The translations under genes and the position numbers were made by a program. Source: Corynebacterium occultum (GTDB taxonomy: Bacteria; Actinomycetota; Actinomycetes; Mycobacteriales; Mycobacteriaceae). From it: a stretch of DNA of 64,000 bases. Shown here in pieces: positions 1 through 64,000 of this stretch. The notes below the pieces were generated by a model. That model did no database searches. It had not been told where the DNA came from and was given only the letters and a program-made list of their open reading frames with translations. Position 1 is the stretch's first letter. Every line of letters begins with the position of its first letter. The stretch covers positions 806,001 to 870,000 of the forward strand of contig NZ_CP046455.1 of assembly GCF_009734425.1 (NCBI RefSeq), given 5' to 3'.

Positions 1-1158
1 GTGCTCGGCGGCCTTGCCCTTGATCTGATCGTCGAACAACCTCGGGGTGGCGGTCATGTACAACCGCTTGGCGGCCTTGATGTAATCGGCGTCGTGGATG
101 CGCACGAAGTGACTGGCGTCGTCGCCTGCCAGGGTGACACCGGTGGTGCGGTGCGCTTCATCGCAGATGACCAGATCAAAGTCCTCCAGACCCTGCTGCT
201 GGGCCTCGTGGATGGCTGGTAGGGACTGGTAGGTGGAGAACACTACTGTCAGTCCTGCAGCGCGTTTGCTGCGTCCGAGACGCTCGGCAATGTCCTTGCC
301 GTTGGTCGAGACCGGCACTTCCAGGTCATAGGAGGCGATGTCTTCTGCACCCCGGGAGACCTTGGTGTCGGAGCACACCGCATAGGAGCGCAAGTCCACC
401 TGGGTCTGCGCGGTCCACTCCTTCAGAGTCTGAGACAGCAGAGCAATCGAGGGCACCAGAAACAGCACGCGAGCCCGGCCACCATTGTTCTCAGCCACAC
501 GTTCAGCCAGGCGAAGGGCAGTGAAAGTTTTCCCCGTACCACACGCCATGATGAGTTTGCCTCGGTCGTGGGTCTCAAAGCCCTCGATTGCCTTGGAGAT
601 GGCCGTCTCCTGGTGCGGGCGGGGCTCAAAGGTTTCCTTGCGTTCTAAGTTGATGGTCAGCTCGGAACCGGGGTAGGCGATGTCCCAGTTGATGGGGGAC
701 TCGGCGATGGCTCCTAGACCAATCCTGTTGGTGGGGATGACCTGGTTGTCCATCATGGCCTCGGCATTCGACGACCATTTGTCGGTGGTGGAGATGATCA
801 ACCGGTTGGCGAACGAGTCGGTGCCCTCTTCGGTGAGGAAGCTTCGCCCCGAGGCCTCGAAGAAGGAGTCGAGGTGGCGTTTCTGCAGGCTGGTCGAGGG
901 GAGGTAGAACTTGCACTGGATGGCCGTCCAGCGTCCATCCTCACGCCGGCGGGCCACCAGGTCGATGCCGGTGTCGGCCTTGCCTCCGTTGTACTTCCAA
1001 TCGCCCCATCGGTAGACCTCGTCATACTGCTGCGACAAGGTGGGGTCCTGCTTGATGAAGTTGACCATGAGCTTTTCGAACGCCAGACCCTGGTGGGCCT
1101 GGGTGGGAAGTTCACGAAGAGCAACAACAGCATCAACAATGGTGGACATGGAACCCAT
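1..1158 (-). CDS. Type ISP-like restriction enzyme, N-terminal part (runs off the window)
   Basis: The reading frame is open from the ATG at 1158 to base 1, so only about 386 N-terminal residues are seen. Counting from the second ATG at 1149, a PD-(D/E)xK Mrr-like nuclease region is visible (GIDLVA near residue 61, QCK at 78-80). It is followed by a superfamily 2 helicase with Walker A (CGTGKT near 203-208), DEAH (330-333) and TATP (367-370). Nuclease then helicase on one chain is the layout of LlaGI/LlaBIII-type (Type ISP) enzymes, which carry an N6-adenine methylase and target-recognition domain further on; those would lie outside the window. A strong GGGGAGGAGG at 1177-1186 fits the upstream ATG better, though spacing is long for either. 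The GIY-YIG gene lies 59 bases upstream on the same strand. A methylase-less DEAD-box restriction protein cannot be excluded. Confidence 0.8.
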   Translation of the reverse strand, partial: MGSMSTIVDAVVALRELPTQAHQGLAFEKLMVNFIKQDPTLSQQYDEVYRWGDWKYNGGKADTGIDLVARRREDGRWTAIQCKFYLPSTSLQKRHLDSFFEASGRSFLTEEGTDSFANRLIISTTDKWSSNAEAMMDNQVIPTNRIGLGAIAESPINWDIAYPGSELTINLERKETFEPRPHQETAISKAIEGFETHDRGKLIMACGTGKTFTALRLAERVAENNGGRARVLFLVPSIALLSQTLKEWTAQTQVDLRSYAVCSDTKVSRGAEDIASYDLEVPVSTNGKDIAERLGRSKRAAGLTVVFSTYQSLPAIHEAQQQGLEDFDLVICDEAHRTTGVTLAGDDASHFVRIHDADYIKAAKRLYMTATPRLFDDQIKGKAAEH

Positions 1159-1217
1159 TGTGCCCGAGCCGAGGTGCCTCCTCCCCAATTGACCGCTGTT
1201 TGGAGCCCCCGGTGGGG

Positions 1218-2186
1218 TTAGTTCGCCGCTGTCTGGCCCTGCTCCCAATCCCCGAAGGGCTGTCCTGATTCCGTCCTCCATGTGGTTCGTCCATTAGCAC
1301 TAGCCCGGCCATAGACAATTGAGGCGGCCGCTGAGGGGGAGGTAAAGACAAAGTCCTTCGACAGCGTGACCAGACCCGGTGTGGGACCCGGCACCGAGAT
1401 CTCCAAGACCTTGGCGTGCTGGGCCTCACGGACGATGAATTGCTTTCTTGTGGAGTCAGCCATGTGCGGGTTGTCTTTCATCGCGCTGGGAATCACCGAT
1501 CCCTGCAACAGGGTGAACTCACCATCGATGATCTGGGCTTGGGCATCGCTACCCTCCCTCGTCTTCATATAAAAGACCGGACTATCCGAGGACTCAGCGA
1601 TCTCATCCGACACTGAGGAACTAATCGAGGTTGCAGCCTCTTCGGGTATACCCGGCGCGACAGGAAAAGGTTGTCCTTGGGTGGAGCGTCCCCGGAAGAT
1701 ATCGAATCCGAGAACCGGCATGAGAATCCGGATCTGACTGATGAAGTACTGCATATCCGACTGATCAGCCTCAGGAAGCGCTGCACCACCGGTGGGGTCG
1801 TTTCCGTTGAGTAGGGATACCCGGCCGATCGACTTGGCGAGCTTGATCAGCTCAGATTCGAGGTATCGCGCGTGGGCCTTGGTGAGGTTCATGTCCTTGG
1901 AAGTGATGATGACGACGTCTTCCCAGAAATCCTTGTTGGCGTTGTGGTTCTCTAATCGTTTGACCACGTTGTCGCCTTCACCGATGTATGCGGCTGGCTC
2001 TCCTTCCTCGTTGGTGCCGAAGAGGACATAGACACCGGTTCGTTGGGCTTCCTCGCGGGTCTTGATTCTGCCCAAGTCCTTGCGTCGGGCCCGGAGCATG
2101 TGGCCGGTCCAGTTGAGGATCTCCGCTGTCATCAGGCCACCGACGGTGCCGTCGACGAGGAAGAGACGGACTTGCTTGCCATTCAT
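1218..2186 (-). CDS. GIY-YIG nuclease-family protein with C-terminal DUF4357
   Basis: The 322-residue protein has a GIY-YIG-like core at about residues 50-115 (GVYVLFG, then AYIGEGDNVVKRLENH). DUF4357 makes up the C-terminus (VFTSPSAAASIVYGRASANG and W-x-T). This two-domain form is common beside restriction-modification genes in bacteria, and the biochemical role of most members is not established. It lies directly upstream of, and on the same strand as, the Type ISP-like gene, with a 59-base gap, so the two probably share a transcript. A nuclease role in DNA processing or defence is inferred from the fold and the neighbours. Confidence 0.8.
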   Translation of the reverse strand: MNGKQVRLFLVDGTVGGLMTAEILNWTGHMLRARRKDLGRIKTREEAQRTGVYVLFGTNEEGEPAAYIGEGDNVVKRLENHNANKDFWEDVVIITSKDMNLTKAHARYLESELIKLAKSIGRVSLLNGNDPTGGAALPEADQSDMQYFISQIRILMPVLGFDIFRGRSTQGQPFPVAPGIPEEAATSISSSVSDEIAESSDSPVFYMKTREGSDAQAQIIDGEFTLLQGSVIPSAMKDNPHMADSTRKQFIVREAQHAKVLEISVPGPTPGLVTLSKDFVFTSPSAAASIVYGRASANGRTTWRTESGQPFGDWEQGQTAAN

Positions 2187-2424
2187 GCAGATTCCTTCAG
2201 CTTCTACCGTCAGCCCTTTCCCGAGGCTGATTTCCCACAGCGCCAGCAGGGACGGGAGACCGCCTCACCCTGGTCAGCTAACTTGTTGTTCCAGCCTATC
2301 GGGCCGGAAGGGACTACAGGGCCGTCCACGTAGGGCACTGGCCTGGAAACCAGAGGACTCCTGGAGGACATAGGGTGGAGATGACTGAGTTCCTGCCCTG
2401 AGAGCGTGACTGGAGGGTTCTGCC

Positions 2425-3123
2425 ATGGACGTATCGCCGGAGGAGCTGTCGACCGCCCTGGCGGCTCTGGGGCGACCGGAGGAGGCTGTCTCCCCTGACA
2501 CCGTTTGGGGGCAGACAGAGATCTTTTATCCGGAACGCTGGACGAAAAGATGGCCTAAGGACCTTCCTCTCCCAGGGTTCTTGAAGAGGCCGGAGCCGGC
2601 TCTTTCGGTCTCCCGACAGAGACTGTTCGAGTTCGGGGAATCCATGGATACGGAAGAGGACGCCGTGAATTTCTACGTCGCAGTGTGCTCCTGGGGGGCT
2701 GGTATTGACGCTCAGCAAACCTATCGGTGTGTCCAGCCTCTTCACCAACCCGGCGCGCCTGGGAAGCTGCTGGAGGGGTTGAAGGTCGCCTCCACCGGGT
2801 CTGCAGACGAGGGGTACTTCACGTTCAACAACTACAGCCAGGCAAGGATCAAGTACCTTGGCCCGGCGTTCTTCACCAAGCTGCTCTACTTTGCCGCTGG
2901 TCGACCTACCCCGGCTGATACCCGCCATCCCCTTATCCTGGATAGGAGAGTGGCTGTCGCCCTGGGATGGACAAAGACCTCCGGATGGCGGACCTCCGAG
3001 TACTCCCAATACCTGGACCTGGTGGAGAAGCTCCATGAGTGCTGGCGTCCGGACCTGCCCACTGATGTCATCGAGTACACCCTCTTCCAGGCAGGACGCG
3101 CTCCGGACGCGCCCAGCATCTAG
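2425..3123 (+). CDS. OGG-fold DNA glycosylase-like protein
   Basis: This 232-residue protein resembles the bacterial family annotated as '8-oxoguanine DNA glycosylase OGG fold protein'. The recognisable segments are a central FNNYSQARIKYLGPAFFTKL stretch (about residues 130-150) and a C-terminal helical region ending in EYSQYLDLVEKLH. Catalytic Lys and Asp residues could not be assigned with confidence. It is transcribed away from the GIY-YIG and restriction genes. In this family the substrate is generally unknown. The placement among defence genes suggests action on damaged or modified DNA, but that is inference. Confidence 0.6.
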   Translation: MDVSPEELSTALAALGRPEEAVSPDTVWGQTEIFYPERWTKRWPKDLPLPGFLKRPEPALSVSRQRLFEFGESMDTEEDAVNFYVAVCSWGAGIDAQQTYRCVQPLHQPGAPGKLLEGLKVASTGSADEGYFTFNNYSQARIKYLGPAFFTKLLYFAAGRPTPADTRHPLILDRRVAVALGWTKTSGWRTSEYSQYLDLVEKLHECWRPDLPTDVIEYTLFQAGRAPDAPSI

Positions 3124-3203
3124 AGGACCGGACCTCTCACAGCATCGGGGTTGACGAAGTTCGGCCATTGATCCGGGGTCCCGGAGTAACAGACCTCGCC
3201 GTA

Positions 3204-3422
3204 CTAAGCCCCAGGGTCCATGTAGGTGGCCGTGGGAGAGGCCGGCTGAACTGAGGGAGCTAATGGAGCCGCTGATTCGACGGCGGTCGGGCCGGGTTCT
3301 TGTGCCGGTTCGGTAGTGGAGGCCTCCGGCACATGGGCCTCACTGCTTGGGGGAGCCGACGAAGAAGTTGAAGCGCTGCTGGTTGTGGAGGACCGCGCCG
3401 GCCACACGGAGGCCCGCATCAC
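3204..3422 (-). pseudogene. Possible remnant: Ser/Pro/Ala-rich protein tail
   Basis: The minus-strand frame encodes a low-complexity Ser/Thr/Pro/Ala/Glu tail such as follows a signal peptide or links surface domains, but no signal peptide or folded domain remains. It overlaps the recombinase remnant on the other strand at 3316-3422. It may be the leftover 3' end of a secreted-protein gene or chance composition. Confidence 0.2.
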
Positions 3423-3663
3423 GCCGCACTACGACAGAAACTGGATCATCACTACCCTCGCCGAGGCAGGCATGACGCCGGTGGCGATCGGCCAGATCCT
3501 CGGCCAGCGCGACCTCAAAACCATCACCGAGGTCTACATGCGCGCTACGCAGGCCAAGACGACGTCCATCCTCGCCGAGGTCGGCAAGACCCTCGACAAG
3601 TCCGCCAAGGACGAGCTCAAAGCAAAGCGCCGCGAGAAGGATCACCAGCGGAAGACCAGCTAG
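3316..3663 (+). pseudogene. Tyrosine recombinase (phage integrase) C-terminal remnant
   Basis: From about base 3396 the frame matches the end of a tyrosine recombinase: TPHYDRNWIITTLAEAG, then ILGQRDLKTITEVYMRAT. This corresponds to the usual H-x-L-R-H, LGH and catalytic Tyr region, with the Tyr at YMRAT and the first His-x-x-Arg box altered. The core-binding and upstream catalytic parts are missing, and the first 27 or so codons are not integrase-like. At 115 residues it is about a quarter of a normal integrase. It is taken as the relic of the element that brought in the genes of 1-6000, next to the tRNA-Arg gene. Confidence 0.7.
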
Positions 3664-3726
3664 AGGGCAGGGTAGCCGGTTTTTAGTAAGAAAATGATGG
3701 GCGAGCCAAGGATCCAGTGCCGAACA

Positions 3727-4629
3727 CTAATCGGCGAAGAACATGGAGCTCTGCTCGCCCTCTACCAGTGGCTCGATCTCGACGATCTCGAACGATCGGC
3801 TCGGCTCAGCACCATCCTCAACAGGAGATTCCTCGACCCGCAGCTTCGCCGTAAAGCGCTTGCCGGTGGCGAAGGACACCTTGCTGTCGACAACTTCGTC
3901 CGCGAAGTCAGTGTCCAAGAGTGCCGCATTAATCGAACCGTACTGCGTATGGAGCAGTCCCCACTTGCGCTTGAGGGGCTTGCTGATCTGGGGAGTGCCG
4001 ATCTCCACAACGGCGTCTTCGTAGCGCACTATGGGCTGGAGCATCGGCTCAAACTCCGTGATCTTCTCAGCCTCAGTCTCCGAGACAGAGACTAAGTCAG
4101 CTCCTTGCTTGTCGAAGAAGGTGACCTCCTCGATGCCGTCTTCTGTCAACGGCTTCACAACTCGACCGACATTCTGACGAAAGTTCCTGCGATTCCGAAG
4201 ATCTTCGACATGCTGAGCAAGAAGCTCATCACCTAGTTCAGTAACGAGCTCATCACGCGAGGGGCGTCTGCCGGTGGCAGCCTCTCGCTTAAACATGCTG
4301 ATTGCGAGGGTGACGAGGGCGACAATGCCTCCGCCGATGCCCGCGGCATTCGCGAGGGCAGTGGACCTGTTGCCAGTGAAAAGGTTGACCGCTTCCTCAA
4401 TCAGCGAAAGGTCGACACCTAGAGCAACCTCAAATGATCCGGGGCGGACCTCCTGGACCTTCACGGTCGGGAAGGAGTCATCCATCGGAGAGATGACGGA
4501 GTACGCCTCACGGAAAATCTCGCCCATACCAAGCAGCGCTGGCCCCAGGACGGAGACATCCATGGTGTGGTCGTCCACGGCGGGGCCACTGTATCGGGCA
4601 GAGAATTCGTCAATCTTCACGAAACTCAT
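3727..4629 (-). CDS. Unknown protein with one central membrane segment
   Basis: I do not recognise this 300-residue protein. A Gly/Ile/Val-rich hydrophobic stretch (GIGGGIVALVTLAISMF, about residues 97-113) is a likely single membrane helix. It is followed by a charged, helical region and then a beta-rich C-terminal half ending in an acidic tail. The start at 4629 is followed by a typical soluble N-terminus without a signal peptide. It stands alone between the recombinase remnant and a lipoprotein. Proteins of this layout occur sporadically in mobile regions; no function can be given. Confidence 0.65.
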   Translation of the reverse strand: MSFVKIDEFSARYSGPAVDDHTMDVSVLGPALLGMGEIFREAYSVISPMDDSFPTVKVQEVRPGSFEVALGVDLSLIEEAVNLFTGNRSTALANAAGIGGGIVALVTLAISMFKREAATGRRPSRDELVTELGDELLAQHVEDLRNRRNFRQNVGRVVKPLTEDGIEEVTFFDKQGADLVSVSETEAEKITEFEPMLQPIVRYEDAVVEIGTPQISKPLKRKWGLLHTQYGSINAALLDTDFADEVVDSKVSFATGKRFTAKLRVEESPVEDGAEPSRSFEIVEIEPLVEGEQSSMFFAD

Positions 4630-4750
4630 GTTATCGGTCTCCCGGAGGGCCAGTGTCCACTATCCCCCGATTCTACCGTCGACGAGACAAGCAAACGAGC
4701 GGGCATTAACCTCACGTGTGCCAGGCGGCCCCCGCGCCGGGCATGACAGA

Positions 4751-4789
4751 AGCCCCGCACCACCATTCCCCCGAAAGTGGTGCGGGGCT
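4751..4789. terminator. Rho-independent terminator, possibly bidirectional
   Basis: A 13-bp stem (AGCCCCGCACCAC paired with GTGGTGCGGGGCT) is followed by TTTTT on the plus strand, and by a weaker T-containing run on the minus strand. It lies between the end of the lipoprotein gene (4805, minus) and the upstream side of the 3727-4629 gene, so it most likely ends the lipoprotein transcript. Confidence 0.75.
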
Positions 4790-4804
4790 TTTTGTGGTCA
4801 ACGA

Positions 4805-5467
4805 CTACCTCTCCACGATTTCCGCGACCCTCGCGCAATATTCCGGGTCGGTGATGGTTCCGAGCTGGCAACCGTGGTGGCCCTGAATCTCGCCTGAACT
4901 TGGGTTTCGGTTTCCGTTTTCATCGGTCCCATACCCGCAAAGGTAGGCCGGGCACGTGCCGCCATCCGCGTAGGGAACCTGGGATGCTGGATATCCGCCG
5001 GGGTACATTTCGTCGTAAGAAGGCTCACCGCCCAGATTGGCCGAGGTGCAGTCGGCGGGGTCGAACACGAAGGCGTCTGTGGCGGGGCACTGGTAATCCC
5101 CGCGTCCTTCTATGCCTTGCTGGTAGCAGTCTTCCGAGTGGGCGGTGGAGCCATCGGACCACAGGGCAGGACCAGGTGTGCCGAATAGGCATTCAACGAC
5201 GTAGATCGAGGATTCTTCTGTCGGAGCCACGTAGTCGGCGGTAGGTTCCGGTGTGTTGACCGCTACGGCTTGCTCCGTGGTGGTCTCTGAGGAGTGCTCG
5301 GCGGTGCTTGTCGCTGTGGTGGTTGCTGTAGTAGATGACGTTTCTGCTGTTGTAGTCGAGGTGACCGGTTCCGGGGTCGGGGTCTCGGTCGATGTATTGC
5401 TGGAGCAGCCGGCAAGAGTCAGCGCCAGGGCGATGAGAACTCCGGGGATAAGTCTCTTCACAAGCAT
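4805..5467 (-). CDS. Secreted lipoprotein, unknown function
   Basis: The 220-residue protein has a lipoprotein signal peptide (MLVKRLIPGVLIALALTLAG then Cys21, lipobox LAGC) and will be anchored to the outer face of the membrane. A Thr/Ser-rich linker covers residues 22-80. The C-terminal part is Cys-rich (about eight Cys, for example CLFG, CYQQG, CPATD, CTSAN, CPAYLCGYG, CQLG), which suggests disulfides in the exported domain. I do not recognise the domain. It is a single-gene unit followed by a terminator at 4751-4789. Confidence 0.75.
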   Translation of the reverse strand: MLVKRLIPGVLIALALTLAGCSSNTSTETPTPEPVTSTTTAETSSTTATTTATSTAEHSSETTTEQAVAVNTPEPTADYVAPTEESSIYVVECLFGTPGPALWSDGSTAHSEDCYQQGIEGRGDYQCPATDAFVFDPADCTSANLGGEPSYDEMYPGGYPASQVPYADGGTCPAYLCGYGTDENGNRNPSSGEIQGHHGCQLGTITDPEYCARVAEIVER

Positions 5468-5593
5468 GTCCTCTCGTGGAGTCCGCGCCAGACGCGGATC
5501 ATGTGGTTGGTGACGCCGAGCTCGCGGGTGAGAGCGCCTTCATGGGATCTTGCCAGGCTCTCGGCAGACTCGTAGTCCTCGGGGGTAATCAGA
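5458..5593 (-). pseudogene. Helix-turn-helix gene fragment
   Basis: The minus-strand frame lacks a start codon and has a stop just upstream. It reads TPEDYESAESLARSHEGALT then RELGVTNHMIRVWRGLHE, which looks like a helix-turn-helix of a phage or plasmid regulator. It overlaps the lipoprotein start by ten bases. It is treated as a decayed fragment of the element in this region. Confidence 0.3.
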
Positions 5594-5689
5594 AGTCAGG
5601 CGGCGAGCCCATCGGCCCGGCGCGCCGGGCAAGTGATGGTGTCACTCTTTGGCGTGGATGATCATCACATCGAGGTCAGTAGAGCCGAG

Positions 5690-5815
5690 TCAGGCGGCAG
5701 CAAGGGCCGCGAGGTCCTCGTCATCCTGGACCTTAAGGTGCTCCAGGAGCTGCTGGGTGAGGTCGGTGTAGGTGTGGCCTATGAAGATGTGGTCGTCAGT
5801 GTCGAGAAGGATCAT
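5690..5815 (-). CDS. Small 41-residue protein, unknown
   Basis: ATG at 5815, stop at 5690-5692. The product starts MILLDTDDHIFIGHTYTDLT and ends in an acidic, Ala-rich tail. No clear ribosome binding site is visible. The composition is protein-like and the frame is clean, but there is no family I recognise; it may be another remnant of the accessory region. Confidence 0.35.
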   Translation of the reverse strand: MILLDTDDHIFIGHTYTDLTQQLLEHLKVQDDEDLAALAAA

Positions 5816-5952
5816 GCCTTATTAGACTCCGCCGAAAGGCTGAAGGTTCCCCGAACTAGCCAGAGCGAAGAGCTCCAGTCAGGGTGACGAGGGAGGCTGA
5901 TTGGGGAGAGATACTGGGTAAGGGGCTGATCTTTGAAGAGAGGCCGCGTTGG

Positions 5953-5982
5953 CTTCCACGATTTCCCACGATTTCCCACGAT
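5953..5982. repeat. Three tandem TTCCCACGAT-like units
   Basis: Three near-perfect 10-bp units (the first lacks one C) lie about 105 bases from the 3' end of the tRNA-Arg gene. Short direct repeats beside a tRNA-associated recombinase relic can be arm-type integrase binding sites; this is inference. Confidence 0.5.
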
Positions 5983-6040
5983 CCACGAGGCAACATCAGG
6001 TCCCCCTAGGTCCCACCAGGTTGCGCACAAAAAGAAAGAA

Positions 6041-6079
6041 AACCCCTTGACCTGCAATAACTGCAGGCCGAGGGGTTAT
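6041..6079 (-). terminator. Terminator of the tRNA-Arg gene
   Basis: Stem AACCCCTTGACCTGCA against CTGCAGGCCGAGGGGTT with an ATAA loop, and a T-rich run (TTTTCTTTC) on the minus strand side. It begins 8 bases after the tRNA 3' end. Confidence 0.8.
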
Positions 6080-6086
6080 TCTTAAG

Positions 6087-6159
6087 TGCCCCAGAGAGGA
6101 ATCGAACCTCCGACACCGGCTTTAGGAGAGCCGTGCTCTATCCACTGAGCTACTGGGGC
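6087..6159 (-). tRNA. tRNA-Arg (anticodon CCT)
   Basis: On the minus strand the 73 bases form a full cloverleaf. The acceptor stem is GCCCCAG/CTGGGGC with discriminator A, the D arm is TAGCTCAGTGGATAGAGCA, and the anticodon loop is CTCCTAA with anticodon CCT. The T arm is GGAGG-TTCGATT-CCTCT. CCA is not encoded. It reads AGG codons and is a typical integration target for mobile elements; the accessory region 1-6086 lies on its 3' side. Confidence 0.95.
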
Positions 6160-6348
6160 GGGAATGCCGTTCTAATTTATCGTATAGCTGCATCCCCGAG
6201 CTAACTGGGGTCCGGTTGTCTGCTTAACCCCCAAACCCCCGGGGGACACCAGGAATGGGTTCACCAGATCAAACAAACTAAGCTGAAATTAAGAGCATCC
6301 GGACATTCCTAGCTTCGGATCACCCGCATAGAATCCAGGGGAGCTGAC

Positions 6349-6621
6349 ATGGATTATCACAAGCCTACCTTCCTCGACATCCAGCGCAGGGAGATTGTCG
6401 CCCGCATCGTGGAAAAGGACGAGATCCCCGCTCTGTCGATCGATCAGATCCAGGAAGATGGCTCCCTCAAGCGCCTGCTGTTGCTGAACAGTGTTGATGC
6501 CCAGCAGCTGACCAGTGTCTGCGAGATCTACCTCAAGCAGGTCTACTCTTCCGAGCTCAGCGGCAAGCATGTCGGACTTTCTCCGAAGGAGATGCTCGCC
6601 CTCTTCAGCGAGACCGACTAA
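6349..6621 (+). CDS. Conserved small protein, unknown
   Basis: This 90-residue soluble, charged and mostly helical protein starts at an ATG preceded by a purine-rich AGGGGAG ribosome binding site. No motif is recognised. It is a single gene at the border between the accessory region and the backbone, with GC content and codon use like the backbone. Confidence 0.7.
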   Translation: MDYHKPTFLDIQRREIVARIVEKDEIPALSIDQIQEDGSLKRLLLLNSVDAQQLTSVCEIYLKQVYSSELSGKHVGLSPKEMLALFSETD

Positions 6622-6669
6622 AAGGCGGAATGGCGCAGCGTGGGGTCCCGCTGAAGGGGCGGTAGTAGC

Positions 6670-6921
6670 TTAGGCGCTCAGTTCAGCGTGCTTGCCGCGC
6701 ACGTCCCCGGCTGGCGGGTTGGTGGCGTGGGTGCCATCGGAGTAGCGGACGGTGGGAACCACACGGTTTCCTTCGTTCACGGACTCCACCCAGGTGGCAG
6801 CCTCGGTGTCCTCATCAACATTGATGAGGGTGTAAGGGGTTTCGGTGCGATCGAGGTTGGAGATCAACTTTTTGCAGAAGGGGCACCAGTCGGTCATGTA
6901 GATGGTCACCGGGTCACTCAT
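6670..6921 (-). CDS. mrx1: Mycoredoxin, glutaredoxin-like
   Basis: This 83-residue protein has the thioredoxin fold of mycoredoxin-1: the active site CPFC at residues 13-16 and the cis-Pro loop VVPTVRY at about 54-60, with no further Cys. Mycoredoxins reduce mixed disulfides between proteins and mycothiol, the low-molecular thiol of Actinobacteria, in the cytosol. The gene follows folA by 3 bases on the same strand, giving a thyA-folA-mrx transcript. Confidence 0.88.
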   Translation of the reverse strand: MSDPVTIYMTDWCPFCKKLISNLDRTETPYTLINVDEDTEAATWVESVNEGNRVVPTVRYSDGTHATNPPAGDVRGKHAELSA

Positions 6922-6924
6922 GGA

Positions 6925-7455
6925 TCAACCTGTCTTTCTTTCGTGGCGCTGGAAGCGATATCTCACTCCGGTGCCTTCATCGTTGTGGTCATCTTCAACC
7001 TTAAGCTTTCCGGCGGCGGAGGTCAGCCATCCGGTGTCCGAGACGACCTCGAAGTCGGCCGGGATCTCGGGGGCGAGCACCGCGGCGTCGCCAAGCAGGC
7101 CGCGCAGTTCCTTGTCGATGATGGTGACCTCCAGGACGGAGACGTCGTCAAGCGTGGCGGCGTAGACGCTGCCCCCGCCCATGATCCAGGCATCCTCCAG
7201 CGGGGGAACCGCGGTGATCACCTCAGCACCGGCCGACCATTGCCCGGGGGGCCGGGAGGAGAGGATGAGGTTCTCGCGTCCCGGCAGGGGGCGGAAGCGC
7301 TCGGGGAGAGATTCCCAGGTGCGTCGGCCCATGATCACCGGGTGTTTGAGGGTGATGTCCTTGAAGTGGGCTAGATCCTCCGGGATGTGCCAGGGCATGT
7401 CGAGGCCGTCACCGATCACCCCGTCCCGGGACTGCGCCCAGATTGAGCCCCTCAT
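6925..7455 (-). CDS. folA: Dihydrofolate reductase
   Basis: The 176-residue enzyme reduces dihydrofolate to tetrahydrofolate with NADPH. Visible family signatures are IWAQSRDGVIGDGLDMPWHI at the N-terminus, DLAHFK (acidic-residue helix), MGRRTWESLP (cofactor site) and IMGGGSVY (Gly-Gly loop). Its ATG shares one base with the TAA stop of thyA (TAATG), so translation is coupled to the enzyme that makes its substrate. Confidence 0.96.
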   Translation of the reverse strand: MRGSIWAQSRDGVIGDGLDMPWHIPEDLAHFKDITLKHPVIMGRRTWESLPERFRPLPGRENLILSSRPPGQWSAGAEVITAVPPLEDAWIMGGGSVYAATLDDVSVLEVTIIDKELRGLLGDAAVLAPEIPADFEVVSDTGWLTSAAGKLKVEDDHNDEGTGVRYRFQRHERKTG

Positions 7456-8267
7456 TAGACGGAGACCTTGCCCTTGATCAGGGGGTGGGGGTCATAACCG
7501 ATGATCTCGATGTCCTCGAAGCCATAGTCGAAGAGGGAGTCGGCCTTGTTCAGTTTCAGCTGCGGGTAGGGGCGGGGCTCCCGGCTGAGCTGCTCAGTGA
7601 CCTGTTCCAGGTGGTTGTCGTAGATGTGGCAGTCACCGCCGGTCCAGATGAACTCCCCGACCTCCAGACCAGCCTGCTGGGCGAACATGTGGGTCAGCAG
7701 GGCGTAGGAGGCGATGTTGAAGGGCACCCCCAGGAACATGTCGGCGCTGCGCTGGTACAGCTGGCATGAGAGCTTGCCATCCGCAACATAGAGCTGGAAG
7801 AGCAGGTGGCAGGGCGGCAGTGCCATGTTCTCCAGCTCGGAGACATTCCAGGCGGAGACGATGTTGCGGCGGGAGTCCGGGTTATTCTTCAGGGTCTCCA
7901 GGGCACCACTGATCTGGTCGATGTGGCGACCGTCCGGGGTGGGCCAGCTACGCCACTGCACCCCGTAGACGGGGCCGAGTTCACCATCCTCGCCGGCCCA
8001 TTCATTCCAGATGCGGATACCGTTATCCTGCAGCCAGCGGACATTGGAGTCACCGCGCAGGAACCACAGCAGCTCACCGACCACGGACTTGAGGTGAACC
8101 TTCTTGGTGGTCAACAGGGGAAAGGAGTCCGCCAGGTTATAGCGGAGCTGGCGGCCGAAGAGGCTGGTGGTGCCGGTGCCGGTGCGGTCGCCCTTCTGGG
8201 CGCCCTCGGCGAGGATCTCACGCAGCAGATCCTCGTATGGGGTGGGGATGGAATTCGCGACGCTCAT
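7455..8267 (-). CDS. thyA: Thymidylate synthase
   Basis: This 270-residue folate-dependent enzyme converts dUMP to dTMP and releases dihydrofolate. The start at 8267 ([19 protein letters not shown]) matches the family N-terminus; an upstream in-frame extension is not protein-like. Landmarks include DRTGTGT (Arg for phosphate), the catalytic Cys in [31 protein letters not shown] and GDCHIYDNH. First gene of the thyA-folA-mrx operon. Confidence 0.97.
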
Positions 8268-8325
8268 GGCCCCTACCTTAGGGACTTTCCGGCGGCTGAG
8301 AAACTTCCGGGGGAGAGCGGGCCCT

Positions 8326-9087
8326 TTACTGGTACTGGCCGTTGGTGGCCTTGAACTCCGCCACCAGGGCGAGGATCTCATCCGCCAGCTCCGGACGGCA
8401 GACCAGGAGATCCGGCAGGTAGGTGTCCTCATTGTTGTAGGTCAGCTCGGAGCCGTCCAGGCGGGAGCAGTGGAGACCGGCGGCCCGGGCCACACCCACG
8501 GGGGCCGCGGAATCCCACTCGAACTGGCCACCTGCGTGAATGTACGCATCGAAGTCACCGAGTAGCACGTACATGGACTTCGCCCCGGCGGAACCGATGG
8601 CCTTGGTGCCGAAACCGAGCTTCTCCGCCACATGCAGGGCGACTGCCGGGGGACGGTTGTGGGAGATGGCGATCTGCTTCGCCAGGGGGCCACGCACCGC
8701 CCGGACATCATCGGTGTGGAAGACCACCCCGAGGTCAGGCAGGCCGACGGCCGCATGGGTGGGGGCACCATTTTCCACCAGTGCGATGTGCACGGCCCAG
8801 TCCTGGCGGCCGGTGGCGAATTCCTTCGTGCCATCCAGGGGATCGATGATCCAGACCCGCTCCTTGTTCAACCGTTCCAGGTTGTCGGCGGCCTCCTCGG
8901 AGAGGAAACCATCATCGGGACGGTGCTGCGCCAGGACCCGGGAAATCCAGTTCTGGGCCAGGTCATCGCCAGCATCGCCGAGACTGCGTCCGCTGAGCAA
9001 TCCGACACCGCGGACCCCCTTGAGGATCTCGCCGGTGCCCTGGGCAAGAAGGTGGGTCAAACGGGAGTCATCGATATGAGCGGTCAT
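8326..9087 (-). CDS. cysQ: 3'(2'),5'-bisphosphate nucleotidase / inositol monophosphatase family
   Basis: The 253-residue protein is a lithium-sensitive phosphatase of the IMPase superfamily. It has the metal-binding motifs FLSEEAADN (Glu), [12 protein letters not shown] (the DPLDGT box) and EFDSAAP-like [15 protein letters not shown] (last Asp box). CysQ removes PAP formed during sulfate assimilation; closely related enzymes act on inositol phosphates. The start at 9087 avoids the untypical upstream extension. The gene is divergent from lhr, with 34 bases between the starts. Confidence 0.88.
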
Positions 9088-9121
9088 GGTTGTGAGTCTA
9101 ACCGGTCGGATAAAGTGGGGC

Positions 9122-12100
9122 ATGGCCAATAACATCCTTGAGCGTTTTCGCCCCCAGGTAGCCACCTGGTTCCAGGAAGTTTTCGCTCGTCCCACCGCTG
9201 TCCAGGAGCAGGCCTGGGAGAAGATCTCCGCCGGGGACAACGCTCTGGTGGTCGCCCCCACCGGTTCCGGTAAAACCCTGGCAGCCTTCCTCTGGGCCCT
9301 GAATTCACTGGTGGAACCCAGTGGTCAGACCGTCATTCCGGTGGCAGGGGCACCAGCTGCCCCGGTGAAGGGGAAAACCGTCAAGGTCCTCTACATCTCC
9401 CCGCTGAAGGCACTGGGGGTGGATGTGGAAAATAACCTCCGTGCCCCACTGACCGGCATCTCCCGGGTGGCGGAACGCCTGGGCCTGGACATGCCCACCA
9501 TCTCGGTGGCGGTGCGTTCCGGTGACACCCCGGCCGCGGAACGCAACCGCCAGCTGCGCAACCCACCGGACATCCTGATCACCACCCCGGAGTCGGCCTA
9601 CCTGATGCTGACCTCCAAGGCGGCGGCCACACTGCGCAATGTGGACACCATCATCATCGATGAGATCCACGCCCTGGCCGGCACCAAACGCGGCGCCCAC
9701 CTGGCCTTGAGCCTGGAACGGCTGGAGCGGCTGCGGCGCCGGGCCGCGGCCGCGGCGGACCCGGACACCCCCACCCACGTCCAGCGCATCGGGCTCTCCG
9801 CCACCGTCCGTCCCCTGGAGACCGTGGCCGGTTTCCTCGGCGGGGACCGCCCGGTGGAAATCATCTCACCTCCGATCGAGAAGCAGTGGCAGCTTGATGT
9901 CCATGTCCCGGTGCCGGATATGTCGGATCTGCCGACCCCGGAACAGGGCTCCACCATCGGTGAATTCGTGGTCGATGACCCCCTGGGACTGGGTGGCCCG
10001 AGTCCCGCCGAGGAGGAGGCCCGGGAACGGGCTGCGGCGATTGAACCCAGGGAGGTCAGCGAATCTGCCCTGCCCACCCAGAAATCAATCTGGCCCTTCA
10101 TCGAGACCGAGCTCTACCGCGAGGTGATGGCAGCCAACTCCACCCTCATCTTCGTCAACTCACGCCGCACCGCGGAACGCCTGACCAGCCGACTCAATGA
10201 GCTCTACGCCGAGGAATTCGCCCCGGAAACCCTCTCCCCACCCACCCGGCGCGACCCGGCCCAGCTGATGGCGCAGAGCGGGGTGGCGGGTCAGGCCCCG
10301 GCGGTGATCGCCCGGGCCCACCATGGTTCGGTGTCCAAGGATGAGCGAGCGATGACGGAGCAGCTGCTGAAGGAGGGGGCGTTGAAGGCGGTGGTGGCCA
10401 CCTCTTCCCTGGAGCTGGGCATTGACATGGGGGCGGTGGATCTGGTGTTGCAGGTGGAGTCCCCGCCTTCGGTGGCTTCTGGTCTGCAGCGGGTGGGGCG
10501 CGCCGGGCACTCGGTGGGGCAGGTGTCGGTGGGTTCCTTCTATCCGAAGCATCGTTCGGATCTGGTGCAGTCCGCGGTGACGGTGGACCGGATGCGGCAG
10601 GGGATGATCGAGGAGCTGAAGGTGCCTCGGAATCCGTTGGATGTGCTCTTGCAGCAGACGGTGGCTGCGGTGGCGGTGGAGGATATCGATGTGGAGGAGT
10701 GGTATGCCACGGTGCGGCGGGCCCGGCCTTATCGGGAGTTGCCGCGGGATGTTTTTGATGCGGTGATTGATCTGGCGGCCGGGGTGTACCCTTCGACGGA
10801 TTTTGCGGAGTTGCGGCCCCGGATTGTCTTTGACCGGGTTTCCGGCATGATGAGTGCCCGTCCGGGGGCACAGCGGGTGGCGGTGACCAGTGGTGGCACG
10901 ATCCCGGATCGGGGCATGTTCGGGGTGTTCCTGGCTGGTGGGGAGGGCGCGCCGCGTCGGGTGGGTGAGTTGGATGAGGAGATGGTTTATGAGTCCCGGG
11001 TGGGTGATGTGTTCACCCTGGGGGCGTCGAGTTGGCGGATTGAGGACATCACCCGGGATCAGGTGATTGTCACCCCGGCGCCGGGGCATACCGGCCGGTT
11101 GCCTTTTTGGACGGGTGATGCGGCGGGCCGTCCGGCTGAGTTGGGTCAGGCGTTGGGGGCGTTCCGGCGGGAGGTGCATGCGGATCCGGCACGCCTGGAT
11201 GATCTGGGGCTGGATGTTTTCGCACGGGACAATCTGCTGCGTTATCTGGTGGAGCAGGCGGAGTCCACCGGCCTGGTGCCGGATGAGAAGACGCTGGTGT
11301 TGGAGCGTTTCCGGGATGAGCTGGGGGATTGGCGGGTGGTGTTGCATTCCCCTTATGGCCGTGGGGTCAATGCTGCCTGGGCGTTGGCGGTGGGGGCGCT
11401 GGTGGCGGAACGTACCGGGATGGATGCGCAGGCGGTGGCTGGTGATGATGGCATTGTGCTGCGGCTGCCGGAGGGGGAGGAGGAGCCTTCGGCTGCCCTG
11501 TTCCTGGTGGATGCGGATGAGATTGGGGATCTGGTGACTGCCCAGGTGGGTAATTCGGCGTTGTTCGCTTCCCGCTTCCGGGAGTGTGCGGCCCGTGGTC
11601 TGTTGTTGCCGCGCCGGAATCCAGGGAAGCGGGCGCCGTTGTGGCAGCAGCGTCAGCGGGCGGCCCAGTTGTTGGATGTGGCCCGGAAGTACCCGAGTTT
11701 CCCGATCATCCTGGAGACGGTGCGGGAGTGTCTGCAGGATGTCTATGATCTGCCGGCTCTGACGCAGCTGTGTCGGGATCTGGGGCATCGTCGGGTGCGG
11801 ATCGCCGAGGTCACGGTGGAGCAGCCCAGTCCTTTCGCGGTGTCCCTGCTCTTCAATTACACGGGGGCCTTCATGTATGAGGGGGATTCCCCTCTGGCGG
11901 AGAAACGGGCTGCGGCCCTGGCCCTGGATCCTTCGTTGTTGGCGAAGTTGTTGGGTGAGGTGGAGCTGCGGGAGCTGCTGGACCCGGAGATCATTGAGGA
12001 GGTGCACACCCAGCTGCAACGCACCCATGAGGGGCGGCGGGCCCGTGATCCGGAGGAGTTGGCGGATGTGCTGCGGATCCTGGGTCCGGTCCCGGTGGAG

Positions 12101-13954
12101 GAACTCGGGTTGCACTGCACGTTTCCGGGGCCCCGGGAGGCGGCGCTGGCTCAGCTGGGGGACCGGGTGATGCAGGTGCGGATCAACGGCCGTGAGCATC
12201 TGGCCCAGACCCTGGATGCTCCGCTGCTTCGCGACGCCCTGGGGGTGCCGGTCCCACCCGGGGTGGCTGCCCAGGTGGCCACTGTCCTGGATGCCCTGGA
12301 TCAGCTGGTGGGGCGTTTCGTCCGGACCCGGGGGCCTTTCACTCTGCGGGATCTGGCGGAGTCCTTCGGGTTGGGTGCCAGTGCCGCGCATGCCGCCCTG
12401 CAGGTGCAGATCAGGCAGGGTTCGGTGGTGGAGGGCCGCTACCGCCAGGGGGTGGATGAGCAGGAGTACTGCGCCACCGAGGTGCTGCGCATCATCCGTT
12501 CCCGGAGTCTGGCTGCGGCCCGGAAAGAGTCACAGCCGGTGTCCCAGACCTCCTTCGCCCGTTTCCTCCCCGAATGGCAGCAGCTGGCCCCGGTGGGCAC
12601 GCGGCCCGCACTGTCCGGGGCGGATGGGGTGTTCGCGGTGATTGAGCAGCTGGCGGGGGTGCGCCTGCCGGCTTCCGCCTGGGAAACCCTGGTGCTGCCC
12701 TCCCGGGTGGGTAATTATTCCCCGGAGCAGTTGGATGAGCTGACCGCTTCCGGTGAGGTGTTGATCTTGGGTGCGGGTTCAGCCGGGGCCCGGGATCCCT
12801 GGTTGATGCTGCTGCCCGCCGACTATGCCGCCCAGCTCGCCCCGGAACAGCCCGAGGTGGGGTTGAGTGCGCTGCAGGAATCGGTGCTGGGGGTGCTGGG
12901 CCGGGGTGGTGGTTTCCACTTCCCGGAGATCCTCGTGGAGGCCACCGGTGAGGACCTGGGGTTGATCGGTGGGCAGGTCGCCCCGGAAGAGCTGCGCGAG
13001 GCGATCTGGGGTCTGGTGGAGGCCGGGTTGGTTGCCCCGGACAGTTTCGCCCCCATCCGGGCACGCCTGGCCGGGGGGAGTACCGCGCACCGTGCTGCCC
13101 GACGCCCCACCCGTTCCCGGCTGCGCATGGGGCGGACCAGTTTCGCCCAGGCCACCCGCGCGGCGTCGATAAGCCCCCCGGATATGGCGGGGCGCTGGGC
13201 GCTGGCGGTTCCGGCGGCCGCCGATGCCACCTCCCGTTCGGTGGCTCACGGTGAGGCCTGGTTGGACCGCTATGGGGTGCTCACCCGGGGCAGTGTGGTG
13301 GCTGAGGATGTGCTGGGTGGTTTCGCCCTGGCCTATAAGGTGCTCTCCCGTTTTGAGGAAAATGGCAAGGCCATGCGCGGTTATCTCATTGAGGGCCTGG
13401 GTGCCGCCCAGTTCTCCACCCCGGCGGTGATCGACCGGCTGCGTGGCATGGCGGACACCCCAGATCTGGAGGGCTGGCCCTCCGGCACCGACGATCCGGC
13501 GATCCACCTGATTGCCGCCGCCGACCCCGCCAACCCCTATGGTGCTGCCCTGCCCTGGCCGGAGAAGGGGCCTTCCCGGGCGGCCGGGGCCAGTGTGATC
13601 CTGGTTGATGGGCTGCTGCTGGCGCACCTGACCCGCGGGGGACGCAGCCTCAGTCTCTTCCTCGAACACCTCCCGGAGGGGATCCCGGCGGGGGAGGAGC
13701 AGCTGCTGGGCCTGGTGGTGCACGCCATCAGCGAGGCCAGTGCCCGCAATGCCATGTCCCGGGTGGTGGTGGAGAAGATCAACGGGACCCCGGCGCTGGA
13801 GCATCCCCTGTTGGAGAGCTTCCGCCGTGCCGGGGCGGGGCTCACGCCCCAGGGAATCCGGATCGGTGGGCGGCCGGTGGTGGCGGGTCCCCGCCGGGGT
13901 AGGAGCATGGCGCAGGCCCTGGAAGAAATCGACGATGAACCCCAGGTTCAATAA
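9122..13954 (+). CDS. lhr: Large ATP-dependent helicase, Lhr family
   Basis: At 1610 residues this is a full-length Lhr, a superfamily 2 3'-5' DNA helicase linked to the DNA damage response in mycobacteria. The start at 9122 gives MANNILERFRPQVATWFQEV. The N-terminal core shows APTGSGKT (Walker A), TTPESAYLML, IIDEIHAL (motif II DEIH), GLSAT (motif III), a long RecA2 domain with LELGIDMG, and QRVGRAGHSVG (motif VI). The winged-helix and beta-barrel parts of the Lhr core and the C-terminal extension follow. Downstream is nei2, the same pairing as in M. tuberculosis. Codon use changes inside the gene (see finding). Confidence 0.93.
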   Translation: MANNILERFRPQVATWFQEVFARPTAVQEQAWEKISAGDNALVVAPTGSGKTLAAFLWALNSLVEPSGQTVIPVAGAPAAPVKGKTVKVLYISPLKALGVDVENNLRAPLTGISRVAERLGLDMPTISVAVRSGDTPAAERNRQLRNPPDILITTPESAYLMLTSKAAATLRNVDTIIIDEIHALAGTKRGAHLALSLERLERLRRRAAAAADPDTPTHVQRIGLSATVRPLETVAGFLGGDRPVEIISPPIEKQWQLDVHVPVPDMSDLPTPEQGSTIGEFVVDDPLGLGGPSPAEEEARERAAAIEPREVSESALPTQKSIWPFIETELYREVMAANSTLIFVNSRRTAERLTSRLNELYAEEFAPETLSPPTRRDPAQLMAQSGVAGQAPAVIARAHHGSVSKDERAMTEQLLKEGALKAVVATSSLELGIDMGAVDLVLQVESPPSVASGLQRVGRAGHSVGQVSVGSFYPKHRSDLVQSAVTVDRMRQGMIEELKVPRNPLDVLLQQTVAAVAVEDIDVEEWYATVRRARPYRELPRDVFDAVIDLAAGVYPSTDFAELRPRIVFDRVSGMMSARPGAQRVAVTSGGTIPDRGMFGVFLAGGEGAPRRVGELDEEMVYESRVGDVFTLGASSWRIEDITRDQVIVTPAPGHTGRLPFWTGDAAGRPAELGQALGAFRREVHADPARLDDLGLDVFARDNLLRYLVEQAESTGLVPDEKTLVLERFRDELGDWRVVLHSPYGRGVNAAWALAVGALVAERTGMDAQAVAGDDGIVLRLPEGEEEPSAALFLVDADEIGDLVTAQVGNSALFASRFRECAARGLLLPRRNPGKRAPLWQQRQRAAQLLDVARKYPSFPIILETVRECLQDVYDLPALTQLCRDLGHRRVRIAEVTVEQPSPFAVSLLFNYTGAFMYEGDSPLAEKRAAALALDPSLLAKLLGEVELRELLDPEIIEEVHTQLQRTHEGRRARDPEELADVLRILGPVPVEELGLHCTFPGPREAALAQLGDRVMQVRINGREHLAQTLDAPLLRDALGVPVPPGVAAQVATVLDALDQLVGRFVRTRGPFTLRDLAESFGLGASAAHAALQVQIRQGSVVEGRYRQGVDEQEYCATEVLRIIRSRSLAAARKESQPVSQTSFARFLPEWQQLAPVGTRPALSGADGVFAVIEQLAGVRLPASAWETLVLPSRVGNYSPEQLDELTASGEVLILGAGSAGARDPWLMLLPADYAAQLAPEQPEVGLSALQESVLGVLGRGGGFHFPEILVEATGEDLGLIGGQVAPEELREAIWGLVEAGLVAPDSFAPIRARLAGGSTAHRAARRPTRSRLRMGRTSFAQATRAASISPPDMAGRWALAVPAAADATSRSVAHGEAWLDRYGVLTRGSVVAEDVLGGFALAYKVLSRFEENGKAMRGYLIEGLGAAQFSTPAVIDRLRGMADTPDLEGWPSGTDDPAIHLIAAADPANPYGAALPWPEKGPSRAAGASVILVDGLLLAHLTRGGRSLSLFLEHLPEGIPAGEEQLLGLVVHAISEASARNAMSRVVVEKINGTPALEHPLLESFRRAGAGLTPQGIRIGGRPVVAGPRRGRSMAQALEEIDDEPQVQ

Positions 13955-14143
13955 GAATAAGCTTATTAGATTGCGCTAACCGCCAACTTGGATAGGCTTT
14001 GTTTCCGGGGGGTGAGCCCCACCGGATCCAGGGTCTTCCCCGCCTGCTGGAAGTCGAGGATGGTGTGTCACCTCGGGAACCTCGACCGGGGAAGCAACGA
14101 GCGGGTTAGACCTCGGATCGTGAGGGGGGATATCCTCATCGTC

Positions 14144-14965
14144 ATGCCAGAGGGAGATTCCGTCCACCAGCTTTCCCACCGCCTCCAATTCATGGTCGGC
14201 CGGGAAGTACTGGCCACCCAGCTCCGCGTGCCCTCCTACGCCCTGGCTGACTTCAGCGGCCGGGAGGTCACCGCAATCTGGCCACACGGCAAACACCTCT
14301 TCATGCAGTTCGGCCGGGAGATCCTGCACACCCACCTGAAAATGGAGGGCAGCTGGGCCATGCACCTCAAAGGCGACCGCTGGCGCAAACCCGGCCACAC
14401 CGCCAGGGTGGTGCTCCACCTGGTCGGGGATCCCCATCCCCGCCCCATCGAGGTGGTCGGACACTCCCTGGGCCTGGTGAGGATCTTCCCCACCAACCTC
14501 TACCCCGAGAAGATGGGCTACCTGGGCCCGGATGTCCTCGCCGAGGACTGGCTTATCGACGGCGCGGACATCGCCCGCACCCGGCTGCTCGCCGACCCCG
14601 GCCGACCCATCGGCACCGCCCTGCTGGACCAGCAGAACCTGGCCGGGGTGGGCAATGAATACCGGGCGGAGATCTGCTTCATAGCCGGGGTCCACCCCGC
14701 CACCCCGGTCGCTGAAGTGGATGTGGAGCACATCCTGGACATCACCCGCCGCCTGATGTGGGCCAATAGAACATCCCCGGTCCGGGTGACCACGGGGATC
14801 AGACGCGCCGGGGAAAACAGCTATGTCTTCGGTCGGAACCGGAAACCCTGCCGACGTTGCGGCACCCTGATCACCAAAGACATGCTCGGTGGGGCAGACC
14901 TGGGTGGGCGGGAGAATGAACTGGAACGGGTCATCTGGTGGTGCCCCCGCTGCCAGCCTCTTTAA
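14144..14965 (+). CDS. nei2: Endonuclease VIII / formamidopyrimidine-DNA glycosylase family
   Basis: The 273-residue base-excision repair enzyme begins MPEGDS. Pro2 (after Met removal) is the Schiff-base nucleophile and Glu3 the general acid; GKHLFMQF is the beta-hairpin Lys region. The helix-two-turn-helix LLDQQNLAGVGNEYRAEICF and a C-terminal zinc finger (CRRC near the C-terminus, WWCPRC at the very end) complete the fold. The ATG at 14144 is preceded by GAGGGGGGA. It follows lhr and is expected to remove oxidised pyrimidines and leave a nick by lyase activity. Confidence 0.92.
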   Translation: MPEGDSVHQLSHRLQFMVGREVLATQLRVPSYALADFSGREVTAIWPHGKHLFMQFGREILHTHLKMEGSWAMHLKGDRWRKPGHTARVVLHLVGDPHPRPIEVVGHSLGLVRIFPTNLYPEKMGYLGPDVLAEDWLIDGADIARTRLLADPGRPIGTALLDQQNLAGVGNEYRAEICFIAGVHPATPVAEVDVEHILDITRRLMWANRTSPVRVTTGIRRAGENSYVFGRNRKPCRRCGTLITKDMLGGADLGGRENELERVIWWCPRCQPL

Positions 14966-14977
14966 TCACCGGCCCGC

Positions 14978-15541
14978 TCAGCGATCTTCCTCGAGTTCCC
15001 GCATCCGCTGCGCGGCACGGTGGATCCTTTCCTTCCGGGCCTCCGTCTCCACCTTCTTCAGTTCCTCATAGGTTTTTTCATCATCATCGCTATAACGCAG
15101 CATCAACCGGGGAATGGTCATGGTCAGTGCCAGGGATGGCCACACCACCCAGGCCCAGCCCACCCCGATCACGAACTGCAGAATCAAAAAGGCCACCAGG
15201 GTGACACCGAAGATGACACCGTTCAGGGCCTCCATCTTCTTGCCCCGGCGTTTGAGATCCTTGAGCTCCTCCATCTCCGCCAGTTCATCGGAAATCCGGG
15301 GCACCGCGGGCTGGTTCAACGTCACCGGAACCAGAACCCCCTGTTCCCCGACCTGCAAGGGCAGCCCGCCGGGTAGCCCCTCAAAGGCAGGTCTGAGATC
15401 CGCCACCGTCCGGGCCTGCGCGGCGAGCCCGGTGCGTTCATCGAACTCCTGGCTGTCCAGCCGGCCATCCGCATAATGGCTACCCAGCGACTGCAGTGCG
15501 TGGAGGCGGTCATTATCGCTCAAGCGGAAGTTCTCGTCCAT
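14978..15541 (-). CDS. DUF1707 membrane protein
   Basis: Residues 1-60 form the DUF1707 (SHOCT-like) domain (LSDNDRLHALQSLGSHYADG then LDSQEFDERT). A linker leads to two adjacent membrane helices (about residues 115-155, VIFGVTLVAFLILQFVIGVG and WAWVVWPSLALTM), then a charged C-terminal helix. The family is common in Actinobacteria, and its function is unknown. The start at 15541 (MDENFRLSD) is chosen because the domain begins there. Convergent with nei2, 12 bases apart. Confidence 0.85.
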   Translation of the reverse strand: MDENFRLSDNDRLHALQSLGSHYADGRLDSQEFDERTGLAAQARTVADLRPAFEGLPGGLPLQVGEQGVLVPVTLNQPAVPRISDELAEMEELKDLKRRGKKMEALNGVIFGVTLVAFLILQFVIGVGWAWVVWPSLALTMTIPRLMLRYSDDDEKTYEELKKVETEARKERIHRAAQRMRELEEDR

Positions 15542-15569
15542 GCCGCCTAGTCTAGGGCGCAGCGACGGC

Positions 15570-16802
15570 TCAGGCGGGGGATCCGGCAGCGGGAAGCTGA
15601 TCCTCCATGAAGACATCCCGGGTGACAAACCAGGCGCCGATCGAGACCATCACGGTGCCAGCCACCAACACCCACACCGTCAAGCGGAAATCACCGCTGA
15701 TCCCGTGGATGAACCCCACCAACAGCGGGCCGAAACTCGCCAGGGTATAACCCATGCCCTGCCCGAAGGCACTGAGTGCGGTGGCACCCGGGGTGCTCCG
15801 CGCCCTGGTGTTCAACAAGGTCAACGCCATGGGGAAAGCCAGGGGGCCCAGCCCGGACAGGGTGGTCCACACCCAGGGGGCGCTCAGTGGGGCGAAGGCC
15901 AACCCCAGATTGCCGATGATCAGCAGTCCACAGGCCACCAACACCGCCGGATAGATCCGCTGGAACCGTCCCACCAGCCACGGGCCGATCACATTCAGCG
16001 GCAACCCCAACAGCGTCCAATAGGACAACATCAGGGCACCGAACTGTGGTGTGGCCCCAGCTTCGACGAAAAGCTGCGGCAGGAAGGTCATGACTGAATA
16101 AGTCACAAAGGAGGTGAAACCGAACATCACCGCCAGACCCCAACCCACCGGGGTCCGCCACACCGGCAACCGCATCTGCATGGAAGGGATCTTGACCTCC
16201 GGGTTCTCACCGGGCCGGGTCAACAGGGGCAGCCAGGTGATCGCCGCCACCAGGCCCAGCACCGCCCAGGAACCCAGCGAGAACTGCCATCCGCCTAAAC
16301 CGTGCTGCTCCGCCCACCGGGCCAGCGGTTCCGCGAAAAGTGGGGCAGCCGCAGTGAAGACCTGGCTGCTCACCAGGAAACTGATCGAGATCTCCGAGAC
16401 CCGGTTGGGGAAGTACTCCCGCACCGCCACCGGCAGAGCCGTGTTGGTCACCCCGATCGCAAAGAGCGCCACCACAGAACCCGCCAGCAGCAGCGCCGTG
16501 GAATCACCCAGCACACGCAGCACCTGACCGGCAGCGGTGAACAGCATCGCGCCCAGCATCACCTGGGAAGTGGTCAACCGGCGCATCAGACCCGGAGTTG
16601 CGAAGGCACTGATCGCGAACATGGCGGTGGGGATCATGCCCAGCACACCCACCACCCCGGCCCCGAAACCCAGGGACTCCTGGATCCGGGGGACCAGCGG
16701 GGACAGGGCCGTGATCGCGGTACGCAGATTCAGCGAGGTCAGCAGAATCGCGACCAGCGCCGTCAACCGTGGGTAATGGGCGGCCGGATGCAGGAGAGAC
16801 AC
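15570..16802 (-). CDS. MFS transporter, CynX/NimT type
   Basis: Starting at GTG 16802, the 410-residue protein has about 12 membrane helices and the family's N-terminal signature RTAITALSPLVPRIQESLGF. CynX/NimT-family permeases move small anions or hydrophobic compounds; the substrate cannot be read from the sequence. The frame stays open to 17105, but the part upstream of 16802 is low-complexity and overlaps the divergent yccF-like gene, so the internal GTG is preferred. Confidence 0.85.
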   Translation of the reverse strand: MSLLHPAAHYPRLTALVAILLTSLNLRTAITALSPLVPRIQESLGFGAGVVGVLGMIPTAMFAISAFATPGLMRRLTTSQVMLGAMLFTAAGQVLRVLGDSTALLLAGSVVALFAIGVTNTALPVAVREYFPNRVSEISISFLVSSQVFTAAAPLFAEPLARWAEQHGLGGWQFSLGSWAVLGLVAAITWLPLLTRPGENPEVKIPSMQMRLPVWRTPVGWGLAVMFGFTSFVTYSVMTFLPQLFVEAGATPQFGALMLSYWTLLGLPLNVIGPWLVGRFQRIYPAVLVACGLLIIGNLGLAFAPLSAPWVWTTLSGLGPLAFPMALTLLNTRARSTPGATALSAFGQGMGYTLASFGPLLVGFIHGISGDFRLTVWVLVAGTVMVSIGAWFVTRDVFMEDQLPAAGSPA

Positions 16803-16847
16803 AGCAACAGAGGATACTCCCCGCCCGGATGATCTACATTTGGGGCC

Positions 16848-17261
16848 ATGCAGACAATTCTGAACCTGATCTGGTTCCTCTTCGCCGGACTGTGGCTGGC
16901 CATCGGTTATTTCTTCTTCGGGGTGCTGGCCTGCCTGCTCATCATCACCATCCCCGCCGGGGTGGCTTCCTTCCGAATGGCGAACTATGCGCTCTGGCCT
17001 TTCGGTCGGGCAGTGGTGCAGCCGGTCGGAGGGCCGGGTGGTTTCTCCACCATCGGCAATGCCATCTGGTTCCTGATCGCCGGGATATGGCTGGCGCTGG
17101 GGCATGTCACCACCGCCGCGGCCCAGGCGATCACCATCATCGGCATTCCCCTGGCCATCGCCAATATCAAGATGATCCCCGTGACCTGCTTCCCCTTCGG
17201 CCGCCAGGTGGTCGACTCCGACCGGATCCCCTACGGCTGGGAACCGATGGTGAAGTTCTAG
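16848..17261 (+). CDS. YccF domain inner-membrane protein
   Basis: The 137-residue protein contains two repeated YccF modules (LIWFLFAGLWLAIGYFFFGV and NAIWFLIAGIWLALGHVTTA), each giving a hydrophobic hairpin, and the PFG motifs (LWPFGRAVV, CFPFGRQVV). The family is widespread, predicted to be membrane embedded, and without a proven role. It is divergent from the MFS gene. Confidence 0.88.
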   Translation: MQTILNLIWFLFAGLWLAIGYFFFGVLACLLIITIPAGVASFRMANYALWPFGRAVVQPVGGPGGFSTIGNAIWFLIAGIWLALGHVTTAAAQAITIIGIPLAIANIKMIPVTCFPFGRQVVDSDRIPYGWEPMVKF

Positions 17262-17337
17262 GGGGTTTATCTCCCCGGGGCTCTCTTCACCCCGTTAGAA
17301 TCTCCTTCACCAGGAGGGACAGGGAGATCACCGCCAG

Positions 17338-17949
17338 CTAGCGGTTCAGCAGCTCATCCAGGTTCAACTCATTGAGATCGAACTCCGGCAGGATCTCCTC
17401 CGGGTTGATTGTCGGCAGGTTGCTGGTCAGATCCGAGATTTCCGGGGGCAGCTCCGTGGGAATCTCAGAGGGCAGCTCGGTGGGAAGCTGCGGGGCGGAA
17501 GGCTCCGGAGTGGGCGTCGGGGTCGGAGTCGCGGTGACGGTGGTGGTCTGCTCCACGGTCCGGGTCTCCGTCACCGGGGTGGGGGTCTCATCCTCTGAGC
17601 CTCCGGAGGTGAAGAGGAACCCGAACACGCCGATGATCAGCAGAAGCAGAATCAGGCAACCGATGATCCAACCCCAGGGCAGACCACCCTTTCTGGGAGG
17701 TTCTTCCTGGTACTCCGGCTGCTGGTACTGATTCCCATAACCCTGCTGGGGTCCGTACCCCTGCGGCGCACCCTGGTGCTGCGTGGGTTCGGGCTGCTGG
17801 GGCGGGAAGTACTGGGTCGGTTGCTCCGAACTCTGGCTCCCCTGAGGATCCTGGTGATCCCCGACCCGGCCGATATAGCGGGTCTCCTCATTGGGGTTAT
17901 CCGAGGATCCGAACCCCTGGTTGTGGAAACCATCCCTGCGGTCGTTCAT
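17338..17949 (-). CDS. Single-pass membrane protein with Gln/Pro-rich cytosolic part
   Basis: The 203-residue product has a Gln/Pro/Tyr-rich N-terminal 90 residues, one membrane helix (WIIGCLILLLLIIGVFGFLF) and an outside Thr/Pro/Glu-rich tail (TVTATPTPTPTPEP), ending in a Leu/Asn/Glu-rich segment. This layout is shared with the 34453-35130 and 36147-36986 genes, but the C-terminal region differs. The ATG at 17949 is used because the extension to 18198 is untypical. No function is recognised. Confidence 0.75.
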   Translation of the reverse strand: MNDRRDGFHNQGFGSSDNPNEETRYIGRVGDHQDPQGSQSSEQPTQYFPPQQPEPTQHQGAPQGYGPQQGYGNQYQQPEYQEEPPRKGGLPWGWIIGCLILLLLIIGVFGFLFTSGGSEDETPTPVTETRTVEQTTTVTATPTPTPTPEPSAPQLPTELPSEIPTELPPEISDLTSNLPTINPEEILPEFDLNELNLDELLNR

Positions 17950-18001
17950 CCTGGGCCTGCTCCTTTTGCTGGGGGTGGTTGATCCCCCACATTGTAGGGC
18001 T

Positions 18002-19507
18002 TTAAGCCCCCACCTCCCAGGTGTGAACCGGTTCGCCGCTGGCCTGGTGTCGGATGTAGAGGCGCAGCATTTCTGCCAGGGCGGCCTTGCGTTCAGGGGA
18101 TTCCGGCCGGGTGCCATGCGGTTCCAGCAGGTCGAGGGTGCGTAGCTGCCAGGTGGCACCGTTCTGTCGGGTTTCGGCCCGGCCCTCGATGACCTCAAGG
18201 TAGGTGTCGATCAGGTCCTCATCCACCTCCAGGGCACGGAGCCCCTCCCTGGCCATGGGAATCAGGGTGTCCTCGATCAGGTCGGTGACATCAACCTGAC
18301 CCTGGGTGGGCCACTGCATCCGGGCGTGCAGCCCATTGCGTGCCCCGGCGAAGAAATTCCGTTCCGCATCCTCGAAGGTCAACCGGGACCACACCGGGCG
18401 GGTCGCCTCGGCGAGGTATTTGACCAGGCCATAGTAGAAGGCGGCGTCTGCGATGAGGTCGGTGACGGAGGGGCCGGCGGGCAGGATCCGGTTCTCCACC
18501 CGCAGGTGGGAGAGATCTTTGCCGGGGGCGTAGATGGGTCGGTTCCACCGCCAGACCGTGCCATTGTGCAGGTTCAGATAATGCAGCCCCGGATTCTTGC
18601 CCTGCATGACGGGGGTGCCGGAGAACTCACGCGGTTCGGGCAGGAGCGGGGAGAAATAGCGCACATTCTCCTCAAAGAGATCGAAGATGCTGGTGATCCA
18701 CCGTTCCCCGAACCACACCCGGGGGCGTACCCCCTGGGCGACCAGCTCCGGGGTGCGGGTGTCAATGGATTGGCGGAACACCGGGATCCGGCTCTCCTGC
18801 CATAGTTTCCACCCCAGGAAGAGTGGGGAGTTGCCGCTGAGTGCCACCTGGGCCCCGGCGATCGCCTGGGAGGCGTTCCAGGCGGCGGCGAATTTATTCG
18901 GCGCCAACTGGAGGTGCAGCTGCATGGAGGTGCAGGCCGATTCGGTGGCGATGCTGGCGAAGTTGTGGACCAGATGTTCGCGGTCGGCGAGATCCACCCG
19001 CACCAGCTCACCCCGGGCGTTCATGATGGTGTTGTTGAGTGCCCGGTAGCGGTTCTCGGGGGTCATCCACTCCGGGGACTCCAGGAAGTCGGTGTCCAGG
19101 GTGGGCAGGGTGCCGATCATGGCGACCTGCGCCCCAACCTTCTCCGCTGCCTCCCGAACCTCAGCGAGCCGCTTCTCCACGCCCTGGTGCAGCTCGCGCA
19201 GGCCGGCCCCGGCCAGGCTCAGCGGGGGGTGGTTGAGCTCGACATTATAGCTGCCCAGCTCGGACTGGTACTCCTCGCCGAGGTTGGCCAGCACCTGTCG
19301 GTTGAGCGGTGCGGGCTGGAAATTCTCGTCGACCAGGTTCAGTTCGAGTTCCAGGCCGATGGAGCTCCGGTCCTCGAACTCCGCCCGCTGCAGATGACGA
19401 TCGAAGATCTCCAGGTCCTGGCCCAGATGTGCACGGTAACGGGTCCGCTGCTGCGGGGTGTAATTCTCTGATGAGATGGCGTCGCCCATGCCTTGAGCAA
19501 AGCACAT
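18002..19507 (-). CDS. Glutamate-cysteine ligase family protein
   Basis: The 501-residue protein belongs to the GCS2-type carboxylate-amine ligase group: IGLELELNLVD (ATP/metal Glu residues), YNVELNHPP, TESACTSMQLHLQL and ENRILPAGPS. Such enzymes join the gamma-carboxyl of glutamate to an amine, usually cysteine, with ATP. Corynebacteria use mycothiol rather than glutathione, so the true substrate is open. An ATG at 19489 (MGDAISS) is an alternative start; the upstream one has a GGGGGAA ribosome binding site. Confidence 0.8.
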   Translation of the reverse strand: MCFAQGMGDAISSENYTPQQRTRYRAHLGQDLEIFDRHLQRAEFEDRSSIGLELELNLVDENFQPAPLNRQVLANLGEEYQSELGSYNVELNHPPLSLAGAGLRELHQGVEKRLAEVREAAEKVGAQVAMIGTLPTLDTDFLESPEWMTPENRYRALNNTIMNARGELVRVDLADREHLVHNFASIATESACTSMQLHLQLAPNKFAAAWNASQAIAGAQVALSGNSPLFLGWKLWQESRIPVFRQSIDTRTPELVAQGVRPRVWFGERWITSIFDLFEENVRYFSPLLPEPREFSGTPVMQGKNPGLHYLNLHNGTVWRWNRPIYAPGKDLSHLRVENRILPAGPSVTDLIADAAFYYGLVKYLAEATRPVWSRLTFEDAERNFFAGARNGLHARMQWPTQGQVDVTDLIEDTLIPMAREGLRALEVDEDLIDTYLEVIEGRAETRQNGATWQLRTLDLLEPHGTRPESPERKAALAEMLRLYIRHQASGEPVHTWEVGA

Positions 19508-19536
19508 TTCCCCCGCTCATGTGCACCAATAGGGGA

Positions 19537-21174
19537 TTATTTACGGTCCCGGTACCAGTTGATCAGCGCATCGGTGGAGGAGTCACCGGAATCCACCGGC
19601 ACCTCACCGCTGACCGCCGGGGCCAGGGACTTGGCCTGGCCCTTACCCAGTTCCACACCCCACTGGTCGAAGGAGTTGAGGTCCCAGATGACCCCCTGCA
19701 CGAAGGTGATGTGCTCATAGAGGGAAATCAGGGCACCCAGCACCGCCGGGGTCAGTTCCTCCGCCAGGATGGTGGTGGAGGGGTTGTTACCTGGCATGAC
19801 CTTGTGGTTGATCAGCTTCTCCTCGACACTCTCAGCGGCGATCTCTTCGGCGTTCTTGCCGAAGGCCAGCACCTTCGCCTGGGCGAAGAGATTTCCCATC
19901 AGCAGATCGTGCATGGAGCCGCTGCCATCAGCGGTGGGCAGGTCCTGCTGGGGGTTGACGAAACCGATGAAATCAACCGGCACCTGACGGGTGCCTTGGT
20001 GGATCAGCTGGTAGAAGGCGTGCTGGCCGTTGGTGCCCGGCTCACCCCAGTAGACCTCACCGGTGTTGTAATCTACCGGGGTGCCATCACGACGCACCGA
20101 CTTGCCGTTGGATTCCATGGTCAGCTGCTGCAGGTAGGCGGGAAAACGCGCCAGGTCCTGTGAGTAGGGCAGCACCGCGTGGGTCTGGGCGTCACCGAAG
20201 GTGGAGTACCAGACCCCCAGCAGAGCCATCAGGGTGGGGATGTTCTCCTCGAAGTCGGTGTTGCGGAAGTGCTCGTCCATGGCGCGGAAACCAGCGAGGA
20301 AACGCATGAAGTCCATCGGCCCGATCACGGACATCAGGGAAAGACCGACGGCGGAGTCCACCGAATAGCGGCCCCCCACCCAGTCCCAGAAGCCGAACAT
20401 GTTGGCGGTGTCGATGCCGAACTCGGCGACCTTGTCGGCGTTCGTGGACACCGCCACGAAATGCTTTGCGACGGCCGATTCATCGTCCTCGAAAGCCTCC
20501 AGCAGCCAGCGCTTGGCGGCGGCGGCGTTGGCGAGGGTCTCCTGGGTGGTGAAGGTCTTGGAGGCGATGATGAAGAGGGTGGACTCCGGGTCCAGCTTTT
20601 CCAGGGTGGCACTCATGTCGGCCGGGTCCACATTGGAGACGAACTCGGCGGTGATGCCGGCGGTGGCGTAGGAACGCAACGCCTGAGTGGCCATCGCCGG
20701 GCCCAGGTCGGAACCGCCGATGCCGATGTTGACGATCTTCTTGATGGTGCGGCCGGTGTGTCCCAGCCACGCACCGGAACGTAGGGCGGAGGCGAAGTCA
20801 CGCATCCGGCCCAGCACCTCATGCACATCGGCGGCCACATCCTGGCCGTCGACCCTGAGATCCTTCTCCACCGGCAACCGCAGGGCGGTGTGCAGCACCG
20901 CCCGGTCCTCGGTGTTGTTGAGGTGCAGGCCGGTGAACATGGCCTCGATCTTGGCCCGGAGACCAGCCTCCCGGGCGAGTGCCACCAGGGCGGCATGCGT
21001 GTCCTCGTCGATGAGGTTCTTGGAGAGATCAACATGCAGACCGGCGGCGTCGAAGGTGAACTTCCCGGCGCGCTCCGGGTCTGCGGCAAAAAGTTCCCGG
21101 AGAGTCAGCGTCTGCTTCTGCTCATAGAGGGACTCGAGGTTCTTCCACTCTTCCGAGTTGGTGATGTCGGCCAT
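19537..21174 (-). CDS. pgi: Glucose-6-phosphate isomerase
   Basis: The 545-residue enzyme interconverts glucose-6-phosphate and fructose-6-phosphate in glycolysis. Visible signatures are [11 protein letters not shown] (phosphate site), [20 protein letters not shown], the catalytic Glu in MESNGKSV, and QLIHQGTR (catalytic His). The C-terminal INWYRDRK and [13 protein letters not shown] [14 protein letters not shown] match the second PGI signature. It is a complete, typical long bacterial PGI, and a single-gene unit. Confidence 0.97.
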
Positions 21175-21320
21175 GTTGTCGGCTCCTGGTGACTGCGGTT
21201 AATTGGATCGTTCCTTTCACGAATGTAGTGAAGAACGGACCCTCTCGCTGAGGAAACACCATTCAGGGGTCACCCCCCTTGTCGAGCCGGTGGCAGGGAG
21301 TGTGGGGAAAGGGGCGTAGC

Positions 21321-21629
21321 TCAGCCCAGTCGGCCACGACCCATGCGCAGCAGTACCGCGGCCAGCGCCGGGCCCTCCTCGCCGATCTCCTCGCGGAAGC
21401 GGTTGATGATGGCGACTTCGCGGGTGTGTACCAGGCGGGTGCCGCCGGAACCCATGCGGGTTTTACCGACTGCCTTGGAGATGGTGGTGCGGCGTTTCAC
21501 GATCTCCAACAACTGGTCGTCGAGACGGTTGATCTCCTCACGGTACTTCTGGATCTCCGCATCCGAAAGCGGGTCATCGGTGCCGGTGGGGGTGCGGATC
21601 TCGAAGTTGTCATCAGCTGCTTCGCTCAT
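21321..21629 (-). CDS. Chorismate mutase, AroQ-delta type
   Basis: The 102-residue intracellular chorismate mutase has the AroQ helix pattern: YREEINRLDDQLLEIVKRR, the active-site Lys in ISKAVGKTR, LVHTREVAIINRF, and the C-terminal LLRMGRGRLG. In corynebacteria and mycobacteria this short enzyme is weakly active alone and is activated by complexing with DAHP synthase; the RGRLG tail is the contact site. The start at 21629 gives MSEAADD. It makes prephenate for Phe/Tyr. Divergent from pcrA. Confidence 0.92.
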   Translation of the reverse strand: MSEAADDNFEIRTPTGTDDPLSDAEIQKYREEINRLDDQLLEIVKRRTTISKAVGKTRMGSGGTRLVHTREVAIINRFREEIGEEGPALAAVLLRMGRGRLG

Positions 21630-21708
21630 GTTCTCATTGTGCCATGCGCCCGTGGGGAAGCAGTGCATCACCTGGGATGCCCGGGGTGCGGGGTAGGTTG
21701 GAGACATC

Positions 21709-24144
21709 ATGGATAGCTTCACACCCACCCCCTCGTCCGCGCCCGATGGTTTCGGCTCCACAAGTGACCTGAGTGAAGGTCTCAACCCCCAGCAGCGGGC
21801 GGCGGTGGAACACACCGGTTCGCCCCTGCTGATCGTGGCGGGTGCGGGTTCCGGAAAGACGGCGGTGCTCACCCGCCGCATCGCCCACCTGATGCACCAC
21901 CGTGGGGTGCATCCCGCCCAGATCCTGGCGATCACCTTCACCAACAAGGCTGCCGCCGAGATGCGGGAACGTGTCGCCGGGCTGGTCGGCCCGGTCGCCG
22001 ACCGCATGTGGGTGGCCACCTTCCACTCCATCTGTGTCCGCATCCTGCGGCAGCAGGCCCAGCTGGTGCCGGGGCTGAACACCAACTTCACCATCTACGA
22101 TTCCGATGATGCGAAACGGCTGCTGACGATGATCGCCAAGGATCTGAACCTGGACCTGAAGAAGTTCAGTGCCAGGGTGTTGGCCTCTGCCATCTCGAAT
22201 CAGAAGAATGAGCTGCTCAGCCCCGCTGAGGTGGCGGCGGAGGCGGCGCAGACCAAGAACCCCTTCGAAACCACGGTCGCCGCCGTCTACGCCGAGTACC
22301 AGCAGCGCCTGCGTCGCGCCAATGCGGTGGACTTTGATGACCTGATCGGGGAGGTGGTGCGGGTTTTCCGCAAACATCCCGACGTCACGGAGCATTACCG
22401 TCGCCGTTTCCGCCACATCCTGGTCGATGAGTACCAGGACACCAACCATGCCCAGTATGCGCTGGTCTCCACCCTGGTGGGCAAGGAAAGTGATGATCCG
22501 AATGTGGTGCCACCCTCGGAGCTGTGCGTGGTTGGTGACTCTGATCAGTCGATCTACGCCTTCCGTGGTGCCACCATCCGCAATATCGAGGAATTCGAAC
22601 GCGACTACCCCCAGGCCCGGACCATCCTGCTGGAGCAGAACTACCGTTCCACCCAGAACATCCTCAATGCCGCGAATGCGGTGATCTCGCAGAACGCCGG
22701 GCGACGCGAAAAGAAGCTGTGGACCGCATTCGGGGAGGGGGAGAAGATAGTCGGCTATGTCGCCGATAATGAGCACGATGAGGCCCGCTTCATCTCCGCC
22801 GAGATCGACAAGCTGGTTGATGGAGGCCGCAACTACAGCGACATCGCCATCATGTACCGCACCAACAACTCCTCCCGCGCCCTGGAGGACGTGTTCATCC
22901 GCAGCGGCATCCCCTACAAGGTGGTCGGCGGCACCCGCTTCTATGAGCGGAAGGAAATCCGCGATATCATCGCCTACCTGCGCATCCTCGCCAACCCGGA
23001 TGACACCGTCAGCCTGCGTCGGATCATCAACACCCCACGCCGTGGCATCGGGGACCGCGCCCAGGCCTTCGTCGCCCTGCATGCCGAGAACAACGCCATC
23101 AGCTTCGGCGCCGCCCTGGTCGACGCCGCGGCCGACAAGGTCGATCTGCTCGGTGGGCGAGGCCGCAACGCGGTGGCCAAGTTCACCGCCATGATGGATG
23201 GCCTGCGCGCCCAGAAGGAGGAGCTGCGCAATGAGGTCACCGGCATGCCCGATATCGGGGAGGTGGTCAACCGCATCCTCGAGGTCACCGGTTACCGCGC
23301 CGAGCTGGAGGCCTCCAATGACCCCCAGGACGGGGCCCGGTTGGACAACCTCAATGAGCTGGTGTCGGTGGCCCGGGAATTCTCCTCCGAAGCCGCCAAC
23401 CAGATCGCCTATGAGGAGATGGACGGTGGGGAATACCAGCTGGGTGAGGGGGAGGCCGCGCCGGGCAGCCTGGAGGCTTTCCTGGAGAAGGTTTCCCTGG
23501 TCGCCGATGCCGACCAGATTCCCGAGCATGAGCAGGGTGTGGTCACCCTGATGACCCTGCACACCGCCAAGGGCCTGGAGTTCCCGGTGGTCTTCGTCAC
23601 CGGCTGGGAGGACGGCCAATTTCCCCATATGCGGGCTCTGGGTGATCCCACCGAACTGGCGGAGGAACGCCGCCTGGCCTATGTCGGTATCACCCGCGCC
23701 AGGGAGGAGCTCTACCTGACCCGGGCGATGCTGCGCAGTTCCTGGGGTAACCCGGTGACCAACCCACCCAGCCGCTTCCTGCAGGAGATCCCGGAAGAAC
23801 TGTTGGACTGGCGTCGGGAGGAACCGACCAGCCAGGGTGGTTCCGCCTGGGGTTCCCAACCCGCCGGCTATTACGGCGGGGGTTCCGGGGGCAGCTTCTC
23901 CGGTGGTTTCGGGCAGCGCCGCCCCACCCCCAAGAAATACACGGCCCCCTCCATCCCCCAGAAGGCCAAGAACAATGATCTGCAGCTGGCGGTAGGCGAC
24001 CGGGTCAACCACGCCAAGTACGGGCTGGGTACCGTCCTCGCCTCCGATGGTTCCGGGGTGCGTGCCACCGTCACCATCGACTTCGGCTCCTCCGGGAAGG
24101 TCCGCCTGATGCTGATCGGCGGAGTCCCCATGGAGAAGCTCTAA
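21709..24144 (+). CDS. pcrA: ATP-dependent DNA helicase PcrA/UvrD
   Basis: The 811-residue superfamily 1A 3'-5' helicase shows motifs LNPQQRAAVE (Q motif), AGAGSGKT (Walker A), FTNKAAAEM (Ia), VDEYQDTN (II), VVGDSDQSIYAFRGA (III), LEQNYRST (IV), LMTLHTAKGLEFPVVFV (V) and YVGITRARE (VI). The C-terminal GDRVNHAKYGLGTVL Tudor-like module is the RNA polymerase-binding tail of PcrA. It acts in repair and replication-transcription conflict. Its stop overlaps the stop of the convergent ABC permease gene. Confidence 0.96.
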   Translation: MDSFTPTPSSAPDGFGSTSDLSEGLNPQQRAAVEHTGSPLLIVAGAGSGKTAVLTRRIAHLMHHRGVHPAQILAITFTNKAAAEMRERVAGLVGPVADRMWVATFHSICVRILRQQAQLVPGLNTNFTIYDSDDAKRLLTMIAKDLNLDLKKFSARVLASAISNQKNELLSPAEVAAEAAQTKNPFETTVAAVYAEYQQRLRRANAVDFDDLIGEVVRVFRKHPDVTEHYRRRFRHILVDEYQDTNHAQYALVSTLVGKESDDPNVVPPSELCVVGDSDQSIYAFRGATIRNIEEFERDYPQARTILLEQNYRSTQNILNAANAVISQNAGRREKKLWTAFGEGEKIVGYVADNEHDEARFISAEIDKLVDGGRNYSDIAIMYRTNNSSRALEDVFIRSGIPYKVVGGTRFYERKEIRDIIAYLRILANPDDTVSLRRIINTPRRGIGDRAQAFVALHAENNAISFGAALVDAAADKVDLLGGRGRNAVAKFTAMMDGLRAQKEELRNEVTGMPDIGEVVNRILEVTGYRAELEASNDPQDGARLDNLNELVSVAREFSSEAANQIAYEEMDGGEYQLGEGEAAPGSLEAFLEKVSLVADADQIPEHEQGVVTLMTLHTAKGLEFPVVFVTGWEDGQFPHMRALGDPTELAEERRLAYVGITRAREELYLTRAMLRSSWGNPVTNPPSRFLQEIPEELLDWRREEPTSQGGSAWGSQPAGYYGGGSGGSFSGGFGQRRPTPKKYTAPSIPQKAKNNDLQLAVGDRVNHAKYGLGTVLASDGSGVRATVTIDFGSSGKVRLMLIGGVPMEKL

Positions 24145-26732
24145 CTCGTCCGGTACTCACCTAACCTGCTTCGAGGGCTGAGGTACCAGCCCAGCACCGT
24201 TGCCCCCGCCGGGACGATGATCAGCAGCACCAGCAGCAGCTGCCAGTCCGGCTGCACATGCTGCATCCGGCCCGGATCCAGCAGTATCCCGCTCACCGGA
24301 TCCACCTCCCTCCGGGAAGATGCGAGCAGCACTCCCACATGGCCGAGCAGGAGGCCGAGCAGGGAACCTGCCAGGGTGATCAGCCCCCCGAAGTAGGCGT
24401 TGACGGTCTTCAACAGCTGTGGCGGGGCGCCCACCGCCGCCAAGAGAGTGTTCTGGCGACGGGTGCGCGCCACCGAGAGCAACAACACCAGGGCGGCGAT
24501 GAGAAGCACGATCATCCCCAGGACGGCACGGAACCAGAGATCTGAGTCCCAGAAATCAGGGGTCGCCACCGGTGAATGCACCCAGGTGCCGGTGGCCTCC
24601 AATTCCGCATTGACCTCCCTCAACTCACGCTGCGTGAGATTGCGCTCCGCGATCACCACCGCCCCCACCAGCTCCTGATCCACCGCAAACTGCTCAAAAG
24701 CTGCTGCGGTGGGTAACCATTCCTCCAGCCCGGTCGGCAGAACCGCAGCCAACGGCAGAGTGACAGACTCGCCCAGGGTCTCCTTCCCGAAACTGCCCTG
24801 GTTGACAATCTCGAAGGTGGCTTCCGTGGCGCTGACATCCCCCGGCACCAGCATCACCGCCCCCTCGGGAAGCTCCACCGGAGTATTGAAGGTCTCCAAC
24901 AGCGTCGGGGCGGGGATCAGCGCCACCGCACCCAGCTGGGCGGCCGGGCCCGGCACAAAATTATTTGCCCACATCCGCTGGCAGGCGGTGGACTCCGGCT
25001 CCAGCTCATCGCACTCCTCCCTCACCCGGTCAGCGGGAACATCCACCAGGGAGGTGTAACTGCTGAAATCATCCCCTAAGGACAGACCATGGAGCTCCTC
25101 ATAAGCCCGGATGTCCACCACCTGCTCCAGCGCTGACACCGCCTGCGACAGACCCCCGGCCCCCTGGATGAAGATGCTGCCCGGCTGATAAGCCTCCGCC
25201 GCCTGGTGGGCGTAGAAGCGGGCGGAGGTCTCCTGACTGACAATCACGACCGTGCCGATGGTGACCACCGCCGCGATGGCCGCCACCGCAGGGATCGAAC
25301 GCAGGGACTGCCGCCGCAGATCACGACCCGCCAGACGTAACGCCAACGGATTCCGGATCCGGCCCAACACCCACACCACCGTCGGGGCGCACAACGCGGC
25401 ACCGATGACCCCGGCCAGGACACTGAACCCGATCAGCAGCTCCCTGACCCCCAGCAGGAAATAAGGGACACCCCGGGAAAGCAACTGGCTGCTGAGCAAC
25501 AACACCAGGCCGAGGGACAGCAGGACCGGGCCGAGCAACATCCACGGCCGCCAGCGCATCATCCGGTCCGGGGCCGCCCCATGCGCCCCGGCGATGATGC
25601 TCGCCCGGGAAGCAACCACCGCCGGCAGGAAAGCCGCCACCGTCGCCGCCACCACCGCGAACCCCCAGATCGCAGCCAACTCCCACCAGGGCACCACAAT
25701 CGGCCACTCCGGATAACGCTGCAACCACCACAGAACAAAACCCAAGGCGCCGACCACCAGCCCCAGACCAGCACCGGCCACCCCCGCGAACAATCCATAA
25801 ACCAGCACCGCCCAGCGGATATGCCAGGGAGTGGCCCCCTGAGAAGCCATCAACGCGAAAATACGGGACTGCCGGCCCACCGAAATAGTGAACACCGGGG
25901 AAATCACCACCAGCACCAGAAAAGCAATCACCAACACCCCGATCAACGTCAGCGTGACAGCAACCGCATTAGAGAAAGGATTCCCCACATACATCGAGTC
26001 ATCCTCCAGGGCGGTACCCGGCGGCGGTGGATTCTCCACCACATCCTGGCTGTACACCACGAAACCAGCCGCATTGAGCAGCTCCACATCCTCCCAGGTG
26101 ACATTCCGGGGACCAGTGACACCCCACTGCATAGTCCCCTCCTCGGCACTACCGAAAGTGGCGGAATCCAGCAGGGTGGGCTCCACCACCAAAGCGGATT
26201 GGGAAGGGGTGAAACCGCCGATCCGCAGCGAGATCTCACCCGAGGCGGCATCCAGGATGAGAGTGTCCCCGACCTCCACCTGCAACCGCTCCGACAACGA
26301 CCGGGGAAGCAGGATCTCCCCGCGCGCCGGGGCACGATCCACCTCCGGGGTCACCTGGGAGATGGTCAGCCACTCGGAGCGTTCCCCATGGGAGACCTGC
26401 AGATAGTTCTGCACCTGCAGCTGCGCCCGGAAACCCTCCGGGAGAGCAGCTGTCAGCAGTTCCTGCTGGGTGGTGTCGGCCGGGGCAACCCCATCACCGC
26501 TGCAGTTGGCGGTGTAACCAGCCACCGACTGGGTACAGGTGCCACCGCCATAGGTGACGGTGGTGCGGGTCTCGGCGAGACTCTGGGCCGCGAAGGTGGA
26601 GGAATTGCTGAGGAAGACCGCACTGAAGAAGATGACCGGCAGGGCCACCAGCAGGATGGCGGCCAGGGACTGCCAGAGATTCTGGCGGACATCACGTCGG
26701 GTGGGGCGGGTGGCGGCGCGCAGGGTACTCAT
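24141..26732 (-). CDS. ABC transporter permease, FtsX-like (MacB family)
   Basis: The 863-residue membrane protein has an N-terminal helix (LAAILLVALPVIFFSAVFLS) and a large extracytoplasmic domain (about residues 50-260). A three-helix FtsX block covers about 270-380, then a central pair of helices, a second outer domain, and a final FtsX block ending SRLGEYRTS. This duplicated form is typical of MacB/LolE-type permeases in Actinobacteria, which move lipids, peptides or antibiotics outward mechanically. It overlaps the ATPase gene by 4 bases, so the two form one transporter. Confidence 0.9.
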   Translation of the reverse strand: MSTLRAATRPTRRDVRQNLWQSLAAILLVALPVIFFSAVFLSNSSTFAAQSLAETRTTVTYGGGTCTQSVAGYTANCSGDGVAPADTTQQELLTAALPEGFRAQLQVQNYLQVSHGERSEWLTISQVTPEVDRAPARGEILLPRSLSERLQVEVGDTLILDAASGEISLRIGGFTPSQSALVVEPTLLDSATFGSAEEGTMQWGVTGPRNVTWEDVELLNAAGFVVYSQDVVENPPPPGTALEDDSMYVGNPFSNAVAVTLTLIGVLVIAFLVLVVISPVFTISVGRQSRIFALMASQGATPWHIRWAVLVYGLFAGVAGAGLGLVVGALGFVLWWLQRYPEWPIVVPWWELAAIWGFAVVAATVAAFLPAVVASRASIIAGAHGAAPDRMMRWRPWMLLGPVLLSLGLVLLLSSQLLSRGVPYFLLGVRELLIGFSVLAGVIGAALCAPTVVWVLGRIRNPLALRLAGRDLRRQSLRSIPAVAAIAAVVTIGTVVIVSQETSARFYAHQAAEAYQPGSIFIQGAGGLSQAVSALEQVVDIRAYEELHGLSLGDDFSSYTSLVDVPADRVREECDELEPESTACQRMWANNFVPGPAAQLGAVALIPAPTLLETFNTPVELPEGAVMLVPGDVSATEATFEIVNQGSFGKETLGESVTLPLAAVLPTGLEEWLPTAAAFEQFAVDQELVGAVVIAERNLTQRELREVNAELEATGTWVHSPVATPDFWDSDLWFRAVLGMIVLLIAALVLLLSVARTRRQNTLLAAVGAPPQLLKTVNAYFGGLITLAGSLLGLLLGHVGVLLASSRREVDPVSGILLDPGRMQHVQPDWQLLLVLLIIVPAGATVLGWYLSPRSRLGEYRTS

Positions 26733-27412
26733 GAGAGTCTGCCGTCCCGGACCATGATGGTGCGATCCGACCAGGCCGCGAAGCGCGGTTCGTGGGTGAC
26801 CAGCAGCCCGGCGGCCCCGGCGTCGATTCGTTCCCGGAGGATGCGCAGGACCTCATCGCCGGTGGTGGTGTCCAGTGCCCCGGTGGGTTCATCCGCCAGG
26901 ATCACCGAACGTGGGCCGATCAGGGCTCGGGCGATGGCCGCCCGTTGGGCCTGACCGCCGGAGATCTCATCGGGGAAACGTCCTCCCATGCCCTCCAGTC
27001 CCACCTCTGCCAGGGCCTGTTCCACCCCTGCGGTGGAGGACCCGTCCAATTCCAGCGGGAGAGCGACATTCTCGGCCACGGTCAGGGTGGGGATGAGGTT
27101 GTAGTGCTGGAAGACCACCCCCACATGACGTCGCCGGGCCCGGGCTGCCGCAGCGGGGGAGAGCCGGGAGACATTCTCACCGGCGAGCAGCACCTCACCG
27201 GAGGTGGGTTTCTGGAGGAGCCCGGCAACATTGAGCAGGGTGGATTTACCGGAACCCGAGGGGCCCATCACCGCCAGCAGCTCACCGGGCTGCACCGCCA
27301 CGGAAATGTCATCCAGGGCGACCACGCGGCGGGCACCTTCCCCGAAGACAACGGAAATCTGCTGCAGTTCAAGTGCCGGGACAGGTTGTGACATGGCGGG
27401 ATCACCTTTCAT
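26729..27412 (-). CDS. ABC transporter ATP-binding protein (MacB/LolD type)
   Basis: The 227-residue ATPase has Walker A GPSGSGKST, the Q-loop FQHYN, the signature ISGGQAQRAAIARAL, Walker B ILADEPTGALD and the H-loop THEPRF. The 'EPTGALD' and 'SGSGKSTLLN' forms are those of the MacB/LolD subgroup that works with FtsX-like permeases such as its downstream partner. An inner ATG at 27394 (MSQPVPA) is a possible start. The frame overlaps the regulator gene end by 11 bases if 27412 is used. Confidence 0.94.
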   Translation of the reverse strand: MKGDPAMSQPVPALELQQISVVFGEGARRVVALDDISVAVQPGELLAVMGPSGSGKSTLLNVAGLLQKPTSGEVLLAGENVSRLSPAAAARARRRHVGVVFQHYNLIPTLTVAENVALPLELDGSSTAGVEQALAEVGLEGMGGRFPDEISGGQAQRAAIARALIGPRSVILADEPTGALDTTTGDEVLRILRERIDAGAAGLLVTHEPRFAAWSDRTIMVRDGRLS

Positions 27413-27941
27413 TCTCTGGGGTCAAGGTGGGATCAGGATCCGCCAGGGACTCCACCCGATCGAGCCAGCGGACCCTGGCCTCCAAGAGAAAGATCCGGTG
27501 CTCGAGGTTCAGCCTTTCGGCGGTCCGTGAGGCGGCCAGTCCACGGGACCACTGGTTGAGTTCACGAAGCTCATCGATCAAGGCTTCACGTTGTTGATCC
27601 AGCAGCACGATCAGGTTGATCTCAGGGTGGGTGGTTGCCAGGATCACCTTGCCCACCAACTCATCACCTTCGGTGGCAGGGCTGCGCACCGGGGTGTTCC
27701 ACCAGGTATTGAGCTCTTTCCGGCCACTGGAACTCAACCGATAGGTTGCGAAGTGGTCTCCACCGGGGCTGCTGGCGGTCTCAATGAGATCATCGCGCAG
27801 TAGTCTGCCGAGCGTCTGGGTGACCTGGCTGATAGTGAGCGGCCACACCCCCTCGGTGGTGGTGCTGAAAGCGTTCTGAAGTTGGCTGGCGGATCGGGGC
27901 CCGTCCAGCAGGAGCGCCAGGAGGATGAATCTGATGGACAT
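27402..27941 (-). CDS. PadR-family transcriptional regulator
   Basis: From the ATG at 27941 the 179-residue protein has a PadR winged helix (RFILLALLLDGPRSASQLQN, then TISQVTQTLGRLLRDDLIE and YRLSSSGRKELNTWW) and a C-terminal helical dimerisation part (Vir_act_alpha_C-like). PadR proteins next to MacB-type ABC genes usually repress them and respond to a small molecule. Here it is the first gene of a regulator-ATPase-permease operon, so autoregulation is likely. The frame upstream of 27941 is untypical. Confidence 0.85.
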   Translation of the reverse strand: MSIRFILLALLLDGPRSASQLQNAFSTTTEGVWPLTISQVTQTLGRLLRDDLIETASSPGGDHFATYRLSSSGRKELNTWWNTPVRSPATEGDELVGKVILATTHPEINLIVLLDQQREALIDELRELNQWSRGLAASRTAERLNLEHRIFLLEARVRWLDRVESLADPDPTLTPENER

Positions 27942-28073
27942 ACACGTCCTCAAACAGCAGGGGGGTACACCGGTGGATCGGTGAACTGCAACAAAGATTA
28001 CCCCTCTGGATATCGGCGGGGATAGACCCGGAAATCGAGGTGCCGGGGAGGGCCTGCGGGGGAAGAAAATAGA

Positions 28074-28099
28074 GGGGCGGACCAGATGCGGTCCGCCCC
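28074..28099 (-). terminator. Terminator of the haem-monooxygenase gene
   Basis: Perfect 10-bp stem GGGGCGGACC/GGTCCGCCCC with a 6-base loop, 24 bases beyond the stop at 28123; the minus strand continues TCTATTTTCTT. Confidence 0.85.
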
Positions 28100-28122
28100 C
28101 TTGGGAAGAGGGAAATGGGAAG

Positions 28123-28443
28123 TTAGTTTCCGGGAACGGAGCCCAGGACAACCTCGAACTCGAGCAGCTCGGCACCCGAGGCCACCGGTTTGCGGGGTGC
28201 CTGACCCTCCGGGGCCCGGTGGGCGCTGCGGGCGTCACCATCCCGCCAGGCCTCATAGGATGCCTCATCAGTCCACTGGGTCACGACGAAGTAGCGGGTT
28301 TCTCCTGCGACGGGGCGCAGCAGCTGGAAACCCTCGAAACCAGGGGCGGAGTCCACGGCGTGCTTGCGCTGGGCGAAACGTTCCTCCAGCACCTCGCCAC
28401 GGCCCTCGGGAACGGTGATTGCGTTGATCTTGACGATGCTCAT
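28123..28443 (-). CDS. Antibiotic biosynthesis monooxygenase family, MhuD-like haem degradation
   Basis: The 106-residue protein has the ABM ferredoxin-like fold: MSIVKINAITVPEGRGEVLE, FAQRKHAVDSAPGFEGFQLL, and FVVTQWTDEASYEAWRDG. The match to mycobacterial MhuD is good: the same N-terminus, an Asn at residue 7 and W in TQWTDE, both important for haem contact in that family. MhuD-type enzymes open the haem ring to free iron in the cytosol. The HRAP segment carries the His expected to bind haem iron. It is a single-gene unit with its own terminator. Confidence 0.8.
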   Translation of the reverse strand: MSIVKINAITVPEGRGEVLEERFAQRKHAVDSAPGFEGFQLLRPVAGETRYFVVTQWTDEASYEAWRDGDARSAHRAPEGQAPRKPVASGAELLEFEVVLGSVPGN

Positions 28444-28489
28444 GGCATCAGCTTACGCAGCAGGAGGGGCCATGGGGTGGGCAGGAAAG

Positions 28490-28516
28490 AACCCCCGTCA
28501 GAATCTGACGGGGGTT
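28490..28516 (-). terminator. Terminator of the M23 peptidase gene
   Basis: A 12-13-bp stem AACCCCCGTCAGA/TCTGACGGGGGTT with almost no loop, followed on the minus strand by TCTTTCC; it lies 23 bases past the gene end. Confidence 0.85.
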
Positions 28517-28538
28517 CAAAAGCTCTGGAGCAGAGAAC

Positions 28539-29336
28539 TTAGATGGAGATGCCGCGCTCAGCGAACCACGGTACCGGATCGACCGGGGTGTTGCCATCCG
28601 GGTGGATCTCGAAGTGGAGGTGGGTGCCGGTGGAGAAACCGAGGTTACCCATGCCGGCGATCTGCTGGCCGGCGGTGACGCGCTCACCGACGGCGACGTT
28701 CAGGCTGGACATGTGGCCGTAGATCGACAGTGCACCATTGTCATGCTTGATGCGGATCCAGTTGCCGTAGCCGGAGGCCGGGCCGGAGTCGACGACGGTG
28801 CCGTCCATGACCGCCAGGATCGGGGTGCCTTCGGCGTTGGCGATGTCGATGCCGTTGTGGAAGGTGCCCCAACGCGGGCCGAAACCGGAGGTGAAGGCGC
28901 CCTCGGCGGGCTTGGCGACGGCGCCGTCCGCGGACTGGGCGACGGTTGCGCCCTCAACGCGGACAGCCTCGGCGGCCCGTGCCGCCAGGTCAGCCTCAAC
29001 ACGCTCGGTGTTGTACTGGACAGCGGCATCAATCTGCTCTTCCAGGTTGATGACAGGCTTGTACTCCGCGAGGGTCAGGATCTGCGGAGCGGAGGAACCC
29101 AGGACAGCTTCCGGGGCGGCGTCGGTGGCGAGCTGGAAATCGACCGGGGTGCCGTTCTCGGTGTTCTCGGTGGCGTGGGACTCTGCCTGGAGCTGGGCTG
29201 CGGCGGCGCCGCCGACGCCGGCGGTGGAAACCGCGCCGGTTGCCACGGCCACCAGGGCAATGCGACCCTTGGTCGTCTGTGAGGCGTTAAACTTGCGGTG
29301 TCGGCCTCGGGGCGACCGCTGAGTCTGAGTCTGCAT
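28539..29336 (-). CDS. Secreted M23 peptidoglycan endopeptidase
   Basis: The 265-residue protein has a positively charged start and a signal segment (IALVAVATGAVSTAGVGGAA, about residues 27-46). A variable region follows, then the M23 domain at about 150-260: GPRWGTFHNGIDIANAEGTP (zinc His and Asp), and GTHLHFEI (catalytic H-x-H). Such enzymes cut peptide cross-links in the wall during growth or separation. It is divergent from perM across a 275-bp AT-richer region with repeated GTAAC/GTTAC words. Confidence 0.9.
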   Translation of the reverse strand: MQTQTQRSPRGRHRKFNASQTTKGRIALVAVATGAVSTAGVGGAAAAQLQAESHATENTENGTPVDFQLATDAAPEAVLGSSAPQILTLAEYKPVINLEEQIDAAVQYNTERVEADLAARAAEAVRVEGATVAQSADGAVAKPAEGAFTSGFGPRWGTFHNGIDIANAEGTPILAVMDGTVVDSGPASGYGNWIRIKHDNGALSIYGHMSSLNVAVGERVTAGQQIAGMGNLGFSTGTHLHFEIHPDGNTPVDPVPWFAERGISI

Positions 29337-29405
29337 GAGTTTTTATACTTCCCATCCTCTGCCACAATCATCTGAATTGTGACCATCCTGTTATCTGCTG
29401 GAGGT

Positions 29406-29526
29406 AACGATAGCTCTTCGTTACATTTGGGGCAACCTAAACATCAGTATTTGATAAATATGTCAGATGGGTCACACTTTTTATTCCCTGGCTGAGCGTA
29501 ACGATAACGAAAGTAAAACGATAGTT
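29406..29526. promoter_or_regulatory. GTAACGATA-type inverted and direct repeats upstream of the M23 gene
   Basis: Between the M23 gene and perM there is GTAACGATA-N7-CGTTAC (29406-29425) and a cluster CGTAACGATAACGAAAG (29496-29512) followed by AACGATAGTTA. The 275-bp gap is otherwise without a gene and is AT-rich. The MtrAB system controls wall peptidase genes in corynebacteria and binds GTNAC-type words, so MtrA is one candidate; that link is inference. Confidence 0.35.
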
Positions 29527-29611
29527 AACCCCTCTGACACCACCGGGCGATTGTAGCCGCTGCCGTGGTTGCAACCGCAATCCCCGCCCATTCCGTGGCA
29601 CAGTAGTCAGG

Positions 29612-31273
29612 GTGAGTAAGAAGACCAGCCCGCAGTCCCGGCCCCAGCGCCGCCCGCGGACCCGCAGTCCCCAGACCCAACGGGACACCGGAACCGCAGT
29701 CTCCGCTGCCGCCGTCGAGCGCTCCCGAAACCGTCGCCGGGAGAGTAACGCCCCCGTGCCGACGACCTTCACCGGCCGGCTCCGCAGGTTCCTCCCCACC
29801 GTCCTGGTGCCCAATGTGGTTGTCGTGCTCAGTGTCATTGTGGTGGCACTGGCGATTCTGATGCTCAGCTCCAGCGAGATGGCGGCCCTGTCCGCCACCA
29901 TCGCGCAGCTGTGGCTCGGCTTCAACCTGGTGCCGCTCCAGGTTGGCGGCACCACCGTCGGCCTGCTGCCACTGCTCCCCGCCATGGGTCTGGTGTGGCT
30001 GCTCTCCCGCCAGATCCACCGCTCGGTGCGAACCCGGGTCAGTATCGCCGATCTCGCAGTCCTCTACGGACTGGTGCTGCTGGCGCCATTGATCCTCAGT
30101 GGCATCGCCATGGGAATGCTCTGGGACGCCAGCGCGGTCTACGAGGTCGAGCCGCCGAGACTGCTGGATATGCTGCCCCGGGTGATTCTGCTGCACAGCG
30201 TGGCCATGTTTATCGGCATGGGGTCCAAATTGTGGCGGGCGCTGTGCCGCCACTACGGGTTGCCGGAAGCGCTGGTCGCCAACGCCCGGTCTGCCCTGCG
30301 TTTCCTCAGTTATCTACTGGTGGCCGCCCTGCTGGTGCTGGTGCTCGCCATCGCCCTGGGCTGGCGACGACAGTTGGAGATCGCGGAGATATACAACAGT
30401 GGTGGGGCAGTGGTGGCCCTCATCTTCGTCTCGCTGCTCTACCTTCCCAATGCCCTGATCGGGGTGGGGGCGGTGCTGGTGGGCGCTGAGTTCCACATCG
30501 GTGAGTCCTCCGTCTCCCTGTTCAGCATCCACCACACCCCGCTGCCCCCGATGCCCCTGGTGGCGGCCATCCCGGCGGAAAGCATCCCCGGTTTATATGC
30601 GCTGCTGGTGATTCCTGCCCTGATCGCCGGTTACCTGGCCTACCGGGCGAACCCCACCTTGATCTCGGCGAGCACCACCGGTATCTTCGCGGCCCTGTTC
30701 ACCGCCATCGCCGGTTATCTGGCTCAGGGCGCACTCGGGGAGTTCGGCCCCAGTGGTCCGATGGTGTGGCTCAGTTCCGCTCTGGTCCTGGTCTGGGTGG
30801 CCCTGGCCGGGTTGACCACCGCGCTTCTGCTCAAACTGGTGGAGCGTCGTCAAGGGAAGGCGGTTGAAGCTGCCCTCTATGCCGGGGACCCGGAAGAAGA
30901 TGAATATGAGGCAGAGTTCGAGGATGTCGCGGAAGAGATGGATGAAGACGCCGAAGACACCACGTCTGAAGACCCTGCAGAGTCTGAAGAAATAGCTGAA
31001 GAAGTAGCAGCCGCCGAAGATGATGCGGCGTCGGTGGCTGAGGAGGAGACGGAAAGCGAAGAAAGCGCTGCCGAGGACACAGCGGACTCCGTATATATAG
31101 AGGAGCCGGAGGAAGCGCCGATCCCAGCCGAGGATGAGACCGGAGATGAAGGCGAGACGGGGGAGGACGCGGCGTCGCAAAGCGGGGGAGAAGGGGCGGA
31201 AGAGCCGACGGAAAGCGGATCCCTTCCCACCCCAGAGGATCATAATGAGGGAGCCGGCCCCACCAAGGGCTAA
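29612..31273 (+). CDS. perM: DUF6350 multi-pass membrane protein, PerM-like
   Basis: Starting at GTG 29612, the 553-residue protein has a basic cytosolic N-terminus (residues 1-60), about ten membrane helices (about 65-410) and a long, strongly acidic Glu/Asp/Ala tail (about 425-553). Position just before purN-purH matches perM of mycobacteria, which stabilises division proteins and is needed for growth in mildly acid, low-magnesium conditions. The acidic tail is longer than I expect for the family. The purN GTG lies 11 bases after its stop, suggesting a perM-purN-purH transcript. Confidence 0.82.
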   Translation: MSKKTSPQSRPQRRPRTRSPQTQRDTGTAVSAAAVERSRNRRRESNAPVPTTFTGRLRRFLPTVLVPNVVVVLSVIVVALAILMLSSSEMAALSATIAQLWLGFNLVPLQVGGTTVGLLPLLPAMGLVWLLSRQIHRSVRTRVSIADLAVLYGLVLLAPLILSGIAMGMLWDASAVYEVEPPRLLDMLPRVILLHSVAMFIGMGSKLWRALCRHYGLPEALVANARSALRFLSYLLVAALLVLVLAIALGWRRQLEIAEIYNSGGAVVALIFVSLLYLPNALIGVGAVLVGAEFHIGESSVSLFSIHHTPLPPMPLVAAIPAESIPGLYALLVIPALIAGYLAYRANPTLISASTTGIFAALFTAIAGYLAQGALGEFGPSGPMVWLSSALVLVWVALAGLTTALLLKLVERRQGKAVEAALYAGDPEEDEYEAEFEDVAEEMDEDAEDTTSEDPAESEEIAEEVAAAEDDAASVAEEETESEESAAEDTADSVYIEEPEEAPIPAEDETGDEGETGEDAASQSGGEGAEEPTESGSLPTPEDHNEGAGPTKG

Positions 31274-31283
31274 TATCGGTGGA

Positions 31284-31877
31284 GTGACATCCACGAATCC
31301 GAAGAACATCGTCGTTCTCGTCTCTGGCTCGGGAACCCTGTTGCAGGCAATTCTCGACGGCCAGGACGAGAGCTATTCCGTATCTCTTGTCCTCGCTGAC
31401 ACCCCCTGCCAGGCTCTGGAGCGGGCGCGTCGCGCGGGTGTCGCCACGCAGGTCATCGACATGACCGCAGACCGTGATTCCTGGAACCACACGCTCGCCG
31501 TGGCCGCAGGGGAGGGGAACCCGGACCTGATTGTTTCGGCGGGTTTCATGAGGATCCTGGGCGCGGCGTTCCTGGACCGCTTCGGCGGTCGCATCATCAA
31601 CACACATCCGGCGCTGCTGCCGTCCTTCCCTGGGGCGCATGGTGTCCGGGATGCTTTGGCCTATGGGGTCAAGGTCACCGGTTCGACGGTTCATTTCGTC
31701 GATGAAGGGGTGGATACCGGTCCGATCATCGCCCAGGAGGCGGTGGTCATTGCGCCGGATGACACCGAAGAGTCCCTGCATGAACGCATCAAGCAGGTGG
31801 AACGCAAGCTAATTGTGTCGGTTCTGCGCAGGGCACAGATCGACCGTGCAACAGGAGAGGTTTCAGTTCAGTCATGA
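31284..31877 (+). CDS. purN: Phosphoribosylglycinamide formyltransferase
   Basis: The 197-residue enzyme transfers a formyl group from 10-formyl-THF to GAR in purine synthesis. Signatures are [14 protein letters not shown] (phosphate loop), [28 protein letters not shown] (catalytic Asn and His), and [20 protein letters not shown] (Asp). The GTG at 31284 is preceded by GGTGGA. The frame runs 4 bases into purH (ATGA), giving coupled translation. Confidence 0.95.
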
Positions 31878-33439
31878 GCGACCAGAAGGCTATCAAGCGC
31901 GCGCTGATCAGCGTGTACGACAAGACCGGGCTCGAGGAGCTGGCGGCGGCGCTTAACGACGCCGGTGTGGAGATCGTCTCCACCGGCTCCACCGCCGCGA
32001 AGATCGCGGAGCAGGGCATCCCGGTCACCCCGGTTGAGGCCCTCACCGGCTTCCCCGAGTGCCTGGAGGGGCGCGTGAAGACGCTGCACCCCAAGGTTCA
32101 CGCCGGCATCCTCGCCGACACCCGCAAGGATGATCACCTGGCTCAGCTGGAGGAGCTCGGTGTCGCGCCCTTCCAGCTGGTTGTGGTCAACCTCTACCCC
32201 TTCTCCGAGACCGTCGCCTCCGGCGCGGACTTCGATGCCTGCGTGGAGCAGATCGACATCGGAGGCCCTTCCATGGTGCGTGCCGCCGCCAAGAACCACC
32301 CCTCGGTGGCCGTGGTCGTCGACCCCGCCCGCTACGGAGATGTCGCCGAAGCCATCAAGGCCGGTGGCTTCAGCCGTGCCGAGCGCACCGAGCTCGCGGT
32401 CGACGCCTTCCGCCACACCGCCTCCTATGATGTCGCCGTCGCATCCTGGATGGGTGCCCAACTGCCGAAGGAAGCGGATGCCTCCGACTTCCCGGCCTGG
32501 ATCGGTTCCTCCCAGGAACTGGAGCACACCCTGCGCTACGGTGAGAATCCCCACCAGCAGGCCGCTCTCTACGTCGACCTGGCCAAGACCGGTGGTGTCG
32601 CCCAGGCCGAGCAGTTCCACGGCAAGGAGATGAGCTACAACAACTACACCGACACCGATGCCGCCTGGCGCGCCGCCTGGGATCAGGAACGCCCCTGCGT
32701 GGCCATCATCAAGCACGCCAACCCCTGTGGCATTGCCGTCTCAGATGAGTCCATCGCCGCCGCACACCGCGAGGCCCATGCCTGCGACTCCACCTCGGCC
32801 TTCGGTGGCGTCATCGCCGCCAACCGCGAGATCACCGTGGCGATGGCCGAACAGGTCGCCGAGATCTTCACCGAGGTCATCATCGCCCCCTCCTACGAGG
32901 AAGGTGCGGTTGAGGTGCTCAGCCAGAAGAAGAACATCCGTATCCTGCGTGCCGACGCCCCGGAGCGGGACTCCCTGGAGACCCGCGAGATCTCCGGCGG
33001 CATCCTGGTTCAGGAACGCGACGTCCTCCAGGCCGAGGGGGATAACCCGGCGAACTGGACCCTGGCCACCGGCGAAGCCCTGGATGAGGCAGCTCTGCAG
33101 GACCTGGCCTTCGCCTGGACCGCGGTGCGCGCCGTGAAGTCCAACGCCATCCTGCTGGCCAAGGACGGCGCCACCGTCGGTGTCGGCATGGGCCAGGTCA
33201 ACCGTGTGGACTCCGCACGTCTGGCCGTCCAGCGTGCCGGTGCGGAACGCGCCACCGGTTCCGTCGCCGCCTCCGACGCCTTCTTCCCCTTCGCTGATGG
33301 TTTCGAGGTGCTGGCAGCCGCCGGTGTCAAGGCCGTCGTGCAGCCGGGTGGTTCCATCCGCGACGCCGAGGTCATCGAAGCCGCCGAGAAGGCCGGGGTC
33401 ACCATGTACCTGACCGGTGCCCGCCACTTCGCACACTGA
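31874..33439 (+). CDS. purH: Bifunctional AICAR formyltransferase / IMP cyclohydrolase
   Basis: The 521-residue enzyme performs the last two steps of IMP synthesis. The N-terminal IMPCH domain (about 1-200) has [25 protein letters not shown] and NLYPFSETV. The formyltransferase domain has [24 protein letters not shown] (catalytic Lys-His), [10 protein letters not shown], and the C-terminal [10 protein letters not shown] and [10 protein letters not shown]. It overlaps purN and ends at a strong terminator. Confidence 0.97.
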
Positions 33440-33453
33440 TCACCAGCCAGATA

Positions 33454-33492
33454 GCTGCTGCCCGGGGAGGATCAACCTCCCCGGGCAGCAGC
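33454..33492 (+). terminator. Terminator after purH
   Basis: A 17-bp GC-rich stem (GCTGCTGCCCGGGGAGG with CCTCCCCGGGCAGCAGC) and ATCAA loop, 14 bases after the purH stop; only a short T-run (ATTTCC) follows. Confidence 0.8.
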
Positions 33493-33527
33493 CATTTCCT
33501 GGGTGCCAGGGCTGGCAGGCAGGCATA

Positions 33528-34352
33528 ATGGCAGCCATGACTTCACTCATCACCGGCCCCGCGCTGCTCTTCGCCCCCGCCCACCGACCCGAGTTACTGG
33601 CCAAGGCCGTGGCCCGGGCAGACATGGTCATCATCGACCTGGAGGACGGCGCCGGGGAAGGGGACCGGGAGGTTGCCCGGGAGGTGGTCCGCAACAGTGG
33701 TCTGGATCCGGCCCGCACCATCGTCCGGACGGTCGGCCCGCAGCACCCCGGTTTCCGCGGGGATGTGGAGATGCTGCGGGAAACCGACTACCAGCTGCTG
33801 ATGGTGCCGAAACTGCGCGACCAGATCCCCGCAGAGGTACGGGGTTTCCAGGTCATCGCAATGGTGGAGACCCCGGAAGCACTGATCAATATCGCCGGCC
33901 TCAGCGGACATGAGGATGTGGTGGGCCTATTCTGGGGTGCGGAGGATCTGACCACCCTGCTGGGTGGCACCCACTCCCGCCACGCGGAAGATGAGGAAGG
34001 CGCCGGCACTTACCGTGAACCGCTGCGCCTGGCCCGTTCCCAGGTACTCATCCACGCGGCTGCCCGGAGAAAATTCGCCATTGACGCCATCTACGCTGAC
34101 TTCCGGGATGAAGCGGGCCAGCGGAAGGAGGCGGTGGATGCCGCCCGGATCGGTTTCGCCGCCACCGCCTGCATCCATCCGGGACAGGTGGCGGTGGTCC
34201 GGGAGGCCTATCGTCCTGCCCCGGCGCAGATTTCCTGGGCGAAGCAGGTGCTGGCCGGCGCGGAGCCTGGTGGTGGTGCCTACCAGGTGGCGGGGGCCAT
34301 GGTGGATGCGCCCATCATCGAGCAGGCCCGACGTATCATCGCCCGGGCTTGA
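33528..34352 (+). CDS. citE: CitE-like (HpcH/HpaI family) CoA-ester lyase
   Basis: The 274-residue TIM-barrel protein has GPALLFAPAHRPELLAKAVA, the metal-site box DMVIIDLEDGAGEGD (Asp/Glu), RTIVRTVG (Arg for CoA ester), MVETPEALINI (Glu) and GAEDLTTLLGG, then CIHPGQV near the end. Free-standing CitE proteins without CitD/CitF, as here, are often citramalyl- or malyl-CoA lyases/thioesterases; which substrate is used is open. The inner ATG at 33537 is an alternative start. In C. glutamicum (from memory) this gene also stands next to amtR. Confidence 0.85.
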   Translation: MAAMTSLITGPALLFAPAHRPELLAKAVARADMVIIDLEDGAGEGDREVAREVVRNSGLDPARTIVRTVGPQHPGFRGDVEMLRETDYQLLMVPKLRDQIPAEVRGFQVIAMVETPEALINIAGLSGHEDVVGLFWGAEDLTTLLGGTHSRHAEDEEGAGTYREPLRLARSQVLIHAAARRKFAIDAIYADFRDEAGQRKEAVDAARIGFAATACIHPGQVAVVREAYRPAPAQISWAKQVLAGAEPGGGAYQVAGAMVDAPIIEQARRIIARA

Positions 34353-34452
34353 ATTCCGTAACCCCCACCCCCTTGCCCTTAACCTGAGGGCCCTCTTCTG
34401 TGGTACATAAGTATCGATAAGAAACTGTCCGGATAATGGGGTGTAGACGAAG

Positions 34453-35130
34453 ATGAGTGCTAATGATCCACATGGTTGGGGCACGCCACTACCCTCCGGG
34501 CCCTCCCAGGGTGGTGGCAACCCGATGAATCCCTTCGTGAATCAGGGACAGCCGCCGGCGCAGCACTTCCCCCAGCCCCAGCAGCCGCCGTACCAGCAGG
34601 GGCCGCAGTATCAGGGCATGCCAGGGCCCGGAAAGTCCGGTTCCACGATGAAGCTGGTGCTGATCATCCTCGCCGCGGTTCTGGTGCTTGCCGCGATCGT
34701 GGGCACCTCCTTCTGGTTCTTCGGTTCGCGGGGCAGCAGTGGCAGCAGCGGAGCCCCCGTCCAGGTGACGGTGACCACCGTGGTTCCGCCGGAGAGTATC
34801 CCGGCCCCTGACCCGGCTCCCTCCGGTGGATCCCGCCCGGCGAACCCCTCCCTGCCAGGTGGGGCGGTGGCCGCCAACTCCTCGGCGCGTAACGGCAACC
34901 CGGGCGGTGACTTCAATAATGCGTACACCGGTTCCAGCGTGACCAGCCAGCCTTTCGCAAATTCGGTCCGTGACGTCTTCGCCCTCAACTACGTCAACAC
35001 CGGGCAAACCAGTGCGGTCCTGAATGTCTACAGCTCGGTCACCGGGCAGACCTACACCATGAACTGCACTGACAACAGCCAGTACGTCACCTGCGCCGGT
35101 GGCAATAACGCCGTGGTGTACATCTCGTGA
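34453..35130 (+). CDS. Single-pass membrane protein with exported C-terminal domain
   Basis: The 225-residue protein has a Gln/Pro-rich cytosolic part (residues 1-65), one membrane helix (MKLVLIILAAVLVLAAIVGT), a low-complexity linker with the VTVTTVVPPES motif, and a C-terminal exported domain of about 75 residues with two Cys in MNCTDNSQYVTCAGG that could form a disulfide. The layout is the same as that of the 36147-36986 gene. Its stop overlaps the GTG of the next gene, so both are cotranscribed. Function unknown. Confidence 0.8.
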   Translation: MSANDPHGWGTPLPSGPSQGGGNPMNPFVNQGQPPAQHFPQPQQPPYQQGPQYQGMPGPGKSGSTMKLVLIILAAVLVLAAIVGTSFWFFGSRGSSGSSGAPVQVTVTTVVPPESIPAPDPAPSGGSRPANPSLPGGAVAANSSARNGNPGGDFNNAYTGSSVTSQPFANSVRDVFALNYVNTGQTSAVLNVYSSVTGQTYTMNCTDNSQYVTCAGGNNAVVYIS

Positions 35131-36023
35131 GAAAGATCCTGGCCGCACTTCTGGTGATGACCGCACCCCTTGGTGCCTGCGCCATCCCGGAGGGCGAGCA
35201 GTCAGCACAGCTGACGGAAACCGTCACCCTGACCTCAACCTCAGCTCCCACACCTTCCCCTGATCTTTCGCCCACCACGGCACCGGCGGATCCCACCCCG
35301 GGGGAGCGGCCGATCCCAGGTGATGTCGAACTGCAGCCGCTTATCGACGCCGCGCTCGCCAGCTTCGGTGGCAGCGCCGGGATCGCGGTCTCTGATGGCA
35401 GCAGCGAATTAACCGCTGGCGATGATGCCGCCCTCCCCGCCTGGTCAACCATCAAGGTTCCGCTGACGATCGCCGCCCTGCGGCAGGATCCCGGCGCGCT
35501 CCAATGGGCCACCCCGGCGATCCAGAACTCCGATAATGATGCCGCCACAGCCCTCTGGAATTCGCTGGGGGATCCCGCTACCGCGGGGGCAGCTATCGCC
35601 CAGGTGTTGGGGGAAGGTGGGAACCAGGTGGTGGTCAACACCGAGGTCATCCGCAGCGGGTTCAGCAGTTTCGGGCAGACCGCCTGGTCACCCTCCCAGC
35701 AGGCCCGTTTTGCGGCACAGTTGCCCTGTGTCACCGGTGGGCAGCAGCTGCTGGGGCTGATGGCCGGGATCGCCCCCAGTCAGGCCCAGGGCCTGGGCAC
35801 TCTGCCCGGAGCAAGATTCAAGGGTGGTTGGGGGCCGGATCTGCAGGGTACCTATGACCTGCGGCAGTTCGGGTTGTTCAGTGGCGGGCAGGGGGATGTG
35901 GCGGTGGCGATCAGCACCCACCCGGCCTCCGGAACCTATGAAGATGCCCAGGCGATGGCCACTCAGATCGCCGCCGGACTGGCGCCGATGTTGGCGGACC
36001 TGCCTGCCGCCACCTGTGGCTGA
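35127..36023 (+). CDS. Penicillin-binding/beta-lactamase-like serine hydrolase lipoprotein
   Basis: The 298-residue protein has a lipoprotein signal (lipobox LGAC, Cys18) and a Thr/Pro linker to about residue 65. The folded domain has the three motifs of the class A beta-lactamase/PBP fold in order: S107-T-I-K110 (SxxK), S135-D-N137 and K232-G-G234. The spacing SxxK to SDN (28 residues) is shorter than the about 60 of class A enzymes. No Glu166-type loop was identified. It may be a non-hydrolytic PBP-like protein or a low-activity beta-lactamase. The GTG at 35127 overlaps the preceding stop. Confidence 0.8.
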   Translation: MRKILAALLVMTAPLGACAIPEGEQSAQLTETVTLTSTSAPTPSPDLSPTTAPADPTPGERPIPGDVELQPLIDAALASFGGSAGIAVSDGSSELTAGDDAALPAWSTIKVPLTIAALRQDPGALQWATPAIQNSDNDAATALWNSLGDPATAGAAIAQVLGEGGNQVVVNTEVIRSGFSSFGQTAWSPSQQARFAAQLPCVTGGQQLLGLMAGIAPSQAQGLGTLPGARFKGGWGPDLQGTYDLRQFGLFSGGQGDVAVAISTHPASGTYEDAQAMATQIAAGLAPMLADLPAATCG

Positions 36024-36037
36024 GCCAGTTATCACGC

Positions 36038-36072
36038 TGATGCCGCTCCCCTCAGACCAGGGGTCGGCGTCA
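36038..36072 (+). terminator. Likely terminator after the serine hydrolase gene
   Basis: TGATGCCG / CGGCGTCA outer stem with an inner CCCCT/AGGGG stem, 15 bases after the stop; a weak T-rich stretch (TGCTCTTTCC) follows. Confidence 0.55.
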
Positions 36073-36146
36073 TGCTCTTTCCATTAGCGACCTGTTCCCG
36101 GTTATTTCTGCGCCGTGGGCAGTACTGATCTCCAGAAGGAATACAG

Positions 36147-36986
36147 ATGTCGAATCAAGATGAGCGGGGTAACCCGCCGAAGCCGGAACACCCGAATCCT
36201 TCCAGGAGCAACCCTTTTGTCAACCCGCAGACCCCCTCGGCAACCAACCCCTGGGCCAACGTGAATTCCCCGGCAACGCCGCAGAACCCGCGCCCTCAGG
36301 GACCACCTCAGGGGCCGCCGCCCGGCCATAACTATCCGATGGCCCCCGTGCCGCCAGCCGCTGCCAAGAAGAGCCCGGTGGGCATTCTGATGGCGATCAT
36401 TGCGCTTCTGCTCGCCGCCATTCTCGCGGTGCTGGCCTGGTTTTACTTCAGCAACCAGAGTTCCGGGGACAATAACGCTGCCGCCGAAGCTCAACCCACC
36501 CTCTCGGTCACCCCTGCCCCGGAGGAGGAGAACGTCGCGGCGGTCACCACAGTGACCACTGTCGTGCCGCCGCCTGCGGAAGCTGAGCGGGACAGCAGCC
36601 GGATCACCACGAGCATCACCCCGACCACTTCTGTTGCAGGTGGCATCGGTGCAGCTGCCCGGGCTGATGGAGTCACCGAGCGGGGCTGGGCAGACAATGG
36701 CGTGGTCAACTGTGGGAGCGGGGAAACCCTGATCTATGCTGCCCGGGGTAATTCTGCCTGGGTGACGGTCTGTTCCGGCGGAGGTGGCCAGACCTACCGT
36801 TCGGATGTCTTCGGTGGCACGCTGATCGCCCCGGTGGTGACCAGTCAGTCGAATCCGGCATCAGGCTACTTCACCGTGGATGCCTCCCCCGCAACCATTG
36901 TGGTCCGGGGTGCGGGTCTGACCGTGGAACAGAATGGGCAGGTCATCTCTTCCGCTGACCTGCCGGTGGCCTGGGTCTTCGATTAG
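36147..36986 (+). CDS. Single-pass membrane protein with exported C-terminal domain, paralogue-like
   Basis: The 279-residue protein mirrors the 34453-35130 product: a Pro/Asn/Gln-rich cytosolic part with a shared SNPFVN-like motif, a membrane helix (GILMAIIALLLAAILAVLAW), a linker containing VTTVTTVVPPP, and a C-terminal domain with two Cys (NCGSG and TVCSG). The last domains have diverged strongly. Its TAG stop overlaps the first base of the 94-bp transposon relic at 36986, so the original end of the gene may have been altered by the insertion. Function unknown. Confidence 0.75.
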   Translation: MSNQDERGNPPKPEHPNPSRSNPFVNPQTPSATNPWANVNSPATPQNPRPQGPPQGPPPGHNYPMAPVPPAAAKKSPVGILMAIIALLLAAILAVLAWFYFSNQSSGDNNAAAEAQPTLSVTPAPEEENVAAVTTVTTVVPPPAEAERDSSRITTSITPTTSVAGGIGAAARADGVTERGWADNGVVNCGSGETLIYAARGNSAWVTVCSGGGGQTYRSDVFGGTLIAPVVTSQSNPASGYFTVDASPATIVVRGAGLTVEQNGQVISSADLPVAWVFD

Positions 36987-37079
36987 AGGGTGTTGCGAAA
37001 ATCCGGTGAGTGGCACCAGCGGGTCATAAACAGCAACGAGTGTTAGGGACGCGCTTTCAGTAGCTTTCGTAACACAGCC
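36986..37079. mobile_element. 94-bp MITE-like derivative of the 52126-53132 insertion sequence
   Basis: The first 55 bases align with the right end (transposase 5' side) of the IS at 52126-53132 at 45 of 55 positions. The shared core is CGAAAATCCGGTGAGTG. The last 18 or so bases (ending TTTCGTAACACAGCC) match its other end. All the transposase coding sequence between is missing. TA flanks both sides (TTA left, TAA right), as it does the full IS. It marks the left border of the DISARM insert and lies in inverted orientation to the full IS. Confidence 0.8.
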
Positions 37080-37149
37080 TAATGCAGGCCCTCGGTGTGT
37101 CATGTACCAATCACACCGGAAACTACCAACGAATTAACGGCGCAGGACA

Positions 37150-37953
37150 CTAGGTGGCGGGCTGGACCGGCTCCAGCACCTTAGTCGTGATCAGTGCCTC
37201 AAGATGATTGTGGAGCTCTTCAGGAAGGTTCCCGCCCGTGACGAGAACTCCGAGTTCCATGTTCCGCTCCATCGCCGCGGACGTGAGATTCGCGCTCGTG
37301 ATGAAAGCGACCCGACCGTCGGCGACGGCGCACTTCGCATGGACCACACCGGGATACTGGCCTGCAGCGCCTTTCTCGTGGGCCGACCATGCGAACAGCC
37401 GAGCTGAGGGCACCAGCTTCCGCATTGCCTCCGCCGAGTCGTGATCGACTTTCCCGCCATGTGCGGTCGAAGACTCAAGCAGAACGTCGATCTGGACCCC
37501 GCGTTCGACGGCCTCGGTCAACGCCTTGCCAATCGACTTCACCTGGTACGCCACGAAACTGACAACGAAGAGACGCCGTTGTGCTGCGTTGATGACTCCC
37601 ATGAGCACCTGCTCGGTGTGCCGGACTGGGACCTGGGCGGAGGACGGCCCTGTCCAAGTGAGTTCGACAGAGCCGCGGCGCTGCTGCTCAACAGCCGTTG
37701 CTGATGCTCCTCGAAGTGCAGTCGCCACGTCACGTGGCGACATCGAATCTGCGCCGTGCCAGGCCTGACCAAGTTTGGTGATGAGCACCTTGTCCGCGTT
37801 GGGCCCGAAGGCCGGGCGAGCCAGCGTGAACTGCTCCACTGATCCGAGTCCTTCGATCTTGGAGGCGACTACGCGAACGCGATCAGGGTGAAGCTCCAGA
37901 CCCAGCTCCGCGACAACAGCAAGAAGCTCGTCCATGTCAAGCACTGGCCCCAT
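37150..37953 (-). CDS. drmC: DISARM protein DrmC, phospholipase D domain
   Basis: The 267-residue protein carries one HKD motif, H205-A-K207-x4-D212, followed by ITSANLTSAAMERNMELG, the standard PLD-family end. PLD-fold members act on phosphodiesters of lipids or nucleic acids, usually as dimers with two HKD motifs; this one would need to dimerise. DrmC is the PLD component of the DISARM anti-phage system and, in the studied system, was not essential for protection. It is the last gene of the operon and overlaps drmB by 17 bases; an inner ATG at 37935 would remove the overlap. Confidence 0.92.
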   Translation of the reverse strand: MGPVLDMDELLAVVAELGLELHPDRVRVVASKIEGLGSVEQFTLARPAFGPNADKVLITKLGQAWHGADSMSPRDVATALRGASATAVEQQRRGSVELTWTGPSSAQVPVRHTEQVLMGVINAAQRRLFVVSFVAYQVKSIGKALTEAVERGVQIDVLLESSTAHGGKVDHDSAEAMRKLVPSARLFAWSAHEKGAAGQYPGVVHAKCAVADGRVAFITSANLTSAAMERNMELGVLVTGGNLPEELHNHLEALITTKVLEPVQPAT

Positions 37954-39775
37954 GGAACAGACAGGCCTGATCGTCCCTCAGCGTGGGGATCACGAGGGCC
38001 CGGTCGAGGTAGCGATTGCCGCGTTCACACGAGGTCTCTGAGACGAACGTGCACGAATGGCAAGCGGCTGCGTGGAGCGAGCGGTCCTTGCTCGGATCGT
38101 GCTCCGAACACAGAGGGTCTGACGAGCAGATGGAGGCTCGTTCGAGCGCTTGGTCGAGTAGTCGGCCCAGGAAGTCGGGTTTGCCGAGGTCGACGAGGCC
38201 ACCGAGCGTACCGTCCGAATCGGCAGCGGCTGTGTACAGCAGGATGCCAGCCATCGGCGCCTCGGGGTCTGAACTCGCGTAGACGCGCTCTCGGATGCTT
38301 GCGGCGTTGTATCCGCACTCAAGCGCGAGCTCACGAACGAGGAGATGCGCGATGGTGTGGAGCATGGTGTACCGGCTCGGGGGGAAGCCAACTTCGGGCT
38401 TCAGATGGCGAGCGTTCCGCCAGCCCTGATGACCGACGAACAGAGTCTTGTCACGGTCGGCTACGTGCACATTCTGCTCCCACGACTTGATGACGGACTC
38501 GTTGAACTCGATGAAGATTCCTTCGCCATGCACTTCACTGGCCGGAACCCACTCCGTTGTACCTCGCGTGAGCGCGGCCATTGGCGGGCGTTCGTCAGGA
38601 TCGTTCGTTTCCTCGGGTGCTTCGACGCGGGTATATCCGATAAGTGCGTTGACTTCCCTGAGCCGTTCGAGCAGAAGCACGCGCTCGACCTGAGTTTCAT
38701 ACCCAACTGGCGCCGCAACGGTTGTGCTCATGAAGTGGGGCCAGTCGCTAGGCGGACTGCTTGAGGTCAGTACCTCCCACTCCGGGCCCTTGATGTCGCC
38801 TTCGGAGACGACCTCAATGCTTTTCCCCGCTTTACGGTGTTGGATCTCCTGCCAGATGCTGGGAACATCCCACTTGTCTATGCCGGGTAAGGCGCTGGTT
38901 CGGACCAGGGTCTTGACGATGCCTCTGAGCTCAGCTTCGTCGTCCACGTCTGCAAAGTGCTCCCAGCCATCAAGGACCAGTTGGCTCAGTTGGTTCTTCT
39001 CTAGCGGGATGGCAAGCACGGAGAGGGTGACGGGAAACCAACTGTTGGTCGCGCCAAGCAGGATCGTACGGGGTTCTTGGGTGCAGTCCTCGTATGAGTC
39101 GAGGTGAGGATGCCGCCCCCGACACCCAGGAAGATTGTCCGCGGCGTCCTTTCCGAATGCGTGGACAAGCGAGCGAGCGTTGTCGCAGGTATCGCACTTG
39201 ACCCAAAGGTTCTCGGTCTGCAGGGACGCGCCCCGCTCGAAGAATCGGAATGTGCCCTTACAGTCCGACCCACCGTGGATGAACCAGCTCCAAGGGAAGT
39301 CATCAAGGTGCCCGTTACGGCAGGCAAGGAGGAAGCGAGCAGGCACGGCGTCCGCACGCTTGCCCTTGTCGCAGTTCGTGTGGAGGAAGTGGGTTCGCTC
39401 TGGCCGGTAGGGGAAGCTCTTGATGTCGAACAGGCCCGAGTCGTACTCTGCGAGAAGTCCACACTTGATACAGCGCAGCCACCGTGGGAACGGGCTGACC
39501 GGAACGCCAACACGGCCTTCGGCAGAGAAGGGGTCGGGGCGATCCTCTTGGAGGAATGGGGGGATGCGGAGCCGCTGCACGTGCGGGCCGAGGACACGCT
39601 TGACCTCGGCGAGCAATCGGGCTTCTTCAACTGGAGGACATCTGTTGGGATCCCATTTGTTGAGCCCCATCGTGACGACCGATAGGTTTGGCAGGTCAAC
39701 GATTGAGCCAGGCCCGTAGGCCCACAGCAGCTGGCTTGGACGGACTTGGCCGACTACGTGGTTGTTCGTGCTCAT
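37937..39775 (-). CDS. drmB: DISARM protein DrmB, DUF1998 domain
   Basis: The 612-residue protein has DUF1998 at its C-terminus (about residues 470-590: HTIAHLLVRELALECGYN, GILLYTAAADSDGTLGGLVD), with a Cys cluster (CSSDPLC, AACHSCTF and ETSCERGN) that probably binds zinc. The N-terminal half also has Cys pairs (CIKCGLL; CDTC). DrmB forms a complex with the helicase DrmA and is part of the DISARM core. Its ATG overlaps the drmA stop by 4 bases. Confidence 0.93.
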   Translation of the reverse strand: MSTNNHVVGQVRPSQLLWAYGPGSIVDLPNLSVVTMGLNKWDPNRCPPVEEARLLAEVKRVLGPHVQRLRIPPFLQEDRPDPFSAEGRVGVPVSPFPRWLRCIKCGLLAEYDSGLFDIKSFPYRPERTHFLHTNCDKGKRADAVPARFLLACRNGHLDDFPWSWFIHGGSDCKGTFRFFERGASLQTENLWVKCDTCDNARSLVHAFGKDAADNLPGCRGRHPHLDSYEDCTQEPRTILLGATNSWFPVTLSVLAIPLEKNQLSQLVLDGWEHFADVDDEAELRGIVKTLVRTSALPGIDKWDVPSIWQEIQHRKAGKSIEVVSEGDIKGPEWEVLTSSSPPSDWPHFMSTTVAAPVGYETQVERVLLLERLREVNALIGYTRVEAPEETNDPDERPPMAALTRGTTEWVPASEVHGEGIFIEFNESVIKSWEQNVHVADRDKTLFVGHQGWRNARHLKPEVGFPPSRYTMLHTIAHLLVRELALECGYNAASIRERVYASSDPEAPMAGILLYTAAADSDGTLGGLVDLGKPDFLGRLLDQALERASICSSDPLCSEHDPSKDRSLHAAACHSCTFVSETSCERGNRYLDRALVIPTLRDDQACLFHGASA

Positions 39776-42700
39776 GCGGCGCCTCCGTCATTGGGTCGAG
39801 ACCGTGGTTTCCACGGTGGGGCCTCGGCCGAGCGCCTTGATGCGTCCATTATGAGTTGGACGCCGGGTTCTACCTCCCGCATGGACATCGGGACAGTGAA
39901 CTCGTCCCACGCTTGGGCGCCAGGCTTCCTCAACAACGCGACCACATCGCCCTGCCCGCGCCCAGTCTCATAGCCGAGGCGGCGCCCGCCCATTGCGGCT
40001 TCCTTCGCCCAACGGTCGATCCGGTCACGGGCCATCCTGAGAACGAGGTCACGCGCGGCCTTGTCTTTGGCTTTCCATGCCCGTTCCGAGACGGCTTCGA
40101 TCGCCTGTGTCGCTTCTGGTCCGGAGGTCTTTTCCATCAGCTGGGCACCGAGATTCGGGTTCAGCGAATCGTTGCCGAGCCGCATCAAGCTTACCATGGT
40201 ACCCGTCAGCGCACGATCAAGTGCCCTGGGGGCGAACGGTGTCACGGATTGGGCTTCGACGTGCTTGTAGAACGTCGAGTGGTAGTGCTCGAACGTCTCG
40301 TAGTGCGACAAGTCGCGCGGCCTGCTCCAGGTGAAGACCGTGACAACCAGGCCGGGGAAAGAACGTCCGACGCGGCTCGTGGCCTGGATGTACTCGGCGG
40401 TGTTCTTCGGTTGTCCGTTGACGACCATGAGGCCGAGACGATTCACGTCAACGCCCACCGACAGCATGTTGGTGGCAAGAACGATGTCGTAGGCGCGAGT
40501 CTCTCCAGACTCCCACTTCTCCTTGAAGGGCAACTCCAGACGGTCAAGCTTCTGCGGAATCTCTTTGCTGGTCACTCGTGAGGTCAGTTCGTCTACCTGG
40601 TTCACCGAGCGTTGTGTCAGGCCAGGGCGACTCACGTCACTCATCTCGACCCGATATGCACGAGTCTGCACATCATCCTCGGCCAGGCGTCTCATGCCTC
40701 CGAGTTCGCGTAGTGAGTTGAAGTAGCCGACCAGGGTCATGTATGGGTCCGCGGCAGCACCGAAGTCTTGGAAGAGGGTCTTCGCCGCAGTGAGCAATGC
40801 GACGTACACGCGGATGAGCACCGCAGGCCGTGAGCTGCCTGGTGAGCAGATGCCAAGGTAGAGCCTGCCGGGCCGGTCTTCTGTGGAGCGCTGCACCGAG
40901 AAGAAGTTGTCCTCAACGTCCAAACCGTGTGGCGGGAAGATCGCGACTTGGCGTAGGAACACGTTGTTCACCTGTTCCTCGGCCTTTCGGACGGTGGCGG
41001 TCGAGGCGATGACCTTCGGCCGGACCTTCTTGTCGCCCAGGGTCCACGTGGACAGTTCGTCGACGGCCGTCTCATAGACGCCAACCATCGTTCCAAGTGG
41101 TCCACTGATGAGGTGGAACTCGTCCTGAATAATGAGGTCGGGTGGCCGAAGCGGCGAAATTACCTTCACACGGGTCGCGGGTTTTCCTCGCTCAGCCTTG
41201 TGATTTCCTTGGCAAGGGCTCCCGGGCCACAGCAGGCCATGACGTGGGCATTCTGACGTGGCAGCACCGAACAGTGCCCGAGTCTGTCCGCGCCACGCCA
41301 TCATCGCGAACTTATCGACCGTGGCGATCAGCATCGACGGTGGACGGCGATAGATTTCCTCGTCCACCACAACGACAGGGAGTCCAAGCTCGGGGTATTG
41401 GGCCTTGGAGAACTCGCAGCGGCCATACTTGTCGCTGCAATAGATGAACGTCTGGTCTGCGCCAGGATACTTCTCGACGGTGATGTCTCGGCCAGGGTTG
41501 ATCGCGGAACCGCACCAGGGACAGCTGGTCAACTGCGCGGGTGTTGAACCTGTGTCGCGGCGGTTATCGCGTTCCTTCTCGATCGCCTCGTGGCTGTCTT
41601 CTGTGCGGTTCGGGGTCACCTTCCCGCCAACCCAGAGGCCAAGAGTAAAGGGCTCCGAGCCCCAGGTCTCGGGGTCTTGTTTGCGGAGCAACTCCATGGC
41701 GCAGATGAGGGTTGAGGCTCGCTGGAACTGCTGCAAGGTGAGGAGACGCAGCGTGTAGCGCATGATGACGGCGAGACCGCGTGTGGCATCGAGGCCGCCG
41801 AGCGTGCCTTGGAAGCGTCGGATCGACATGGCAAACGCCGCGACACCAAGATACGCCTCAGTCTTGCCGCCGCCGGTTGGGAACCAGAGCAAGTCGGCGT
41901 ATGCGGCCAGCGGTTCTGTCCGGTCCGAGTGCTTAGGGTCTGCCAACGCTGGGACAGATAGGAGCAGGAAAGCAAGCTGGAACGGATGCCAGGTGCGGTT
42001 CTCAGGGATGTTCAGCTTGTCCACCGTAACGGCCTCGTCCTGGCGACGTTTGCGGGCGTAGATGCCACGAACGCGCTGTTGCGCCATAGCGCGGTTGGCG
42101 AACCGGAACGCCGACATGGCATCCGTGTTCAGGCGCAGCGTCGAGATGCCTTCCTTGAGCCGTTCGAGGATGAGTTCGCAACGCTCCATAGCGTCCTGGG
42201 CTTGAGTGTCATAGCCCTCGACGGCTACCCCGATGGCAGCGCGGTTCTCTGCAATCCAGTCCTCATAATCCCCGGCGAGAACGGTCAGGGCTGCGAGTAG
42301 TTCGTCGTCGGACAGCTCGGCTGAATCAGCCAGCTTCTCCATGTCGAGCCAACCGTGCGCCCTCAGGTCGCGTAAGGCCGCACGGTCGGCTGAGTCAGCC
42401 CCAGGGGCCTCGGTGATCTGGATTTCCTGATCGGGGATGACCGCAGTCCGCACCTCAGTTGCCAGCTCAGGGTCGGACGTACTAACCACTGCGTGAACCG
42501 AGGTTCCGTGGCCGGTTGCGAACTCAACACGCCTCCTGTAGATCATCTCCAGCGACAACCGTTCTTCGTCGTGCTGCTTGACATCAAGCAACGGACGACG
42601 GCGAAAGACAGCGCCGCCAGCGTCGTCTCGTACAACGATCTCCGGCTGGAAGACCCAGGCTTGGTCACGGTTCTGCTGTGGCTCGGTCTGTCCGTTGACC

Positions 42701-43674
42701 AGAAACAGCGTCACCAGTCGATCACCTTGGCCGACCGGCCGACTGACGCTTCCTTCGAGACGAACCTCGGGGACTGCGTTGTCCACGGTGCATGGCGTGA
42801 GTGATCCTTCCCTCACTGCGAGCGTGACCTTTCCGCCCGCGGGAATTCGCTTCCAGCAACGCTTCCCCGACTCTTCTGACTTGCCCCGTACGTAGCGTCC
42901 CCACGACACCGCGACCTCGACCGCTTCCTGGTCGTCCGGCACGCAGAACGTCAAGCCCATGGAGGACGGAACCAGTGACTGGCTCTTGGAAGCGTTGGCC
43001 TCTGGTTCGTCGTCTTCCTCCACCGGGCTCGTAGCCGGTACGGAATCGCGGCTGATGTGCGCCTCATTCCCGTAAACACGAAGATCATCGGGCGTATCAC
43101 CGTCGGCGATCTCTTCCTCAGCGAACTCCGAGCTCTGTGGCGCGTTGTGCGCGTGGTCCAAGGGTGCAAGCTTGCCCACCAGGTACCGGTCGCGCACGCT
43201 CATGCCCACGATCTCCTCGTGTGGTCCGTTCGCAGGGCCGAGTAGATCGTCGACGACAGCAAGCCGTAGGAGTTCTCGCACGTAAGCTTGCTCGGCCTTC
43301 GTCTGGCCGGCCAGGTTTGGAGCGGCGCTGAACGGATTGCCTGTCAATCGGACGACCGCTTTCTCGAAGAGCTCCCACGACACCCGAGTTGCACCATGAC
43401 TCGGGTTGTGCGCAATTCCGAGGGCCACTAGAGGGATTGAGTCGGTGGAGCGGAGCAACCCGTGCAGGTAAACCGTCATATTTCCCAGAGACTGCCGGAC
43501 GCGGTATACGCGCGCTACCGCCACTGCTGCGCCCTCAACCGTGATGAGCACACCGTCTCCTCGCTGAAGTTCGCCACCCCTCGTTGTGACTTTCGTAACG
43601 GCAGTTAGTGACTCCTCGTGACCGGGTTGAACTGCGACGGTCCAGGCGTTTGGTATGTTCATTGCTCCAACCAA
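39772..43674 (-). CDS. drmA: DISARM helicase DrmA
   Basis: The 1300-residue superfamily 2 helicase has Walker A PTGGGKT (599-605), a zinc-ribbon-like insert (CPWC 719-722 with CSDKYGRC about 746-753), motif II DEFH (851-854), SVGVD (motif V region) and QATSRVGRSFPGL (motif VI). The N-terminal 590 residues include acidic linkers and helical parts. DrmA-DrmB is the core sensing unit of DISARM. An ATG at 43662 has a GGAG ribosome binding site at good spacing and may be the real start. A 90-base gap separates it from drmMI, the only clear gap in the operon. Confidence 0.95.
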   Translation of the reverse strand: MVGAMNIPNAWTVAVQPGHEESLTAVTKVTTRGGELQRGDGVLITVEGAAVAVARVYRVRQSLGNMTVYLHGLLRSTDSIPLVALGIAHNPSHGATRVSWELFEKAVVRLTGNPFSAAPNLAGQTKAEQAYVRELLRLAVVDDLLGPANGPHEEIVGMSVRDRYLVGKLAPLDHAHNAPQSSEFAEEEIADGDTPDDLRVYGNEAHISRDSVPATSPVEEDDEPEANASKSQSLVPSSMGLTFCVPDDQEAVEVAVSWGRYVRGKSEESGKRCWKRIPAGGKVTLAVREGSLTPCTVDNAVPEVRLEGSVSRPVGQGDRLVTLFLVNGQTEPQQNRDQAWVFQPEIVVRDDAGGAVFRRRPLLDVKQHDEERLSLEMIYRRRVEFATGHGTSVHAVVSTSDPELATEVRTAVIPDQEIQITEAPGADSADRAALRDLRAHGWLDMEKLADSAELSDDELLAALTVLAGDYEDWIAENRAAIGVAVEGYDTQAQDAMERCELILERLKEGISTLRLNTDAMSAFRFANRAMAQQRVRGIYARKRRQDEAVTVDKLNIPENRTWHPFQLAFLLLSVPALADPKHSDRTEPLAAYADLLWFPTGGGKTEAYLGVAAFAMSIRRFQGTLGGLDATRGLAVIMRYTLRLLTLQQFQRASTLICAMELLRKQDPETWGSEPFTLGLWVGGKVTPNRTEDSHEAIEKERDNRRDTGSTPAQLTSCPWCGSAINPGRDITVEKYPGADQTFIYCSDKYGRCEFSKAQYPELGLPVVVVDEEIYRRPPSMLIATVDKFAMMAWRGQTRALFGAATSECPRHGLLWPGSPCQGNHKAERGKPATRVKVISPLRPPDLIIQDEFHLISGPLGTMVGVYETAVDELSTWTLGDKKVRPKVIASTATVRKAEEQVNNVFLRQVAIFPPHGLDVEDNFFSVQRSTEDRPGRLYLGICSPGSSRPAVLIRVYVALLTAAKTLFQDFGAAADPYMTLVGYFNSLRELGGMRRLAEDDVQTRAYRVEMSDVSRPGLTQRSVNQVDELTSRVTSKEIPQKLDRLELPFKEKWESGETRAYDIVLATNMLSVGVDVNRLGLMVVNGQPKNTAEYIQATSRVGRSFPGLVVTVFTWSRPRDLSHYETFEHYHSTFYKHVEAQSVTPFAPRALDRALTGTMVSLMRLGNDSLNPNLGAQLMEKTSGPEATQAIEAVSERAWKAKDKAARDLVLRMARDRIDRWAKEAAMGGRRLGYETGRGQGDVVALLRKPGAQAWDEFTVPMSMREVEPGVQLIMDASRRSAEAPPWKPRSRPNDGGAA

Positions 43675-43763
43675 TCAACACCGAGCCACGGAGTTTTTTC
43701 AGAATAGAACAAGCCGGGTAACCTGCCCTGACTCAGCGCGTAGTCATCAAACGATTGCATAGT

Positions 43764-46700
43764 TCAGCACCTGATCTCTGTGTTTTCGATTCTCGCGCTC
43801 ATCTCTGGCGAAACCGAGTAGGCCTGGAATACGGCGATATCTAAAGCAGCCATTGCTTGCAGGATCTGCTCGGGGTCATTTATCGCATCCAGAACGGCGG
43901 CAGCAGCTTCCTCAATCTCGACAATTCTCCCGTCATGCGACGGAGGCATCGGAAGCTGCTCAACCATGGCTCCAGAAAAGCTAATTCCGCCATCAACTCC
44001 TAGGGCGCCGAACGCCTCCTGAACATAAAATCGCATGAGCCGTGAGTTCAGAATCCCGAGCAACGTGGGTAGCACCTCGTCGGAGTGTCGCGGTAAGACA
44101 ATAACGCTCGATTTGCCAGCAACATATGAGCCGTCGCGGTCCCAAAACGCCTCGAACTTTCGCATCCCTGAGAGGATCAACTTCGGAGCCACAGCCTGCG
44201 CATATCTTCGCGGCAACTCCTCGGCAAGGATTCGCCTAGCAACGACCGGCCGGGCGAACCGCTTCTTTAGATATCGGGTGTCAGATTCACCCCAGAGAGA
44301 AACAAACGGGTCGACTGTTCCCGTGTTTAGCAAACGGAATGAATCTACCGAGTCCGATCCCTCTGTCACCCAATCGCGAAGCCGGTACGCCTCCGCAACC
44401 GTGAACGGATCGCTCGCTACTGCGACGTCTCCAATTCGGCGATCCGAACTCGCGAGGTGGATAAGTATGTCGACATTCGTCGAGAGCAAGAAGCCCCAAT
44501 TCTGCCATTTCATAATTCGACTTCGCGGCACTCGCGATATCTCTGTGCCATGGCTTCCCGGTCTTCTCACCTGGACATTGTCGTCAATCGCGAGCCCAAA
44601 TCCGGCCGAGATGGCAGCTACACCAGCATTGGCGAATGCGCGGCCTTGGGAGAAATCAATGATGTGGCTTAGGGAGTTCGCCGTCAGATCGCGAAGTGCA
44701 GAACCGTAGGGAGCCGCGAGCCATTTGTTTGGACTGATCATGAAAACGGGAGACCCAGGCCTCACTATTTGGATCGCCCGCTCGATAAACGGCACATACA
44801 AGTCCCAGTTGCCTTTGGCGGTTGAGTATGCACCAGAGAGATACTGCCTCAGTTGCGGGTCGGAGCGGACCATCGTCTCGGAGTCAACAAATGGCGGGTT
44901 CCCGAACGCTGCATCGAAACCTCCTGCGGCAAACACCTCCGGGAACTCCAGTGCCCAGTGGAACGGGTCTCTCGCCAGTTCCTTATCGTCCGTCACCGGA
45001 TGCCACGAGCTTCGAGCGATTGCGCGCAACGCCTCAGTGTCTGCCCGGTTCCCTTCAAGCGCGCCTGCGGCGGTCAATGCCAACCCGTCGCATGCGCCGT
45101 TCAGGCCCCTGGAAGCCGGGCCGCGACGGAAAACTTCAGCCAGGAAAGCGTCCGCCACGAGGTCCACGGCACCCATGGTCTCTTGGGCTTCCTGATTTAG
45201 GGCTGCTCGGGAGCGCACATCCGCAATGTCTAGCTCTCGGCCCGATCGGAGTCTCTTTCGAACTTCGGCGGCACGCTGCACGGCGTGCGAGACGACATCG
45301 TCAAGTAAGCCAGTCTGACGTTCGCCTCGAACTGGTTCTAGACGCATCTGTATCAGTTGTTCGGTGGTGTGCACCCCAACGAGACTGTCGCCCCCTCGCA
45401 AATTGTGATCGAGGAAACCGAATGGTTTGCCCTTCGACAGAGTCACGAGCCAAATCGACAATTTCGCGAGCTCGACGGCCAGCGGGTTGATGTCCACCCC
45501 ATAGAGACAACGCTGAGAGACAAACCTACGGGCGACGGTGATCCGCTCGTCTGCCTGCGTCGGCAGAGGATCGGCGGCCCCGAGGTCCTCAACTACGTCT
45601 CCGTCGGCATTCACGAGGTGTCCGTCTGCCTCGGCGCTGGCCCATGCTTCAACCAGTCGTTCTGCCAAGTACCGGCAAGCCTGTACGAGGAATGCACCTG
45701 AACCCATCGCAGGGTCACAGACCCTTAGACCAAGGATCACTTCGGGAGACCTAAGAACCCACTGATCCCTTGGGCGTCCTTCTGTTGGGCCAGTGTATAC
45801 GAGGGGTTCGAGCGCAACGCCCACGATCTGCTCGGTCAGCGAGCGTGGAGTGTAGTGTGTACCGCTTTCTCGTCGATCGGCGCCTGGCGTGACCATGAAG
45901 GAGTGAGCTCCGTAAATAATCGCCTCACCCCAGGCATCACTTCTTAGAAGGTTGGCGAATGGGGCGATGCGCTCCAGCAGAGTGTCATTGCCATTCGCTG
46001 CACTTAGGAGGGCAGTTCGCGCTGCATCTGAAGCCGGTTTCGAGAGCGCTCTTCGGACCGCCGCTGGGGTTCGCCCTGTCTCTTTGGCGATCTTGGAGAC
46101 GAGATCGTCTGGGTGTTCGAGTCGCAGCGACTCCATCTCGGCCAAGCCCATCGTTGGATAGCGGTTCTTCGCCGAGCCCTCAAGACCTAGTGTGATGTCC
46201 GGGACACGAACAACCGTGTAGTCCAGCAGGCCTTCGTAGACGTGCCCAATCTGCTCAACGTCCAAGGCTCTGTACGACAGAGCAAGCGCACCGTGAGATT
46301 GCTCCAGCACCTGCAAGGAGTTGAGGAGTAGAAGGACCGTGCGATTATCGATCGGCAGCGGCTGCGAGACCGTGTCCAGCCATGAAGTGCCCAGCGCGCG
46401 ACCTTCGAGGAACGGGTACCGGTCGGGGTCGAATAAGGAGCCACCCATGGCGGGTAGCCGCAGATCTTCGTGCTCGATACCTGCGTAGACGGCACGGAAC
46501 GCAGCCAAGAGCCTCGCCCAAGCATCGAAGCGGCGTTCCAGCACTTCATCGCCCAGTTGGTCTGCTTCCTCAGCAAGTTTTCCACGGAGTGTAGAGACCG
46601 CGAGGTTCTGGTCGTACACGGGGTCGCCCAGAAGGAAAAGGCCCCTCTCTTCGGCGCACAAGACGAACACGAGACGCATCATGACCGTGAGTGATGCCTC

Positions 46701-47531
46701 ATAGAGCAACGATGGCGGCACATCGCGCAGGAGTTCCCGGTTGCGGTCCTGATCGGCCTTGTCGAGCGCTTGAATCAGAACCTCGGTGGCTCGGCGCACC
46801 TGCTCGCCGAGTGTGTCGGTGACTTCCTCCTGGTGTTTCAGTGACTCGTCGAGTAGCGCTTCGAGGGTCTGGTCGGTGGGCCCGAAGCAACGTCGCACGC
46901 CGAGCAACGACTGAAACGCCTTGAGCGTCGCCGGCTCCTGGAACCAGAAGCGCGAATGCCAGACGGCCTGCCCAGATGGTGTGTCAGCGGGCGCGTTGAC
47001 GAGCACCCACGATTCTCCGTTCGTCACGATCCCGATTCGGACCCCGTGCTCACGACACAGCAGGGTCATCCGTTCCAACTCAGTCGCGAGCCAGCCGTCA
47101 AGCTGAGCGGCGGACTCAAGGTCAGCGTCGGGGGGAGCCACTGCGATGAACGCGCGCGGCTCCGTTGAAGCTGGAGCGTGGATGATCCATGTGGGCGCGA
47201 AGTGCGCCGTCCCATCAGGTGATGAGATCGACGGAGCACCACCCACCCAAGAAGAGCGCGGTGTCGCCGACTCCTCGTCGAACTCAAGCAATTCGGTGAG
47301 GACCAGGTTCACCCACGCGTCGTGAAGCTGTGCGACAAGCAGGTCGTCCTCATCGACTGCTTCACGCCATTCATAGTAGGCGGAGCGGAGTCGCTGGCGA
47401 CGAGGGGTCTCAATCGATTCAAGGCCTTGCGGGAAGGCTTGTTCGAGAACTTTGAGCGTTAGAAACGGCCCCCTGGTCTCAACCAACGAGAGCCATTCGA
47501 CTTGCTGTGACTGTGCAACCATGGGGTTCAC
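43764..47531 (-). CDS. drmMI: DISARM class 1 N6-adenine methylase DrmMI
   Basis: The 1255-residue protein is an Eco57I/PglX-like N6-adenine methyltransferase: motif I DPAMGSG (606-612), the DINPLAVELAKLSIWL segment and the catalytic NPPF (878-881). A long N-terminal region (1-550) and a C-terminal target-recognition-like region flank it. In class 1 DISARM this enzyme marks host DNA. The GTG start overlaps the drmD stop (GTGA). Its 3' third is clearly AT-richer than the surrounding genome, for example at 43900-44700, which fits recent transfer. Confidence 0.93.
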   Translation of the reverse strand: MNPMVAQSQQVEWLSLVETRGPFLTLKVLEQAFPQGLESIETPRRQRLRSAYYEWREAVDEDDLLVAQLHDAWVNLVLTELLEFDEESATPRSSWVGGAPSISSPDGTAHFAPTWIIHAPASTEPRAFIAVAPPDADLESAAQLDGWLATELERMTLLCREHGVRIGIVTNGESWVLVNAPADTPSGQAVWHSRFWFQEPATLKAFQSLLGVRRCFGPTDQTLEALLDESLKHQEEVTDTLGEQVRRATEVLIQALDKADQDRNRELLRDVPPSLLYEASLTVMMRLVFVLCAEERGLFLLGDPVYDQNLAVSTLRGKLAEEADQLGDEVLERRFDAWARLLAAFRAVYAGIEHEDLRLPAMGGSLFDPDRYPFLEGRALGTSWLDTVSQPLPIDNRTVLLLLNSLQVLEQSHGALALSYRALDVEQIGHVYEGLLDYTVVRVPDITLGLEGSAKNRYPTMGLAEMESLRLEHPDDLVSKIAKETGRTPAAVRRALSKPASDAARTALLSAANGNDTLLERIAPFANLLRSDAWGEAIIYGAHSFMVTPGADRRESGTHYTPRSLTEQIVGVALEPLVYTGPTEGRPRDQWVLRSPEVILGLRVCDPAMGSGAFLVQACRYLAERLVEAWASAEADGHLVNADGDVVEDLGAADPLPTQADERITVARRFVSQRCLYGVDINPLAVELAKLSIWLVTLSKGKPFGFLDHNLRGGDSLVGVHTTEQLIQMRLEPVRGERQTGLLDDVVSHAVQRAAEVRKRLRSGRELDIADVRSRAALNQEAQETMGAVDLVADAFLAEVFRRGPASRGLNGACDGLALTAAGALEGNRADTEALRAIARSSWHPVTDDKELARDPFHWALEFPEVFAAGGFDAAFGNPPFVDSETMVRSDPQLRQYLSGAYSTAKGNWDLYVPFIERAIQIVRPGSPVFMISPNKWLAAPYGSALRDLTANSLSHIIDFSQGRAFANAGVAAISAGFGLAIDDNVQVRRPGSHGTEISRVPRSRIMKWQNWGFLLSTNVDILIHLASSDRRIGDVAVASDPFTVAEAYRLRDWVTEGSDSVDSFRLLNTGTVDPFVSLWGESDTRYLKKRFARPVVARRILAEELPRRYAQAVAPKLILSGMRKFEAFWDRDGSYVAGKSSVIVLPRHSDEVLPTLLGILNSRLMRFYVQEAFGALGVDGGISFSGAMVEQLPMPPSHDGRIVEIEEAAAAVLDAINDPEQILQAMAALDIAVFQAYSVSPEMSARIENTEIRC

Positions 47532-50500
47532 TCCCTCCGAGCCATGGACTCAGGGACCAGGAAGATCACGGCAGCGGGGAAGGTTCGTGCGACCGGATCG
47601 GCGTACTGGCGCTTGATAGCCGCCTCCTCAGCTGCCCGTTCTGCCGGGATGCGGGCTAGTCGGCTTTCGAGGGCGGAGATGTCCGCAGACACCTGGTTCA
47701 TCTCTTGCGGCGAGAGGCCGGGTAGATAGAGATCACTCTCGGCTTCGTCGGGGTTCAGCTCCTTGGTGATGGCTCGTTCGAGCTCGTCGAGAACAGAGTG
47801 GAGGTCGGTCAGGTCGTGGGTCAGTCGATCGTTGAGTTTCTTATCGAGGCTGTCGAGACGCTCTTTCGACCGGGCTTCGACCGCGCTCATGATGGACTGC
47901 TTTCTGTTTGCGAATCTCTCCTTGAGTACGGCGAACAGTGCGTCGCTCGGCTCGACTGGCGTAGCCGACGCAAGTAGCTCTTCACGCTTAGCAACCTGGG
48001 TGATCCGGCTGAATCGGTCGTGGCCAAGCTCTCCTCCGGAAAGAGTGAGTTCTTCGTGAAGCCGGCGGTGATCGCCTCCGGTTATGACGAGCCGTGACCA
48101 GAGTAGGACGACGGGCTGAGTAGCAAGACTGTCGGGGACCACGCGGACAGCTACCCGGTGCAGCTTCTTGGTGTCGTGCAGCTTCCAGATTTCCTCGCGT
48201 AGGAGCCGCAAGCACATCTGAACAAGTCGGTGCCCAAGGTGCGCAAGCACCACGTCATCGCGGCCCTTCGACGTCTCATGATCGAAGGTGATGGCACGCC
48301 GCTTGTGAGTGTGTGGGTGTTCAAGTCCGCGAGTCGCCTTGCCCCAAGAGCCAGTGAGCGCGGGCACGGTGAAGACGACCGCATCGGATGCGTCGGACAA
48401 CTTCACCGGGGTCAAAGGAGGCTTCTCGGCCAGGTCGAGGGCCACCCTCACTGCGCGTTCGACGTTCTCTGGCAGCATGCGAAACTCGCTTCGCGCCTGA
48501 ATCAGAGTCTGGTGCAAGCGTTGAATCCGGTCGCGCAGTTGGCGCTCAGCGGCAACAAATCGGCGGGCGCGTGCTGCGTTGGCCTCAGCCGAGACCGTAT
48601 CGAAGCGGTTCCGCCGACCGAGCATGATCTCTTCGATCTGCCGAGCAAGGACTGGTCCAACACTGCCAAGGTCTTCGCGGATCGTCTCGACCTTGTTCGC
48701 CGCTCGCATCAGGTACTCGTGGTCCCCAGCAACTTCGCCAGGGGCAAGCTCTTTGGCGCTGTATGCTCGACCCACCGGGTGCCAGATGAAAACGGTGTCT
48801 TGCTTCTGGCCGTGGCGATCAATGCGCCCGTTCCGCTGCTCCATGACGTTCGGATTCCAGGGAATCTCGACGTGGATGAGGTAGTTGCAGTGGTTCTGGA
48901 GGTCGATCCCCTCGGATGCGGCGTCGGTTGCAAGCAGAATGCGCACTGGGGACACCGCCGGATCGGCTTGGAAGGCCGCCTTCACGGTCTCCCGGTCGTC
49001 CGGGTCGACGTCGCCGTGGAGGAAGGCCAGGCGGTCGCCGCCGTATCCGTGGCTCGCGAGAATCTGCTGGAGCCAGCTGTGCGTCGCGCGGTACTCGGTG
49101 AACAGGATGACGCGCTTGTTGTTCCACTGGCCATCAGGTTCTTTGAGATGCGACTCGATCCATTCGAGGATCGCTTTGGCTTTCGAGTCAGGCTTGTTGC
49201 GTGCTCCTTCGGCCCAGATGGTCAGCCGGTCCAGCGTGTCGCGCTGGCTCAGGGTCAGCGGTACGGCGAGCTCGGAGGCCAGTTCCACGGCCTCGTGCTG
49301 GGCGTCCTCCAGTGTGGAGTCGTTCGCCTGATCCTCCTCAGCGCGAAGGATCGCCTTGCGCAAGACCCGATCGTCCATGGCGCCGAGGGGTTTGGATGCG
49401 CGTGAGGGGCGGCTCAGGGTCTCGCGGTGGCGTGCGAGCGTGGTAGCGAACGCGAGCGGCGACGAGAACAGGCGCTTCTTGAGGAGCTTGTGAGCGAAAT
49501 CCGTGCCATAAGCATACTTGCCACCACCGACGGACTTTGAGCGGTCGGTGATGAAATCCTGAAGCAGTGCGTGTGCTTCTACCTCGCTCTCGGTGTAAGC
49601 GACTTCGAGAGAGACGAGTTTTCGCTCGGGGAAGATGCGCTTGCCGTCTGGGTCCGTGATGTCGCTCTTGAGTCGGCGAACCATGACGCGATGCAGCTGT
49701 TGCTCGTCCGGCAGAACGGAGCGAGCGAAGCGCTGGTCATCTAGCAGCTCCAACAGCGACGTGAAGGACGCCTGGTGGCCGTTGTGCGGGGTGGCGGTCA
49801 GGAACAAACGGTGGGAGAAGTTGGGAGCGAGGGTCCGGATTAGCCTCGTTCGTTGGCTCTCAAGGGCGTATCGGGTAGCTGCGGCAGGCGCGACGTTGTG
49901 GGCCTCGTCGACGATGAGGATGTCGAACTTGCGCGGGTAGGTGCTTGACGCAGGGAGGATGTCCTTGAGCAGCCGCAGGCCCTCGCCTGACTTGGCCCAA
50001 TCCACTGACGTGATGAGCCGTGGGAAAGAAGTCCACGGGTTTGCTTGGATTCCTCTGCTGCGTCGTAGCTGCTTGACGTACTCCGCATCAACTATTCGGA
50101 ACTCCAAGCCGAACTTCTCCTGCATCTCCGTTTGCCACTTGATCTGAAGGCTTGCTGGGCAAACGACGAGAACCGTGCGGGCTCGATGCCGGATCAGCAA
50201 CTCCTGGACAACCAGGCCAGCCTCAATGGTCTTGCCGAGGCCCACATCATCCGCGATGAGAAGGTTTACCCGTGCCATGTCAATGGCTCGCACGAGTGGG
50301 TCAAGCTGATAGTCCTCAATGGAGATGCCGCTGCGGAACGGTGCTTGGAGGAACGTGCGGTTCGCGTTGGTTGCTGCGCCCCAGCGCACCGCATCAAGAA
50401 AAGCTTCCAGCCGGTCATCCGAGTCCCAGCCGGTGATCTCCGGCAGCCCGGCCTTTTCAAGTACTTGCGCACCAGGCTCAAGTTCCCAAATCACCTGAAG

Positions 50501-50677
50501 CTCTTCCCCCAGCGCATCCTCATCCAGCGAGGAGAGCGTGACGAGATGCTGCGGACGCGTCCCAGGCAGCGCGCTCCCCGTCGTCGCTTCAGACACGACC
50601 CATTGGCGACGACGTACCTCGACGAGCTGGCCAGGTTCAGGAACAGTCTGAGTTGAGAGTGCTTGGTCTGGTTTCAT
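47528..50677 (-). CDS. drmD: DISARM class 1 SNF2-like helicase DrmD
   Basis: The 1049-residue SNF2/RapA-type protein shows DDVGLGKT (Walker A, 143-150), DEAH (257-260), LTATPHNG (motif III) and a HELICc domain with ATDAASEGIDLQNHCNYLIH and QRNGRIDRHGQ. The C-terminal 350 residues are charged and include a coiled-coil-like stretch. DrmD defines class 1 DISARM. The ATG overlaps the stop of the cytosine methylase gene (ATGA). Confidence 0.93.
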   Translation of the reverse strand: MKPDQALSTQTVPEPGQLVEVRRRQWVVSEATTGSALPGTRPQHLVTLSSLDEDALGEELQVIWELEPGAQVLEKAGLPEITGWDSDDRLEAFLDAVRWGAATNANRTFLQAPFRSGISIEDYQLDPLVRAIDMARVNLLIADDVGLGKTIEAGLVVQELLIRHRARTVLVVCPASLQIKWQTEMQEKFGLEFRIVDAEYVKQLRRSRGIQANPWTSFPRLITSVDWAKSGEGLRLLKDILPASSTYPRKFDILIVDEAHNVAPAAATRYALESQRTRLIRTLAPNFSHRLFLTATPHNGHQASFTSLLELLDDQRFARSVLPDEQQLHRVMVRRLKSDITDPDGKRIFPERKLVSLEVAYTESEVEAHALLQDFITDRSKSVGGGKYAYGTDFAHKLLKKRLFSSPLAFATTLARHRETLSRPSRASKPLGAMDDRVLRKAILRAEEDQANDSTLEDAQHEAVELASELAVPLTLSQRDTLDRLTIWAEGARNKPDSKAKAILEWIESHLKEPDGQWNNKRVILFTEYRATHSWLQQILASHGYGGDRLAFLHGDVDPDDRETVKAAFQADPAVSPVRILLATDAASEGIDLQNHCNYLIHVEIPWNPNVMEQRNGRIDRHGQKQDTVFIWHPVGRAYSAKELAPGEVAGDHEYLMRAANKVETIREDLGSVGPVLARQIEEIMLGRRNRFDTVSAEANAARARRFVAAERQLRDRIQRLHQTLIQARSEFRMLPENVERAVRVALDLAEKPPLTPVKLSDASDAVVFTVPALTGSWGKATRGLEHPHTHKRRAITFDHETSKGRDDVVLAHLGHRLVQMCLRLLREEIWKLHDTKKLHRVAVRVVPDSLATQPVVLLWSRLVITGGDHRRLHEELTLSGGELGHDRFSRITQVAKREELLASATPVEPSDALFAVLKERFANRKQSIMSAVEARSKERLDSLDKKLNDRLTHDLTDLHSVLDELERAITKELNPDEAESDLYLPGLSPQEMNQVSADISALESRLARIPAERAAEEAAIKRQYADPVARTFPAAVIFLVPESMARRE

Positions 50678-51768
50678 GCGAGCTGACCCCCGGTAAGCAC
50701 ACGAAGGACATCATCACGATGCTCCTTGACGTGGGCCTTCATACTCCGGCCGATCAGTTCGCCAAGGGTGACAGGTACTGCATTGCCGATCAGCCTACCG
50801 ATGGTCTTCATGTGCACGGGGGCACCGGGCGCGACGAACTGGTAGTTCAGGGGGAAGCCCTGCAAGATCGCTCCCTCTCGTAGAGAAATCGCTCGATCCT
50901 GGGAAGGGTGCCCGAAGCGTCCGTTGCCGAACCCGTAGAACTGAGTAGTCATGGTAGGGGCAGCCTCGTCCCAAGTCATGCGACCGTACACGCCTGCATA
51001 GGTCTTGCCGGACTCCTTCTTGTGGCATTCAGCGACAAGTTCGTCGGGCCAGTCACGCCAGGTGCCACCGGGCTTGGACGCCTTGATCCTGCGCAGGTTC
51101 AGTGGCGACAGCCGGGAGGCTCGGTGCAGTCGATCTACTGCATCTGCTGACCCCGCTGCCAGGGCTGGCACCCTCCCGTTGCCGATCGCTTCGCGAACGC
51201 TCGTCGGTTTTGCATTGAACTGAGCGGGGGTAAGGAGACTGATCGGGCCAAGGCGCGAAGCGAGGAGAACCAGTCGATTTCGATGCTGAGGAACACCGTA
51301 GTCTTGGCAGTCGACGATCTGCTTGGATACCTCGTAACCGCTGGCTTCGAGCGATCCAACGAATTCATCGAAGACGGCATGGTTGAGCAGACCGGGTACA
51401 TTCTCCATGGTGACCAGCTCTGGGAGCAGTTCTCCTGCAAGGCGCGAGAAGTGCCGCAGCAACCACCATCGGTCATCGTCGGTAGACGCTTTCTGATTGT
51501 AGGAAGAGAACGTCTGGCATGGGGCACAACCAGCCAGCAGCCGAACGCTTCTCGGCAAGTAGTACGAAGCGAGCTCGCGGGACTCAATGTCGCCGACTGA
51601 CTTGAGAAGGAACTTGGCCTTGTTGTTCTCCGTGTACGGGTACTCGCATGCAGGGTCGACATCGACGCCCACACGGACGTTGATTCCGGCCTTGGCAAGG
51701 CCATGGGTCAGTCCTCCTGCCCCGCTGAACAGGTCTACGGCGTTGATTGGTATGTGGGGCGCGGTCAC
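50674..51768 (-). CDS. drmMII: C5-cytosine DNA methyltransferase, DrmMII-like
   Basis: The 364-residue protein has the motifs of C5 methylases in order: DLFSGAGGLTHGLAKAG (I, AdoMet), GCAPCQTFS (IV, catalytic Cys84 in PCQ), MENVPGLL (VI, ENV at 122-124), QHRNRLVLLASR (VIII), and LREGAILQGFP with IGNAVP (IX-X). It starts at a GTG overlapping the HTH gene and its stop overlaps drmD, so it is part of the defence operon. A cytosine methylase is the mark of class 2 DISARM, where it protects the host genome. Whether it is a true DrmMII or an independently acquired Dcm-like enzyme cannot be told here. Confidence 0.88.
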   Translation of the reverse strand: MTAPHIPINAVDLFSGAGGLTHGLAKAGINVRVGVDVDPACEYPYTENNKAKFLLKSVGDIESRELASYYLPRSVRLLAGCAPCQTFSSYNQKASTDDDRWWLLRHFSRLAGELLPELVTMENVPGLLNHAVFDEFVGSLEASGYEVSKQIVDCQDYGVPQHRNRLVLLASRLGPISLLTPAQFNAKPTSVREAIGNGRVPALAAGSADAVDRLHRASRLSPLNLRRIKASKPGGTWRDWPDELVAECHKKESGKTYAGVYGRMTWDEAAPTMTTQFYGFGNGRFGHPSQDRAISLREGAILQGFPLNYQFVAPGAPVHMKTIGRLIGNAVPVTLGELIGRSMKAHVKEHRDDVLRVLTGGQLA

Positions 51769-51953
51769 TTGGCCCCACCTTCGCGCGCGTCGCCGCCAGC
51801 TTCAACGTGGTCTCGTTTAAACTTCCACTTTCGCCCCATCTTGTGGGCGGGCACGGCTGAACGCTCGATCCACCGATAGACAGTGTCACTACTCACTCCG
51901 AGGTGCTGACAAATCTCCTCGACGGAGAGCCAGCGATCTTGCACGTTAGCCAT
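51765..51953 (-). CDS. Small helix-turn-helix (excisionase-family) protein, operon leader
   Basis: The ATG at 51953 has a good ribosome binding site (AAGGAG, 6 bases upstream). The 62-residue product is a MerR/excisionase-type winged helix: WLSVEEICQHLGVSSDTVYRWI then VPAHKMGRKWKFKRDHVE. It is the first gene of the DISARM operon and overlaps the methylase start by 4 bases. Likely roles are control of the operon promoter; recombination directionality is less likely since no intact recombinase is near. Confidence 0.85.
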   Translation of the reverse strand: MANVQDRWLSVEEICQHLGVSSDTVYRWIERSAVPAHKMGRKWKFKRDHVEAGGDAREGGAK

Positions 51954-52058
51954 CTTTTCTCCTTCAGCCAGTGCTCCGAGGGCGCCCCCTGCGCGCTGCG
52001 ACGGTCGAACGGCAAGCGCACAGCCGCGTCCAAGTCTAGGCGTAGCTACCGAGAACAC

Positions 52059-52066
52059 CTAATATA
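52059..52066 (-). promoter_or_regulatory. Candidate -10 of the DISARM operon promoter
   Basis: The minus strand reads CTTATATTAG here, 106 bases upstream of the HTH start codon and about 60 bases inside the end of the insertion sequence. It is the most -10-like word in the 172 bases between the HTH gene and the IS. No convincing -35 was found. The rest of that gap holds no gene. Confidence 0.25.
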
Positions 52067-52125
52067 AGCCGCAGAGATGCGCATATGTCCGCGCGCGTCT
52101 GGGATCTTCCCACCCCTCAGCACTA

Positions 52126-53132
52126 AGCGGTGTCACGAAAGTCGTTTCAGCCAGTACCGGATCACCGCCACCTGAACCATGGCCTCGAAATGCACCGCTA
52201 ACTTGTCCAAACTCGTGGCACACCCACGGTGCTGCTTGGTCCGATTGATACCCTGCTCCACGGCATTGCGACGCCGATAAGCTGCGGTGTCGAAAGCAGG
52301 GGGGTCGGCCCCCGGCTGACTCCCTGCGCCGACGGTGGGCGACCTGGTCCTTCGGCTGAGAAATCGTTGCCGTGATACCCCGCGACCTCAGATACTTCCG
52401 GTTGGCACGCGAGGAATACACCTTGTCCGCCAGCACCCGCTTAGGCCGGCACCTTGGCCGACCCCGCCCGGCGGACGGTACGCGGATCTTGTCCAGTACC
52501 GGCATCATCTGCGGACCATCCCTTGCTTGACCTGGTGTGACGACAAACGACATCACCACGCAATCGGCATCAATGCCGACGTGGATCTTCGTTGGCTACC
52601 CGCCCCTTGAGCGGCAAAAACCATGATCAGCAGGCTCTGCCAGATGGCGGGTGACACTGTCTTTCCTGGCGCCGGCGGCGTGGACGTGCCGGCGAGTGGT
52701 CGTGGAGTCGGCACTGACCTCCAGGAAAGTTTTCCCTGCTCTTGGGCGTGAGTGAGCAGCCGGGTGTGCACGTTTGTCCACACCCCGTCGGCCCGGAGAT
52801 GGACAAACAGGGCGTAGACCCGCCACCAGGGGCCGTGGCGTTCATGGACATCGGGCCATGGGCAGCCGGTACGGATGCGGAAGAAGATGCCGTTGAGCAG
52901 GGATCTAATGCCCCAGGTGCGGGGGCGTCCCCGCCGTGGTGGGGCGGGCAGGAGTGGGGCAAGCAGTGCCCATTCGGCGTCGGTGAGGTCGTGGCGGGCG
53001 GGCGGCGGTAAAGTAGGCAACGAGGTTTTCCTGGTACGCGTTGATGATTAGACACCAACACCGTGCGCTGTGAAACCCTCGTTGCAGTTTAGGGCACGCC
53101 GGTGTCACTCACCGGATTTTCGTAACACTGCC
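52126..53132 (-). mobile_element. IS5-type insertion sequence, 1007 bp
   Basis: The ends form an imperfect 18-bp inverted repeat (AGCGGTGTCACGAAAGTC at 52126; GGCAGTGTTACGAAAATC read inward from 53132), each flanked by TA. The transposase on the minus strand resembles the IS5 superfamily (IS402-like N-terminal domain and DDE domain) but is broken. The element lies between the DISARM operon promoter region and the amtR stop, 20 bases from the latter. Confidence 0.85.
52128..53020 (-). pseudogene. IS5-family transposase, broken
   Basis: The ATG at 53020 starts an intact N-terminal domain (LTDAEWALLAPLLP, then RPRTWGIRSLLNGIFFRIRT and CPWPDVHERHGPWW). The frame must shift near 52740 to continue with LEVSADSTTTRRHVHAAGAR (first catalytic Asp in ADST). 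There is an in-frame TAG at about 52603, just before PTKIHVGIDADCVV. After ADKVYSSRANRKYLRSRGI a second shift near 52330 is needed to reach the last part (NAVEQGINRTKQHRGCAT, catalytic Glu). IS5 elements can use one programmed frameshift, but two shifts plus a stop indicate a dead gene. Confidence 0.75.
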
Positions 53133-53152
53133 TAGACCCTGGACTCACTGCC

Positions 53153-53824
53153 TCAGCCCTGCTGTACTTCCTGCAGGAGTCGCAGGGCGGTGGTTTCCCG
53201 GTCAGCGGGGAGTTCCGCGCCCAGGACGGTGAGCGCGGCGTCGGCAAGCATGATGGTGGTTTCGGGTAGCTGCTCCTCACTGAGGGGGGCCGGGACCACA
53301 CCGTCGTTGTCGCGCATCTCGGTCACCGAGAGGGCGATGTGGAAGGGCAGGTCGCAGCGCTTATCCTCTGCTCCGACGATCTCAGCGGCCAGGGAACGGA
53401 AGATTTCCCGCAGATCGGTTCGCTGCTGGTGGTAGGTGGTGAATTCTTCCGATGCGGCGACGGGAAGCTGGTAGAGCTTGCCTACATTCCAGCGGGTGGA
53501 GAGCAGCAGCCGGGTTTCAGCCGCCACCAGGGCCCAGAGCCGCATCGCGGGCGCTGCCTCAGAGTTGTTGAGCTGCTCTGCGAGCTGCATCGAGGGCTCG
53601 ATGGTGGAGGTCAGCAGGGTCAGGAAGATCTCGGTCTTGGAGGGGAAGTGGTAGTAGAGGGAGGCCTGCCGGATGCCCACCGCATCAGCGATCTGGTGGG
53701 TGGAGGTGGTGGCGAAACCCTGGGTGGTGAACAGCTCTGCCGAAGCATCGAGAATCTCCTCGCGTGCGGTGCTACCACGGCGGCGAGGACTGTTCTTGCG
53801 GGGACGACCCACTGCTCCGGCCAC
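53153..53824 (-). CDS. amtR: TetR-type nitrogen regulator AmtR
   Basis: The 223-residue protein has a TetR DNA-binding domain (REEILDASAELFTTQGFATT, HQIADAVGIRQASLYYHFPS), and its N-terminus MAGAVGRPRK and ligand domain (LLSTRWNVGKLYQLPV) agree closely with AmtR of C. glutamicum as I recall it. AmtR represses nitrogen uptake and assimilation genes and is released by adenylylated GlnK under nitrogen limitation. The basic, disordered N-terminal tail is complete. The DISARM insert ends 20 bases past its stop. Confidence 0.92.
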   Translation of the reverse strand: MAGAVGRPRKNSPRRRGSTAREEILDASAELFTTQGFATTSTHQIADAVGIRQASLYYHFPSKTEIFLTLLTSTIEPSMQLAEQLNNSEAAPAMRLWALVAAETRLLLSTRWNVGKLYQLPVAASEEFTTYHQQRTDLREIFRSLAAEIVGAEDKRCDLPFHIALSVTEMRDNDGVVPAPLSEEQLPETTIMLADAALTVLGAELPADRETTALRLLQEVQQG

Positions 53825-53898
53825 TGAGATTCCACTCCTTATCTGTTGACCAAAAGAATCATATTCGCATTGTAGCGAGCATGATCATGGGAATACCA

Positions 53899-54840
53899 CT
53901 AGGACCCGTTGTCGGGGATGTTGATGTCGTGGCGTGCGGCCAGGGAACGAACCACCAGTGCAACCCCGCGGCTGGCGGCCCCGAAGGAGGAACGCTGCAG
54001 TGCGGGGAGATCCTCGGCGGTGATCTCGCGATCCACCACATGATCCACCCAACGGCGGAACTGCAGGGACGCGCCGGTGGACCAGCCCTGGCGGAGCAGA
54101 TCGGCCTCATCTTCATTGAGCACGCCGGCGGACTGCCCGGCCTGGATGTACTCCTGGGTGGCCAGGCAGTGAGTACGGCTGCTCAGTCCTGCCCAGCGGG
54201 CCAGATCAGTGACCGGGGCCAGCAGCTCCCGGCGGATGTCCACCACGGATTCCCGGTCCGGCAGACCATTCGCACTGCGCAGGGCAGGTGGGCGGTGATC
54301 TATGGCCTCATGCAGCAGGGGCAGCACGGAACCCAGGTGGCTGAGCAGGTGCTCCCGGAACCAGGTGCCGGCATCGGCGAAGACCCCGATGGCGGTGGGG
54401 TCCCCTTGGGCGGTGGCCTGCTCGATGCGGTAGAGCCACTCCGCATGGGTGGTGGGGGAGAACTCGGCTGTCAGCGGGGCCGGGATCAGGCCGACGCTGC
54501 GCAGGATGGTGCTGATCTCGCCATTGGCCTCCGCGCCGGTTTCCGTCGGATCAGCGGTTACCAGCAGCCACTCCACCTTGGAGGTGGGGAAACCATCACC
54601 CCGTCCGATCGCCCCGGTGAGCACCAGTTGGTTCTTTCCGAGGAGTTCGGTGATGGCGGGGGAGTGCAGCGCATCGGAGACCAGGGTGGAGTACCAGTGG
54701 GTCAGCTCCACTGCCGGGGTGTCGTGGGCGAGTGCATTGCGCAGCAGTTCATGGGACTCCGCCAATACGCCCCGGACCGTGGCCACCTGTTCACAACGGG
54801 GGGACTGTTCCGCTAGATCCAGCAGGGACTCGTGCAGCAC
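53899..54840 (-). CDS. GlnD-like / DUF294 nucleotidyltransferase-type protein, active site degenerate
   Basis: The 313-residue protein looks like a nucleotidyltransferase-fold domain (LVLTGAIGRGDGFPTSKVEW, about residues 90-110) followed by a substrate-binding helical domain of the DUF294_C type (EYIQAGQSAGVLNEDEADLL, at about 230-250). Active members have G-S-x(9)-D-x-D/E after the helix; here the place of the DxD is taken by SKVEW, so catalysis is doubtful. It lies just upstream of amtR on the same strand. A regulatory role in nitrogen control is possible but inferred from position only. Confidence 0.7.
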   Translation of the reverse strand: MLHESLLDLAEQSPRCEQVATVRGVLAESHELLRNALAHDTPAVELTHWYSTLVSDALHSPAITELLGKNQLVLTGAIGRGDGFPTSKVEWLLVTADPTETGAEANGEISTILRSVGLIPAPLTAEFSPTTHAEWLYRIEQATAQGDPTAIGVFADAGTWFREHLLSHLGSVLPLLHEAIDHRPPALRSANGLPDRESVVDIRRELLAPVTDLARWAGLSSRTHCLATQEYIQAGQSAGVLNEDEADLLRQGWSTGASLQFRRWVDHVVDREITAEDLPALQRSSFGAASRGVALVVRSLAARHDINIPDNGS

Positions 54841-54941
54841 GCTCCGGCCATCCTTTCAATCATCCGACAGATTTATGTCGCCCAATCTACCAGCGGGGCC
54901 ACCCCTCGGAGAACCCCACGGTGAGGGGCAGGGGATAAAAA

Positions 54942-54974
54942 ATCGACCGCCCCGAAAAATTCGGGACGGTCGAT
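54942..54974 (-). terminator. Terminator of rpmE-rpmF
   Basis: ATCGACCG / CGGTCGAT outer stem with CCCGAA/TTCGGG inside; the minus strand continues with TTTTTTA. It is 31 bases after the rpmF stop. Confidence 0.85.
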
Positions 54975-55004
54975 GAGATGATCGGTCAGATCAGAGAAGT
55001 TCGA

Positions 55005-55178
55005 TTAGAACTGCTCAACCTCGACCAGGCCGAGCTGGGCGGCCTTGACCAGACGACGCGGGATGCGAACGGTCTGACCGTCGATCTTGACGTCCTGGAG
55101 GGCGACATTGTCGGCCTTCCACTGGGAGCGACGCATGCGGGTGTTAGCGCGGGACAACTTACGCTTCGGAACTGCCAT
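55005..55178 (-). CDS. rpmF: 50S ribosomal protein L32
   Basis: The 57-residue protein begins [20 protein letters not shown], the conserved L32 N-terminus, and has no Cys, so it is the zinc-free form. The gene follows rpmE by 11 bases with a GGAGG ribosome binding site. L32 is part of the large subunit near the exit-tunnel side. Confidence 0.96.
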
Positions 55179-55189
55179 GGTTTTCCTCC

Positions 55190-55456
55190 TTAAGCCTTCT
55201 TCTTGCGGCGGGCCATGCCACCGAAACGCTTCTGGAACTTCTCAACGCGGCCAGCGGTGTCCATGACACGCTGTGCGCCGGTCCAGAACGGGTGGGATTC
55301 GCTGGTGACGTCGACGACGATGAGGGGGTACTCATTGCCGTCCTCCCACTCCACGGTGCGGGAGCTGTTGACGGTGGACTTGGTCATGAACTGGAAACCA
55401 GTTCCCGCGTCCTGGAAGACTACCGGGTGGTAGTCCGGGTGGATATCCTTCTTCAT
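55190..55456 (-). CDS. rpmE2: 50S ribosomal protein L31, type B (zinc-free)
   Basis: The 88-residue L31 begins [20 protein letters not shown] and has SESHPFWTG, and lacks the CxxC pair of zinc-binding L31. Type B L31 replaces the zinc form when zinc is scarce in many bacteria. First gene of rpmE-rpmF. Confidence 0.95.
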
Positions 55457-55809
55457 TTACTCTCGATTCCCTCAGGATTGCACTTCAGATCGGTTCCGTG
55501 TCTCAAGGTGGTCACGAATCGTGTCTGAGTTGGGTTCGTTAAGTATGCACTGCCAGGGTGGCGGTGAACCTCAAAGATATTACACGTCGCGGGGGTGAAA
55601 CTTGAAATCCTGCGGATGAGGGGGAGGGGAGTTTCTGGTAATGGGATCTCCCGTGCCTGCCTGAGGGCCATGCAGGGCCCGGTTTTGAGGGGGTGGCCAA
55701 CTTCCCGAACTCGGCATATGATGGATTTATCAAGTCATTAATTCATTTGCCCTGCCCTGGGTTGCTTTTCTGGGGAGCTGGAGCGAACTGGTCGAAGGGG
55801 GTCTGAGGT
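55457..55809. promoter_or_regulatory. 353-bp divergent intergenic region (rpmE | arsR), with inverted repeat
   Basis: No gene is seen here. At 55719-55732 there is TGATGGATTTATCA (TGAT-N6-ATCA), followed by an AT-rich imperfect palindrome AAGTCATTAATTCATTT (55732-55748), about 60 bases upstream of the arsR start. Both are of the size and place of an ArsR-family operator. No clear Zur box (TGAAAAT-like palindrome) was found ahead of rpmE. Confidence 0.35.
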
Positions 55810-56181
55810 TTGTTCGAGGATGAACAGCGCCCGCTCTATGAGGTCAAGGCCAACCTCTTCAAGGGATTGGCGCATCCCTACCGGATCAAGGTGCTGGAGA
55901 TTCTCTCCGCCCACCCCAGGGTCTCGGTGTCCGAAATGCTGGCGGCGACGGGACTGGAGGCCTCCCACCTTTCCCAGCATCTGGCGGTGCTGCGACGCAA
56001 CCGGCTGGTGGTCTCTGAACGGCAGGCCAATGTGGTTTTTTATCAGCTCGCCTACCCGCAGGTCGCGGACCTGCTCCGGGTTTCCCGGGAATTGCTCGGG
56101 GAGATGCTCGACGCCTCCCGGGAGCAGCTCGACTCCCTCCGGGGGTTGCCGCAGATTGATCAGGACAGGAGGATGCAATGA
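55810..56181 (+). CDS. ArsR-family transcriptional regulator
   Basis: The 123-residue protein starts at TTG 55810. It has the ArsR winged helix: LFKGLAHPYRIKVLEILSAH, SVSEMLAATGLEASHLSQHL, AVLRRNRLVVSERQANVVFY. It has no Cys and no metal-binding CxC on the DNA-binding helix, so it is probably not a metal sensor. The gene overlaps the transporter gene by 4 bases (ATGA). It likely regulates its own operon with the SulP transporter. Confidence 0.88.
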   Translation: MFEDEQRPLYEVKANLFKGLAHPYRIKVLEILSAHPRVSVSEMLAATGLEASHLSQHLAVLRRNRLVVSERQANVVFYQLAYPQVADLLRVSRELLGEMLDASREQLDSLRGLPQIDQDRRMQ

Positions 56182-57815
56182 CTAAGGTGTGGAAATCTTT
56201 CCGGGAACTGCTGCCCAGCTCCCGCGACTATGAATACCTCCGCTACTCCTGGCGTGCGGATGTCACCGCCGGCATCACCGTCGGCATCGTCGCCCTGCCG
56301 TTGGCCCTGGCCTTCGGCGTCAGTTCCGGGGTCGGTGCCGAGGCCGGTCTGATCACCGCCATCGTCGCCGGTCTGATCGCCGCCATCTTCGGCGGTTCCA
56401 ATGTCCAGGTTTCCGGTCCCACCGGTGCGATGGTTGTGGTGCTCGCCCCGATCGTCATGCAGTACGGGATCCCCGCCGTCGCGGTGGTCTCGATCATGGC
56501 CGGGGTGCTGGTGCTGCTCGCCGGATTCCTGAAAATGGGCCGGATGGTCAGTTATATCCCCTGGCCGGTGATCGAGGGATTCACCGCCGGCATCGGCGTG
56601 ATCATCTTCATGCAGCAGGTTCCTGCGGCGGTGGCCTCCGACGGTGGGGGAAACTCCAATGCCGTGCTCGCCGCCTGCCACGCGGTGGTCAGTGCCGGTT
56701 GGCCGGGGGCGCTGCTGCCGGTGGCCGTGGTGGTGGCGGTGGCCGCCATCATGCTGATTCTGGGGAAGGTCGCTCCGAAGATCCCCGGTTCCTTCATCGC
56801 CATCGTGGTGGTGACCGTCGTGGCCACGCTGTTCTCCCTGCCACTGGAGACCATCGGCACCCTGCCGCAGTCCCTCCCGGCACCGGCCTGGCCGGAGATG
56901 GATCCGGCGATGATCCAGGCATTGGCGGGCCCGGCGGTGGCGGTGGCTGCGCTGGCGGCCATCGAGTCCCTGCTCTCTGCCAGGGTGGCTGCCTCCATGG
57001 CGGACACCGGCCCCTATAACGCTGACCGCGAACTGGTCGGCCAGGGTCTGGCCTCCGTGGGAGCGGGCCTTTTCGGCGGCATGCCGGCCACCGGTGCGAT
57101 CGCCCGTACCGCCGTCAACGTCCGCTCCGGGGCCCGCACCCGTATGTCCGCCATCGTGCACGCCCTGGTGCTGCTGGCGGTGGTCTACGTGGCTTCCACG
57201 GTGGTCTCGGTGATCCCCCTGGCCGCTCTGTCCGGCGTGCTCATGGTCACCGCGGTGCGGATGATCTCCCCGGAGGTCATTCGACGGGTGACCCGCTCCT
57301 CCTGGACGGATGCGCTGGTGTTCTTCCTCACCGCCATCATCACGGTCAGCGTGGACCTGGTTGTCGCGGTGATCATCGGCATCATCGCCGCCGCCTTCTT
57401 CATCCTCCGGAAGATGAGCCTGGAAAGCGGTGTCTACCGCGAGGTGCTCCCCGGCGGCGAGGAAGCTGGCGACAGCCGGATCGGGCTCTTCCGTCTGGAG
57501 GGTGCGCTCTTCTTCGGGGCCGCCGAAAGAATCCTGGACCAGATCCTGGACTACCGCGATCTGGAGGTCGTGATCATCCGGCTCTCCGAGGTGCAGCTGA
57601 TCGACACCACGGGTGCCCACCAGCTGGCGGAGGTGGTGACCACCCTGGAACGTCGTGGGGTCACCGTGCTGATCAAGGGGGTGCGCAAGGAGCATATTCA
57701 CGTGCTCGGTGTGCTCGGGGCAATCCGTTCGCTACGCCACCCCAACCACCTGTTCGAGGATCTGGGGGAGGCGGTCGCCCACGCCCGTTCCCACACCGAC
57801 CGGGTCGCCTCGTGA
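56178..57815 (+). CDS. SulP-family inorganic anion transporter
   Basis: The 545-residue protein has the SLC26/SulP core of about 14 membrane helices: YSWRADVTAGITVGIVALPL, VSGPTGAMVVVLAPI, and a C-terminal cytosolic STAS domain (from about residue 430: LEGALFFGAAERI, IIRLSEVQLIDTTGAHQLAE). SulP proteins move sulfate, bicarbonate or other anions by symport or exchange; the substrate is not determined here. It is coupled to the ArsR gene. Confidence 0.92.
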   Translation: MTKVWKSFRELLPSSRDYEYLRYSWRADVTAGITVGIVALPLALAFGVSSGVGAEAGLITAIVAGLIAAIFGGSNVQVSGPTGAMVVVLAPIVMQYGIPAVAVVSIMAGVLVLLAGFLKMGRMVSYIPWPVIEGFTAGIGVIIFMQQVPAAVASDGGGNSNAVLAACHAVVSAGWPGALLPVAVVVAVAAIMLILGKVAPKIPGSFIAIVVVTVVATLFSLPLETIGTLPQSLPAPAWPEMDPAMIQALAGPAVAVAALAAIESLLSARVAASMADTGPYNADRELVGQGLASVGAGLFGGMPATGAIARTAVNVRSGARTRMSAIVHALVLLAVVYVASTVVSVIPLAALSGVLMVTAVRMISPEVIRRVTRSSWTDALVFFLTAIITVSVDLVVAVIIGIIAAAFFILRKMSLESGVYREVLPGGEEAGDSRIGLFRLEGALFFGAAERILDQILDYRDLEVVIIRLSEVQLIDTTGAHQLAEVVTTLERRGVTVLIKGVRKEHIHVLGVLGAIRSLRHPNHLFEDLGEAVAHARSHTDRVAS

Positions 57816-58094
57816 AGATTGGGGCAGAGCGGGTCGGCGCCCCTCCCACCCTGAGGTGTAGGTTCCGACGCGCGCTTTGTGCCTTCCCGGTTTATGATCA
57901 GCGTCAAGGTTGTCCGGGTCGGCCGGGCCAGCTGAAATCGGGATTATGAAATCGGCGGGGCAGCGGGTAGGCTGTCCCCTTGCTGTTGTCGTAATTATTC
58001 GTAACGCCCCGTCAGCTGGCATGTTCGCGCCCCGGATCACTTCCCGGTGCGGCGCATCATCAGTCGATGTGGGCGGCTAGGAGAAGGAAAGTCC

Positions 58095-58331
58095 ATGTCG
58101 GCTATTTGCCAGGTCACGGGACGCAAGCCGAGCTTCGGTAAGTCTGTCTCGCACTCGCACCGCCGCACTTCGCGCCGTTGGAACCCCAACGTGCAGCGTC
58201 GTCGGTTCTTCGTCCCCTCTGAGGGCCGTACCATCACTCTGAACGTTTCCACCAAGGGCCTCAAGGTCATTGATCGTGACGGCATTGAAGCCGTCATCGC
58301 CCAGATCCGCGCACGTGGGGAGAAGATCTAA
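58095..58331 (+). CDS. rpmB: 50S ribosomal protein L28, zinc-free
   Basis: The 78-residue protein ([20 protein letters not shown]) is L28 with a single Cys in place of the CxxC pair. The ATG at 58095 follows GGAGAAGGAAAG. First gene of the rpmB-rpmG-rpsN-rpsR operon; the 279 bases upstream hold no gene and no obvious Zur box. Confidence 0.96.
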
Positions 58332-58333
58332 AG

Positions 58334-58498
58334 ATGGCACGTAATGACATCCGTCCGATCATCAAGCTGAAGTCTACTGCTGGCACCGGTTACACCTATG
58401 TCACCCGTAAGAACAAGCGCAACAACCCGGATCGCATCACTCTGATGAAGTTTGATCCGGTAGCCCGCAAGCACGTCGAATTCCGCGAGGAGCGATAA
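58334..58498 (+). CDS. rpmG: 50S ribosomal protein L33, zinc-free
   Basis: A 54-residue protein beginning [20 protein letters not shown] and ending [15 protein letters not shown]. It has no Cys, so it is the form that does not bind zinc. It starts 2 bases after the rpmB stop. Confidence 0.95.
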
Positions 58499-58501
58499 TC
58501 A

Positions 58502-58807
58502 ATGGCTAAGAAGTCAAAGATCGCCAAGAACGAGCAGCGCAAGGAAATCGTCGCCCGCTATGCGGAGCGTCGCGCTGAACTCAAGGCAATCATCAAGAAC
58601 CCGAACACCAATGACGAGGATCGCCTCGAAGCTCAGTTCGAGCTGAACCGTCAGCCGCGCGATGCTGCTGCTGTCCGCGTCCGTAACCGTGACTCCCACG
58701 ACGGTCGTCCCCGCGGTTTCCTCCGCAAGTTCGGCCTGTCCCGTGTCCGTATGCGCGAGATGGCTCACCGCGGTGAGCTGCCTGGCGTTCGTAAGTCCAG
58801 CTGGTAA
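58502..58807 (+). CDS. rpsN: 30S ribosomal protein S14, long zinc-free form
   Basis: The 101-residue S14 ([40 protein letters not shown] and LPGVRKSSW at the end) is the long type without the CxxC-CxxC of the short zinc form. It starts 3 bases after rpmG. Confidence 0.96.
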
Positions 58808-58820
58808 GGGAGTTTCTTAA

Positions 58821-59072
58821 ATGAAGCAGCGCACCAACATGAAGAAGGCGCGGATGGAACAGTCCCGCCGCCCCAAGAAGAACCCGCTCAAGGCTGAAGG
58901 CATTGAGAAGGTGGACTACAAGGACATCAAGACCCTTCGTCTGTTCATCTCTGATCGCCACAAGATCCGTTCTCGTCGCGTCACGGGCCTGACCCCGCAG
59001 CAGCAGCGCCAGGTCGCTACCGCTGTGAAGAATGCCCGCGAAATGGCTCTCCTGCCGTTCACCAGCCGCTAA
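58821..59072 (+). CDS. rpsR: 30S ribosomal protein S18
   Basis: The 83-residue S18 ([40 protein letters not shown]) lacks Cys and is the paralogue typical of the zinc-free cluster. It ends the four-gene operon, followed by the terminator at 59142. Confidence 0.95.
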
Positions 59073-59141
59073 ACCGGCAACGGGACGCAACGCAACAGCG
59101 CACTTTTGCCGCTGGCTTGTGAGGCAGAGGTAAAAGAGCAT

Positions 59142-59191
59142 AAGCACCCTCCAACACTCCGGATCAACCGGGGTGGGGGAGGGTGCTTTTT
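59142..59191 (+). terminator. Terminator of the ribosomal protein operon
   Basis: AAGCACCCTCC / GGAGGGTGCTT outer stem with CTCCGG/CCGGGG inside, then TTTTTAG. Confidence 0.9.
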
Positions 59192-59368
59192 AGTTTCCTG
59201 AAAAAGGGCGGAATTCCGGGGGTGGGGGTAGCCCTCTGAACTAGCGGCACGCTCAGCAGCCGGAATGCCATACGCCCACCCCCGTTCCGGTTCCTTTTTC
59301 GCCCCGGAGTCACTTTCACAGGTGACAGACAGCTAACCGCCAGCACTGTTTTATTCTGATAGCGCATA

Positions 59369-60070
59369 ATGGATGTTATGAAGATCTTAGTAGTGGATGA
59401 TGAGCAGGCCGTACGCGATTCGCTGCGCCGCTCCCTGAGCTTCAACGGATATGACGTCTCGCTGGCGGAGGACGGTATTGAGGCGGTCGAGAGCATCGAA
59501 CGGGAACAGCCCGACCTGGTCATCCTTGACGTGATGATGCCGCGGATGGATGGCCTGGAAGTGTGCCGTACACTGCGCAGCTCCGGCTATGATCGCCCCA
59601 TTCTGGTGCTCACCGCCCGTGACGGTGTCTCTGACCGTGTCGCCGGCCTCGATGCCGGTGCCGATGATTACCTGCCCAAGCCTTTCGCCCTGGAGGAGCT
59701 GCTGGCCCGCGTGCGTTCCCTGATGCGCCGTGCCGCAGCCGAGTCCATCGGTGGCTCCGATGCCCAGGAGCTGGTCTTCGAGGACCTGCGTCTGGACCCG
59801 GAGACCCGTGACGTCACCCGCGGTGAGCGTTTCATCAGCCTGACCCGCACCGAGTTCGCCTTGCTGCAGCTGCTGATGTCCAACCCCCGCAGGGTGCTTT
59901 CACGCACCACCATCCTGGAGGAGGTATGGGGCTATGATTTCCCGACCTCCGGCAACGCCCTCGAGGTCTACATCGGTTACCTGCGCCGTAAGACCGAGGC
60001 CGAGGGTGAGAGTCGACTGATCCACACTGTCCGTGGCGTCGGTTACGTCCTGCGGGAGACCGCTCCGTGA
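59369..60070 (+). CDS. mprA: Response regulator, MprA-like (OmpR family)
   Basis: The 233-residue protein has a receiver domain (acidic pair DDE at 10-12, phosphoacceptor Asp in [12 protein letters not shown], Thr in VLTARD, Lys in YLPKPF) and a C-terminal winged helix ([35 protein letters not shown]). With the sensor kinase and HtrA/PepD protease downstream it matches the MprAB-pepD locus of mycobacteria, an envelope-stress system (CgtR2/CgtS2 in C. glutamicum). Its stop overlaps the kinase start. Confidence 0.93.
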
Positions 60071-61680
60071 TCCTGAGGAAGATTTCCCGACCTCCACTTA
60101 GCGTGGAGAGTCGGGATCTTCCCGTTTCATCTGACTCTGAAGTGGATGAAAAAATTACCCCGGTGGTTGTGCCGGAAGCTGAATCGCATGATCCCAGTTC
60201 AGCTTCCCGCCGCCACCGGGGTCGGCGGATGCCGCTGCGCTGGCACCTGTCCCTGCTGACGGCTGCCATGGTGCTGTTCTCCATGGGTGCGATGACCATC
60301 GTCGCCTACATGACGGTTTCGGCATCCCTGACGGCCTCCATGGACCGGAGCATGGAGGAGAAGGCGAACTCCCTGCTGGCGCGCACCATCGACCCGCTCT
60401 TCGTCAGCAAGCTCAATGATGAGATATCCCTGTTCAAGGCCTATAACCCGGACACCAGGATCTCCATTTCACCACCTGGCTGGCAGGGCACGCATGGCGA
60501 TGTTCTCCCGGTTCCCCTGGAACTGCAGAGTGTCACCAGTGGGGTGAAGGTCTCCATCCAGTCACTGGGCGGGGAGCGGCTGTTGGCCGCAGGTAATGAG
60601 TACGGTGCCATCGTGGTGCTGGCCCAGGATCTCTCCGAGACCCACCAGCTGATCTCAGCTCTGGGTGTGGTGCTCATGGCCATTTCCGCGGCAGGTGTGT
60701 TCATCGCCATCGCAGCTGGAATGGTCACCGCCTCTGCGGGGCTCAAACCCATCTCCCGGCTGCAACGTGCGGTCGACCATGTCACCCGGACCGATGAGCT
60801 GAAACCCATCGAGGTGGAGGGCAATGATGAGGTGGCCAACCTCACCCGCAGCTTCAATGCCATGTTGGAGGCCCTGCAGGAATCCCGGACCAGGCAGACC
60901 CAGCTGGTTGCGGATGCCGGTCATGAGCTGAAGACCCCGCTCACCTCGATGCGCACCAATATCGAACTGCTGATGATGCTCAACCGGCAGGGTGCCACCG
61001 GCGTCATCAGCGAGGAAGACCGCAAGGACCTGGAACGGGATGTGCTGGCTCAGATGGAGGAACTGTCCACCTTGATCGGGGATCTGGTGGACCTGGCACG
61101 AGAGGATGCGCCCCGGCGGGAACTGGAGGAGGTCGAGCTCCAGGAGGTGCTGGAGACTTCCCTCGAGCGGGTGAAGCGACGCCGTCCGGATGTCAGCTTC
61201 GAGCTGAAGACCATGCCGGGACAGGTTCTCGGTGACCCCTTCGCCCTGGGGCGTGCGGTGCTGAACCTGATGGACAATGCCGCCAAGTGGTCCCCACCGG
61301 AGGGCACGGTCCGGATCCGGCTCTCCGAGGTTGATGAGCACACCTTCGGACTGACCATCGCGGATTCCGGTCCGGGCATCGCCCCAGAGGACAGGGAGCG
61401 GGTGTTCGAACGGTTCTACCGTTCCATCTCATCTCGCTCGATGCCGGGTTCCGGGCTGGGACTGTCCATCGTGAAGAAGGTGGTGGAACGCCACGGCGGT
61501 TCCATCTCCGTCGATGAATCTGATGATGGGGGTGCCCTGATGCGGGTGACCCTGCCGGGTGCCCCCGAGAACGGGGATCGGCAGACCACCGCCAAGGACA
61601 CCGCGGTGCCCGGTGCCAAGGGCCGCGGCCAGGTATTTGCCCAGCGGTGGATGGATCGGAACAAGAAGGACTACCAGTGA
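60067..61680 (+). CDS. mprB: Sensor histidine kinase, MprB-like
   Basis: Starting at GTG 60067, this 537-residue kinase has a cytosolic N-terminus of about 60 residues, a membrane helix ([20 protein letters not shown]), an outside sensor domain, a second helix (about 195-220) and HAMP. The H-box is [14 protein letters not shown], with the N-box [10 protein letters not shown] and G-boxes ([14 protein letters not shown]). It phosphorylates the preceding regulator. The long cytosolic N-terminus is unusual. Confidence 0.92.
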
Positions 61681-61786
61681 GTTTCACCCCGGGGAACAAT
61701 GCTGACAGGAAACTCACAGAAAGCGCTGGTTTTTCTCCCAGAGTGCCTCCAGTGGGAATCCAGTTCGGTAGGAGAGGATTAGTGTC

Positions 61787-63088
61787 ATGAATGAACAACG
61801 CCCTGAGGATCCCCGGCAGCCCGAGTGGGGTGGGGGTCAGTACCCTCCCCGGGATGGTTTTGAAGCAGTGAATTCCCCCTACGGCTGGAATTCCGCGAAC
61901 CAGGGGAACGGCGCTGACCGGGCCACCAACCCACAACCCGCTTTCTCCCCACCGGGGGGCCAGGATTCCCCGGTGTTCGCCGAGGGGCAGGCCCCGGTGC
62001 GGAAGGAACGTCGCACGATCGGGTTGGCCCCCGCCATCGCCCTGATTGTGGCGGCGGCGGTGGCTGCCGGTGCGATCACCGGTGTCGTCCTCGGTAACAG
62101 TGGCTCCAGCAGCTCTGGCAATGCCTTCTCCGCCTTGGATTCCCCCAGTGTTGACCGGGCGGAGAGTGCTGCGGTGGGCAGCGTGGAGGAGGTGGCCATG
62201 GCCACCCTGCCTTCGGTGGTGTCGATCCAGGTGAGCTCACGGACCTCGGTGGGGGAGGGTTCGGGTTCGATCATCTCCTCCGATGGTCTGGTCCTGAGCA
62301 ACCACCATGTGGTGGCCGAGGCAGCGAGCGGGAATGCGGCCATCCAGGTCACGCTCAATGATGAGCGCACCCTGGAGGCTGATTTCGTGGCCTCCGATCC
62401 CTCCACCGATATCGCGGTGATCAAGATCCGAGATGTGCAGGACCTGCCGGTGATGCAGTTTGGGGATTCGGATCAGCTGCTCGTCGGCCAACAGGTGGTG
62501 GCCATCGGTAGTCCACTGGGACTGTCTTCTACGGTGACCACCGGCATTGTCTCGGCACTGAACCGCCCGGTACGGGCCTCCGGTGGTGACGGGGGTGAGT
62601 CTTCCCTCATCGATGCCGTGCAAACCGATGCCGCCATCAACCCCGGAAACTCCGGCGGTCCCCTGGTGGACATGGAGGGCAACCTGATCGGCATGAACTC
62701 GGTTATCGCCTCCCTGACCTCAGGTGCGGATTCGGCTGGTTCCATCGGTCTGGGCTTCGCCATTCCCTCGAACTTCGCCAAGCGGGTCGCGGATCAGCTG
62801 GTGGAAAGCGGGGTGGCCTCCCACCCGATGATCGGCGTGCAGATCGCCGCGACCGCCGCTGCTGATGGTGCTCTGGTGGCCAGTGTCCAGGATGGTGGCC
62901 CCGCGGCTGCCGCGGGGCTGCAGGAGGGGGATGTGATCACCCGGATGAATGATCGCGCCATCGACAACTCCGATGAGTTGATCGCGGCGGTGCGTTCGGA
63001 GGACTTCGGGGCGAACGTGACACTGACGGTGTACTCGGAGGGTGGCAATGAACCTCGAGAGGTAGATGTAACGCTGACCACCGAGTAA
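61787..63088 (+). CDS. HtrA/PepD-like serine protease with PDZ domain
   Basis: The 433-residue protein has a Gly/Asn/Pro-rich cytosolic part (1-75), a membrane helix (about 77-103) and a trypsin-like domain with the triad His174 (SNHHVV), Asp208 (STDIAVIKI) and Ser289 (GNSGGP). A C-terminal PDZ domain (about 340-430, GPAAAAGLQEGDVITRMNDR) follows. It degrades or refolds damaged envelope proteins; in mycobacteria pepD is controlled by MprA. It lies 106 bases after mprB, with no terminator between. Confidence 0.93.
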   Translation: MNEQRPEDPRQPEWGGGQYPPRDGFEAVNSPYGWNSANQGNGADRATNPQPAFSPPGGQDSPVFAEGQAPVRKERRTIGLAPAIALIVAAAVAAGAITGVVLGNSGSSSSGNAFSALDSPSVDRAESAAVGSVEEVAMATLPSVVSIQVSSRTSVGEGSGSIISSDGLVLSNHHVVAEAASGNAAIQVTLNDERTLEADFVASDPSTDIAVIKIRDVQDLPVMQFGDSDQLLVGQQVVAIGSPLGLSSTVTTGIVSALNRPVRASGGDGGESSLIDAVQTDAAINPGNSGGPLVDMEGNLIGMNSVIASLTSGADSAGSIGLGFAIPSNFAKRVADQLVESGVASHPMIGVQIAATAAADGALVASVQDGGPAAAAGLQEGDVITRMNDRAIDNSDELIAAVRSEDFGANVTLTVYSEGGNEPREVDVTLTTE

Positions 63089-63144
63089 GTTAACAGCCAT
63101 ACCGTGCCTGGGCTCCGGCCCTGAAACTGCAGTGAAGGAAATCG

Positions 63145-63726
63145 ATGGATAACGCGCTGAACACATTGGCGGAGCAGGAAGCTGACCCCGCGCTGCTCGA
63201 CGTGGCTGAGCCCGATGCCGAGTATCTTCTCGCCACGGAGCGGGAGGAACCTATCCGCCCCCACCGCCGAGCCCTGGTGGCCCTGGTGCGGGATCGTGAG
63301 GATGAGCATGCGGAGGGCATCGATCAGTTGCTCCCGGAGCTGCTGAATGAGGCGGGCTTTCATATCGATGCCGTGGTCACCGTGCGTTCCAAGAGGTCTC
63401 AGATCCGCCAGGCGATTGAAACCGCGGTGATCGGCGGGGTGGATCTGGTGTTGACTGTCGGCGGCACCGGGGTTGGCCCCCGGGATAAAACCCCGGAGGC
63501 CACCCGGGCGGTTCTGGATCAGGTGGTTCCGGGTATCGCCCAGGCGATGCGGGCTTCGGGCCTGGCCGGTGGTGTCCTTGACGCCTGCACCTCACGCGGT
63601 ATCTCCGGGGTGTCTGGTTCCACCGTGGTGGTCAATCTGGCGTCCTCCCCGGAGGCTGTCCGGGATGGGGTGGCGGTCCTGGCCCCGCTGGCGCATTTCG
63701 TCATCAACCAGTACAGCGTCGAGTAA
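63145..63726 (+). CDS. moaB: Molybdopterin biosynthesis MoaB/MogA-type protein
   Basis: The 193-residue protein holds the MoCF-binding domain: ALVALVRDREDEHAEGIDQL, then LVLTVGGTGVGPRDKTPEAT and STVVVNLASSPEAVRDG. MoaB/MogA proteins adenylylate molybdopterin before molybdenum insertion. The first 45 residues are an extension not typical of MogA. It starts 56 bases after the protease gene. Confidence 0.88.
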   Translation: MDNALNTLAEQEADPALLDVAEPDAEYLLATEREEPIRPHRRALVALVRDREDEHAEGIDQLLPELLNEAGFHIDAVVTVRSKRSQIRQAIETAVIGGVDLVLTVGGTGVGPRDKTPEATRAVLDQVVPGIAQAMRASGLAGGVLDACTSRGISGVSGSTVVVNLASSPEAVRDGVAVLAPLAHFVINQYSVE

Positions 63727-63730
63727 TCCC

Positions 63731-63934
63731 TTGACCAGCCCCCGCAGACCCCGCCGGCGTGTGGATCGCCCCTCCCCGGCTGAGAACATTGACCGCAGCG
63801 TAGATTTTCCGGACGGGCGTTTCAACATCCCGGGAGGGGATGAGGAACGCACCGTTTTATTGGACCCGGATGCCGAGGAAGAACTCCAGGCAGAGGAATT
63901 CTGGAAAGAACAGCAGCCCCCGCACCACGGCTGA
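63731..63934 (+). CDS. Small acidic protein, unknown
   Basis: A 67-residue frame from TTG 63731 (TSPRRPRRRVDRPSPAENID... ) to TGA at 63932. The N-terminus is Arg-rich and the rest is acidic, ending WKEQQPPHHG. It follows moaB by 4 bases, as the small gene after moaB does in C. glutamicum from memory. No function is known. The last 66 bases (63935-64000) hold two copies of GGGGCGTCGAT but no gene. Confidence 0.6.
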   Translation: MTSPRRPRRRVDRPSPAENIDRSVDFPDGRFNIPGGDEERTVLLDPDAEEELQAEEFWKEQQPPHHG

Positions 63935-64000
63935 ACCCTCCCCGCGGGGCGTCGATGCGATCCTCCCGGGGCGTCGATAAGCAGAAAGAAACCACGGCTC

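Follow-up and report, generated by a model that had tools for sequence, protein, structure and literature searches.

The operon and its genes

Seven open reading frames, all of them open, lie on the minus strand at 37150-51953 of the window, by which is meant the whole stretch of 64,000 nucleotides of Corynebacterium occultum DNA that was analysed. The first gene of the operon (51765-51953) encodes a small helix-turn-helix (HTH) protein of 62 aa (HTH_17; PF12728, 54 bits) that is presumed to be a regulator. It is followed by a C5-cytosine DNA methyltransferase (50674-51768; 364 aa; PF00145, 175 bits), whose gene is the genome's sole PF00145 match at E 0.001, then by the SNF2-like helicase DrmD, the class 1 marker (47528-50677; 1049 aa; NF038317, 1380 bits, cut-off 610), and by the N6-adenine methylase DrmMI of the MmeI/Eco57I type (43764-47531; 1255 aa; PADLOC DrmMI, 1208 bits; PF07669 (Eco57I), 112 bits). 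The remaining genes encode the helicase DrmA (39772-43674; 1300 aa; NF038325, 1444 bits, cut-off 950), DrmB (DUF1998/MZB; 37937-39775; 612 aa; NF038324, 738 bits, cut-off 240) and DrmC, a phospholipase D-like putative nuclease (37150-37953; 267 aa; NF038319, 245 bits, cut-off 133). DrmD, DrmA, DrmB and DrmC are all named by NCBIfam with scores above the curated cut-offs. In PADLOC, the top profile for DrmD was labelled DrmA (1452 bits) and the next one DrmD (1450 bits), and NCBIfam settles on DrmD. The listed start of DrmA is a TTG right behind a stop codon, and since homology starts near residue 39-49, the real start is probably further inside the frame.

All five of the motifs sought in the cytosine methylase were found (DLFSGAGG, PCQ, ENV, QHRNR and GNAV), together with NPPF in DrmMI, GGGKT and DEFH in DrmA, GLGKT and DEAH in DrmD and HAKCAVAD in DrmC, all of which we take to be catalytic motifs. 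The C5 gene overlaps its neighbours by four bases on both sides, with the HTH gene through GTGA (51765-51768) and with drmD through ATGA (50674-50677). Overlaps of four bases were also observed at DrmD/DrmMI and DrmA/DrmB and one of 17 bases at DrmB/DrmC, and a gap of 89 bases separates DrmMI from the listed start of DrmA. The preliminary description had reported intact drmD, drmMI, drmA, drmB and drmC on the minus strand and a cytosine methylase built into the operon through overlaps at both ends, and both observations were confirmed.

With DrmD, DrmMI and the DrmA/DrmB/DrmC core all present, the locus qualifies as an intact DISARM operon of class 1, to which a second methylase of different chemistry has been added. 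The description's definition of class 2 by drmE with drmMII was imprecise: the marker of class 2 DISARM is drmMII, and drmE is optional. DrmE was not among the PADLOC matches listed (up to 25 rows per list) for eight open reading frames, and a Pfam scan found no GHKL/MORC ATPase in the operon. As the C5 methylase lies inside a class 1 operon, labelling of self DNA by two marks is plausible.

Inheritance with DrmD and relatives outside DISARM

In all 57 loci scored (C5 above 300 bits, DrmD above 1000 bits), the C5 gene shares the strand of DrmD and lies upstream of it. An HTH match is found close to C5 in 32 of these loci, and Vsr in 26. Loci with a partial C5 or DrmD, including L005, L036, L053, L074, L081 and L129, fall below these thresholds, and L141, whose C5 and DrmD are identical to those of L011, was dropped from this count and from the comparison of recognition domains. 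The earlier claim of one co-translated unit and not chance adjacency thus holds in its second part, the conserved order ruling chance out, and co-translation itself may be expected from the overlaps.

The C5 methylase appears to be inherited along with DrmD. Across 58 rows, C5 identity tracks DrmD identity with a rho of 0.753, and none of 1000 shuffles reached this value. Among 46 systems anchored on DrmD, C5 was present in nine, and none was found in the fetched DNA of the other 37, some of which (e.g. L135, L142, L143 and L156) end soon upstream of DrmD so that a more distant C5 would escape. In general, class 1 DISARM therefore does not require the cytosine mark. On a DrmD tree of 100 rows, from which the viral locus L176 and the split system L127/L128 were left out, the label "C5" (threshold 100 bits) needs a single change with a support of 100, and none of 500 label shuffles needed as few. 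Rows anchored on C5 carry this label by construction, so that the independent part consists of eight positives inside the branch and 36 negatives outside it; of the nine DrmD-anchored systems with C5, the eight placed in this tree all fall in one branch that holds no C5-less row. This makes C5 carriage look like a stable property of one class 1 branch and not like a fusion of classes.

While a single change suffices on the DrmD tree, one origin of the DISARM-borne C5 genes is ruled out on the C5 tree, where a single clade for them (66 versus 24 rows) was rejected by the AU test (p-AU 8.3e-43). C5 has therefore at times passed between DISARM and other systems as well. Twenty-four loci with this methylase lack DrmD, the label "no DISARM" being unsure for L051 and L069 where the contig is short, and in all 11 whose neighbours were scanned (L041 included) GHKL (MORC-like), GmrSD or HEPN genes lie near C5. 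MORC-type ATPases occur with cytosine methylases and Vsr endonucleases according to Iyer et al. 2008 (PMC2292703), and some of the GHKL-associated members resemble these MORC/paraMORC restriction-modification systems down to the presence of Vsr. The window operon has no GHKL ATPase and its effector is DISARM, and the GHKL proteins seen here are MORC-like.

The methylase might instead have come along from a MORC-type restriction-modification module, as a passenger that is expressed with the operon and plays no part in DISARM self-recognition; it might then, for example, protect against other nucleases or tune expression. Such a role would fit the lack of C5 in most DrmD-anchored systems, and also the C5 methylases of L016 and L010, which adjoin GHKL ATPases and are 90% and 85% identical to the DISARM C5 of L139. 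It would also fit the behaviour of the valine V1296 of Serratia DrmA, put forward as the methylation-sensing residue in PMC9142583. This residue aligns with Val1268 of the window DrmA (codon at 39871-39873, minus strand) and was expected to separate DrmA proteins with and without C5. Among alignable proteins, it was found in 6 of 6 C5-bearing and 13 of 14 class 1 DrmA without C5 (a further 27 of 33 and 4 of 18 rows are cut off before that column), and in 8 of 9 from loci L160-L169. Being kept also in C5-less DrmA, the residue is no marker of the C5-bearing branch. Against a passenger stand the overlaps on both sides of C5, the order kept in every scored locus, the co-inheritance with DrmD and the presence of C5 in 8 of 8 DrmD-anchored rows of its branch. 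So does the lower ATPase activity of Serratia DrmAB on m5C DNA (PMC9142583). A preference for 5'-overhangs is likewise described for Serratia. Taken together, we consider an unused passenger unlikely.

Several loci remain at the margin of this survey. Four of 26 plasmid matches to DrmD were examined, and neither a cyanobacterial match with stops (G1427) nor the DrmD locus of G401, the centre genome, was included. A search of E. coli with Citrobacter DrmD DNA gave no match. The Deinococcus plasmid locus L129/L177, in which C5, Vsr and an "ATP-binding protein" adjoin DISARM, was considered as an intermediate, and the idea was dropped because the scanned fragment of that protein gave no Pfam match.

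Relation to Serratia and class 2 DISARM

The preliminary description had regarded the cytosine methylase as the class 2 type and the operon as a novel hybrid of classes 1 and 2, and neither view was upheld. We take the system of Serratia sp. SCBI to be class I from the title of reference 28 in PMC9142583. It carries both a C5-cytosine and an N6-adenine methyltransferase, and its DrmAB structures are 7S9V and 7S9W (PMC9142583). The pairing of a class 1 core with C5 is thus not new: it has been described in Serratia and is frequent within one branch of the family, and the window locus is one more member of a known DISARM combination. The likeness to Serratia extends to DrmA, which matches 7S9V over nearly its full length with 1607 bits and keeps the sensor valine. 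The host is different, and the likeness covers gene content and DrmA; among the 120 matches listed of 8000 scored in the C5 search, none was named Serratia, and most bore no name. Further counterparts are found in [Zimmermannella] bifida (L004), Nostocoides jenkinsii (L007) and a Propionibacterium MAG (L005), which share the HTH-C5-DrmD-DrmMI order and whose C5 methylases are 83-91% identical to that of the window, L004 reaching 91%. The DrmMI C-terminal domains of L004 and L005 differ from the window's, L007 lying outside that comparison.

Class 2 DISARM shares with the window the DrmA-DrmB core and a C5 methylase, and a true hybrid would have arisen if a class 1 operon had taken in a DrmMII gene from class 2. 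The PADLOC DrmMII profile (PDLC02651) does match the methylase with 270.6 bits, but the type II methylase profile scores slightly higher (279.7 bits). On the C5 tree, built like the others with FastTree or a quick IQ-TREE run and carrying long-branch warnings, a very long branch parts the window C5 from two class 2 DrmMII (L166 and L169) and from E. coli Dcm. In addition, the recognition domain is 14% identical to both DrmMII, with 31 and 35 inserted residues. As far as these two references tell, the window C5 methylase lies outside the lineage of class 2 DrmMII, and with no DrmE among the listed matches, recruitment from class 2 was rejected as very improbable. A class 2 search with NF038326 returned nothing in 299 genomes and nothing in controls either, and is uninformative on absence. 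An orphan methylase of the Dcm/Vsr kind was likewise rejected given the distance from E. coli Dcm and the lack of any Vsr match in the host genome; the description had held that clustering with orphan Dcm enzymes and a unique arrangement would speak against its proposal, and the enzyme lies apart from Dcm while the order is common. The wording "DrmMI and/or DrmMII" occurs in PMC9142583. Naming this cytosine methylase DrmMII may mislead, since its lineage is distinct from that of the two class 2 references compared.

Two IS5-type transposase frames lie directly upstream of the operon, at 52059-53020. Together with the missing Vsr, which 26 of the 57 relatives have, they could hint at an operon in decay with one or both methylases inactive, but the seven frames are open, the sought motifs are intact and L004, whose gene order is the same, has a C5 homologue with 91% identity, so that decay is hardly credible.

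Recognition domains and the two marks

Residues 173-257 of the C5 protein (50998-51252, minus strand) are taken as its target-recognition domain from the usual order of C5 motifs, with boundaries set by hand. This domain is conserved, with a minimum identity of 0.44 among 50 loci. The C5-anchored scan covered the best 80 of 480 matches and used six peptide patterns, two of them in or near the recognition domain. Such patterns favour the same domain type, and the DrmD-anchored C5 methylases were therefore also compared with the window: all nine have the same type, with identities of 0.42-0.69. In contrast, the C-terminal ~320 aa of DrmMI, presumed to be its specificity domain, split into unrelated types across loci. 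The window's C-terminal part groups with those of L004, L042, L046 and L058 by BLASTP and is 26% identical to L004 and 16% to L005. The TaqI_C profile matches L042 above the cut-off, L046 just below and L004 well below it, with no match in the window DrmMI at E 0.001. This conservation of one domain against exchange of the other is new as far as searched, and suggests that the cytosine mark is constant and the adenine mark changeable.

We consider it highly likely that the locus represents a complete DISARM of class 1, of the two-methylase subtype seen in Serratia sp. SCBI, with two self-marks and a C5 enzyme from a GHKL/GmrSD/HEPN-linked family. Direct support comes from gene content, families, the one-branch distribution on the DrmD tree, the distinctness from two DrmMII and domain conservation versus exchange. 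The host chromosome would carry m5C at one motif, set by the C5 methylase, and m6A at a second, set by DrmMI. Incoming unmarked DNA that has exposed 5'-overhangs or single-stranded ends would be engaged by DrmA-DrmB together with DrmD, and blocked or destroyed. The HTH protein probably times expression such that methylation precedes the helicases. In evolutionary terms, the C5 family would have joined one ancestral class 1 DISARM lineage and mostly stayed there, in records whose titles name ten or more phyla, keeping its recognition domain while the specificity domain of DrmMI was exchanged.

This model presupposes that both methylases are active in the window host and that self-recognition depends on both marks. 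By analogy with the Serratia literature, the window operon may be expected to act against phages and to recognize self through methylation. The Serratia motifs given in PMC9142583 are ACACmAG and YMTmCGAKR, and the window C5 may recognize the same motif as the Serratia C5. The same paper notes that phages can be restricted by DISARM even if they lack the target sequences of methylation, and that modified phages are also held off by class 2 DISARM. Both observations set limits to a simple two-mark model. The comparison sets the two-methylase systems apart as one class 1 branch and ties C5 to GHKL/MORC-type restriction-modification, and makes it testable which mark serves DISARM as the signal of self.

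More tentatively, and with somewhat more doubt than confidence, we propose that the two self-marks of this branch follow opposite rules, the cytosine mark being constant and the adenine mark variable, and that the C5 family serves as a common password for unrelated effectors. One type of C5 recognition domain, in records of ten or more phyla by their titles, would probably read a shared motif, and DrmMI would swap its whole C-terminal specificity domain between the MmeI type and a TaqI-like type. If true, the fixed cytosine mark would let operons change hosts without self-damage and, as a password, would be shared with GHKL/MORC, GmrSD and HEPN modules served by the same methylase family, and the variable adenine mark would stop phages from escaping through an acquired fixed mark.

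A seven-gene operon with two DNA methylases

The DISARM operon runs on the minus strand from 51953 to 37150 and consists of seven genes, all in one direction, in the order HTH, C5-cytosine methylase (C5), DrmD, the N6-adenine methylase DrmMI, DrmA, DrmB and DrmC. The curated cut-offs of the NCBIfam profiles were exceeded by DrmD, DrmA, DrmB and DrmC, and DrmMI was named by PADLOC (1208 bits). For DrmD, the best PADLOC profile was one labelled DrmA, 2.5 bits ahead of the DrmD profile in second place. The C5 gene overlaps its neighbours by 4 bases on either side (GTGA at 51765-51768 with HTH, ATGA at 50674-50677 with DrmD). It is the sole PF00145 match of the genome and its protein carries all five C5 motifs sought. 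What the preliminary description observed is therefore correct.

The same combination of genes had been taken as new, which is not borne out, since it is precedented in the DISARM of Serratia sp. SCBI, which has both methyltransferases; the same report gives "DrmMI and/or DrmMII" as typical content of DISARM operons (Bravo et al. 2022, PMC9142583). A report on Cutibacterium acnes mentions an unexplained modification that is linked there to a DISARM (PMC7365801).

Despite the C5 methylase, no Vsr match was found across the genome, so that deamination at the C5 motif would go without Vsr repair. Upstream, the operon is adjoined by two overlapping IS5-type transposase frames (DDE_Tnp_1 and DUF4096; 52059-53020), the mark of an insertion element that is broken or else is read by frameshift. 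A second Eco57I-type methylase match (G000:C1:803796-804302, in the same genome) lies in a 1687-aa open frame about 2 kb ahead of the window.

Identity and relatives of the cytosine methylase

A tree of 98 rows was built, of which 88 represent the C5 family of the window and the others are E. coli Dcm, seven other type II enzymes and two class 2 DrmMII. The latter come from a plasmid operon C5-X-DrmA-DrmB (L166) and from a DrmA-DrmB-C5-Vsr locus (L169), whose C5 proteins are DrmMII for PADLOC with 457 and 614 bits. A very long branch parts the family from all of these, and the recognition domain of both DrmMII is 0.14 identical to that of the window, as against 0.42-0.69 for nine DrmD-anchored C5. 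Neither the class 2 identity on which a hybrid class had been proposed nor a clustering with Dcm is thus upheld. In L169, from the class of Aneurinibacillus, the Vsr gene directly follows the class 2-type genes, a feature shared with many two-methylase operons of class 1. A Tsukamurella plasmid (L161:4333-20322) carries a short 271-aa C5 methylase-like gene and a UvrD-like helicase ahead of DrmA-DrmB, followed by weakly scoring DrmD-like helicase and DrmMI-like genes, and possibly represents a further DISARM variant.

Members of the family also occur outside DISARM. A neighbour was scanned at 11 of the 24 C5-family loci without DrmD: a GHKL ATPase (PF13589) at L010, L016, L018, L024, L041, L059, L063 and L073, GmrSD at L067 and L078, and HEPN MAE_28990 at L077. 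Of the 25 plasmid matches listed for the C5 protein, three are annotated with an overlapping HEPN-like nuclease. Restriction-modification that pairs MORC-type GHKL ATPases with cytosine methylases and Vsr endonucleases has been described before (Iyer 2008, PMC2292703), and in our reading the GHKL proteins beside these genes belong to this kind. A single clade of DISARM-borne C5 within the family was rejected by the AU test (66 against 24 rows, p 8.3e-43); the gene has thus moved between DISARM and modules of this sort. The C5 of L016 sits inside the DISARM C5 at support 99.

Distribution of the arrangement

Scanning species genomes with C5 as the anchor yielded 480 relatives; among the best 80, a DrmD match was present in the fetched DNA of 56, counting a partial one at L081, and absent at 24. 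In all 57 loci where both C5 and DrmD match strongly, the two share a strand and C5 comes upstream; 32 of these loci have an HTH gene nearby and 26 a Vsr endonuclease gene. In Microvirga terrae, an annotated Vsr gene stands between C5 and DrmD. The plasmid of Deinococcus AJ005, outside the 57, is an exception, with C5 and Vsr beyond drmC. On a Microvirga terrae plasmid, the two-methylase operon contains a GHKL ATPase (PF13589) and a putative O-methyltransferase between drmMI and drmA (L130:19217-21631).

In parallel, the DrmD profile NF038317 was searched in the window's phylum (over cut-off in 14 of 396 genomes), the classes of a Citrobacter (5 of 369), a Kaistia (3 of 385) and a Desulfovibrio (7 of 199) and the phylum of a Scytonema (16 of 194), totals that include the window's own genome and the four centre genomes. 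Loci over cut-off account for 40 of the resulting 46 systems, a single cyanobacterial genome contributing two of them; the others are a split system that scored below cut-off, 4 of the 26 hits on plasmids and a viral contig. C5 was present in nine: 1/13 in the window's phylum, 0/1 for the split system, 1/4, 1/2 and 3/6 in the Citrobacter, Kaistia and Desulfovibrio classes, 0/15 in the Scytonema phylum, 2/4 on plasmids and 1/1 on the viral contig. DrmD is 58-70% identical to that of the window over nearly its full length in eight of these nine, 64% identical in the ninth, the viral system, and at most 52% identical in the 37 systems without C5.

The DrmD tree, built with FastTree, has 100 rows, of which 64 carry C5 (eight of the nine included) and 36 do not; a single change suffices to explain the C5 label on it, at support 100, with long-branch warnings for outer rows. 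By their titles, the rows of the C5 branch, several from metagenome assemblies, belong to Actinomycetota, Pseudomonadota, Thermodesulfobacteriota, Bacillota, Verrucomicrobiota, Lentisphaerota, Chlorobiota, Chloroflexota, Bacteroidota and Gemmatimonadota, and a Deinococcus plasmid falls there as well.

Two proposed marks and their recognition domains

Most likely, both methylases would label the host DNA, and DrmAB together with DrmD would act on unmarked DNA. In Serratia, DrmAB was reported to favour 5'-overhang DNA and to have lower ATPase activity on DNA with m5C, valine V1296 of DrmA being the proposed methyl-sensing residue (PMC9142583). Its equivalent is kept in the window DrmA as V1268. 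The valine was also found in 13 of 14 alignable class 1 systems without C5 and in 8 of 9 alignable DrmA from loci L160-L169, and is therefore no proof of m5C reading. That C5 is a passenger of the operon, with which such a pattern is compatible, is considered unlikely beside labelling by both enzymes.

Recognition domains were compared in 50 loci with complete C5 and DrmMI, window included. The C5 recognition region (residues 173-257) has a median pairwise identity of 0.57 (minimum 0.44) and tracks the remainder of the enzyme (rho 0.67, 0/1000 shuffles as high), which may mean that the same motif is recognized. The scan patterns are biased towards one recognition type. The 24 non-DISARM members are of the same type as the window (identity 0.48-0.74), so that this conservation belongs to the C5 family and not to DISARM alone. 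In DrmMI, the part after residue 930, presumed to be the specificity domain, has a median identity of 0.28 (minimum 0.10) and fails to track the N-terminal part (rho 0.09, 154/1000 shuffles as high). By BLASTP at 1e-5, all 1225 pairs match for C5 regions and likewise for DrmMI N-terminal parts, and only 914 of 1225 for DrmMI C-terminal parts. Within the open-access papers searched, nothing earlier was found on a branch of DISARM with C5, on its distinction from DrmMII or on one mark being fixed and the other changing; no priority is claimed.

Single linkage sorted the DrmMI C-terminal parts into groups of 43, 5 and 2. Among six DrmMI scanned, MmeI_TRD matched L139, L080 and, below cut-off, the Propionibacterium L005; TaqI_C matched L042 above cut-off, L046 just under it and [Zimmermannella] bifida L004 well below. 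The window DrmMI, which matches neither at E 0.001, was assigned its type by its group, that of 5. No pair among the 50 loci has C-terminal parts more alike than the N-terminal ones, so that the comparison does not directly capture a recent specificity-domain transfer between distant lineages. DrmMI differs between close relatives, as in the window and L005, with an identity of 0.71 N-terminally and 0.16 C-terminally.
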